Of a DNA stretch of 64,000 bases, positions 1 to 64,000 are shown piece by piece (the stretch's first letter is position 1; the number at the start of each line of letters is the position of its first letter). Where the stretch lies: contig NC_053042.1 of NCBI RefSeq assembly GCF_003473485.1, positions 37,538,762 to 37,602,761 on the forward strand. Direction: 5' to 3'. This stretch comes from Medicago truncatula (lineage: Eukaryota; Streptophyta; Magnoliopsida; Fabales; Fabaceae). The position numbers were made by a program, and so were the translations under genes. Below the pieces are notes generated by a model. The model was not told the DNA's origin, ran no database searches, and worked only from the letters and a program-made list of their open reading frames with translations.

Positions 1-264
1 TCAAAATTACACAACCGGCCACCAAAAAATATGTCGGGGTGTAATACCACAAAAAAAAATTGACGAACACTGACCGACCCAAAAGTGTCATAACCTATCT
101 AACTAGACTAGTGATAATGCATATTCTTCATCTTCATCCATGACTTCGATCTCTTGCTTTGACTTTTCCGGAGTGTCCAAATTAATAGGATTGTGCTCAT
201 TTGTTGGTTTGTTTGGCGGCATCAGCTCCTTAGACATGAGATCGTCGAAGGCGCTATCCAAAAA
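1..264. other. Window edge, no confident gene
   Basis: No gene is recognised here. The minus strand can be read for a short stretch rich in acidic residues just beyond the MULE remnant, but it matches no family I know. It may be part of the same decayed transposon or unrelated sequence. Confidence 0.3.
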
Positions 265-570
265 CTAAAAAAGCAACTTCCTTGAGCCCGTGCCTTCAAG
301 CTTCGGTTTCTTCCTCGTCTTAGGTGGCTTGTATTCACCACTCCTCTCACATGGCATCGTCATGTATGGCACTATAGTACTAGATTTATCTATAGAAATA
401 GTAAATCCCGCCCTACCCGCTTGTCGACGAACCCAACCAAGTAATTCTTCTCGATCTTTCCATCTTTCATTTGTTGTAAAAAATGACCCGGTGTTTACTT
501 GAATAACATGAACACCGGTAGGTACCGGTTTAGGCTTCTCTTCAAAGTTACCGGTAGGTACCGATTTAAG
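265..570 (-). pseudogene. MULE (Mutator-like) transposase N-terminal remnant
   Basis: The minus-strand translation reads TTNERWKDREELLGWVRRQA, followed by AGRAGF and, after a gap, a CERSGEYK segment. This is the N-terminal FAR1-like region found in legume Mutator-type transposases, where 'T.E.F..REEL..WVR..A...GF...I.RS' precedes 'CERSG.YK'. The normal downstream Cys-rich part and the DDE catalytic domain are absent, and the match stops after GTGSRK. A short near-duplicate lies just upstream in the reading direction: an 'ACCGGTAGGTACCG' word occurs at about 516 and 551. This is a decayed fragment of a DNA transposon, not a host gene. Confidence 0.6.
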
Positions 571-578
571 CTTCTCTG

Positions 579-895
579 CAAATATAAAATATTTGGTTTT
601 GGTCGTTGGTATTTTGTTTTCGTCTTTGTAAAATTGATTCATATTGGATTTGGTCCTTGTAATATGTAGAATATTTGATTTTAGTCCCTCAAAATGAGGA
701 CTAAAATGAATATTATAGGGACCAATCTCAATAAGAAATGATTTTACAAGGATTAAAACAAAATACAAAGGACCAAAACCAAATATTCTATATTTGTAGG
801 GACTAAAACCAAAAAAATATTTTTATAGGAACTAAAACCAAAACACCAGATATTTGCAGGGACCATTTCCATATTTAAGCCTAAAAATAAAATAG
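579..895. mobile_element. Foldback MITE-like repeat with 'ggactaaaacc' ends
   Basis: Repeated 'ggttttggtc' words on the left and 'ggaccaaaacc/ggactaaaacc' words on the right form an inverted repeat with AT-rich spacer. The right edge coincides with the place where homology to the strictosidine-synthase-like exon stops (about 897), so the element probably inserted into that gene. Exact ends and target duplication were not resolved. Confidence 0.45.
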
Positions 896-896
896 T

Positions 897-2580
897 GACT
901 TCAAATAATACCGTAGCTATTCCAATCCAGTATTGCCCTTGTCCATCATAATGGGGTGGCATTTACAATGCACAAGACACAAATTTGTGCATGATACACA
1001 AATATGGTTTGGAAGGACAGCTGGCAGTTGATCACCTGCTAGTTAAAAAACTAAAAAAATCCCAAATCATATTTTAATATATTAATGCAGAATATCAGAT
1101 ATTTGTTTTTTTAATTAATTTTCCAGTTTTCATATACACCTCTGCTTTGAAAAACAATCTGTATGCCTCTATTTTCTTCATATTTTCAGATATGCATTCA
1201 TTTCACCAGCAAAATCGTTTTGTCCATTAACTCTAAAAAGATCATCATCAATGAATAAATGTGTTCGATTTTATTCCATTTCCCACTTTTGAAGGTTGAA
1301 TAATTTATTTCTTTTTCAAATCTGAACCGATAAGCCCTTTTGCAATGTCATCTCTACAAACAAATCAAACAACTCACATCTTTTCTTTATTCACTCTCTT
1401 CAACATTGACGGATTATTCTTCCACCTCTTTCAAAGCTATAGATTTATGGGTCATAAGTGAGTGGTGGTCTCTCTCTTCAAATGCTCCTCTTCTGTTGAA
1501 TGTGTGGAAGTAGAACAATTATTTTGATTTTGTTAAAATTTAAATAGGGCATAGGAAAAAGAATATAATTTAAAACTCAAAATTCAAAATTAAATTAAAG
1601 CTAGATCTGGAAGAGAAAGACAGGAAAAGGATATGAGAGGTTGTTGTCGAAAGATGGTGATGAAAAAACAGGATTGAGTGTAGACGGCAGATGAAATCAA
1701 ATGGTAAGAGGATAAAATAGGAATTTTCAATGGTATGTAGGGGTGGAATTATGTACATAAAATATTCTTTGTGAGGTCAAATTTATTGTGATATGTTTAA
1801 CACCAATAAGTTAAGAGAAGGTTGCCATCATGAAATCTAGGCCGTTCCTTTAAATTAATAATATATCAATGGCTATTATTCATTCATCAAACAATTTGTG
1901 CATGATGCACAAATTTGTGTCTTGTGCATTGTAAATGCCACCTCATAATGAATGTTATCAGGCATGCCAGGGAGGTCACAAAACTTGTCTGTGCTACCTT
2001 TTTTTGATCCATGTATGTAATATTTCTTGCAATTCATCCTGCAACATTAGCCAATAAAATTAAAATAAGTCCAACAACATTTAGAAGTAGGTCATTGTTT
2101 TTCCCATCCGTTCGCGTGTTCCATTCGGATTCTAAAATTTGAAATAATTTAACGTGTTTTGAAATTTTTTTATGGGATTGTTCATATTGTTCGAACTTTA
2201 TAATGCGAACTGAATAGGCACGCGATAAATCAACAAGGTAAGAAAATAATGAGTCTGGTGATAAATAACTTACATGGAGGTTTCACAAAAGACCACAAAA
2301 TTTTGATCAGGTGAGACTGCAACTCCATTAGGAAAGTAGAGGTCACTGACTAGCAGGGTTGTCTTTTTTGTTGCTGGATTATAACTCAAAAACCTACCAT
2401 TAGGTTTTCCTTCTAATATATCTAGGACAGAATCCTTGATTGAGTATTTTGATGAAGCGTCGGTGAAATAAATAGTACCATCATGTGCAACATCAACCCA
2501 TCTGTTAATTTGAATTTTAAGCCATCAATCTCAGTCACAAGTACTTCAATCTCTTTTTCTCTTGTTACTCTCAGCAATCC
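897..2580 (-). pseudogene. Strictosidine synthase-like (SSL/APMAP type) gene fragment, interrupted
   Basis: Minus-strand reading gives two exons. Exon A (2580 to 2274, after a cag acceptor) begins GLLRVTREKEIEVLVTEIDG and continues through YFTDASSKYS, LEGKPNGRFLSYNPATKKT and LYFPNGVAVSPDQNFVVFCE, ending at a GTAAG donor. Exon B (2038 to 1943) reads CKKYYIHGSKKGSTDKFCDL PGMPDNIHY and resumes at 953 with YDGQGQYWIGIATV. These are core blocks of the six-bladed beta-propeller SSL family. A single missing base near 2503 (between the KFKLTD and WVDVAHDG blocks) shifts the frame. A 988-bp TIR element splits exon B, and neither the earlier exons nor the C-terminus were found. It is a non-functional host-gene remnant. 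Confidence 0.75.
955..1942. mobile_element. Non-autonomous Mutator-type TIR element inside SSL exon
   Basis: Inverted termini of about 50 bp (955-1004 and 1893-1942) begin GGTGGCATTTACAATGCAC and match with few mismatches. Flanking 9-bp repeats tcataatgg (946-954) and tcataatga (1943-1951) differ by one base, consistent with a Mutator-type 9-bp target duplication. An 8-bp duplication with a one-base-longer left end is the alternative. The flanks join into a continuous SSL coding phrase across the insertion, which confirms the borders. The interior is AT-rich with no coding capacity recognised. Confidence 0.8.
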
Positions 2581-4400
2581 CTGAATCATACCATTAATTA
2601 ATTAATTAGATGAGTGAATGAGTAGGTCCAAACAAGCTATGCATGATGCGCTCACTAAATAATAAATGATAATGCAACTTGTCACAATTTAATCCAAGGA
2701 TTTAACACGAGAAAGAAAAGAATCTGTAAAAACATATCAATTCACAAACATATTTTGGCTAATCATACATGAGGTATTTTGTAGTTACTATTTGGAAGAA
2801 TTACATATGCTGTCACTGTCACATATGATTTTTTTGTTTCTTGTGAACAAATCTTTCATTTTTATTCTTTCAAAAAAAAAAAATTCCAACTGTTTTCCCA
2901 TGTCATTTTTTTAAATGAAATAATAAAAAAATTGCTCTGTCCATTTTCCAGTATCTCATCCCGTGATTGGTAGCTCTACATAAAAAAAAATTGGACGGTC
3001 ACAGTTTCAATAAGTCTCTATTAATACTATAACATAAATTTCTGCACAGTCAAAAACAATAGGAGTAATATTTAGAATATACAATCAGTACTTTTCTTTT
3101 AACTCAAAAACAGTATTCTACAAATGTCACATCTGAGATGAACTAAAACTCATGGCATGAGTGCCGCCTCCAAAGTTAGTTATTCTGTGCTGAGTTTTAG
3201 TGAGATTTGAGATCCATATGGCAAAATAATAAACATTTCATTTAATTTATGTCGGAAAATGTGGCCTCCGGTGTTTACTTGAATAACATGAACGCATAAG
3301 GGAAAACGATCCAGAAAAGAAGACATATGATGCTTGTTAGCAAACTGCAACTGCACAGATATAATACTCAAACTGAAACTGCTGCAAACAATACTCAAAC
3401 TGCTAGTACTCCACCTGTCTCATCTCAGAAAAAACCAAGAGGAATGCCAAGAAAAGTAACCGGAGGCACACAATACAAGGTTTTTGTGTTTGTTGATGTG
3501 TAATTGCAGCACAATTACTGTCACAAGCTTAAACAATGAATAAACACAAAAACCCATAAACCACAAAAATTAGATCTAAGCAATATGCAAACTGAGATGA
3601 AAGAAAATGAAAGAGATATGTTATTTTATCAAATACCACATCAACTTGATATCTTACACCATGAATGATATGAAGTTCATATACCACATCAACTTGATAT
3701 CTTACACCATGAATTATATCATATACTAAATATATTAGTCATTTAAATTTTAGAGGGCAAATTCAAATAGTTTGTTTCAAATGTGCACCCATCTCAATAA
3801 ATCACCAACTATTTTGCCATGCATAATGAACACAAACAAAATTATTTATACTTTCAAAAGTTTATAGATACTTATACTTTCAATACAAAATTATTTATTA
3901 TTTTTTAAAGGCACAGGTTAGGAAATACACTAATTAAAAGAAAGAGATATGTTATTTTATCAAATTATCTTAATCAACTAGTAGTATTAGTTTATTTTTC
4001 ATTAAAGAAAAATGTAATACTTTAGAAGTAGTGTACATAATATTAACTAAAGAGTACAATTGAAAAGATAAAGTTATTATTGCATTGAAAATCGAAAATG
4101 ACATTCATTTTAAAATAATTTTTTTTAGCTAAAGTGACGCTATTTTAAACCAGAGGGAGTGAGTTTTTTCCTCTAAAAAAATAATAGACTTAAATGCACC
4201 TTTTTCCCCCTATGTTTTAAAATGTTGCAAATAAGACGTTTTTTTTTTGTTGGTAGAATGCTTTTAAATAATAAGTTGCAAATTGATGATTTGTTCAAGG
4301 AGAAGGTTGGTGTTTTATGTCCCAATCCTTACTCGCCTATTCCCTTCCATGAATGTACACTAGAACATAGTACTCAGGTATAAAATATGCATCACAAGGG
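2581..4400. other. Intergenic repeat-rich DNA
   Basis: No gene recognised. It contains a 45-bp direct repeat (about 3635-3679 and 3680-3720, 'accacatcaacttgatatct' core), AT-rich tracts, and around 3240-3480 a plus-strand stretch reading CRKCG then, about 45 codons later, SSQKKPRGMPRKVTGGTQY. That stretch resembles the zinc-knuckle and basic tail of MuDR-type transposases, but the match is short. Confidence 0.35.
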
Positions 4401-4748
4401 TGCAGAAACTTACATAGCAATTTTGCAAATTGCAGTTTCTTTTCCTTCTCTTCAGCAGAAAAAATAGAGCATGTAATTATTACAAGCAGCCATATATTAA
4501 CAAATTTCTAAAGTAACATGTTGTCTCTTCATGAACGGGTCCATGCTGAAATATTCATGGAAGAACATCAAAAGAGATATAAGAGGAGTCTTCCAAAGCT
4601 TCGAGAAGAAATTCCTTGAATGAACCCAACATTGGATGGAAAATATACAGAGTAATCAACAAGGGTAGACATCTTCAAAGAAAAAGTATCAGAACAGAAC
4701 CATGACCCTTGCTTAACTCAAGAAGTCTGCTTGATCAGAGTTAGTTCT
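4400..4748 (-). other. Probable 3' UTR of the CK1-like gene
   Basis: Sequence just downstream of the kinase stop codon, without other coding signal. The poly(A) site cannot be fixed by eye. Confidence 0.4.
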
Positions 4749-11411
<6,663 letters not shown>

Positions 11412-12060
11412 CACAAAACCCAATCTCCTAATTCAAGCTGAATTTCAAAACCACTCTACTTCACCCATCAATTGCTAAAACAATTATTTCCTATATTTCC
11501 AGCACAATCTTAGATCCAAAATTGAGATACAAAAGGGTGTTGAATAACTAAAAAATTCAGACTTTACTAATCCCAGTACCTCAAAAATGAAAACCCACAA
11601 ACAGAACAGAGGAAAAAAGTGATTTTGATTTTTGATGAATGAAAATAAGATCAAGAAGTAGAATCTACAACAAAACCCTGAATTGCACGCAAAATCGATT
11701 ATGTGTTGAATAAAAGAAACTTTTTTTCCTCGAAAATAGGTAAAATAGCGAAAAGGGGATGAGAAAATTTGATTTAAATTTGAGTCGATGAAGTGAAATT
11801 GGGGTAAGATAGTGAATAGTGTGGAAAGAGGATATGGATGGGTGGATTTTGGATCTGTCTTAGAGGACAAGGTGTGAATTTTTCTGGGAAAATTTCGGGA
11901 TTCCGGGAAAAGGAAAGAAAAGAAAAGTGGAATGAAAGAGAAAGAAAGAAAATGGAAAGAAAAGCTGTGATGTGAAGTCAGGTGGTGGGATAGATGAGAT
12001 GTGGAAAGAAATAACAGAAAAATTGATTACTGTCCACACCAAAACTAGTATTTCCTTCTT
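11412..12060 (-). promoter_or_regulatory. 5' UTR / promoter region of the CK1-like gene
   Basis: Purine-rich on the plus strand (pyrimidine-rich in the sense of the gene) around 11880-12010, as is common in plant 5' leaders. The transcription start is probably within this stretch, because a transposable element begins at 12077. No specific cis-element can be assigned. Confidence 0.4.
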
Positions 12061-12076
12061 TTTTTTTTTTTTTTTA

Positions 12077-12738
12077 GGTGAGGTTTAGCATGGGAAAGCT
12101 ACTTATTTTCCACCATGGGAAAGTTAGTTTTTGACCATTAAATCAAATAAACATTTAAAAATAAAAAATAAACTTAAAAATATGGAAATTAATTTTCCAA
12201 AATTTTTAAAAATATAAATAAACTTTTTAAAATAAACTTGTTTTCAAAAAATTTAATTATGATTTTCGAAGATTTAATTTTTGTAATTTTCAAAAATTAA
12301 TTTCCATATTTTTTTAGAATTTTTTTATTTCGAAAAAAATGTAAAACCTTACCTGAAGGTGAAATCGAGAATTCTTCAAAGTTTAGGATTCTTCAAAGTT
12401 TCGGAAAATCATAATTAAATTTGAAAATTACAAAAATTAAATCTTCGAAAATCATAATTAAATTTTTCGAAAACAAGTTTATTTCAAAAAGTTTATTTAT
12501 ATTTTTTAAAATTTTGGAAAATTAATTTCCATATTTTTAAATTTATTTTTTATTTTTATATGTTTATTTTAATTTCGAAATATATTTTTTGTTTTAAAAA
12601 AATGGTTTTAAAATAATAAAATTACAAAATCTAGTGATGAGGGAGTATGGTAAGGATGTGTTCTTCGTTTGATCTAATGGTCAAAAACTAATTTTCCCAT
12701 GGTGGGAAAAAAGTAGTTTTCCCATGCTAAATCTCACC
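12077..12738. mobile_element. 662-bp Mutator-type foldback element (GGTGAG family)
   Basis: Ends GGTGAGGTTTAGCATGGGAA and the inverse of GGTGAGATTTAGCATGGGAA. The inverted repeat runs nearly the full length, with the turn near 12340. Flanks tttttttta (12068-12076) and tctttttta (12739-12747) fit a 9-bp duplication with one change. It is related by its ends to the element at 40989. It lies immediately upstream of the CK1-like gene and could influence its promoter (inference). Confidence 0.8.
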
Positions 12739-12747
12739 TCTTTTTTA

Positions 12748-13900
12748 ATCTGGTATTTTCTACACGGAACCATAAATATTAATTCTTCGAGTAAATCAGA
12801 TACGATCATAATAGATGACAATGTTCTTCTAAAGAGATTTAACACATTATTATTAAAGGTATTTTTAGATCGGATTCAAACTAAACACTTTTAATTAAGC
12901 TGAAAGATGTATGATTTAGCTTTGTGGTGTGATATTATATAAGATTTTTTTATTGTTTTTATACAATTTTTTTTATAAATGCAAAATATACTATTTATTT
13001 ATCCTACATTAATTTAAATTCAATTTTACTCTCTAATTTAAATTCAATTTTACCCTCTATTTTTTAAAATTTACAATTTTTTTGTATTAATTGTTAAATT
13101 AATATTTTTGTTCTCATTGATTTCGTAGCCCAAACATTGAGTTATCCAAATTCCAACCCCCAGCGGATAATCTATATGTATAGTCAGAATACATATTACT
13201 TTGATTGTATCGATTGATCTCCATAGATTTTTTAATTATGTTTGATCCCTTAGTTTTGAGAAATTTTGACAATTTTGATCCCTTTTCACTAACATTAGAC
13301 ATACTTTGCTCCTTAAAAATTAATAATAACTCCAGTTCAGAAAATTAATTTTCTGTTTCACTGTTATTGTGATGCTCTAAATTCTAAAATTTTGAATTTT
13401 ATGTTATTTTATACTTCATTATTTGACTTTTTTTTGTTTCTAATATATTTTAATGTTGAACTTTTGAAAAAAAATATATACTAATCAAAGTACAGTTAAT
13501 CATGCATATTTTTTTGGGTTTTGACCTTTTCAGAACTGGTAATTTGGACTTCAATAGAGGTAAACAATTAGAAATCAAATAATGCATACTTTGTGAATAG
13601 AGTTTGTGACTCATGCAATTAAAATATTTTTTATCAATAAAAAAATCAAGGAAAACAACAAAAGTAAGACCTCAGCATCACAATGTAAATAAAGCATGTG
13701 ATTTCAAATCAAATGACATATGGCATATTTAATTTCTTTATTGGATTAAGTGGCAAGAAAGTTGGAATATTTCTTAGATGAATTCACAGCTCAACTCACA
13801 TAATTGAATCTATGGCGTTATTGAATTTGAATCCTCAGTCACTTTCAGTTTGGTAAAACACCTCAATGAGCTTATAGCTTATAAGTTCGTTTGACAAAAA
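12748..13900. other. AT-rich intergenic DNA
   Basis: Between the CK1 promoter side and the NDR gene 3' side. Long AT-rich stretches; no coding region or RNA gene recognised. Confidence 0.4.
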
Positions 13901-13903
13901 AAA

Positions 13904-14352
13904 CTCTGTTTGGTAATGCTTTTTCACCATGAGCTTATAAGCTATTTTTCAGAAGCTATTCCAAACAGCGTTTGAGCTTATTGCTGATAGCTTCTTAAAA
14001 TTTCTTCCATTTTTACATTATTTTTATTACTTAAATTCACTAAACTCGTTATATTTTATTTCCATACTTTTTTTTACTTCCAAATCATTTACTCTTTATA
14101 TTTTGTTTTCTCAGTAGATACTCTTTATATTTTTCTAAAGATAATGCATAAAAAATATATTAAATTAATAAATTATAAATACTTAAATATTAATGAATAT
14201 AAATTTTAATATGAAATAAGAATGTCCTTTTATGTCATTTACATTTATAAGTCAATTGAACCGCTAATTTTACCAAACACTTCAACAAGTTTATCAGCTA
14301 TAAGTCATCAGCTATCAGCTATAAACTATCCGCTATTTTTACCAAACAGAGC
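13904..14352. mobile_element. hAT-like MITE
   Basis: Left end CTCTGTTTGGTAATGC and right end TTTACCAAACAGAG are inverted. Interior is rich in 'agcttataagct' and 'atcagctat' words typical of abundant plant hAT-like MITEs. Target duplication not resolved. Confidence 0.6.
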
Positions 14353-15037
14353 CTTAGATTCTTTTGACAAACAGTGATTGTTTTTCAATCAATTATTTAG
14401 TACTTAAGTGATACGAACAAACCGGTTGCAATTGAAATAGATAGTTAGACATTCCGCTCACATCAATTGTAGTTTGAATTATAGTCTAAAATTCCGCAAT
14501 ATGTTGGTGATTTTCTCCGTCCTTGCATGAGGTGTGCCTCCAAGAATCTACATTTTTATCTTTTATGAAGAAAAAAATGACATACTTATATTAAAGAAAG
14601 AGTGAGATTAAAGATTGGATTTGTAGAAAATGGTGAAAGCAACATTTTCTTTTTCACGTAAGATATAAAAAGCAACCTTACAGATTAAGTAATCTGTTAA
14701 AGAATGTGATGGATATCACATTCTTTTCAGCACTTAAGCAGTGACTTAATTACAAGATATAATAACTTAGACACTTATCAGATTGCAGCTTAGAAAAATG
14801 GTGAACAAAAGAAAACACCACCAACCAAAAATGTACAAAAAACATATACCTAGAGATTTTTCTACACATAAAATACTCCACTCAACCCAAAACCAAAGTT
14901 TTAGAGGCTTCCCCTCCCATAAATAACAAAAGAATGTAAGAAAGAGTAAAACAGTCAGTATTTAACTTTGCATTTACTCATCCATCTATAGAACTTGTAA
15001 AGTATTTTTGGTTTCTACTTTCTATCACTGTGAATAT
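14353..15037. other. Spacer and probable 3' UTR of NDR gene
   Basis: The stretch up to 15037 directly follows the NDR stop on the minus strand and probably includes its 3' UTR. The rest shows nothing identifiable. Confidence 0.35.
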
Positions 15038-20467
<5,430 letters not shown>

Positions 20468-21650
20468 TTTATAAAGAGCTTAATCCCACTGTGTTACATA
20501 CGCTATTTAACTGACTACTTAATATTAGAAGTTTTGTTAACCAAGAATCTCATTTTGCCAGCAAAGAAATCATGGAGCCATTTAGCACCACACACTTACT
20601 TCTGTCCAAACAGAAAATAAAATGGTAATGGATCAGTAAACTTAAGCATGAACATGGTTATTTAGCTGATCAGAAGCAAAACTTCAACAAGCAGATAGAG
20701 TTTAAGAGACTCTAAGAGTCGTTAAATCAGAAGTAAAATGTGGATACTTACAAATGAAAATAAACAAAAACAAGTTTAAGAACTCATTTTAAAATAAAGA
20801 ACACATCAAAATGAAGAGGGTAATCATAAATAACCAAATTTTTTGACAAGAAAATTTGTTGTTGCAAATAAGCAAAAGCAGAGCAATTAAGCAAAAGCAG
20901 CACTAAGAATGTAATTAATTAAAGCTAAACATAAGACGGTAAAAAAAAGCAAAATAATCTCCAAATAAAGCTCATAAAATTGAAACCACACCCTAGGATC
21001 CTGTGATCCAAATTATACAGAAAAATCAGACTTCAAAAATCTTGATCAAATTTAAAAACTAGTGTAAACAAATTAATCAATTTCAGTTTAAGTCAAAATC
21101 AAAACAATCTAATAGCACAATTAAACCTAACATAAATTTCAGATTTCCCAAAAGCCCATGGCAACACAAAAACTATAGAATTCAAAGCTTGATCAATCAA
21201 TTACTCAATCAACACCCATCTTCAGTTCAAACAGCGATCCACAATATACACATCAAGTAACTCAATTTCACACACAACAAGTCAAATCCGTCAAAAGGGT
21301 AAACGAAAACAAAATCAAATCACAACCTTGAACAATCACAATCACAGTGATCCAATAACCATCAATCAAAAAACAAAAGAATCAATTTTTACTTCAACTA
21401 ACACATAATCTATTAAAATCAACACTAACCCAAAGTCCGAAAAACTGAAACTTTAAAACACCCACATGAAATTAATCTAAAATTCAATCAAATAACAGTT
21501 GCAGAAGTAAACAAAATTGAAAATTGAATTGAAATAGCAAAAGGGTCTTACAGAATGAGAATCAGAATCAAAATCTGAAATTGAGAGTGAAAAGAGTGAG
21601 TAATAGAGAGAGAAAGTGGATTTAGAGAGAGAAAGTAAAGGCCCCGGAAT
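20468..21650 (-). other. 5' UTR and probable 5' UTR intron of NDR gene
   Basis: On the minus strand a donor (ATTCT|GTAAG) at about 21551 and a cag acceptor at about 20492 would define a roughly 1.06-kb leader intron. The short first exon would lie in the GA-rich stretch about 21552-21650. Leader introns are common in plant kinase genes. This is inferred from consensus only. Confidence 0.5.
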
Positions 21651-22061
21651 TAACGGTGTGAAGAAAGGAGGAGGAAGAAGAGAAGAGAGAGGACCACTTT
21701 CATCATTCAGTTTACTCTTCTTTTTTCTTTTTTATTTTCTTTTTCAGAGTTTTGGAAATTATTATTTTTATTTATTTACTAAAAAAGTATTTGTTTTATT
21801 TTTTTATCATTAATATTTTTTTTATTATTGATAACAAAGTTGGAAAGTATTTCATGTTCTTTCCTTTTTTTATTTTACCTAATAAGACCCTCTCCTATAC
21901 TTTATTTGTTTGTTGTCATCAAATCCAATTATCCCTTGTTCTTATCAAATCAAATTAAATTAGATTAGATTTGAATAGAAATTCATTTAGCCGAGTTTGA
22001 ACCCCAAACTTTCATATTTTTATGCATTGTCCATACCAATCAAGTTAAGCTCACGATGATC
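21651..22061. other. AT-rich spacer upstream of NDR gene
   Basis: Poly-T/AT stretches and a short GA-rich edge, presumably including the NDR promoter. No gene recognised. Confidence 0.35.
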
Positions 22062-22820
22062 CATTTAAACAGTGGCGGAGGAGCTTATGAACTGAGGTGG
22101 GTTATGGCCCACCCCAAAAAAACATTATTTATAGGTATATACTCATATTATAGCAAACAATTATATTATATGTGTTAGTTTGTGAAAACTATAACAAATA
22201 GCTGTGTTTAGTTCAGTAGTTGTTGAAGCTTCTGATTTGGGTTATGTTGTTGGATCAATTCTTGCAGTATCTTTAATTTTGATTCTTCCTTTTATTTTTT
22301 ATTAAAAAAATGTCATTAATTGACAGCGATGAATTAATAAGTTACTTTTATAGAGGAATTTATAAAACACAACTATTTTCAATTTAAAACAATTTTTTTT
22401 TAAAGAGTTTAAAACAACTTTATATGTGTAATATAATAAAACACATATTATATAATATAAATGTTAAAATATCCTTATATACTTAATTTTGTTCTTTAAA
22501 AAAAAAAATTGTAAATACTTTTTTTTTGACAAAGTAAATACTATATTCTTTGTTAAATTAAAATATATTCCGCTATTTTACTTTTTTTTTTGACAAATTT
22601 TACTATCTTACTTGATTATTAATATAATTTATCATGCAATGATTTTACTGATTTTAGTGTATGTCATAAATTAGACTTGGTCATTCAGGTCAATCCGATT
22701 TAATATCTATATTTTTTTATTTTTTTTTTATAAAAGTTGAGTTACACATATGAGTTATTGAATTATTCAGTTAAATCATGTGGTTTAATTAATAACTTAG
22801 TTCTTCGATCAATGACCTAG

Positions 22821-24393
22821 GTACCGTTTGGTCCGGCTTTTTTTCAGCTTTTCTACGTTTTTAAGGAGAAGTTAGGCCAAACACAATATCAATAAAGTAC
22901 CTTCGAAAAAGAGTACTTTTTTTAGAATGCATAAAATTGAATGGAATGAGCTTTAACCAAAAGTTGTTGAATGCTACTTCAAAAAACTATTTCTCCCCAA
23001 TTTATTTCACAAGCACCTCTCTTCAACTCCCGCCGGCAACCTTTTGTTTTATTTTTTCAATACGCTTTTTTCATCCATTTTATTTTTTTTTATTTTTTTT
23101 AACCGGTCCATTTAATTTTTTAATGAGGTTCCATTTAAGTTTATTATCTATTTTTTTAAGGAATTTTATTATCTTTTTATCACTTATATATTAATTTCAA
23201 TATCTTTTGATCATCACAACCACGCAAATATTTGTATTCACGCTGTCAATGAATGACACCGAATATTTTTATTCCCTTTCTTCAACCACGGAAATACACA
23301 CACACATTAGTGTTTAGAGTAATACTTTATGTTCCTCTTTCTGTTTTTTTTTTGTTATGCTAATGCGTATAATTTTTGTTAGTGTTGTGTAATGCGTATA
23401 ATTATTTTTATAAAATTTTGATTTTAATTAAAAGTACAAGTGTAGTTGCCTAAAAAAATTATACTTATATATAATTTACACATTTGTATTGTAACAAACT
23501 ATGCATATCTTTTTCTTATTAAAAAAACTAAACATATCTTTTTCAATGACACCAGCAATGTAACAAATATAATATTATATATATAAATTCTTATCTTTTT
23601 GACCAACACTAAAAATATGGTATTCTTATAACAAAATTTGTTATAGAGTATAATTGGAAAAGAAAAAACCAATTATTCTCATTATATATACACACATATA
23701 CATATTATAGATATGATTGAGCGTGACGAAGAAAGCAATATAAATGAAGAAATCAGTTCATATAATCCAGGAAGAGTGCAAGATGGAGGCTACATGAATA
23801 AAGTTAGAAATCAAATAGGAGTTGCGTTGATGGAGAGTAGAAATATTTGAGTTTGTGATGATTTATGTCTTTAAAAAAAAATGATTATTGTTTTTAATTT
23901 TCCAAACTACTTTGATATTATTTATGTTATTATTTGAGCCTCCTTAAATTATTTATCCTATTCAAATATTTAACAAGTCGTTTATATGATGATACAAATT
24001 TGTATTCATGTTACACAAAATAAACGTCATTGAGTAAATATAGTATTGGTAAAAATATATCTTTTATATTTTAAACATTTTTTCCCTTCAAAAAATATTT
24101 TAGACATTTTTTTATTTATTATGTTAATTCATAATGAATTCAAAGTTTTTTTATTTATAGACAATGCATAAATATATGCAAGGTCCCGGGTTCGAACCCC
24201 AGACACCACCAAAAAATAATAAATTCAAAGTTTTGTACAATATTTTGCCAAACAGCTTTTAACTCAAAAATAACTTTAGAACTAAAAAAAAAATAAAAAA
24301 CCAAACAGCTTTAACCTTTTTCTTAAAGAGCTTTATTTTAACTTTGTTTTAAAGTAGCTTTTAGACCGAAAAAAAGCCTGGCCAAACGGTACC
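22821..24393. mobile_element. TIR element with GTACCGTTTGG ends, nested in the hAT element
   Basis: Left GTACCGTTTGGTCCGGC and right GCCTGGCCAAACGGTAC are inverted, and the inner segments 'gctttttttcagctttt' and 'gcttttagaccgaaaaaaag' also pair. A 5-bp repeat cctag flanks both sides. The pairing continues outward ('tcgatcaatg' against 'cattgatcga'), so either the ends lie further out or the target was itself a hairpin. Interior about 1.5 kb, AT-rich, no transposase recognised. Confidence 0.65.
24150..24221 (+). mobile_element. 5'-truncated tRNA-type SINE
   Basis: Contains GACAATGCAT and the B-box segment GGGTTCGAACCCC followed by an A-rich tail, matching the 3' half of the SINE at 10932. A perfect 13-bp duplication aattcaaagtttt flanks it (24137-24149 and 24222-24234). 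It is the innermost of three nested insertions. Confidence 0.75.
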
Positions 24394-24865
24394 CTAGTAC
24401 ATTGATCGAGTTGAAAACTAGACTGATTTTTAACGTACTAAACAAATTGGCCACAAACAAACTGTCTTCCTAAAAAATAAAATCTAGCTCCACCACTCTT
24501 GGCGGCCCACCCTAGTATTTTTTTTTTCTCGCTCCGTCACTTCATTTAAATTTAGATGTTAAAACAAGATTTGCATAGCTGCCTTTTTTTTTTTTTTTTT
24601 TTTCTTAATCCACCAATTTTTAGGGGGGTATGGATTCTAAGTTCGATAAAAAAAAATATGTAAAATCTAAGCAATAATTATTTATATCAGAAATCGATTT
24701 TAAATTCTCCCAAATAATTAATCATAAGAGAAGTTCATTAATTGTTTAAGCCGCCTAATCACTCAGTTTTTGACAAGATTTGCATAGGAGTTGCATATGA
24801 GATGATGGCTTTTTCAAAAATCATTTTTTATTACTCAAGTAATTCATGCTCAAATGAATTTTCTT

Positions 24866-25101
24866 AGGGTGTGTTTAGATTGAAGGTTTAGGAGGGGAAG
24901 GGAAGGGATGACTCACTTTTATTTTTTAAATTACGAAAAATGTAAAATGTTTTTTTAAAATAAATTAAGTGTTTTTGAAGTATTATATGATCATTCATCA
25001 TATTATTAATTCAATTTTCTAAAAATCATTTTAAAATGTTCATAATTTAAAAAAGAAATTAAATTCTCCCCTCCTAAACCCTCTATCCAAACACACCTTA
25101 G
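24866..25101. mobile_element. MITE with 'gtgtgtttagattgaaggtt' ends
   Basis: Left GGTGTGTTTAGATTGAAGGT and right CCCTCTATCCAAACACACC are inverted. About 236 bp, non-coding. A relative lies at 55142-55394. Confidence 0.6.
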
Positions 25102-25104
25102 ACT

Positions 25105-25508
25105 TTCTTTGCGAGTTTGGAGGGAAAGGGGAGGAGGAGTTTGAGAAGAAAAGTAAAAAAAAGGAGCAAGTGTAAGAAATAAATGACATTAAGAGAGGCT
25201 TTGGGGAGTTCATTTTTCTTCATAATACAATATTCTCCTTATTTGGAGGATCTCAAAAGTTATATTGGCGGAGGGTTTTGGGAAGTTTTAGAGGGTTTAC
25301 ATAAATTCTTCAAATTTAATTTATGTAGTGATAATATTGTTAAAGATAAAAAAATATATTAATCATAAACATTAATTTATCATTTTTTTAAAAAAAATTA
25401 CCTTTTTAAAAAATGTGAAAGATTTTACTATTTTTCTCTATATTTCTAAGTTCTAACCCTCCAAAATCTTTCCTTCCCCTCTCCTCCAAACTCCAAAAAA
25501 AGGTCTTA
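25105..25508. mobile_element. Second MITE abutting the previous one
   Basis: Left 'gcgagtttggagggaaagg' and right 'cctctcctccaaactcc' are inverted around an AT-rich core of about 0.35 kb. It lies directly beside the preceding MITE and shares its GGAGGGG-rich ends, so the two are probably related families. Confidence 0.5.
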
Positions 25509-25914
25509 GGAAACCGATAATGGATTAAAGTTTACTTTTAATACAATTGTTGTTTTATTGTTAGGCTAATATAAGTCATTTTTTTTATCTTTGTAGTTTT
25601 TTTTACAGATATTAATGTCAGTACTAAAAAAGCAAAACTAGACTGTCTTAATTGAAAAATTAGTATTTTTCGTCAAGAAAAATTGAAAATAAAATTTGCA
25701 ATGAAAAATTATTATAATGTGATATTTGTTTTCTAATAACAGCTTCCCTTTGGTAAAATTTGTTGTATCAATCTGCAGCCTCTGTCAAACTATTTATTTG
25801 GATCTTTGCAGGAATCTTTAGAGTCAGCATAGTTCTATATATGGTGAATTCCTCAATTGACCTTTCCTATTTTTAATATGTACAATTAACAAATGTGAAA
25901 ATAATTTGGGTGTG

Positions 25915-26436
25915 TTTGGTAAAAAAATAGTAGCGTCATGCTAACCGGTGCCCCTAGAGCACCGATTAAGCATACAAAAAAAAGAGTTTATTATCATAAA
26001 AGGAAACTTTGATGACATATTTATGAATTAATTACACAATTTTCAATGCAATAATTATTATATAATTTTCTTTTTTATAGCCTTAACCTGTGCTCCAGAG
26101 CACTGGTTAGCATTTTTTAAAATAGTAGTAAATAGTTATAAGTTAATTTATATAGGATAAGTTATAAGTTAATTTATAGTCGATAGCGAATGTGTTAGTT
26201 GATTGAATTTGTAATGTTAGTGGTTGAACTAACTTATAAATATGAATGATATATTGAATGAATATTTATTATCATTTTCAATTAAGAATACAAGGGTAAA
26301 ATTGAAATAAATGATGATAAACTTATAAGCTACTTTGATTTGCTTATCAAAAACATTATTAGTTAGTAAAATAAGTTATAAGCTCGTGATAAAATGATGA
26401 AAATAAGTTATAAACTCATGACGGTTATCAAACATG
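25915..26436. mobile_element. hAT-like MITE carrying a nested Mutator-type MITE
   Basis: Outer ends TGTTTGGTAA and the inverse at TTATCAAACA enclose 'ataagttataagtt' type sequence. Nested inside is the 186-bp element at 25934-26119. The outer ends are short and the call rests on their similarity to the element at 13904. Confidence 0.5.
25934..26119. mobile_element. 186-bp MITE with 9-bp target duplication
   Basis: Inverted termini share ATGCTAACC followed by 'ggtgcccctagagcacc' on the left and 'gtgctccagagcactgg' on the right. Perfect flanking 9-bp duplication aaatagtag (25925-25933 and 26120-26128). Relatives occur at 50501-50533 and 52670-52835. Confidence 0.75.
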
Positions 26437-26611
26437 TACTCCCTCCGATTTTTTTGATACGTATATGATACTTCATGAATACACGTGGATACTTATACTT
26501 CACTGATATGTATTCTATAAAAGATGAAGGGTAAAAAAATGAGACAATGTTGTGAGAATTCCTTGTTCAAAAAATGTTGTGAGAATTCAATAAAATGTAT
26601 TTTTTTTTTTT

Positions 26612-27616
26612 GGGTTATTAGATCTTTACCCCCTGTAATATAGGTCACTTTTGATTTTGCCCCTTGTAATTTTTTTTTTGATTCGGTCTTTGTAAATTTT
26701 TTTTGTTTTAGAATACCCCTATGGTAGCTGATTATACATTTTTGCTGATGTGGCATGCTGTGTCACTTTTTTCGATGACGTGGCGCGCTGACTGTATAAT
26801 TATTTTTATTTTTTAATGGGATACACGTGACATTTATGATTTAAAAAAAAACAAAAAAATAATTATGAAAAAATAAAAATATTAAAAAACAAAAAAATAA
26901 TTATGTAAAAATCTGGTAAAATGAAAAAATCTAGAAAATTTAGTAAAAAAAATCTGGAAAAATTAAAAAAATCTGGTAAAATGAAAATAATCTACAAAAT
27001 TTAATAAAATAAAATCTGGAAAAATTAAAAAAATGAAAAAATTAATCTATTTAAAAAAATTCATATTTGCATATTATTTTCAATAGCGGAAAAATTAAAA
27101 AATTCCGAAAAAATGAAAAAAATTCATATATATATTTTTTTCGAAAGTAAGAAGTTTTATTTTATAAAAAAATGAAAAATTCAGGAACTTAAAATATTTT
27201 GAAATTTATGAATATAATAAGAATAGAATTAAAAATGAAAAGTTCAGATTTTTCTTTCGAAATTAAAAAGTTTGTTTTTTTCATTTTTTTTTGTTTTTCG
27301 AGATTTTTTTTATTAAATTTTCTCGATTTTTTTCATTTTACCAGATTTATATTAATTTTTCCATAAATATTTTTTCATTTTTTAATCATTTTTATTCATT
27401 TTTCCGTTATTTTTCATTTAAAAAAAAATCATAAATGCCACGTCACGTCGTCTGAAAAAGGTGACCCAGCATGCCACATCAGTAAAAATACATAGTCAGC
27501 TGGTCTAGAAGGGTTTTCCAAAACAATTTTTTTTTACAAGGATCGAATCTAATTTTTTTTTTTACAGTGGACAAAACTAAAAGTGATCTATATGACAGGG
27601 GTAAATGCCTACTAAC
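26612..27616. mobile_element. 1-kb foldback TIR element
   Basis: About 150-bp imperfect inverted termini: left reads 'ttaccccctgtaatatagg' and onward to 'gctgatgtggcatgctg', right reads 'catgccacatcag' onward to 'gacaggggtaaatgcc'. The interior is a low-complexity field of 'aaaatctggtaaaatg' words. T-rich flanks hide the target duplication. The half copy at 49376-49620 belongs to the same family. Confidence 0.7.
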
Positions 27617-28323
27617 TTTTTTTTAAGGAAATTCAATAGAATGTATATTACTCGGTTTAAGATATATGTTGGTTGAATTCTCTCTCCATAGACCATACTC
27701 AGAAGGTTATGTTTATTGTGAATTAATGTAATGAGATATGAGACTCAACCGAACTAGACAAAACTTGTTTTAAGTTTTTTCAGTAATTTATATGAAAACT
27801 CTATACATATAATGAAGAGTAAATTGTGACCTTATGACTTATATGAGACTCAGAAGGTTATATTTTGATCACAACTACTCAATGGAATATGTAGTATTAT
27901 TTTTATGTAAATTGTGAACTTATGATTATGTATATTTCTTATACCTTACATTCTGTTATTATAAAAAAATTGTTACGTATCTTAGCTGTATCATATCCTA
28001 AACTTAAAAAAAAAAAAAAAATTGCACATCCATATCGTATCGTACCTGTACTACATATTAGACTTCATAGTGCCAAATTGACAATGTTTAAGATTAAGGG
28101 ATTAAGAATTAATCGACATAAATAAGGAATTCTAAATTAAAAATTAGTAAGATAGTTATGTAAAGTTTTATAAAGTATTTCTAATTTCAATGTTTTTGCT
28201 TGGTTACTAAGAAAATACCTCGAGGTGTGTTTTGAATTATTTGTATTAGCTTTCTCTTTCACTCTGAAAGATGTACAGGTTGTTTTTGCTGTTTGGCTAA
28301 TAAGGTTGTATAACTAGTTTACC

Positions 28324-28362
<39 letters not shown>

Positions 28363-28733
28363 CTGTTCCTAAGGTTTATGTTTATTTTTAGAATTATTGT
28401 TTTTTTCTGACAAGATTTTTTGAATTATTGTTGTGCATAAACAAATATATTGTACATTTAAAAATTAAACCAATACTTGTTGCAATATTTTATTTTTTTA
28501 GAAACATTGTTGCAAATTTAGCAGAATCTGTCTCTTGTTATTTCCCTATCTGATCCCTTTCTGTTTATTGTTGATTAAACTGAAATCTTTTAAAGAAAGT
28601 TTTCTATGCTTTAAATATGTAGAAATCTCTCTGGTTTAGTATCATATTAAAACACATTTTCTCTTTTGATTTTGCAGATTCTGTATTGTAATAATAGAGA
28701 AGAAGATAAACTAAGAGTGATAAAACAAAAGTC
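27617..28733 (+). promoter_or_regulatory. Upstream region and 5' UTR of the CCCH gene
   Basis: A cag acceptor at about 28678 just before the leader (ttttgcag|attctg) suggests a 5' UTR intron, as is usual in this family; its donor could not be fixed. A 37-base poly-T run lies at 28326-28362. Confidence 0.45.
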
Positions 28734-30695
28734 ATGTGCAACGGTTCGAATAGAAAACCTTGTCAAACTGGTTTGATAAGGGAAAATGAATGTGAAAGAC
28801 AAGAAGAACATCATCATAAGATTTCAGCTTTGCTTGAGTTTTCAGCCAAAGATGATGTAATGGCGTTCACAGATGCAGTTGAGAAAGATGATCATAATGT
28901 TGATGAAGTAGGGTTATGGTATGGAAGGAAGGTTGGATCAAAGGAAATGGGATATGAAGAGAGGACACCTCTTATGGTAGCTGCTTTATATGGAAGCAAG
29001 GGTGTGTTGTCTTATATTCTCGGAACCGGTCGTGTTGATGTTAACCGAGTGTGTGGCTCAGATAGGGCTACCGCTCTTCGTTGTGCTGTTTCTGGTTGTT
29101 CTGCTGCTTCTGCCGAGGTTGTCAAACTTCTGCTTGATGCATCTGCAGATGTTAGTTCCGCTGATGCATATCGTAACCGGTGCAGCAACTTGGTTGTCTC
29201 GGTTTCTAATAGTCTCTACGGTTCAAGGAAGAGGATACTACAAGGGATACTAGAAGGGGTAGATGATGTTGATGACGAGGACGACAATTTCCTTAAGGAA
29301 ATAGGTTTCCAAATGGTGGAGAAGCAACAAGACGTAGGTACACCTCACACCGAGAAGAAAGATTATCCCATTGATCCATCCCTACCTGACATAAAGAATG
29401 GAATATATAGTACAGATGAATTTAGGATGTTTACATTCAAAGTGAAGCCTTGTTCAAGGGCTTATTCTCATGATTGGACTGAGTGCCCCTTTGTTCATCC
29501 TGGGGAGAATGCAAGGCGCCGCGATCTGAGGAAATGTCATTACACATGTGTCCCTTGCCCCGAGTTTCGGAAGGGATCATGCAACAAAGGGGATGCTTCT
29601 GAATATGCACATGGTATTTTTGAATGCTGGCTTCATCCTGCTCAATACAGAACAAGGCTTTGCAAGGATGAAACTAGATGCACGAGAAGGGTTTGCTTTT
29701 TCGCTCACAAGCCAGAGGAGCTTCGACCGTTGTATGCTTCTACCGGTTCTGCTCTACCTTCACCTACATCATATTCAAATTCACCTAGTGCTTCTTCAAT
29801 GGATTCTTTCACATTGAGCTCTCTGTCTTCTTTGATACAATCTGCGTCGACGCCACCTTTGACTCCATCTGCAGCATCATCGCCTACGGCTGGAACCATG
29901 TGGCAGACTCAGATTCAGCTTCATGCTGCAGTCCCTACCCTTCAGATGCCGAGAAGCAGATTTAAAACTGCAATGAATGTCAGAAATAATGCTGAATTTC
30001 TCAAACTTGAAAATCGCCTTACAGGTCTTCCATCTCCTTCAAATAGGCTTGCAGGAGTGAATCCTACTAACCTTGAAAACATTTTTGGGTCATCAATACA
30101 ATCTCCGACATCAATACAGGTGCATCAGAGCACAAACCAGCAACTTTGGGGCAATCCTTTTGATCTTACCAATTCAAACGTGATTGGATCATCACAATTT
30201 AGAGTTGATGCCTTTTCGAAGCGTAGCCAAAGCTTTATTGAGTGCAGCAGCATGGCGAGATTTAATTCCGAGCTTCCTTCTGCTAGCTCAGTTGCCATGG
30301 AACCTTCTGCCTTCTCTGGTTGGGGCTCTCCTGATGGAAAATTAGACTGGTCCATCCGCGGCAATGAACTCAATAACATGAGGAAATCTATTTCTTTCGG
30401 CTTTCAAAACAGAAGTAGCACTTCAACAATGGCTGCTGCATTAAGTTCAGTTGCCATGGAACCTTCTGCCTTCTCTGGTTCGGGCTCTCCTGATGGAAAA
30501 TTAGACTGGTCCATCCGCGGCGATGAACTCAATAAAATGAGGAAATCTTATTCTTTCGGATTTCGCAACAGAAGTAGCACTTCAACAATGGCTGCTGCAT
30601 CAAGTGTCGATGATCCAGATGTGTTTTTAAGCCATGAATCTTGGGTTAATTCACTTGTGGAGGATGGTCCAACAATGGAATTTGATCAACATTGA
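28734..30695 (+). CDS. Ankyrin-repeat, tandem CCCH zinc-finger protein (plant RR-TZF type)
   Basis: Single coding exon, 653 residues. Ankyrin-like repeats occupy about 80-165 ([20 protein letters not shown], then a second unit with [20 protein letters not shown]). The conserved [20 protein letters not shown] arginine-rich segment precedes the zinc fingers. Finger 2 is canonical (C310-x5-C316-x4-C321-x3-H325). Finger 1 has C275-x7-C283-x5-S289-x3-H293: its third cysteine is serine (TCT at 29598-29600). The C-terminus carries a 53-residue tandem duplication and the conserved [10 protein letters not shown] motif. Family members bind AU-rich RNA, shuttle between nucleus and P-bodies, and act in salt, ABA and defence responses (SZF1/CZF1 relatives). 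The open frame is intact, so the gene is probably expressed, with finger 1 possibly weakened. Confidence 0.93.
30285..30602 (+). repeat. 159-bp in-frame tandem duplication in CCCH gene
   Basis: Two copies with period 159 (GTTGCCATGG at 30291 and 30450) each encode a 53-residue block with [22 protein letters not shown] and SSTSTMAAA. They differ by eight residues at most, so the duplication is recent. The repeated block is the SPDGK..W motif normally single in the family. Confidence 0.92.
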
Positions 30696-31340
30696 GTTGA
30701 AGATCAACTGCAATGCTATAATCCGGATGCTCCGTCTTGGCCGGAGCAATTATACATGGAGCAAGAGCAGATGGTGGTGTAAATCTAATGTTAACTCTGA
30801 CATTGGATCCTCCGTGCATCTCTAGACTAGTTTATTTAATGCAAAAGTTGGACAGAATGCAAGTATTTTGCATCATAACAACTTATTACTACTATTAGGG
30901 TATAATATATGGTTCCATTTTCTTCTCCCTAAATCTTTGCTTTGTTATTAGTTATGTTCAAATTGAGTTGTTACTATCCAGCAACCAAGAGAACTATGAT
31001 TAATGTAATGAAAAATTGATGAATGCAGATGCTAATAATTATACAAATTCCAATTTTTAATTTGGATAGCTCCTGTTTTTGGCTTTCATTTATCATATGT
31101 TCACATTTAATTTGAGTCATGCATATGCATACAATGTTTAACATGGTCCAATCCAGTTAAAAATTACATGTTTGTTTGCAAGTGTAGGACACGTGTGGTG
31201 TGGCACTTGTGTCTTCCTTCGTAGTTTAGCTTGATGCCTTTGATATTCTTGCATGATCGATCTTGCTTAATGTTTTGGCATAATCTGATATACATGTTTT
31301 TTTTTTATTTTTTATTTTTTTTTTATATATATTAGATTGT
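30696..31340. other. 3' UTR of CCCH gene and AT-rich spacer
   Basis: About the first 300 bases probably include the 3' UTR. The rest, ending in a poly-T/AT stretch near 31300, shows nothing identifiable. Confidence 0.4.
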
Positions 31341-31344
31341 TATA

Positions 31345-32430
31345 TTATAAATAGATGATAAAATGTTCAAAGCAATAAGAACAGGTAAGTTTCCGTACTC
31401 ATATGGAAGGAAAATCAGCCTCTACAATGCAATCTTTGTTGTGAACTGTCATGTGTTCAAAGTTGGAGGCTTTTTCGATATGGAAAAAGCCTTGAAGCTA
31501 AAAGATGTCAAACTGAGTTATCACTTGAGCATGCTTCTGAGGATGTCATGAGTAGCAGTAGCACAAATGTGAATGTTGTTGCAAAAAGAAAAGAAACATT
31601 TCTTAATAATGAGAAAGTAACTAGCAAGATAATGAAACATGTGAGAAAGGTGTCACAGTCCTATCTTGATCTGAATATGCCTCTAGTGGAAGTTGAAGAG
31701 GAAATTGATTATGACGATTTTGAAAATGAAACTGTAGTTCAAAATTATGAAGCATGGTTAAATGATATCCTTCATCAAATTGACGGGAAAAAAGGTTTTT
31801 AAGAAAGTCAATATTGATTTACTTGTCGAGCAAGTAATAGAATGCATTGACAAACATGATCAAATTGATGGGAAAAAAGGTTTTTAAGCAATTCAATTTT
31901 GATTACTTGTCGAGCAAGTAATAGAATGCATTGACAAACATTTGGATCAGAATTTGTGCTAGAAATTGATTATGAGGGGGTAAATTACACCAGGGGTCCT
32001 TTAAGTTTGAGGTTTATAACAGATTGGTCCTTTAAGTTATTTTGTTCCCACATAAGTCATTTAAGTTTGTGGTATGTAACATATTGGTCCTTTTAAGTTA
32101 TTTTGGTCACACGTAAGTCCTTTAAGTTTGTAAACGTTTTCAATTTAGTCTTTATGTTAACCAAACATATGATGTGGCAGAAGGACTAAATCAAAAACGT
32201 TTACAAACTTAAAAGGACTTATGTGAGACCAAAATAACTTAAAGGACCAATCTCTTACAAACCACAAAGTTAAAGGACTTATGTGGGAACAAAGTAACTT
32301 AAAGGATCAATCTGTTACGAACCTCAAACTTAAAGGACCTCGGATGTAATTTAGCCATTATGAGGTCATGTCACAGATACTCGAGCAAGCCATACTAAAC
32401 AGAATAGCACAAAAATATCATTGTACAGAC
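31345..32430 (+). pseudogene. SMXL / HSP101-related 3' gene remnant
   Basis: Reads MFKAIRTGKFPYSYGRKISL, then NAIFVVNCHVFK, later (other frame, then 31548 onward) SYLDLNMPLVEVEEE, YEAWLNDILHQIDGKK, and after another shift VNIDLLVEQVIECIDKH and EIDYEVMSQILEQA. Order and content match the C-terminal ATPase part of SMAX1-LIKE proteins (strigolactone/karrikin repressors), including the LDLN EAR-like motif. At least two frameshifts, an 85-bp local duplication (about 31775-31860 and 31861-31945) and a MITE inside the last exon show it is dead. The N-terminal domain and earlier exons are not present. Confidence 0.72.
31978..32356. mobile_element. 379-bp Mutator-type foldback MITE inside SMXL remnant
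   Basis: Ends GGGTAAATTACA and TGTAATTTAGCC are inverted; perfect 9-bp duplication attatgagg (31969-31977 and 32357-32365). Interior consists of repeated 'tcctttaagtttg' words in both orientations, forming a hairpin. Removing it restores a continuous SMXL phrase at the flanks (EIDYEVMSQ), which confirms its borders. Same length and start word as the element at 10290. Confidence 0.85.
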
Positions 32431-32793
32431 GGAATTTTGAGCATAAAATGCCAAATGTATATATATTACATAAATTATAAGTGATAAGTCACTGTCTATA
32501 CTTTAATCATTTAGTCAACTGCCATGTCTTGATTATTGAACTAGCTTACATAATACCCAAATGCAGGCAGCAAAATTTTGAATAGCCTATATAAGCGTGT
32601 TGCCTATTTCTTAATAACAACTTGAATCATTACCTCAAAAATGAGAATCAATAGAAGGAAATAGAATGAAAAGAAAACATTATGTAAAGTTGCTTACTGC
32701 TTCACTACTTGGGAAGTGCTTTGATCCCTTTGCAGTAGCAGATAATATATTAAAAAAATGAAAATGGCAATGGTTGTTTCACTTTTGTTCTAT

Positions 32794-35700
32794 TCATTCA
32801 GTATCCCTGAAGCTTCCACTAGTTAGCCACAATTTCTTCTGGATGATAAAAACAACTTCATCACTATCCTGAACAGAGTCGGAACCCGAATCTGCGGTTG
32901 CAACTGCTTCCCAGTGCAAAGCAGTTAAGTACTTCTTCACAAAATCAATCATTGGCTGTTTATCACGGAAGATTACAAAACCGGTAGGTCTAAGCACGCG
33001 GTCCATCTCAATTAATAGATCCTCTGGACTGCAATCTTTCTTTGCTACGTCAGACAAGACAGTCCATGCATGGAGCAAGTCGTAAGTCCGAGGGTATGTT
33101 GAGAATGCTTCACACCTGTTCGAGATGCATCGTGTTAGTTAGAACTTAAGCGTCAAATCAAATTTCTCATCATTCATTAGAACTACCAACAAAAACTGAC
33201 AAAAAAGAAGATGCTGCTAAATAGCGGTGCGCCATGACACTATAGTGTAGCAGTATTCGAACAAATCGTTATTGTTCTACAATATGCTATTTAGTATAAA
33301 ATGTTGTCAAATAGTGGTTGAAGTGGCGCGCAACAACACTATTGTGTAGCTAAATTTGAACAAACTACTATTTTCTGTGATCTGCAATTGACAATATTGA
33401 AATGGAAATATATCAATGAACTTATAATTGAAGTAAACTGGATTCAATACCAGTCATGAGTGGCGCCTATGAGGCCTCTGTCATATATAACTTTAAGTGT
33501 GTTTGGTCCATCTTGAGGTACAACATTCATCACCCATACATCCTTGTCTTTAAGAGCAGCTCCAAATGAACCCATGTTAGCTTTCATATCCATAATATTC
33601 CTTATCGTATCGGATTTGATTTTTTTACTCATGAGACTCCAGTATTTATCAACTCTCTCTCGCCATAGTTCCTGTACCACAAGATAAAATGTAAGCCAAC
33701 AGTTGGTTTATCTAAATGTATACTGTTATTACACAATTTCTATGTTAGAAATAAAAAAAAAATAAAAAAATCATTAACAAGAGGTTCAATTGTAATTTCT
33801 AATTACCGAATCCTTTTCGAACATTTCATTTGAATAGCCAAAATCAGCTAATCTAGGAGGAGGACTGGTCAATCTTGCAGGCCATGGAGCTAAGCCACTA
33901 CCTTTAGCTTTGTTGTCATCTGATAAAATCCAACATAAATTTCAGTAGGTAAGTTTCAAACTCACGGCTTGTTATTTATAACATAAAGGCTAAACCTCTA
34001 AAAAAAATATCTTTCAATAATTAAAAAATCCATTTAATACTCAATTCTCAGGGTTATTTTGTTTCTTTGATGGAAATCAAACAATCCATTGCAGTCAAAG
34101 GATAATAAATCTTGAGCCAGAATGGACCATAGAAATCATAGAATACATATACATTGACAGATAAACCTAAAATGAAAAACTAAAAGAACGTACACTACTA
34201 AAGAAGTATCTATCAACTGATATTATAGAGAAATCTTCATCCGCCCTATGAGCAATAGAATACAAAAGGCCAACAAATAACAGAGAGAAAAAAGAGTACT
34301 CACGTTCACTGTAAGGTGTTATGCAAACTTCCATATTTACTCCAAAAACTGCATCAGGATCAGCGTCAGACTGGCATAGAGGAGGGCGAGTACCAGGTTC
34401 TCTTTTTTTATAGCAATCATTTGTCAAAGGTTTTTGCCAGATAACAGTTTGCTCCTTTTTTGAAGCTATTCTCCAACACATACGCCCCACAAGATCACTC
34501 ATTTCTTTCCATATCCTTAGATTCTCTTCATCCTGAGCATATGCTTCTGGAGACGAGTATGCAAAATAACCTCCTGGCCTGAGAACCCGGTCTAGTTCAA
34601 GAAGTAGTATTCCATCTCTCTGAAGCCAATCAATTCGACAACGAGAACAATGAGCAAGTTCAAAAGATCTGCTTGGGTATGGAAGTCTCTTAGTTCCCAA
34701 CACACCAAGATATGCAGGAATTCCTCTTTCGAGGGCAAATTGGATTTGATTTTGATGCACATCATTTGGTGCCAAGGACATTGTAATGATATCAGATGAA
34801 AGAAGGTATCCTCCAAAACTTGCAACACCACAGCCAACATCAAGCACTGTCCTCAATCTTCCCTCATTGTTTAGATTATTGTTTGAAAAGTTAAGCATCT
34901 GTAAATGCAAGTTGAAACTGGATTGTTAAGAAAATGATTTATCCATGAAATGCAAGCAAATCCAGATAAACTGAATACATCAAACAACCAACATTGTCAA
35001 ACATGATACGATAATGACTCATTTAAAAAAAAATGAGCATATCTAATCTTCAAAAATGCATAGGCACACTTTTATGAAGTGAAATTTTTTCATGTCTAGT
35101 AATTATGAATCAGGTATATTAAGCTACTAAGGTAGGGACCAATTTTTCTAGAAGCTTAAGCTACAAGGTGGTTGCATATAAATGCACAGCTTATAATGTA
35201 TACATCAATATATAAAAGTGTATTAAAATGACATAGTTAGATGTGAGGGACACATTAAAAAATCAAAAAATGAAATAGAGATAAAAAGAAAAAGGGAGGA
35301 GAAAGAATAGGAGAAAAACAAATACTGTGGCGATAAAATATAAGGTGTAGCTATCTCAAATAAATTATTTATATATCATTTTAAATTTACCAAATACACT
35401 TCAAACCATGTATGTTCTGTTTATGTACTAAAAACAGAATATGGATTATTTTGGAATTTCTGGACCATCAAATGAAAATGGAAAATGTTTCACTTGTAGA
35501 AGGAATATGTACAGACACTTGCATAACACAGATATTATCCTATCCCATAGAACTCCTATCTGAAAACATTCTCATGGGCAAAACCAGTAAAACAAGATGC
35601 AGACTTACATTTGCCATTGATGCAATGTACTTATCAGCTCCATAATGAAAATGAGTCCCACCTCCAGGAAACGCTATCTTTTCACCTTTTTCAACCATCC

Positions 35701-37079
35701 AGTTCTGGTCAGATTTCTCATGTGCAAGGTGAGTATGCGGGATATTTGCTTTCCACACCTCATCTCTGCTTTTTGGCCACTTAACAGGGACCTGCAACAT
35801 TAAAGACATGACAAATGCTTGGATTAAAATAATACATATGTATCAGAGGATACATTGAAAATCACATTTGTTGAAGTTATGGGATTTAGATAAATGGAGG
35901 AGAGAAGTAATAAGAACTTTGAATGTGATTGATAATAACATGATGCTGACTTAATACAAAAGACTAAGCACTAGCTTCTATTTATTCTAACAAGATTCCT
36001 AATCTTGAATAAATAAGAACGTAAGAAAAGAAATCATGATAATAGTTAAGAAATATGTAAAACTTAATCCTAGGGGATAATCTGAGATGCTCTAAGATTA
36101 AAAATTGATCCAAGGGGATAAGCTTAGATATTCTGACATAATATCAAGACATTATTTTATATTCGAACAACATCAACTCTTGGTAAAGCTTTACCTTGTA
36201 TCCTGCTGGAGGTGGAATCAAGCAATTGTAGCGCCTTTCTGCAGGAGGACAATGTCTCTCATAGTGTTCCATCACAGACAAGTCCAATTTCATCCGCAGT
36301 TGATAGATAAGGTGTCTATCTAAACAAGGAATCAACTCCGAATGTCGATCATCACAAACCTTCAAAAGAAGAAACATTATAAATATCACAAGATTGATGA
36401 TGAGCCAAAAATATTGCTGCATCCAAATGTTGCGCATAAACTGGATTGTGGCCACTTTTCTATACAAGAAACAATTAATTTTATTTTCATTATGCAAACA
36501 TGACTCTTGTTGACTGATTTAGTTACTATATGTGGACACTAAATCAGTTTTTTCAAAAACTGTAATTTTCCATTTACATTTAATTTTAAGCATCTTATAT
36601 AGCTTGTATCTATTATTTATTTATTGATTTATCAGAAATTACTAAATTCTTGTACACATGAGCTTGGCAACCTGAAATTGACTGAACAAAACCCTACACA
36701 AGAGACTTAGTTATTTCTATTAATGCAAAGACTGATAAAACCAAATATCAAAAGCAAAAATAGAGTGGATGTCCCTTGTGTCTAAGCTTACAAAGAGACT
36801 TACAGGGAAACTCTTTGGAACAATATTGTCGTCCTCATCAACCTGCCCGAAACCTGATGAAGAATCATCTTGCTTGTCATCATTGTCATCATCCGCACCC
36901 AAATATGATGAACCGAGTTTCCTTAATGATTTGCCATATTCTAGAGCAGATGAACCACTAGTTTGAGAACCAAAGATGGATCCACCATACACATACAATA
37001 AACCAATAAAAACCGTCACAACACAGATGGAAGCAACTATGCGCTTCTTTTGTGACCCATCAGATCTTCCCCTCGACAT
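32794..37079 (-). CDS. Probable methyltransferase of the PMT family (PMT8-like)
   Basis: Seven coding exons (descending): 37079-36804, 36359-36195, 35791-35609, 34898-34304, 33919-33807, 33671-33451, 33115-32794; 1875 nt in frame, 624 residues, typical for the family (about 600-640). The N-terminus MSRGRSDGSQKKR is followed by one membrane span (about 14-35), giving a type II Golgi protein. Visible: CDDRHSELIPCLDR, ERHCP, GGGTHFHYGADKYI, the SAM motif VLDVGCGVASFGGYLL (from about 226), SLAPNDVHQNQIQFALERG, HCSRCRIDWL, LLELDRVLRPGGYFAYSSPE, NIMDMKA and the ending QKKLWLTS. Family members (QUA2, CGR2/3-related) methylesterify pectin or related wall polymers in the Golgi lumen using S-adenosylmethionine; the substrate of this subgroup is not settled. 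No break seen. Confidence 0.94.
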
Positions 37080-38260
37080 TTATTAGTTGAAACTTGAAAT
37101 CAATACAGATCCAAATTCCAACTTTCAGATCCAAATTCCAATTAAAAGGATCTTGCTTGACCAGACATTCAGATCCAAATCCACAAAATCCAAAACCCAA
37201 CTGAACGTCTCAACACCAATAATTCAAATCAGAATTATGTAACTTCCTCACAATACAATACACTGACTTAAGGATTAACCTGCAATTAAGGAAGGAAACA
37301 ATAGTCAGCAAATTCGGTACTTGACTTTTAAGTAACCTGCAGATCTTTATTATACGTTTACATCAAGAAAAAGTTTAAACTAAGATAAGGAAAACAGTCC
37401 AAATAAAGAGACCAATTCAAACTTCTTTATCCAATGAAAATTGGTGATCTAACATATACACTCTTAGATTGTAACTAGAGTCATTGCAATTCAGTTCAAC
37501 ATTAAGTTAAAACTCAATCCACAAGATTCCTCATTCATTTCAAGTTTTTAACCAAATACTTTGGACTAGATATTCCATAGGAGGGAAAATAATACAAAAT
37601 TATAAAAGTGAATGATGACAATCATGATAGTCATCAAGTAAAGTGACAGTAAAAAACCAAGTCAAAATGATGGATCCAATCCAAATCACTCCATAAAAAG
37701 AAACATGATTTATGATATAAAGTGACAAGTGAACACATCATGAATCCAAATTGGCAATTGAGGATTAAAATCAAACACCATGAATCATGTTAACAATAAA
37801 TACAAATAATAACAATAGAATTAAACAGAACTACCAGATCTAGCATAATGGAAAACAACACTAGCATTGAAAATGGTAACTACCATTAATAACAAGTTAT
37901 AATCATAGAAATAATAGACTCTAAGCTCAAAAGTGCTGAGCATTAGCATTCAATTCAATACATCAGTAGCAACAACCATCATAATTCACAACAAGAACCA
38001 CAAAAACAAACTTAAAAAAACCACATAGTAAAATGTTCCAGATCCATTACAATCCCAAAAAATAATGCAAAACAATAGAATTAGAGAAAAAGCTTACTGG
38101 GTTTAGCTTAGAATCCAATTGGGTCAAAGAAAAACAAAAGCTTTATCAAAAAGAAGAAGAAAAAAGAACAAGAGTGAGATTGAGATCTCAACAAGTGTTT
38201 GTATTTTAGTTATGTGTGTGAGAATGATGAGATAGAAAGACAGTAGAATAACCGACAGTG
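37080..38260 (-). other. 5' UTR with probable leader intron of the PMT gene
   Basis: Minus-strand donor CCCA|GTAAGC at 38097/38096 and acceptor ttgcag at about 37280 would remove an 817-base leader intron, leaving a short 5' exon near 38098-38250. No upstream coding sequence was found. Inferred from splice consensus. Confidence 0.5.
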
Positions 38261-38261
38261 T

Positions 38262-39830
38262 GAAATTTAAGGTGGTGTGTTTTCCAACCTAAAAGTGTGT
38301 AGAAACAGTTTGCAAAAACAGCAAATTGACCTGTGATTAAGGTAGCAACTTTTATGGAGTAATATAATATAGATTCATCAATTAAATAATTAATTAATTA
38401 TAAACTTACTCGATAAGAAGTTGACTTATCCGTAAAGTTGTGAGTTCAATTTTCACATAAGAGATTTTTGTGGACGATCTGTAAAATGTAAAAATAATTC
38501 TGTTAATATTCACCGAAAGTTACGTTTTATGTCTGTTCTAACTCTGATGAGTTCTGTTCTGAGAAAAAAAGTAATGCATGTGAATTAATTTACCACCGCG
38601 ATTCCACTTGGAGAGAGTGGGTTTGCACTTAACACTGACAGTGAACCGCGTTTTCCAGCTCTTTGATTCAGTCGGTGGCTTTATTTTATGCCACAAATAT
38701 TGTGACTCCCTCAAAATCAGGTCACGTCGTTGAAACAGAATTTTTATTATTTTAAGGGAAATATTGAGAATCTTATCGGTTTGCATTGATTTAAAGATAT
38801 TTGTACCAAAAAAGAAATGATTTTTTTAAATAAAATAAATGTAAAGAAAAGGTTTCCACTTGAGTAGATAAGGTATTAACGCACCGAAAAGAAAAAAAGA
38901 TGAGATATTAACTGTTTTTTGGGTATGGGAAATTGGAAGTGAAATTCGAATGGAATGTTAGGTTGGATATTTGATTTTAAGGTTTAATTATCTTATACAA
39001 TATTGTATAAGTAAAAACAATTATAAATTGTATGTTTTTATTGAAATAATGATGATTTATCACAAAATTATGTTTTTAATATAAGGTGCATAAGATACAA
39101 GAAAAACTTGTCATTTTTTACTATTTAACATATACAAATTTACACATGAAAGTCCTAAATTTTATTTATATATTCAAGAACAATGGAGGAGATGTTCCTT
39201 CCTAGTAAAATGTTGTTTAATCTAACTTTATAGATTTAGAAAGAAAAAAAAAACTTTATACATTTAGGGACAGTGGAATTCCAACATTATAGATTGACAT
39301 CAAATTCAGACGAGTTTTTTTGACAAATATTTATTCATGGTATTTGTTAGATATAGTTGTATATTAATTAAAATTACTTCGATATTATTAATTATTGGAT
39401 GACAAATGCCTTGTTAAGAAAACCAAAAATACATATTAACATTGAAATCAACAAAATTTTTTACTTTCAAAAAGTTGAATTCACAATTTTTCATCATTTT
39501 TCAATATTTTGTTTCTATTTTAATTCTCTTTTCTAACATCCTAAGAATACTTTTTAGCATTTTCGTTAATTGTCGTCATTGGTAAAATTTAAATTTTTAA
39601 TTTCGTGTTCAGTTGCAAGACAACTAAAGATAGCCGGAAAATTAAAACTACAAGTGTTGCGCTCGAAAAAGATAGACAACACTCGAATATATAGCAGAAG
39701 ACTTACAGCCAAAATAAGAGTAACATAAAGGATATCATGAGACAAAAAATTGCAAAGGAGGCTACAACGTAAATGATAGTTTCATAAATAGATGAAATAA
39801 CTATAGATTTAGGGACAGTGGAATTCCAAC
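38262..39830. other. AT-rich intergenic DNA
   Basis: No gene recognised. A phrase 'tttagggacagtggaattcc' occurs twice (about 39263 and 39809), probably part of a dispersed repeat. Confidence 0.35.
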
Positions 39831-39832
39831 AT

Positions 39833-40206
39833 TTATAGAAAGAATATGTGAAGTTTCATAACATTATGAAGAAGCTTCTATTTATTTTTTTTTCAAAACG
39901 TGCAAAATTACAATTTTGTATTGAGTAATTAAGCATATATTCATGGGTCAAATTTATTCCTTAATTTTAATAACTTGTTTATAACATCATAATTAAGAAC
40001 GTCCTTCACCATAAAATTTTGGAGTTTTTAAACGGGGGACAAATTAGTTATGATGTTATAGACAAGCTAGAAAAAGTAGGGCACAAATTTTGACACACGA
40101 GTATGTCTACTCATAACAAAATTGCAATTTGCACGTTTTGGTCAAAAAATAAAAATAAATTGAGGCTTCTTCAAAATGTTATGAAACTTTGTATATCCTT
40201 TCTATA
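39833..40206. mobile_element. Foldback TIR element
   Basis: Left 'tatagaaagaatatgtgaag' and right inverse 'tatagaaaggatatacaaag' begin an imperfect inverted repeat of about 100 bp through 'gtttcataacatt.tgaagaagc' and 'caaaacgtgcaaa'. Non-coding, about 374 bp. Confidence 0.65.
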
Positions 40207-40988
40207 TATTATAATAGATGTCTCATCAAAAATAAAATGCTCAAAATTCAATTTATAGGTTGATGTTTCTGTTTTTTTTTTTTTAGTTTTTGTGGTTTAA
40301 AAATTCATAATTAATTCGTTCATTGTTCAAAAATTCTAATTTTAAACGGAAAACCATATTTTAGCGTCCTAAACATTCCTGTAAAAAGGCATGAAAAAAA
40401 TCTTCTAGGTCAATTTTTTGAAGTTTATTTCTACGTGGAAAATAAGAGATCAAAAATAGGAATGACACCGTTAAATTATGTGTTTTTTAAAATCATTTTT
40501 CTGACTTCGTGTATATTATAGAGTCAATTTGAACGATTAGCTTTAGATAAAATGAAGCTATGAAAAACCAGGTGGTTAATAAATAAGATGAAACTATGGA
40601 AACCTTATATAATCCTCCATGAAACATTTGTCAAAAATAACTCTAAAATAAACATTAAATTGAAAGAAATAACTAATGGACTCAAAAGACTCTAAAATGG
40701 CACTAAATACTTGTTATGACTGAGATTTATCAACAAAAACTATAGTGGTATGTTTGATTTAATGATGCATGTAAGTCACTCTTGGTGACAGTAATACCAT
40801 TTCATTTTATCTACTTAAGTCCCTTCGTTTATATTTTTTTTGCATTTTCGCACTTAAGTGTTTTTGTTTATACATTTTTTAAACTTGAAATTATTTTCAT
40901 ACGCTTCTTGCATTGTGAGTTTGACTTGAAAAAATAAACCTATCAACTTAAAAACCCCTATAGATCTAACTTGTGTCTTAGATTGATC

Positions 40989-41611
40989 GGTGAGTTTTAG
41001 CATAGGGCAATTGTTAAATTGCTCCATCTTATTGTTTTATTTGTTATTAATTGTACATCCTGCATTTTTATATTCCAATTTATAGTTATATTCATTTATA
41101 ATATATCAATTTTAATTTTAATTTAATGGGAATTAAAATATTTTGAAGGGACAAAAATATGTCATTTTTTATAAGAACTAAAAACAAATTTAGTTATATT
41201 TATAAGCACCAAAAATATATTTAACCCTAATTAATATTAAAATTTTTTGTGGATTGGATTAATATTACAAAGTTAGATATAAACTAAATTTATTTCTTTA
41301 TAAATAATGTAGTAAATATATATTTACGCCATAATTTTTTTAGCCCAGATTTAAACATGTCTATGTTTTCAAATTAAAAAAAAAAAATGTTTTCATATTA
41401 AAAAAATTATTGAGAATGAGCTGGACCTATTAGATTTTTAAACAGGAGATTAAAAAATAATGTATTTACAAGTAAATTAATTTGAATCAAATTATAATTG
41501 AGTAGGGTTATAAATTGGAATATAAAATGCAGGGTGTACATGTAACAACAAATAAAACAAAATTGATCTAAGATTGGGCAATTTCACAATTGCCCCATGC
41601 TAAAACTCGCC
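40989..41611. mobile_element. 623-bp Mutator-type element (GGTGAG family)
   Basis: Ends GGTGAGTTTTAGCATAGGGC and inverse GGCGAGTTTTAGCATGGGGC, with inner pairing through 'caattgt.aaattgc' and 'ctgcatttttatattcc'. Perfect 9-bp duplication agattgatc (40980-40988 and 41612-41620). Same end family as the element at 12077. Confidence 0.85.
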
Positions 41612-41637
41612 AGATTGATCATTTAGTATATTTGTTT

Positions 41638-41828
41638 AGATGAATGATATTTGTACATTCATTTTATAATAATTTTTGGATAATTTTCTCTTTCATACTC
41701 ACATGATGCTATTTTCCTCTCTCCTTATTTCTCTCTCTCTCTGTGTTATTTTTGACCAATAAGAAGATAAAAAACAAGGTTGTCATGAAAGTTGTCATCA
41801 AATGGATGTACATATATCACTACTCATT
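41638..41828. mobile_element. Small MITE ('gatatttgtaca' family)
   Basis: Left 'atgatatttgtacattcatt' and right inverse 'gtgatatatgtacatccatt', with 'ttgacaa'-type inner pairing and a central CCAAT-like word. Copies also at 51493-51817 and 57836-58013. Confidence 0.55.
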
Positions 41829-43716
41829 TGTTTATTGCCGATAAATTGACACACCCGGTGAGACGTGGTTTAAGATAGTTTGCGTTAACTTTCCTAAATT
41901 TCAAAATATAAGAAAAGTTAAAAGTGGCCAACACTTCATGGAGAAGGAACATAAACCAAAGTAATATCCCAGGAAATAACAATTTGAACAAAGAAGATCA
42001 AGTGTTAAACATGCCTCAAATTAGCACTGATCATGTGAAAAATTCACATATTCGAAGGACAAATTTCACTCTGACTCCATATGTGATTCCGTTAGGCTTT
42101 GTTTCTTCAATTTCACGTTCGTTACCACTTATTGCCCTTAAACTTTCTAGCGTCAACGCTAGACAAATGTGCGCCTGAGGAACTACTTTGATCATCAATA
42201 AGCTCTAACCCCACACCTTTCTCATTTACATAAATCTTTAAATTCCCATGGTGGAGAATGAAATATCCGACTCTATAATTTGAATACATCTATATAATTT
42301 TTTTATCTAGGCCACATTAAGTATATTTTTCTTCCAAGTGTCTTCGTTTATTTTGATAACATTACCAAACCTCAACCCTATGAAGTTGAACAAAGCTTCA
42401 TTCCACTTATATATCTAACCAGATGACAAAAGAATGAAGCCCAACCTCTCTCTAATCAGAAAACCTCTCATAAAGGAAAGAGGCGAGCTTATGCATCATC
42501 CAAGAAATTCTAACTCTACTTCACTAAAAACTAACACTCATGCTCATCTATGGATGAGATGGGACACAGTGAGAACTTTAGTGGCTGCTAACCATAGCTA
42601 GAACTTGGCCACTCAATTCAAACTAACAAATTTTGGACCTTGGAACTAACATGTAGTTGTACTTTTATAGTTGCGCCCTTTGGTAATTTCTCATATGCTG
42701 TGTCCTTGTCTTATCCTCTTGGTACTCAACATATTCTTTTATCCCGCGTGGCCGTACTACAATGATTGGAGAGAGCTTATCGAACTTAGCCCCTATGCAA
42801 TGGCAGACAAGGTCCAAACAGTTCGTACACTTCTACGATCGTACTAGGCGATCTAAAATGATTCATCTCCAAACTTCTTACATAGCGCTGCATCTCCATA
42901 CATCGCAAAACTCCTTTCCAGGCTCCAGCGATATATATCTTCTTGTATCGCCACAACAAATATTCAACATGTTCCGCAAAACAACAAAAACGAGCATCAC
43001 AAGTTTAAAATAACTAATTAATTTCCTAAATAGTCACTTATTAGATGCTATAGACCAAGCAATCACTCAATTTCTCGTAAAATATGGGGAACAAGGGTAA
43101 GGTGATAACCAACAATTTTACCAGTTATAAATAAGACCCTGCCAAACATTTTAAAATTCGGTGTCTTACTCTTCCTCATTTTGCACTTCCTTAAACTATA
43201 CAAACCAAAACATCTACTCCATCCTATCCACTTTATTAGGAATAAACATCTCATGCACTCTTCCAAACTTAACAAAAAGATGCCATAGATAAATGGTTTT
43301 AACTTCATAAAGGATGTTTTGAAATAAAAAGAAAAATGTCCTTTGATCAAATTTATGGATAAAACCAATTCCTCAGATCTTGGACACTCATTCCAGCTGA
43401 TAGGTTGATTATGTTTTCTCTCATGTTTCCCACGATTGCCCTACCCTAAACTCTCTCTCCCTTTCTCTCACTAGTTTCTCTCATGTATGTACATTAATAA
43501 ATGTTGACTCGGTAAGAGCGTCCACTACACATTATTAACATAAAGTATGTCATATTGAGGTATGTCTAATATGAACATCTCAAAAATGATTTAGAGGTGG
43601 ATTTTTACTTTTTATGGAAACAAATACTAATAATTGTAGCTATAGAATCCAATAACGACATAACAATCAGTTATAAAAACTTTTTTTTTGTTGGTGAAAT
43701 AAAAAATATTAGAAAA

Positions 43717-43790
43717 CACTAGGAGGAGGGGTTGAACCTCCGACCTTGTGGTTAAGGTCCACACGTTCTAACCCACTGAGCTATTGTAGC
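43717..43790 (-). tRNA. tRNA-Asn-derived pseudogene, anticodon position now CTT
   Basis: 74-nt tRNA shape in the first unit. D-arm, T-arm and the anticodon stem are kept, but the anticodon loop reads accttaa instead of ctgttaa, so position 33 is C instead of the invariant T and the anticodon reads CTT. The acceptor stem halves (gctacaa / tcctagt) no longer pair well. Probably inactive. Confidence 0.8.
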
Positions 43791-45009
43791 TTCTCATGTT
43801 TGTAAACTTGTTAACATATTTTTGAATTAATTTTTGATAAGTATATCTTCATAGTGTTACACTTAACATTGATGATACTCTCTCAACTTCGTAACTTCGT
43901 AGTATCATCCAAAATATAATTATATATTTCTTTTCATTGCATAATATCACACTTTTATAGTACAAGTCCAACCACTACAAGTTGTGCCCTTTGGTAATTT
44001 CTCCTATGAGGTGTCCTTGTCTTGTCCTTTTGGTACTCAACATTTTCTTTTATTCCTCATACTACAATGATTGGAGACATCTTATCAAACTTAGCCCCTA
44101 TGCAATGGCAGACAAGGTCCCAAGAGTTCGTACACTTCTACGTTTGTACTGGGCGATCTAAAACGATACATCTTCAAGCTTTTTTCCTAGCAATGCATCT
44201 CCATACATCGCTAAACACCTTTCCAAAGATATATCTTCTTGTATCGCCACAACAAATATTCAACATGTTCCACAAAACGAGCATCAATAGTTCAAAATGA
44301 CTAAATGACAATCAAAACTAACTAATTTCGTAAATAGTCACTGATTAGATACTATAGAGCATGCAATCGTTCAATTTCTCATGAAATATGGGGGATAAGT
44401 GTAAGGTGATAACCAACAATTTTACTGGTCATAAATAATAACCTGCCAAACATTTTGAAGTTTGTTCTCTTACTCTTCCTCGTTTTGCACCTCTTTAAAC
44501 TAAATAAACCAAAATATCTACCCCTTCATATCCACCTTATTAGGAATGAATACCTCATGTACTCTTCGAAAGTTAACAAAAAGATGTCATAAATCAATGG
44601 TATTAACTTCAACAAGGATGTTTTGAAATAAAAAGAAAAATGTATTTTTATCAAATATATGGATAAACCATTCCTCTGATCTTGGACATTCCTTCCAGGT
44701 GATAGGTTAATTATATTTTCTCTCATGTTTCCCATGATGGCCCTCCCCCAAACTCTCTCCTTTTCTCTCATGTGTTTATATTCACGAACGTTGACTCGGT
44801 AAAAACGTTCTCCTCACATTACTAACATAAAGTATGTAATATTGAGGTATGTCTAATATGAAGATCTCAAAAATGATTTAAAGGTGAATTTTTACTTTTT
44901 ATGGAAGAAAACACTAATAATTGTAGCTATAGAATCCAATACCGACATAACAATTAGTTATAAGAGCTTTTTTTTTGTTGGTAAAATAAAAAAATAAAAA
45001 AATAAAAAA

Positions 45010-45083
45010 CGCTAGAAGGAGGGGTTGAACCTCCGACCTCGTGGTTAACAGCCACACGCTCTAACCCACTGAGCTATTCCAGC
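45010..45083 (-). tRNA. tRNA-Asn(GUU)
   Basis: Nuclear-type tRNA-Asn of 74 nt: acceptor GCTGGAA pairs with TTCTAGC, D-arm GCTC/GAGC, anticodon loop CTGTTAA (GTT), T-arm GGAGG-TTCAACC-CCTCC, discriminator G. Box A TAGCTCAGTGGG is intact. The base closing the anticodon stem is a T-G wobble here. A T-run directly follows on the minus strand, serving as pol III terminator. Confidence 0.92.
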
Positions 45084-45199
45084 TTCTCATATTTGTAAAC
45101 TGGTTAACATATTTTTGAATTAATTTTTGATAGGTATATCTTCATAATGTCACACTTAACACTGATGATACTCTCTCAACTTCGTAGTATAACCCAAAA

Positions 45200-45208
<9 letters not shown>

Positions 45209-45263
<55 letters not shown>
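45209..45263. repeat. (AT)n microsatellite
   Basis: About 27 AT dinucleotides expanded at a point where the sister units have only 'taattatatatttatttt'. Confined to one unit of the array. Confidence 0.95.
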
Positions 45264-45264
<1 letters not shown>

Positions 45265-46309
45265 CATTGCATAATATCACACTTTTATAGTACAAGTCCA
45301 ACCACTACAAGTTGTGTCCTTTGGTAATTTCACCTATGAGGCGTCCTTGTCTAATACTCTCGGTACTCAACGTTTTCTTTTATTCCTGATACTACAATGA
45401 TTGGAGACATCTTATAAAAACTTAGCCCATATGCAATGGCAGACAAGGTCCCAAGGGTTCGTACACTTCTACGATTGTACTGGGCGATCGAAAATGATAC
45501 ATCTCCAAGCTTCTTTCCTAGCAATGCATCTCCATACATTGCCAAACACCTTTCCAACGATATATCTTCTTGTATCGCTACAACAAATATTCAACATGGT
45601 CCAGAAAACAACCAAAATGAGCATCAATAGTTTAAAATGACTAAATGACAATCAAAACTAATTAATTTCGTAAATACTCACTGATTAGATGCTATAAATC
45701 ATGCAATCATTCAATTTCTCATAAAATATGGGGGGTAAGTGTAACCCTGCCAAACATTTTGAAGTTCTTCTTCATTTTGCAACTCCTTAAACTAAACAAA
45801 CCAAAATATCTACTCCTTCATATCCACCTTATTAGGGATTAACACCTCATGTACTCTTCGAAAGATAACAAAAATATGTCATAAATCAATGGTTTTAACT
45901 TCAACAAGGATGTTTTGAAATAAAAAGAAAAATGTCCTTTGATCAAATTTATGGATAAACCATTCCTGTGATCTTGGACATTCCTCCCAAGTGATGATAG
46001 GTTGAATAAATTTTCTCTCATGTTTCCCACGATGGTCCTCCCCCAAACTCTCTCCTTTTCTCTCACTATTTTCTCTCATGTGTTACATTCACGGACGTTG
46101 ACTCGGTAAAAACGTTCTCCACACATTATTAACATAAAGTATGTAATATAGAGGTATGTCTAATATGAACATCTCGAAAATGATTTAAAGGTGGATTTTT
46201 ACTTTTTATGGAAGGAAACACAAATAATTGTAGCTATAGAATACAATACCGACGTAACAATCAGTTATAAAAGCTTTTTTTGTTGGTGAAATCAAAAAAA
46301 TTTAGAAAA

Positions 46310-46333
46310 CGCTAGAAGGAGGGGTTGAACCTC

Positions 46334-46366
<33 letters not shown>

Positions 46367-46383
46367 CACTGAGCTATTCCAGC
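46310..46383 (-). tRNA. tRNA-Asn(GUU)
   Basis: Fully paired cloverleaf with GTT anticodon, canonical stems throughout and CCA not encoded. TTTT lies immediately 3' on the minus strand, then a longer T-run. Best-preserved copy together with the next one. No introns. Plastid trnN differs strongly, so this is not organellar DNA. Confidence 0.95.
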
Positions 46384-47560
46384 TTCTCATGTTTACAAAC
46401 TGGTTAACATATTTTTGAATTAATTTTTGATAGGTATATCTTCATAATGTCACACTAAACACTGATGATACTCTCTCAACTTCGTAGTATAACCCAAAAT
46501 ATAATTATATATTTATTTTGATTGCATAATATCACACTTTTATAGTACAAGTCCAACCACTACAAGTTGTGCCCTTTGGTAATTTCTCCTATGAGGCGTC
46601 CTTGTCTTATCCTCTCGGTACTCAACATTTTCTTTTATTCCTGATACTACAACGATTGGAGACATGTTATCAAACTTAGCCCCCATGCAATGGCATACAA
46701 GGTCCCAAGAGTTCGTACACTTCTACGATCGTACTGGGCGATCTAAAATGATACATCTCTAAGCTTCTTTCCTAGCAATGTATCTCCAAACATCGCCAAA
46801 CACCTTTCCAACGATATATCTTATTGTATCGCTACAACAAATATTCAACATGGTCCAGAAAACAACCAAAATGAGCATCAATAGTTTAAAATGACTAAAT
46901 GACAATCAAAACTAATTAATTTCGTAAATACTCACTGATTAGATGCTATAAATCATGCAATCATTCAATTTCTCATAAAATATGGGGGGTAAGTGTAACC
47001 CTGCCAAACATTTTGAAGTTCTTCCTCATTTTGCAACTCCTTAAACTAAACAAACCAAAATATCTACTCCTTCATATCCACCTTATTAGGGATTAACACC
47101 TCATGTACTCTTCGAAAGATAACAAAAATATGTCATAAATCAATGGTTTTAACTTCAACAAGGATGTTTTGAAATAAAAAGAAAAATGTCATTTGATCAA
47201 ATTTATGGATAAACCATTCCTCTGATCTTAGACATTCCTTCCATGTGATAGGTTGATTATATTTTCTCTCATGTTTCCTACGATGACCCTCCCCCAAACT
47301 CTCTCCTTTTCTCTCACAATTTTCTCTCATGTGTTTACATTCACGAACGTTGACTCGGTAAAAACGCTCTCCACACATTATTAACATAAAGTATGTAATA
47401 TAGAGGTATGTCTAATATGAACATCTCGAAAATGATTTAAAGGTGGATTTTTACTTTTTATGGAAGGAAACACAAATAATTGTAGCTATAGAATACAATA
47501 CCGACGTAACAATCAGTTATAAAAGCTTTTTTTGTTGGTGAAATCAAAAAAATTTAGAAA

Positions 47561-47584
47561 CGCTAGAAGGAGGGGTTGAACCTC

Positions 47585-47617
<33 letters not shown>

Positions 47618-47634
47618 CACTGAGCTATTCCAGC
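47561..47634 (-). tRNA. tRNA-Asn(GUU)
   Basis: Identical over the 74 nt to the copy at 46310-46383. The flanks are also nearly identical, so this unit and the previous one result from a recent duplication of 1251 bp. Confidence 0.95.
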
Positions 47635-48814
47635 TTCTCATGTTTACAAACTGGTTAACATATTTTTGAATTAATTTTTGATAGGTATATCTTCATAATG
47701 TCACACTAAACACTGATGATACTCTCTCAACTTCGTAGTATAACCCAAAATATAATTATATATTTATTTTGATTGCATAATATCACACTTTTATAGTACA
47801 AGTCCAACCACTACAAGTTGTGCCCTTTGGTAATTTCTCCTATGAGGCGTCCTTGTCTTATCCTCTCGGTACTCAACATTTTCTTTTATTCCTGATACTA
47901 CAACGATTGGAGACATGTTATCAAACTTAGCCCCCATGCAATGGCATACAAGGTCCCAAGAGTTCGTACACTTCTACGATCGTACTGGGCGATCTAAAAT
48001 GATACATCTCTAAGCTTCTTTCCTAGCAATGTATCTCCAAACATCGCCAAACACCTTTCCAACGATATATCTTCTTGTATCGCTCCAACAAATATTCAAC
48101 ATGGTCCAGAAAACAACCAAAATGAGCATCAATAGTTTAAAATGACTAAATGACAATCAAAACTAATTAATTTCGTAAATACTCACTGATTAGATGCTAT
48201 AAATCATGCAATCATTCAATTTCTCATAAAATATGGGGGGTAAGTGTAACCCTGCCAAACATTTTGAAGTTCTTCTTCATTTTGCAACTCCTTAAACTAA
48301 ACAAACCAAAATATCTACTCCTTCATATCTACCTTATTAGGGATTAACACCTCATGTACTCTTCGAAAGATAACAAAAATATGTCATAAATCAATGGTTT
48401 TAACTTCAACAAGGATGTTTTGAAATAAAAAGAAAAATGTCCTTTGATCAAATTTATGGATAAACCATTCCTGTGATCTTGGACATTCCTCCCAAGTGAT
48501 GATAGGTTGAATAAATTTTCTCTCATGTTTCCCACGATGGTCCTCCCCCAAACTCTCTCCTTTTCTCTCACTATTTTCTCTCATGTGTTACATTCACGGA
48601 CGTTGACTCGGTAAAAACGTTCTCCACACATTATTAACATAAAGTATGTAATATTGAGGTATGTCTAATATGAACATCTCGAAAATGATTTAAAGGTGGA
48701 TTTTTACTTTTTATGGAAGCAAACACTAATAATTGTAGCTAAAGAATCCAATAACGACGTAACAATCAGTTATAAAAGCTTTTTTTTGTTGGTGAAATCA
48801 AAACAATTAGAAAA

Positions 48815-48888
48815 CGCTAAAAGGAGGGGTTGAACCTCTGACCTTGTGGTTAACAACCATACGCTCTAACCCACTGAGCTATTCCAGC
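48815..48888 (-). tRNA. tRNA-Asn(GUU), slightly degenerate
   Basis: GTT anticodon kept in a loop TTGTTAA. One mismatch appears in the anticodon stem (A opposite C), one at the base of the T-stem (A opposite C), and one wobble in the acceptor. It may still fold, but processing could be reduced. Confidence 0.85.
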
Positions 48889-49194
48889 TTCTCATGTTTG
48901 TAAACTGGTTAACATATTTTTGAATTAATATTTGATAGGTATATCTTCATAATGTCACACTTAACACTGATGATACTCTCTCAACTTCTTATTATCACCC
49001 AAAATATAAGTATATATTTATTTTGATTACATAATATCAGACTTTAATATGAACATCTCAAAAATGATTTAAAGGTGGATTTTTACTTTTTTATGGATGC
49101 AAACACTAATAATTGTAGCTATAGAATCCAATACCGACATAACAATAAGTTATAAAAGCTTTTTATTGTTGGTGAAATCAAAAAAATTAAAAAA

Positions 49195-49218
49195 CGCTAG
49201 AAGGAGGGGTTGAACCTC

Positions 49219-49251
<33 letters not shown>

Positions 49252-49268
49252 CACTGAGCTATTCCTGC
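49195..49268 (-). tRNA. tRNA-Asn(GUU), one acceptor mismatch
   Basis: Canonical except position 3 of the acceptor (GCAGGAA), which faces A and cannot pair. It sits in the truncated unit, only 380 bp from the previous copy. Confidence 0.88.
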
Positions 49269-49375
49269 TTCTCATGTTTGTAAACTGGTTAACATATTTT
49301 TGAATTAATTTTTGATAGGTATATCTTCATAATGTCACACTTAACACTGATGATACTCTCTCAACTTCGTAGTAT

Positions 49376-49620
49376 AATATTTTTTTGTTTTTTTAATTTT
49401 TTCATAAATGCCATGTGTACCCCATAAAAAATAAAAAATAAAAATAATTATACAGTCAGCGCGCCACATCAGCAAAAATGCACAGTCAACTGGTCTAAGG
49501 GGGTTTTCCAAAACAAAAAAAAATTTACAAGGACCGAATCCAATTTTTTTTTTTTTTTTTTTTACAGGGGGCAAAACCAAAAGTGACCTATATTACAGGG
49601 GTGTAAAGGCCTATTAACCC
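49376..49620. mobile_element. Half copy of the 26.6-kb foldback family inside the array
   Basis: Right half of the family at 26612: 'cagtcaactggtctaaggg', 'tttacaaggaccgaatcc', 'acctatattacaggggtg', ending CCTATTAACCC. It interrupts the tandem unit at 'cttcgtagtata'. The left half is missing. Confidence 0.7.
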
Positions 49621-50500
49621 TATATATATTTTGATTGCATAATATCACACTTTTATAGTACAAGTCCAACCACTACAAGTTGTGCCCTTTGGTAATTTCA
49701 CCTATGAGGCGTCCTTGTCTTATACTCTCGGTACTCAACATTTTCTTTTATTCCTGATACTAGAATGATTGGAGACATCTTATCAAACTTAGCCCCTATG
49801 CAATGGCAGACAAGGTCCCAAGAGTTCGTACACTACTACAATCGTACTCTGCGATCTAAAACGATACATCTCCAAGCTTCTTTCCTAGCAATGCATCTCC
49901 ATACATCGCCAAACACCTTTCTAACGATATATCTTCTTGTATCGCCACAACAAATATTCAAAATGTTCCACAAAACAACCAAAATGAGCATCAATAGTTC
50001 TAAATGACTAAATGACAATCAAAACTAATTAATTTCGTAAATAGTCACTGATTAGATGCCATAGATCTTGCAATCATTCAATTTCTTATAAAATATGGGG
50101 GTAAGTGTAACCCTGTCAAACATTTTGAAGTTTGTTCTCCTACTTTTTGCAGCTCCTTAAACTAAACAAACCAAAATATCTACTCCTTCATATCCACCTT
50201 ATTAAGAATGAACACCTCATGTACTCTTTGAAAGTTAACAAAAATATGTCATAAATCAATGGTTTTAACTTCAAGAAGGATGTTTTGAAATAAAAAGAAA
50301 AATGTCCTTTGATCAAATTTATGGATAAACCATTCCTCTGATCTTGGACATTCCTTCGAGATGATAGGTTGATTATATTTTCTCTCATGTTTCCCACGAT
50401 GGACCTCCCCCAACCTCTCTCCCTTTCTCTCATTATTTTCTCTCATGTGTTTACATTCACGAATGTTGACTCGCTAAAAACGTTCTCCACACATTATTAA

Positions 50501-50533
50501 CATAAGAGTGCCCCGGAGGGCACTCGTTAACAT
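50501..50533. mobile_element. 33-bp insertion with 9-bp target duplication
   Basis: Compared with sister units, 33 extra bases starting GAGTGCCCCGGAGGGCACTC and ending GTTAACATTTCCC sit between two copies of ttaacataa. The word matches the termini of the MITE family at 25934 and 52670, so this is a collapsed Mutator-type copy or excision remnant. Confidence 0.7.
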
Positions 50534-50612
50534 TTCCCTTAACATAAAGTATGTAATATTGAGGTGTGTCTAATATGAACCTCTCGAAAATGATTTAAAG
50601 GTGGACCTTACT

Positions 50613-51490
50613 TTTTTTAGTAAAAAAATGAATTTTGTAATAACAAAAATGATGTAAAAAATTATTATATTAAAATTTAGTATAAGAGAAAATTGGGACA
50701 ACAAAACTCAATGTATCTAGACTGAATTTTTAACCAAATGCATTACTTTTTGTTGACTAAAGTTTATTTGTTAAAGAGGATCGGATTGAATATTATCTAC
50801 ATTTGGACCGGATTCATATTAAACAACCCGAACTATTGGGGTCAAAGTAATTTAAACTACATTTTATTGCTTTATTTTGATTCAGCTAAAATCGTTCAAA
50901 GACTTTTATTTTGTATGATCTGAAATCACCTGAAAATGCACATACACACGAACAAAAGTACATGCTTTTATACATGTATGTCGATAGGTACTGTACTGCT
51001 ACAGATTGTAAATAGAAAAAATTTATATATCTTGTCCAAAGGAGGATCAGAGGGGGCACATATATACAGACATATACATGTAGCTAGATAGATACTTGAC
51101 ACATGTGGTGAATTAATCAACCTCGTTTAAAGTTTTTTAGAGGAAACCTAGTTGAAAGTTAAAATGGTCTAAAATAGTCGATCAGATAATCCAACAAAAA
51201 TTGATCACCAATAAATTTTAGCAGCTAAAAATATTTAACAAATATAGATTTTGGAGGTTAATGAGCTCTTCTTAAAAGAAATGTTTTTGAAAACACTTCT
51301 GGTATATTCCTTTCTTTTTTTTCTTTTCGCAATTCCAACTTCAGTTCAACTTACATTAACAACTTATTATATACGGTGTCGAAATACAATATTGTTTTTT
51401 TTATGTCTAAACATCACAACTAAAAATATTACCAGCACATCTAATTAGTGGATTCTCCTTATAAATAAACATCAATAATATATTATTAAA
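50613..51490. other. AT-rich intergenic DNA
   Basis: No gene or recognisable element. Confidence 0.35.
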
Positions 51491-51492
51491 AC

Positions 51493-51817
51493 AATGATAT
51501 TTGTACGACCGTTTTATGATAATTTTTCACTTCTATCTTTTCATTGAACAAAAACAATAATATGAGAAAATAGAGAATAATAAAACATGATAAAAACTTG
51601 TTATGAAGGTTGTTTAAAAATGATTTTGATAATGTTATTAACAAGAGTAGTGATATATGTACAACCATTTGGGACAACTTTGATGACAACTCTCATTTTT
51701 TCTCTTCTCATTGGTCCAAAACAATAAAGAGAGAAAATAAGAATATAATGTGAGTATGAGAGAAAAAGTTGTCAAAAAATTGTAATAAAATGATTGCACA
51801 ATTATCATTTCTCTATT
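51493..51817. mobile_element. Two adjacent small MITEs ('gatatttgtaca' family)
   Basis: First copy starts 'aatgatatttgtacgaccg' (51493) and is poorly closed. Second runs from 'agtgatatatgtacaaccat' (about 51648) to 'attgcacaattatcatttct' (51817), with inner 'gacaact' and 'aagttgtc' pairing. Confidence 0.5.
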
Positions 51818-52660
51818 AACAATAACACTTATATATAGTGTGTGCAGTGTATTGGCAGTAGGGATGGACAGTCGGTCGATTGTTTAAAAAGGTCCGGTTC
51901 GGCCGGTTTGGACCGGTTTTTAAAATTCTGTCCAGCCCTAATCGGCAGCACCCAGTTTGATGTTAAAATTTGACAAAAAGAAAAGTGCACGCACGCACTA
52001 CCAATTAGACGCAAACTCCGAGGCATGACTATGCTTCCAATTCTTGTGACGGTTTGAAGCATCATATCAACTCATCAGACTCTATATACCTATACCTATA
52101 CCTATACAACTAAGAACTGATTATTAACTAAAGTAAACTACACGAAATCACTGAACTAACAGAACATAAAGAATGAAAAGCTACCAAAAGAGCTCATCCC
52201 TGAAATCAAAGTATAATATGGATAATGCAACAAATCATTATGTTTAGGTCTAAACAATTGGAAGTTTGTCAAATTTTTCTACATTTATTCAAAAATTTAT
52301 TTTCCTTTTTGTCTCATATTTTCCTTCACATTATCGTTTAGAATATTTATCACACCACTTTCTCTTATTTTTATCTTTATCTTTATCGAGGTGTATGCGC
52401 CAATTGAGTTGTATAGGAAACATTTTCCTTTTTTTACATAAATTTTATTCTCAGTTTAGTTTTATTGACTCTTAGCGGCTCATCATAAATATGAGGATCC
52501 TACCACAAATCTGCACCAAGTAATTTTCATAGTATGCTATGATTCATTCTTTCACACAAAAGATCTTAGATTAGATATATAAGTATATAGACATTCAAAA
52601 TTTGCTAGCAAATGTAAAGTAAAAGTCAATATACAATAAAGAAAGAGTCTTCTTAAAAAA
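51818..52660. other. Intergenic DNA
   Basis: Contains a 'ccggttcggccggtttggaccggttttt' type repetitive phrase at about 51894-51921 (a common dispersed motif), otherwise nothing identified. Confidence 0.3.
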
Positions 52661-52669
52661 AAAAAAACT

Positions 52670-52835
52670 TGTTAACTAGTGTCTCTACAGCACTCGCTAA
52701 GGAATCTAAAAATAAAATTTTTGTATTATAAATATAAATGTTTCTTTTGATTAAGTAATTATTACACCACCTTTTAATTAAAATTTTACTTCTTTTGATT
52801 GCTTAACCAATGTTCTTAGAGCACTATAAACATTT
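52670..52835. mobile_element. Decayed MITE related to 25934 family
   Basis: Left 'gttaactagtgtctctacag' and right 'ttagagcactataaacattt' are imperfectly inverted. The ends match the insertion at 50501. Confidence 0.5.
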
Positions 52836-53819
52836 TCCATAAAGAATTATAGTACACATATGGTATATATTTTAATTAAAAACTGAAATATAATCATGAA
52901 TCAACAATTTCATAAGCCTATGCAATATATCAAGACATCAAAGCAACTGAAGGAAGAAACCACATTACCACATTACCTACCTCATGATCCAGCAGGGAAC
53001 ACATGAAAACATAATATTGAAATCCATATATTATTTTCATCATGTAACATCTTAATTAAGATGGAAACATTTTATTACAAGTTTAGCAGTGTCATAGAGC
53101 CATTTCAGTGACATTTCTAATGCCTAAAATAACACTCAACCATTGCTTCATGCTTCAACCAAGAGTACATGCTTCTTCTGTTTAGGTTAATCCAATTCCA
53201 AAGGGTATCCTTCCCAATAGTGCAGTCACTCAGTATCAAATCACAACTTCTGCACACAACTAGCAATGTAAAAGTAAAAAATGAATAACATTTAACACAG
53301 TGCAAATTAGTGACTAATTTTCACTAGATTATTAATGAATATACCATGTGCCGAAACCAGTAACCATCAACCTATCTTCATTGACCATAAATTTTTTAGG
53401 TGTTCAAATGCAAGTAGAGTTGAACCCCTAAAAATTGTTGTTAATGATTAATGACTTTAGACGCATGTTATATTCATTAATCATCTACTATAAACATTAA
53501 ATTAACTGCGTATTTGAATTGCGTTAATCACTTAAAAATTGTCTAAGTTTGGTTGTTCAAACAAACATATTTGCTAATACTTGCATGTTTGGAATGTCAC
53601 AAAATCACATAACCTAACACCCTCATATAGTTGAAATTTCAAAATATAACTTTCAACAAATTTAAGGGGTTTTCTGTGATTTATCTAAACTCACTGCTAA
53701 TCCAAATATACTCAAGAATGAATGAAACAGATTTTTTTTTTTTGGAACAACAGAATGAAACAACTTATTACATGCTAAATATGAGAGAATAATATATATA
53801 ATATACCATTGCTTAGTAC
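52836..53819. other. Downstream region of the LSH gene
   Basis: Probably includes the LSH 3' UTR just below 53820. No other gene recognised. Confidence 0.35.
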
Positions 53820-54413
53820 TTAATTAGTTGCATTTGATGGTGGTGGTGGAGGTTGAATTTGAGGTCTTTTACGCTTCTTTTTCTCATAGCTGATACCTCT
53901 AGCTTTCGATTGAGAATCCCTAACTTCACGAAGAAAGAGTCTAACAGCACGAGCACCAAAAGGGTTATCTTCAGGTTTCCCACCATTTTCTTCAAAAGCA
54001 GCTCTTAGTCTTCCAATCAATGCATCAAGACTTCCCCAAGCTTGTCGTAGAGGACAAGGACAAGGTGCAGGTGGGTTTGGATGACCAAAAAATGGACAAA
54101 TCTGTGAATGAACCTTAGTTTTCCCAAACTGATCAAGATACCTTAAAAATTCAAGAACATGTGCTCCACTACAACGTGAGAGTGAAAGTGGTGGTCTATG
54201 GTTTCTTAGGTATTGACCAAAAGTGTTCCAGTCTCTTCTTTTTTGATTCTCATAGCGACTTAGAGTGTTTGTGTTTGTTGCTGGTGGTACTGCTGAAGAA
54301 CTAGAAGATGTGAAATTTGAGATGTTTTTGTTGTCTTCTGAGGTTGTTGTGTTGGTGAAGTTGATGATATTTTTTGTTGATGATGATGAGTTGAATTCTT
54401 CAAATGAATTCAT
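53820..54413 (-). CDS. ALOG-domain (LSH / LIGHT-SENSITIVE HYPOCOTYLS) transcription regulator
   Basis: Single exon, 197 residues, the normal form for the family (about 170-220). After a Ser/Thr/Asn-rich N-terminus, the ALOG domain spans about 50-175: [40 protein letters not shown], then the zinc-ribbon insert [20 protein letters not shown], and [20 protein letters not shown] with [19 protein letters not shown]. The domain derives from a transposon-type recombinase DNA-binding domain. A basic KKKRKRP near the end is the conserved nuclear signal, followed by a proline run. LSH proteins act at organ boundaries, in meristems, light responses and, in legumes, nodule organ identity. Which LSH this is cannot be fixed by eye. 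Its neighbours are repeats on both sides. Confidence 0.96.
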
Positions 54414-55140
54414 GACTAAACTAGATTGGATCTTGATCGATCTAGAGTCTTTTTATTGAGAGAGAAGAGAGAGATGGGGGTGTGATAGAGAGTGATGGAG
54501 GGGTAAAAGAACAGTTAAGAAAGAGTGAAGACTATTTTCCAACAAGGCTAGGATAGGAGGCTACACCTTTGCATTCTTTTGGTTTTTTGATAACTCCTAG
54601 AATACTTGAAAGTGTAGTAAGTGGTAATGTTAGGTGCTTTTTAGCAAAAATCCATTTTTAGGAATTGACAGAGTTTTCTTTTTATATGGAAAATTTGTGT
54701 TGCTTTAATTTGACCCTATCAAAATGAGAAAGGAGCAGTGGTTTGGACTTTAGGGTTTTTTGTGGAAATGGAAATAGGTTGAATTTGAAAAATGCATGAC
54801 TGTGAGAGATGATTGATGCAGACAGATAAAGTTAATAGGTGGGGGTAAAATTAAATATATAAAATATGTTTTTTTGTTGATTCTCTTTCTTTAGTTGATT
54901 GACAACACCTTAAGGAAATGACTTATTTGCCCTTCCTTGTCTGACAGGAATATAATGGGATCATCAACCATATATATAGTTGCATATGAGTAGACAGTAG
55001 GGCTTTGTGTATTTACCATCATTAGACTGTTACTTTTGAAAGAAGTGTTAATCCCTAGATATGATGATTTGTTTTTGCAAATTATAATCATTTCAGTTTC
55101 AATTATGAAAGTCACTGTTTCATGCGTTTGCTTATCAATA
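54414..55140 (-). promoter_or_regulatory. 5' leader and promoter region of the LSH gene
   Basis: GA-rich plus-strand stretch at 54455-54530 (CT-rich leader in the sense of the gene) suggests the transcription start lies there. No specific element assigned. Confidence 0.4.
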
Positions 55141-55141
55141 T

Positions 55142-55394
55142 CCAAAATGTTTGTTTGAATTGAAGGTTTAAAAGCGAAAAAGAAATTATGATTCACTTTT
55201 ATTTTTTAAATAATAAACAATGTAAAATATATTTTTTTGATAAAATGTAAAATATTTTTTTAAAATAAGTTAAGTGTTTTTGAAGTATTATATCAATTTT
55301 TTTAAAATTATTTTATAATATTCATAATTTAAAAAAGAAAAATAAGTTCTCTCATCATTTCTTCTCCTAAACCCTCCATCCAAACACATTTTAA
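55142..55394. mobile_element. MITE, relative of 24866 copy
   Basis: Left 'ttgtttgaattgaaggttta' and right 'ctaaaccctccatccaaaca' are inverted around the same AT-rich core words ('cttttattttttaaat', 'ttaagtgtttttgaagtatt') seen at 24866. Confidence 0.6.
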
Positions 55395-55766
55395 ATATAT
55401 TGATTAAGAAATTCATAAATATAATTTGTTTTAGAAATATAAATTTTGATTTTTATCTTAGTAATAATTACAATAATTTTTAATGTAAATTTACTTCCTT
55501 TAAAACTTTAGTCGATATTTTAAGAACACTCGGTAGCCTTCTCTTTGTTTCAGTAGGAATTGCTATTAAATAAATCCTTTAAAAAAAAGATTTGGGCTTA
55601 AATATAAGCATTATACAACTTATGAGATGCACTGTTATTATTTTTTAAAACATACATTTTATTTAAAGTTTTTCTATCATGTTCAAATTTACACACGCTA
55701 AGAAGTTTAAAATAATTACTTTTTCTTAGAACTTGTGCATTTTATATTAAACATGTAGTTTTTTAA

Positions 55767-56185
55767 AGGTCAAATGCATCTAAAGGTCCTTTGAGTTTTT
55801 TGTTTTTCCAAAAGTCGTCCTTTAAGTTTCAAAAGTCCCAAAGTGGTCCTTTAAGTTTTAAAAGTCCCAAACAAGTTCTTTTAGTTTTTGAATCGTTTCA
55901 AACAAGTCCTTTTAGAGGATGATTGTGATGATTTAGATGATAGCAACAAAGAGCATTATCCACCGTTTGCCATGCCTAAAAAGATGACTAATTTTAAGTG
56001 GGTGTTAGGAGCCAGATTTGGTACGAAAGATGAGTTCAAGGAAGCAATTACCAGCTATGCTATCTACAATAGGACTTGTTTGACACGATTCAAAAACTAA
56101 AAGGACTTGTTTGAGACTTTTGAAACTTAAAGAACCACTTTAAGAAAAATGAAAAATTTAAAAGACCTTTAAATACATTTGACCT
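55767..56185. mobile_element. Foldback element carrying a MuDR transposase fragment
   Basis: Left 'aggtcaaatgcatctaaagg' and right inverse 'aggtcaaatgtatttaaagg' begin an inverted repeat built of 'gtcctttaagttt' words; inner ends 'aacaagtccttttag' pair with 'ctaaaaggacttgtt'. The loop (about 55916-56090) encodes, on the plus strand, YPPFAMPKKMTNFKWVLGAR, then KDEFKEAITSYAIYN. This is the N-terminal block of MuDR-type transposases (F.VG..F.SKEEF..A...YAI.N). It is a short internal fragment, not a working gene. Confidence 0.75.
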
Positions 56186-57716
56186 TTTTTAAAACATTTA
56201 AACTATGCATCCTTCTTTAGTATAAAGGGATTTATTGGTATAAAACATTTAAACTATGTAGGCTTCTTTGTGTACTAAGTAATCCTTACTACATCCTTAA
56301 AAAAGGAAATAATCCTTACTACCTAACTACTAAACCATGACTTCCCTAAAAAAAAAAAAAAAACTACTAACCCATGACAATTATGAAAATTATTTGACTA
56401 CAATGAGATAGTTCAGTTTAGAGTGATAAGTAGGTTGGTGAGACAAGAGCGAACCTAGACCTTGGTTTAGGGATTTAAACTTTTGAGTTTTTAGATTTCT
56501 GGGCTAGTGGTGCAAGAAAAAATAATTTAGTAGGTTAAAAATGCAAAATATATATAGTGGTATATACTTGCATTTTTTAGCCGACCCAAAAAATAACACT
56601 ACTCTCTATATCATAAAATGAGTTATCCAATTGTAAAAAAAATCAATGTGTACCCAAATTTGATTTTATCAGAAAAAAGTAATCCCTAGAAAAAATAACA
56701 CACTCCCTCTGCCCTAAAATGTCCCTCTTTCTTATTACACTTTTTGTCTCAAATCTTTATCCATTTACTACCTTTTTAGGACCCGTTTGTTACGGATTAA
56801 AATAAAAATGATTTTGACATAAAATAATTTAGAGATTATATTTTAGATATTTTATGAAAAATCAGAATCTATTTTGCGTTTGTTTACCGTAATAAAAATA
56901 ACTTTTTTTAAACAAATAATTTAATTTGATTGGATACAACTATATAAAAGAGATTTTTTGTTACAAAATTAATTCAATCTTTTAAACAATATTTTCTCTC
57001 TCCTCTGAACAAAATCTATTTTTTAAGAAGCTACTCTTGACAGCTTCTATTTACCTGTTAAAAAATTGAGCTTATAAATCAATATTTGATTAAAAAAACA
57101 TCTAATCTCATTGTTACTCTCTAAATTATTGCTATTTTTCGATTTAGATTCCATATCTGTCTCAAAAATTATAAAATCTAATATAATAGTTGCTTCCCCT
57201 TTTATAGTTTAGAGACAATGGTTAATTATGTAAGTCCGAGCCATAAAGAAAGTACCAAGAAAGTGTAATATACACATATCAATCAATCTCCTTCTATTTG
57301 CTTTGCATAACATCTAAAATAATTAGAAAACCGTACTATCCAAACAAAACAAAGCATAAAATTTTATTGGTACGTAAAGCAAAATTTTATGTGACCCACA
57401 TAGATTTGTTTTAGGAATATATAGATTCCACTATTTTAAAAATAAAATTCAATAATTCATATAAGTCATACATAAATTTTATAGGAGTGTTATCAAATCT
57501 AAATTTTTACAATTTTATGTTAATAGTACCACATAAGTCCTACAAAGAAAGTCTTATCACATAAGACTGAACCCAGCAGGGACAATCCGTAAATGTGTTG
57601 GACAAACGACAAAAAAGAATTAATCCTTTTTTTTTTTTTTTTTTTTTTTACAAAAAGTAATCAATCTTAAATAATTCATATTTTAATTAAACATTATTTA
57701 AATTATATATAATGGG
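56186..57716. other. AT-rich repeat DNA
   Basis: Contains a 'cactccctctgccctaaaat' phrase near 56701, typical of Stowaway-type MITE ends, and poly-T. No gene. Confidence 0.35.
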
Positions 57717-58195
57717 ATTTGCTAAAACACACCCACTAGTTTTTATGTGGGGTATTTTAGCAAGCTACACCTTAAGATGTATTTAACTACTTTTTAGTTA
57801 TAACTTGCTAAAACACACCTTCTAAAAAATAGAGAAATGACATTTGTACAACCACTTTTTGACAACTTTGTAACAACTTTCTCTCTCATACTCACATTAT
57901 ACTCGTATTCTCTCTCTTCCTTTTTCTCTCTCCATTGTTTTAAACCAATGAAAAAAAAAAAAAAAAAAGTTGTCACAAAAGTTTTATTAAATAGTTGTTC
58001 AAATATCAATACTCAAAAAATAAGTGGGTGTATCCTAACAAATGTCTATAGGAGTTGCTAGCATACACCCACTTATTTTTTTAGAAGGTGTGTTTTAACA
58101 ACATTCACCTTAAGGTGTATTTAACAACTTATTAATTATATCTTTGTTAAAATACACCTTAATAAAAACTAGTGTGTGTATCCTATCAAACCTCA
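57717..58195. mobile_element. Cluster of two inverted MITE copies with a nested MITE
   Basis: One copy (left 'gctaaaacacacccactagt') is interrupted at about 57836-58013 by a member of the 'gacatttgtacaacc' family. The second copy, in opposite orientation, runs about 58050-58190 ('ttgctagcatacacccac' to 'ctagtgtgtgtatcctatc'). Both contain 'caccttaaggtgtatttaac'. Confidence 0.55.
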
Positions 58196-58412
58196 TATAT
58201 AATACTCTCGTTAACCTTAAATGTGAAGAAACAATATATCCTTCAAAAACAAATATGAATTTGCCGCAAATACATTTTTTTAGAGGGAATTTTGCACCAA
58301 ATACATATATAGCCCATTTATTATAGATTTTTCATAAAAAAATCGTCTTTTCTAAATAAATAATTATTTTTGAAAATTTCATTCGTTTGTTATAGAATCT
58401 TAATAAAATTAA

Positions 58413-59076
58413 TTTTTTTTTTTTTTAAGAAGTTAAAATGGAATATATTATTGAACACCTGAAGATTTCAGCACAAGGAGTGCTAAAAACCCAGCTGAAT
58501 AGTATCAAATACAATCAAAAAAATCCGGAGAACAAAAACAGGAAAAACCAAAAAAGAGAGCTACCCTGTTACATAAAAATTCCCAAACAAGGTAAAGGAT
58601 TTAACCACCAAGAATGGTAGGAGAAAACAAAACTAGGACGATTTGCTTTCAGCCACTAGTAAGATTGAAGCTTAACTTTATCTAGCAATTGATTAATCGA
58701 AACTTCTGTTTGGTGAAAAACCTGAGCATTCCTTTCAAGCCAAATCACTCACACACAAGATAACCATATAAGATGAAAAGCGGAGCGATTGTTTTTTGAG
58801 AAGCCTCATATGGTGCCAAATTGATACAAATGGTCTGGCACATGTTCAGGAAACACTATGTGGTAACTAAGCCAATGAGAAATACCATACCAAAGTTTAC
58901 CAAAAAAATCACAAGAGAGGAATAAGTGTTTTGCATCCTCCATCATGCCGCATCCACCCACGCATAATTGAGCATTTGGAAGTAAAATGTGTCTTTTAAT
59001 TAGATTATCCGTTGTTGGTAATCTATCCCGCAACAGACACCAAGCAAAGTGACTAATTTTTAGGGGCACTTCCTTG
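58413..59076 (-). mobile_element. 5'-truncated LINE, reverse transcriptase ORF2 C-terminal end
   Basis: The minus strand reads PLKISHFAWCLLRDRLPTTD, CVGGCGMMEDAKHLFLSCDF, then FHLIWLSCVWVIWLERNAQV: the zf-RVT zinc-binding region and tail at the C-terminus of plant L1-type ORF2. It ends in a poly-A (plus-strand T-run at 58413-58426). A perfect 13-bp duplication ttaataaaattaa flanks it (58400-58412 and 59077-59089). The copy is a 5'-truncated, dead-on-arrival insertion of 664 bp, with stops downstream of the zinc region. Confidence 0.88.
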
Positions 59077-59185
59077 TTAATAAAATTAAAATATGATGAT
59101 ATAAAAATTAAAAATATGCTTCAAATGAGAAACGGTTTGAGTAGCTTGTCAAAAAAATAATTTTTTATAACTAATCATTTATTTT

Positions 59186-59926
59186 CCTTCAAACAATGAT
59201 CATAATACTCTTATTGGCACAAGGATGTTCCTCTAAAAACCAACATCTATGCATGGCGTCTTTTGCGAAACCGCCTTCCAACAATCGATAAATTAATCAG
59301 GCGAAGGGTCTTTCAACCAAATATGTTTTTGTTCTGCTCAGGAGGTTGCGGCTCACAAGAGGATTCTGATCATCTATTTTTGACTTGTGACTATTTTGAC
59401 AAATTTGGTATGAAATTTATAATTGGTTCGGAGTGGTTTCAGCTAAACCAGCTCGAGTAAGGGATCGCTTGCTTCTTTTCTGATCGTTGGGTGGCTTCTC
59501 AAAAAACATTTGTTCTGCTTTTTAATCTAATTTGGCTTTCCTGCGTTTGGATTATTTGGCGTGATAGAAATGCTAGAGTTTTTCAACAAAAGGGGAATTC
59601 AATCATTCAGCTTATGGATAAAATTAAGCTCCAATCCTTCTAATGGTTGAAGACAAATCATCTTAATTTTGCTTTTAATTATCACATGTGTTGGCTTAAT
59701 CTCCTTTTATTTTTGCAAGTTATCACTTAATTTATTTTAGCTTATGTATCTTAAGTGTGACTGTATTATGGCCATGTCGCTTTTTTTTCTTTCCCTTTTC
59801 ATTGTTAACATGATGTAACAAATATTTCTTCTATCTTAGTTCTTTTCAGACACTCTTTGTGTTTGGGAGACTAAGTTTTACTTAATATATTTCATTTAAA
59901 TTTTAGCTTCTTTAAAAAAAAAAAAA
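59186..59926 (+). mobile_element. 5'-truncated LINE, same family, opposite strand
   Basis: Plus strand reads VPLKTNIYAWRLLRNRLPTI, GGCGSQEDSDHLFLTCDYFD and, in another frame, LFNLIWLSCVWIIWRDRNAR, again zf-RVT plus tail. Ends in an A-run at 59913-59925. 'actaatttatttt' after the tail and 'actaatcatttatttt' before the start look like a slightly altered target duplication. At least one frame break. The 5' ends of the two LINEs face each other, about 110 bp apart. Confidence 0.78.
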
Positions 59927-61170
59927 GACTAATTTATTTTTATGAAAAAGTGTTGGGAAAACAAACACCAAACATCTTATGCTTTTTAAACCTAATATCT
60001 AAAAACTAATCTCTAGATTATTAATATTTATTTTTATAATAGGTAACAAACATACCCATACGGCTTAGATAATATATATAAATAATTTTCATAGCCTGTG
60101 TGATACAGCTGCATATAAAAATTGTTTTTTTCACTCTTATTTTGTGTGTGAGTCAGATATATTTACGCAAAAATGAAGAGATAAATCGTTTGAATCGAAT
60201 AAAACATTAGTTGAAGACAAAACACTCCTTTAAAACTTTTAACATTACTGCATCTTAAGATTTAATTTGGATCCATAACCTTTTTTTTTTGGTAGTTTGG
60301 ATCCATAACCTTTTAGCTAAACTGAAAGAGATCTTACTCTTAATTTTTCCACCCTTATTTATTTGTGCTTTATTTTCACCTTGGTTGTTTTGATCGCTCT
60401 GATGTTTTAAACAAAAGGGCTTGATAATCTAAAATTGGGGTGGAAGGTAAACTTTAATTAGGATCATTTATTTGGGTGAATGCATTTATGTTCTTGTCAA
60501 TCAGTTGATGAAGATGTCACTTCCAATTATAGCATGCAAAATTTGTCAACAGACAAACTTAAATAAACATAGCAATTTGTATTTTTTTAGGGTTAATATT
60601 TTCAACTTAAATGCCATACTCGTATTTATGACGAATCTAATCCTTTTAATAGTCTAGTTTTCGTAAATATTTGAAACGAAATTTCTCTTTTGAAGTACTC
60701 CATTTTTCTATTTACCATTTTATCTTTTTCTCAAAATTATAGTAATTTTAAAATACCAATGCAATATTATTATTTTTTTTCTATTGTTTAGTCTAAAAAA
60801 AACTAATATTTGAGCACTCCTTCCATTCTTAATTATAAACAAAAAATGGTCAAAAAAAGTTAATATATTTGATCCGTTCTTAATTATAAATAAAAAATGG
60901 TCAAAAAAAGTTAATATATTTGATCCAAAATTTAAACCAAATACATCAATTTTCTTTGAGTAATTTTAACTTATGATTAAGGATAAATGGTGCATTAATC
61001 TTAGCAAATGAGTAAAAAAGAAATCTAGGTTTTGGTTACAATTCTAAGTGATTTAATCTTATTTGTTGATGGTTTAATTGAAGCTGGTGGGAGGCTCATT
61101 AATGGAGCTCAAGTTGATGAGTTTGTGACCAAAATGAAGTTTTCGGCCCCACCACATCAGCATTAAAAAA
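59927..61170. other. AT-rich intergenic DNA with a 51-bp tandem repeat
   Basis: At 60823-60924 'cttaattataaa.aaaaaatggtc' repeats twice with a 51-base period beside a 'cactccttcc' Stowaway-like end. No gene recognised. Confidence 0.45.
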
Positions 61171-61920
61171 TCATATAATTAAGTTGCCCGAGTGAATCAT
61201 CAATTTTGTCCATGAATTTTTACGGGTCAGCCAAATTCGTCCCTCAATTATGCGAAATATCAATTTAATCCTTGAATTTGTTAAATGTCAATCAAGTTAG
61301 TCCTTCTATTCAAACGGAGCGTTAACAAGGTTGACGTGGCCGTTAACCTCTCACATGTCAGACGCCACGTAGGCAGGGACTAATTTGACCGATAATAACA
61401 AACATTTCGAAGGACTAAATTGATTGATTTGCAGAAATGTTTTTGGTTTCTTCCCAAACTGCTCTCTTCTTCCCCAACGGCTCTTTCTTCCTCAATTGTA
61501 CAAAATTGGAACCCTAATTACACAATCTGCAATATACACTCTAAAATCACCTAAATTTCCTCCAATAATAACTAGTCCAGTTCTTCCCCAATTCAAAAAA
61601 CTTCAAACCCTGAAAGCCAGAATCCTCAAAATTTCTTGAAGCAAAACTATTGAAATAAAATCCGAAATGATGGGGGGTGGGAATATAGGAAAAAACTGTT
61701 ATGAAAGTCGAGCTTCATCTTCAAGCTCCAAGTTTAATGGTGATGAAAAGAGGTTGAAGATGATTCAGAAATGTAACCTTTTTGTAATAATATTTCCATC
61801 AAATTTGTCCCTGAATTATTTCTCTATCTATCAAATAGATCCATACGTTATATTAAAAACCCATCAAATAAGTCCCTGAATTGTTTAATCAGATATCAAA
61901 TTGATCATTGAAGCATATAT
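61170..61920 (+). other. Repeat with a possible captured gene fragment
   Basis: Flanks contain 'tccctcaattatgcgaaat' and 'gtccctgaattatttctc' phrases of abundant non-autonomous repeats. Between them about 61436-61775 looks like a leader and first coding part: MMGGGNIGKNCYESRASSSS, then KFNGDEKRLKMIQKC, after which the frame enters repeat sequence. The Ser-rich start before a Cys resembles beginnings of GRF-zinc-finger type repeat proteins, but this is weak. Confidence 0.3.
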
Positions 61921-62094
61921 GTACAAAATGAAGTAAAAAAGCCAGAACACACAAATTGAAACTGAAATATTACATAGGCAAAAGTCATAGGTTATAAGTC
62001 ATAAGTCTGAGACATTACATATGCAAAAGAAACCGAACTATGGGGCATTAACAAGTCATGAGTCTTAAATAAAGATAAGCAAAAGGAAACACTA

Positions 62095-64000
62095 TAACAC
62101 CCCGTTTTCCCAACATAAAAATTTCAAAACATATTATCAGAGTAATCAACACATAAACGGAATGCTACACTTCTAAAAGTCATAAACGAGATAATTAACT
62201 AATTATCCTTCAACATAAATCATCAACATATTAGCAGCGGATTAAATTCTTCAACATAAATAAGTCTTGGCACGTAGGCCTCATCAAAACATCTCATAAA
62301 TTCAGTTAAACAACTTAATCATTTAAATTCATAAAACAAATACGTAAAGAAATAAGAAATAGCCACAAAAGATCTCATCCCGTTACGTATCAGAGCACCT
62401 AAAAGACTCAATGAGGGATAACCACTCACGACAGCAAGGCAACAACACTACTCTCGATCACCTGCAAGTTACTCATACGAAGAGCAACATTTCCAAGCAG
62501 AAGGGGTGAGATTTCACAAAACAATAATATTAAACATATAATTCAACAATTATATTTAACAACATGAAAACATCTTAATATTCATCATAGATAATAATAT
62601 ATCATAAATCACTTCATTCATAATTCATATAAAGAATCACAACTTCATCAACTTGGCAACTTAACATCTTTGACTCGACAAATGCGACTATGCAACTTAG
62701 ACCTCTTATATGCATGTGGTACCAATCCAGGGCATCAAGCCCCCAACGTAATAAGTATTAATATACTTCCAGGGCATCAAGCCCCCAACATAATTGAGCT
62801 AAAGCTCCAGGGCATCAAGCCCCCAACGTGGTGAGCAAAGGCTCCAGGGCATCAAGCCCCCAACAATGAATGCTAATGCATGGACACAACATCTTAACCA
62901 CTTAGAACAACCACCTCTTATATAAGTCCAATAATTTGGAACATCATCATCTTCAACTTAGACCGACTCATGCAACTTAGTTAAATAACAAACAGCAACA
63001 TAGGCAGTATGCAAATCATCATGATATAACAATATCGAATGCAAGTCGTCAACATCTCAAATATCAAACATAATTCATGTAATGTATATACAATTATATA
63101 ACATTATAAACAACATCAATTCATATGCATCAGTCTTACTAGAACAACAACAACAAGATAAACAACTTAGTTTCTAACCTCTAAGATCAACTCACATCAA
63201 CTCGTGTGACAAAGATCGCATTTAACATAAGCAAGGCACTCTGTAACTGGGTAATTCGCGAGGCGAGAGCCTCTGCTCGCCATGGCGAGTTCAGGTGCAA
63301 CTCACAAAAATTCATTCTAAAATCTTTCCAGGTTCAATCTCATTCTCCAATCTTTCCTAATCATTATTAGACATATTCAGGAACTCAAAAACATCTAAGG
63401 ATCAACTCAAAAGTCAAAATTACGAAATCTGGGTAGCTCTCTGGTCATGCTCGCTATGGCGAGTTCATCTGTTCGCTATGGCGAGCTGCAAGGAGCAACT
63501 CGCGAGGCGAGGGAAAGTTGCTCGCGAGGCGAGCGATGAAGTTCATCACTCGCTATGGCGAGGATCATAGCTCGGGAGGTGAGCGATGAATTTAGGCTCG
63601 GGCAGAAGTGCAGTTTTTACAAAAATTCACTATTTCTCATGGTTTTAAGCCTAACAATGATTCCTGTAATCATCTTATGACTTATCTAAGGTCTGTAAAC
63701 AGTTTCTACATCAATCTAACCATTATGCATCAATTAATCCTCAATTTTCCTCATTAACCCTAGTTTTTCGACTTCTCTAATTCAATCCTACACTTGCTAA
63801 ATACAATTATCAGAATCATATAGATTAATAGAATTATAAGTTAGTCTCACCCTTACCTTAGAATATGAGAATCGCAACTTTTTGGTCTCTCTCCCTTCTC
63901 TTGGCTTTTCTCCCTTTTCTCCAAAAACTGATCGTACGTAATGTTTTTCTAAACTAGGTCTTTCTTATTTATATCTCCTCTATCTACTTTATCTTATTTC
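62095..64000 (+). mobile_element. Probable LTR of an old Ty3/gypsy-type retroelement (fossil), running off the window
   Basis: Begins 'ataacaccccgttttcccaa', like the 5' end of many plant gypsy-type LTRs. It contains a 4-copy short repeat (62727-62866), GC-rich palindromic words at 63255-63600, and a TATA-like 'ttatttatat' near 63966. No coding domain is inside the window, so family and state are inferred only; the other parts would lie beyond 64000. Confidence 0.4.
62727..62866 (+). repeat. Four-copy short direct repeat
   Basis: The phrase CCAGGGCATCAAGCCCCCAA occurs at 62727, 62769, 62807 and 62844, spaced 42, 38 and 37 bases with diverged spacers. The core can pair internally (GGGC / GCCC). 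Confidence 0.9.

Follow-up and report, generated by a model that had tools for sequence, protein, structure and literature searches.

The window, a 64,000-nucleotide stretch of Medicago truncatula DNA, contains six minus-strand tRNA-Asn-type sequences lying head to tail at positions 43717-49268, and the array was confirmed as real by ARAGORN, the Rfam tRNA model and the spacing of repeat families. The explanation we favour, with a probability of roughly 0.7, is tandem duplication with capture of a tRNA cassette at the duplication joint, followed by unequal exchange, the array now being a dispensable surplus of tRNA-Asn genes.

Layout of the array and state of its tRNA copies

ARAGORN called six 74-nt tRNA genes on the minus strand, at 43717, 45010, 46310, 47561, 48815 and 49195, spaced 1293, 1300, 1251, 1254 and 380 bp apart and separated by gaps of 1219, 1226, 1177, 1180 and 306 bp. 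The original prediction of six genes in units of 1.25-1.33 kb was thus right in the number of genes and for four of the five intervals (1251-1300 bp), while the fifth is only 380 bp because one unit lost about 870 bp. Local duplication had been considered for this short spacing and was dropped in favour of an internal deletion of most of one block, as in this interval the opening part of the segment termed R directly abuts the closing part of the repeat piece (joint at 49040-49050, minus strand). Repeat families up to 300 nt long stay in register across the array, with a spacing of mostly 1251-1331 bp.

Each unit consists of a tRNA cassette of about 0.3 kb, segment R of about 0.46 kb, and a piece of about 0.46 kb of a dispersed repeat. 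R together with the repeat piece forms blocks, all on the minus strand, at 42656-43600 (leftmost), 43952-44888 (block 2), 45282-46194 (block 3), 46537-47446 (block 4), 47788-48699 (block 5) and 49650-50604 (rightmost). The rightmost unit also carries a separate insertion at about 49374-49620, similar to 26612-26866 of the window. On the right the array ends at unit position 102, where R begins, with homology extending to 50616. At the left edge the repeat of the leftmost block runs past the point at which the other copies are cut, and the last unit passes into 196 nt of continuing dispersed repeat (42473-42668, minus strand), which has no counterpart in the other units and matches other sites to about 42473. 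The extent first proposed, 42661-50612, is accordingly corrected to 50616 on the right, and on the left it runs into the dispersed repeat. Protein-coding units were considered and set aside, as the two sample ORFs scanned gave no Pfam match.

All six copies scored above the Rfam tRNA gathering score of 29 bits, and all have intact A and B boxes. Two are canonical, two nearly so and two decayed. The copies at 46310-46383 and 47561-47634 are identical canonical tRNA-Asn(GTT) sequences (71 bits, equal to the canonical dispersed copies L003 and L039), the copy at 45010-45083 (68.3 bits) is canonical apart from one extra G-U pair, and the copy at 49195-49268 (66 bits) has one A-A mismatch in the acceptor stem. 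An intact cloverleaf with GTT in a CTGTTAA loop is present in the first three of these and absent from the remaining two copies. The copy at 48815-48888 (54.7 bits), still tRNA-Asn(GTT), bears two A-C mismatches, one in the anticodon stem and one in the T stem, and all four of its changes are of the C-to-T or G-to-A type. The copy at 43717-43790 (40.5 bits) was called Lys(CTT), the other five being called Asn(GTT). It was rejected as a genuine Lys(CTT) gene and regarded as a tRNA-Asn-derived pseudogene, since its stems are mismatched at three positions and its anticodon loop is changed to ACCTTAA, signs of decay rather than of a new isotype. A minus-strand 74-nt tRNA-Asn had been expected in every unit, and four copies had been expected to be fully or nearly canonical with GTT and a T-run; the former fails at 43717, and among the latter the copy at 49195 is marred by its mismatch. 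The first run of four or more T begins at +1 in five copies and at +9 in 47561.

Variation within the tRNA and comparison with dispersed genes

Selection would, as the principal alternative, keep the central copies as a working reserve of tRNA-Asn, like the Ser-Tyr-Tyr genes in Arabidopsis root tips. We consider it possible but unlikely. The intact boxes in all six copies, the two canonical sequences and the single G-U difference of 45010 are consistent with it, and in the three best copies, grouped post hoc, the tRNA carries 1 change against a mean of 6.7 for 74-site windows, placing it in the lowest 1.5% of windows; such a paucity of changes would fit retained function. Likewise, among the three or four best copies, chosen after the fact, 2/74 tRNA sites vary against 20/212 in the spacer (p = 0.045). 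However, the subset was picked by its good tRNAs, and the difference fades as copies are added: 5 changes against a mean of 7.1 when 48815 is included, with 19% of windows as low, and 13 against 13.7 for five copies with 43717 included. Over all six copies the tRNA (14/74 variable sites) and its flanks (39/212) vary alike (one-sided p = 0.61), which is the sequence half of what the original prediction had named as counting against it. Furthermore, the pair at 46310 and 47561 seems to stem from a recent duplication, their flanks differing at 3 of 219 sites, and at least 19 identical dispersed tRNA-Asn genes are already present in the genome. The tRNA of the array differs from its relative on C5 (see below) at 1 of 74 sites, against 32 of 213 in the flanks (p = 0.0004), which points to conservation of the tRNA before the array arose.

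The 429.9-Mb genome contains 28 other tRNA-Asn matches, none of them in a comparable array. G17 is found in all six array tRNAs and in none of the 27 other copies that cover the site, and the copies at 45010, 46310 and 47561 could still yield working tRNA-Asn with G17. A CAA beginning at -3 to -9 occurs in 16 of the 19 identical dispersed copies and in none of the six array copies, four of which have a CAA at -12. As CAA occupies its usual place in most dispersed genes and in no array copy, transcription of the array is probably weak or silenced. The motif is also missing near the gene of the C5 relative and in two other dispersed copies, so that a gene can be intact without it, and its lack in the array is best read as one inherited trait rather than six independent ones.

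Composition of the unit and probable exchange between units

The cassette flanks, both upstream and downstream, match one dispersed tRNA-Asn locus, C5:19272914, from which they differ at 32 of 213 sites (15.0%). Among the 40 of 82 candidates scored, this locus was the sole outside match to the upstream flank, and by eye the 27 other tRNA-Asn copies had flanks unlike that of the array cassette. C5:19272914 is regarded as a relative of the cassette donor, and only putatively as the donor itself. Segment R is almost confined to the array, its only two outside matches being 49 and 55 nt long. The dispersed repeat family accounts for about a third of the unit, and at least 14 of its sites (in two match tables) have the repeat piece and its continuation adjoining. 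The family has a defined start, TGATAACC, and contains a TATA-like CTATAAAAG, and several of the 13 copies compared are alike beyond 1.4 kb. No primer site of the TGGTATC type turned up in a pattern scan of these 13 copies, and the three TGG.GCC-type matches were isolated, two of them lying inside the repeat. A stretch of about 30 nt, from the repeat piece to where the cassette first becomes recognisable, matches neither parent.

As a tRNA is present in every unit, and the dispersed part of the unit has its defined start, the whole unit might be taken for a mobile element or tRNA-derived SINE amplified in place. This is very unlikely, since only the repeat piece is dispersed and R is not, no outside match among the 40 of 82 candidates scored covers both repeat and cassette, and the tRNA is a complete gene with a T-run behind it, unlike the degenerate head of a SINE. 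Dispersed tRNA-headed units with a tail, as expected of such SINEs, were not found among the same 40 candidates. Tandem repeats are prone to mis-assembly and the number of units could be wrong, but an array that is itself an assembly artefact is hardly tenable, because pairwise differences of 2.0-13.9% among the six R-repeat blocks, private indels and an insertion make the units distinguishable.

Divergence between the leftmost block and the remaining five amounts to 12.3-13.7% for R and 13.3-15.3% for the repeat piece, which is close to the 15.0% between cassette flanks and C5, so that the two timings agree. Block 5 is like block 3 over R (2/449 sites differing) but less so over the repeat piece (19/463), and like block 4 over the repeat piece (2/463) but less so over R (16/446). 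Across 36 informative sites of the three central units, the odd-one-out pattern falls into 7 runs where 21.5 are expected, a result reached in 0 of 10000 shuffles. The three central units are mosaics, and homogenisation, the other possibility raised at the outset, is supported. Among changes confined to single units in R and the repeat piece, 39 of 136 are C-to-T or G-to-A, about twice the reverse transitions per available site; this was counted neither for nor against a methylation-type excess of mutations.

The order of events at the locus is a reconstruction from the present-day array. Segment R would initially have been followed by a member of the dispersed repeat family, and R with the first ~460 bp of the repeat would have been duplicated in tandem. 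A tRNA-Asn cassette of about 0.3 kb with its own flanks, from a locus like C5:19272914, would have been captured at the duplication joint, after which unequal exchange would have multiplied the units until seven R-repeat blocks with six cassettes were present. Later, one block would have lost about 870 bp and one unit gained the insertion. As a donor-like locus and both edges are still readable, the array offers a good case for studying the birth of tRNA clusters.

Comparison with known tRNA arrays

Like plant tandem tRNA clusters, the array consists of single-isotype genes in head-to-tail units that share their spacer, and its mosaic units agree with growth by local tandem duplication and exchange between units. 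One survey (PMC11700998) used a working density of at least three tRNA genes per kb, and it mentions a survey by Michaud et al. in 2011 that included Medicago truncatula. With gaps of 306-1226 bp the array falls short of this density, which serves as a threshold for surveying and does not define a cluster biologically; the array would be missed, and long-unit arrays are in this way overlooked. No plant tandem tRNA-Asn array was found in the titles and abstract openings covered, from papers available outside subscription, which does not prove absence.

In Entamoeba, according to the accessible text (PMC2652664), almost all tRNA genes are arrayed in tandem repeated units, including Asn(GTT)-Lys(CTT) arrays (NK), and the units of any one isolate are mostly uniform. 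The array in Medicago is, by contrast, one small and decaying example alongside numerous dispersed genes. The tRNA tandem-repeat unit at human 1q23.3 reportedly holds several isotypes. It is likewise a large tRNA-bearing unit in a tandem repeat of variable number, but its units are 7.3 kb long, number 9-43 per allele and bind CTCF, as described in the available portion of its report (PMC4041453).

The Ser-Tyr-Tyr (SYY) cluster of Arabidopsis has, in the sections available (PMC12308677), long, mostly non-tRNA units, major-type copies at its centre and flanks rich in pseudogenes, variants that set cluster copies apart from dispersed ones, and growth by tandem duplication. It differs in its two isotypes and its 27 units of three tRNA genes each (PMC10701932, PMC12308677), and in its silencing across most tissues, with reactivation in root tips (PMC12308677). 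Since the 27 units span almost 40 kb, each measures roughly 1.5 kb (PMC10701932, in the part available), so that long, largely non-tRNA units, which the original prediction had treated as unusual, have a precedent. By analogy, the array might form a distinct pool of G17 tRNA-Asn, mostly silent and switched on in particular cells such as those of the root tip or nodule, as an independent legume parallel to SYY that arose by joint capture; we consider this very unlikely. G17 separates array transcripts from the 27 other matched copies covering the site and would be usable in tRNA-seq.

The tRNA-Cys(GCA) cluster on chromosome 5 of Arabidopsis thaliana, as far as the available text describes it (PMC10701932), consists of head-to-tail units that are 84-94% identical and each bear one tRNA, all of the same isotype; one edge is marked by a pseudogene, and transposable-element sequence lies inside; three of its four reference copies are unique to the cluster, the unit number varies from four to six by accession, and it is largely silenced. 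Its units are about 420 bp long, against about 1.25 kb in Medicago, and it combines Cys with a Helitron annotation where the Medicago array combines Asn with an unclassified repeat (PMC10701932). The Arabidopsis tRNA-Cys and Ser-Tyr-Tyr clusters are the closest known systems, and the Medicago array is a new instance of the same kind, extending the few plant tRNA clusters described so far by one for Asn, in a legume.

Structure of the array and its units

The window was placed at C1:37538762-37602761 in a genome of 429.9 Mb (42 contigs). ARAGORN detected six tRNA genes of 74 nt each on the minus strand at 43717-49268, all of which passed the Rfam cut-off for tRNA, and repeat families of up to 300 nt ran in register along the array, bearing out the original prediction of a tandem array. 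The repeats are mostly spaced at 1.25-1.33 kb, as first noted; copies 48815 and 49195 (named, like the others, by start position) lie 380 bp apart in a unit with approximately 870 bp deleted, unit positions 1-148 being fused to 1017 onward. One unit contains an (AT)n run near 45200-45260, and the rightmost unit carries an insertion at ~49374-49620, a segment related to 26612-26866 (~70% identity with gaps). Protein-coding stretches flank the array on both sides: a CCCH zinc finger with ankyrin repeats (28734-30695), a methyltransferase (34167-34910) and an ALOG domain (53820-54413). At 573-802 and 10372-10482, Rfam also reported matches to MIR2630 (on both strands) and MIR5284, Medicago microRNA families that fit Medicago truncatula as the source.

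On the minus strand each unit runs from the tRNA through ~100 nt of 3′ flank, a segment termed R (unit positions ~102-562), a piece of a dispersed repeat (~462 nt) and an upstream flank (~150 nt) to the next tRNA. R is confined to the array in this genome, except for matches of 49 and 55 nt. Elsewhere in the genome, the repeat piece matched at least 43 stretches with identities of 65-91%, a lower bound from 40 scored candidates of 82, with two stretches at some sites. The repeat start is retained in the two leftmost repeat pieces, and a deletion there is common to the other four. Dispersed copies of this family share the start TGATAACC, have ragged ends and exceed 1.4 kb in several cases.

Proposed origin of the array and the C5 relative

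On the right, the array stops at 50616, where R starts. On the left, the repeat runs on for ~196 nt past its usual cut point; this extra sequence also occurs elsewhere and, in the match tables, adjoins the repeat piece at at least 14 dispersed sites, so the undisturbed order is R followed by the longer repeat. The tRNA with its own flanks (the cassette) was found only between the cut repeat and the next R, and both flanks could be aligned together with the tRNA to one other locus, a tRNA-Asn gene at C5:19272914. Repair joints can contain filler DNA. A tandem duplication probably incorporated the cassette at its joint, as filler brought from another place; ~30 nt at the joint match neither parent sequence. 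Among the R-repeat blocks, the leftmost is the earliest to have split off, differing from the others by 12.3-13.7% in R and by 13.3-15.3% in the repeat piece; this split is about as deep as the one that separates the cassette flanks from C5 (15.0%), which fits a single such event.

At C5, the 3′ flank is itself tandemly repeated directly behind the gene, in six 263-bp copies (99% match) lacking the tRNA (L039 337-1915, C5 ~19271336-19272914). Adjoining these, the minus strand at L039 ~297-350 reads by eye EDGRGPSIWDTFSHIPG, which we take to be a putative beta-glucosidase (GH1) motif. Two tRNA-Asn matches 17 kb apart (L042 and L060, C4:6311156 and C4:6327993), one covering the first 50 nt only, have upstream flanks that look alike by eye and probably represent another local duplication on a smaller scale. 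At two further loci, the dispersed tRNA-Asn gene has another tRNA gene no more than 1.4 kb away (L003 175-248, L052 1621-1702).

Condition of the tRNAs, selection and exchange

Copies 46310 and 47561 are identical; each has 20 Watson-Crick pairs plus a single G-U pair, the pairing also seen in 19 mutually identical dispersed tRNA-Asn genes. Copy 45010 has one additional G-U pair, 48815 two A-C mismatches, and 43717 three mismatches and an altered anticodon loop. Of the four cloverleafs first described as nearly or fully canonical, those of 46310 and 47561 are canonical and those of 45010 and 49195, the latter with an A-A mismatch, nearly so. The A and B boxes are complete in all six. Position 17 in the D loop is G in 6/6 array tRNAs and T in the 27 other matched copies spanning the site (a 28th match does not reach it); on the simplest reading, the change would be older than the amplification. 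A CAA starting at -3 to -9 was present in 16/19 dispersed copies and 0/6 array copies; four of the latter have CAA at -12. As no CAA was found near the gene in the C5 relative either, its absence at -3 to -9 is a single inherited trait.

Compared with C5, the majority sequence of the array is changed at 1/74 tRNA sites versus 32/213 flank sites (one-sided p=0.0004): until the array arose, the tRNA was under constraint or subject to correction by other copies. Within the array, the tRNA varies as much as its flanks: over all six copies, the minimum number of changes was 14/74 for the tRNA versus 39/212 for the flanks (p=0.61). The ratio was 6/74 versus 27/212 without 43717 (p=0.20) and 2/74 versus 20/212 without 43717 and 48815 (p=0.045), a subset picked post hoc. 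When the five long-unit copies (49195 omitted) were compared in windows of 74 sites, the tRNA showed 13 changes and the mean window 13.7; the values were 5 and 7.1 without 43717, and 1 and 6.7 for 45010, 46310 and 47561 only. Exchange between units is directly visible in the R-repeat blocks at 46194, 47446 and 48699, which swap partners near the boundary between R and the repeat piece, with 3/36 sites off the pattern; one pairing differs at 2/449 sites in R and 19/463 in the repeat piece, and the other at 16/446 and 2/463. Of the alternatives first offered, selection or homogenisation, homogenisation is supported: the preserved core owes much to exchange and recent duplication, and constraint on the core copies is possible.

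Comparison with known tRNA clusters

A survey of 69 plants describes Pro, Tyr-Ser and Ile clusters, and its available passages name no Asn cluster (PMC11700998). The present array would not meet the cut-off given there, three genes per kb, and Medicago appears once in the main text, in a comparison from an earlier survey. The Arabidopsis tRNA-Cys cluster (PMC10701932) shares head-to-tail single-isotype units, comparable unit divergence, a pseudogene at the edge and transposon sequence, but differs in unit length and isotype. The Ser-Tyr-Tyr cluster resembles the array in its long units (PMC12308677; unit number PMC10701932), in having intact copies at the core and decayed ones at its flanks, and in variants peculiar to the cluster (PMC12308677). 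With these common features, the array belongs to an already known type; it is less usual for a single genome to show the joint, a donor-like locus and the exchange together in legible form.
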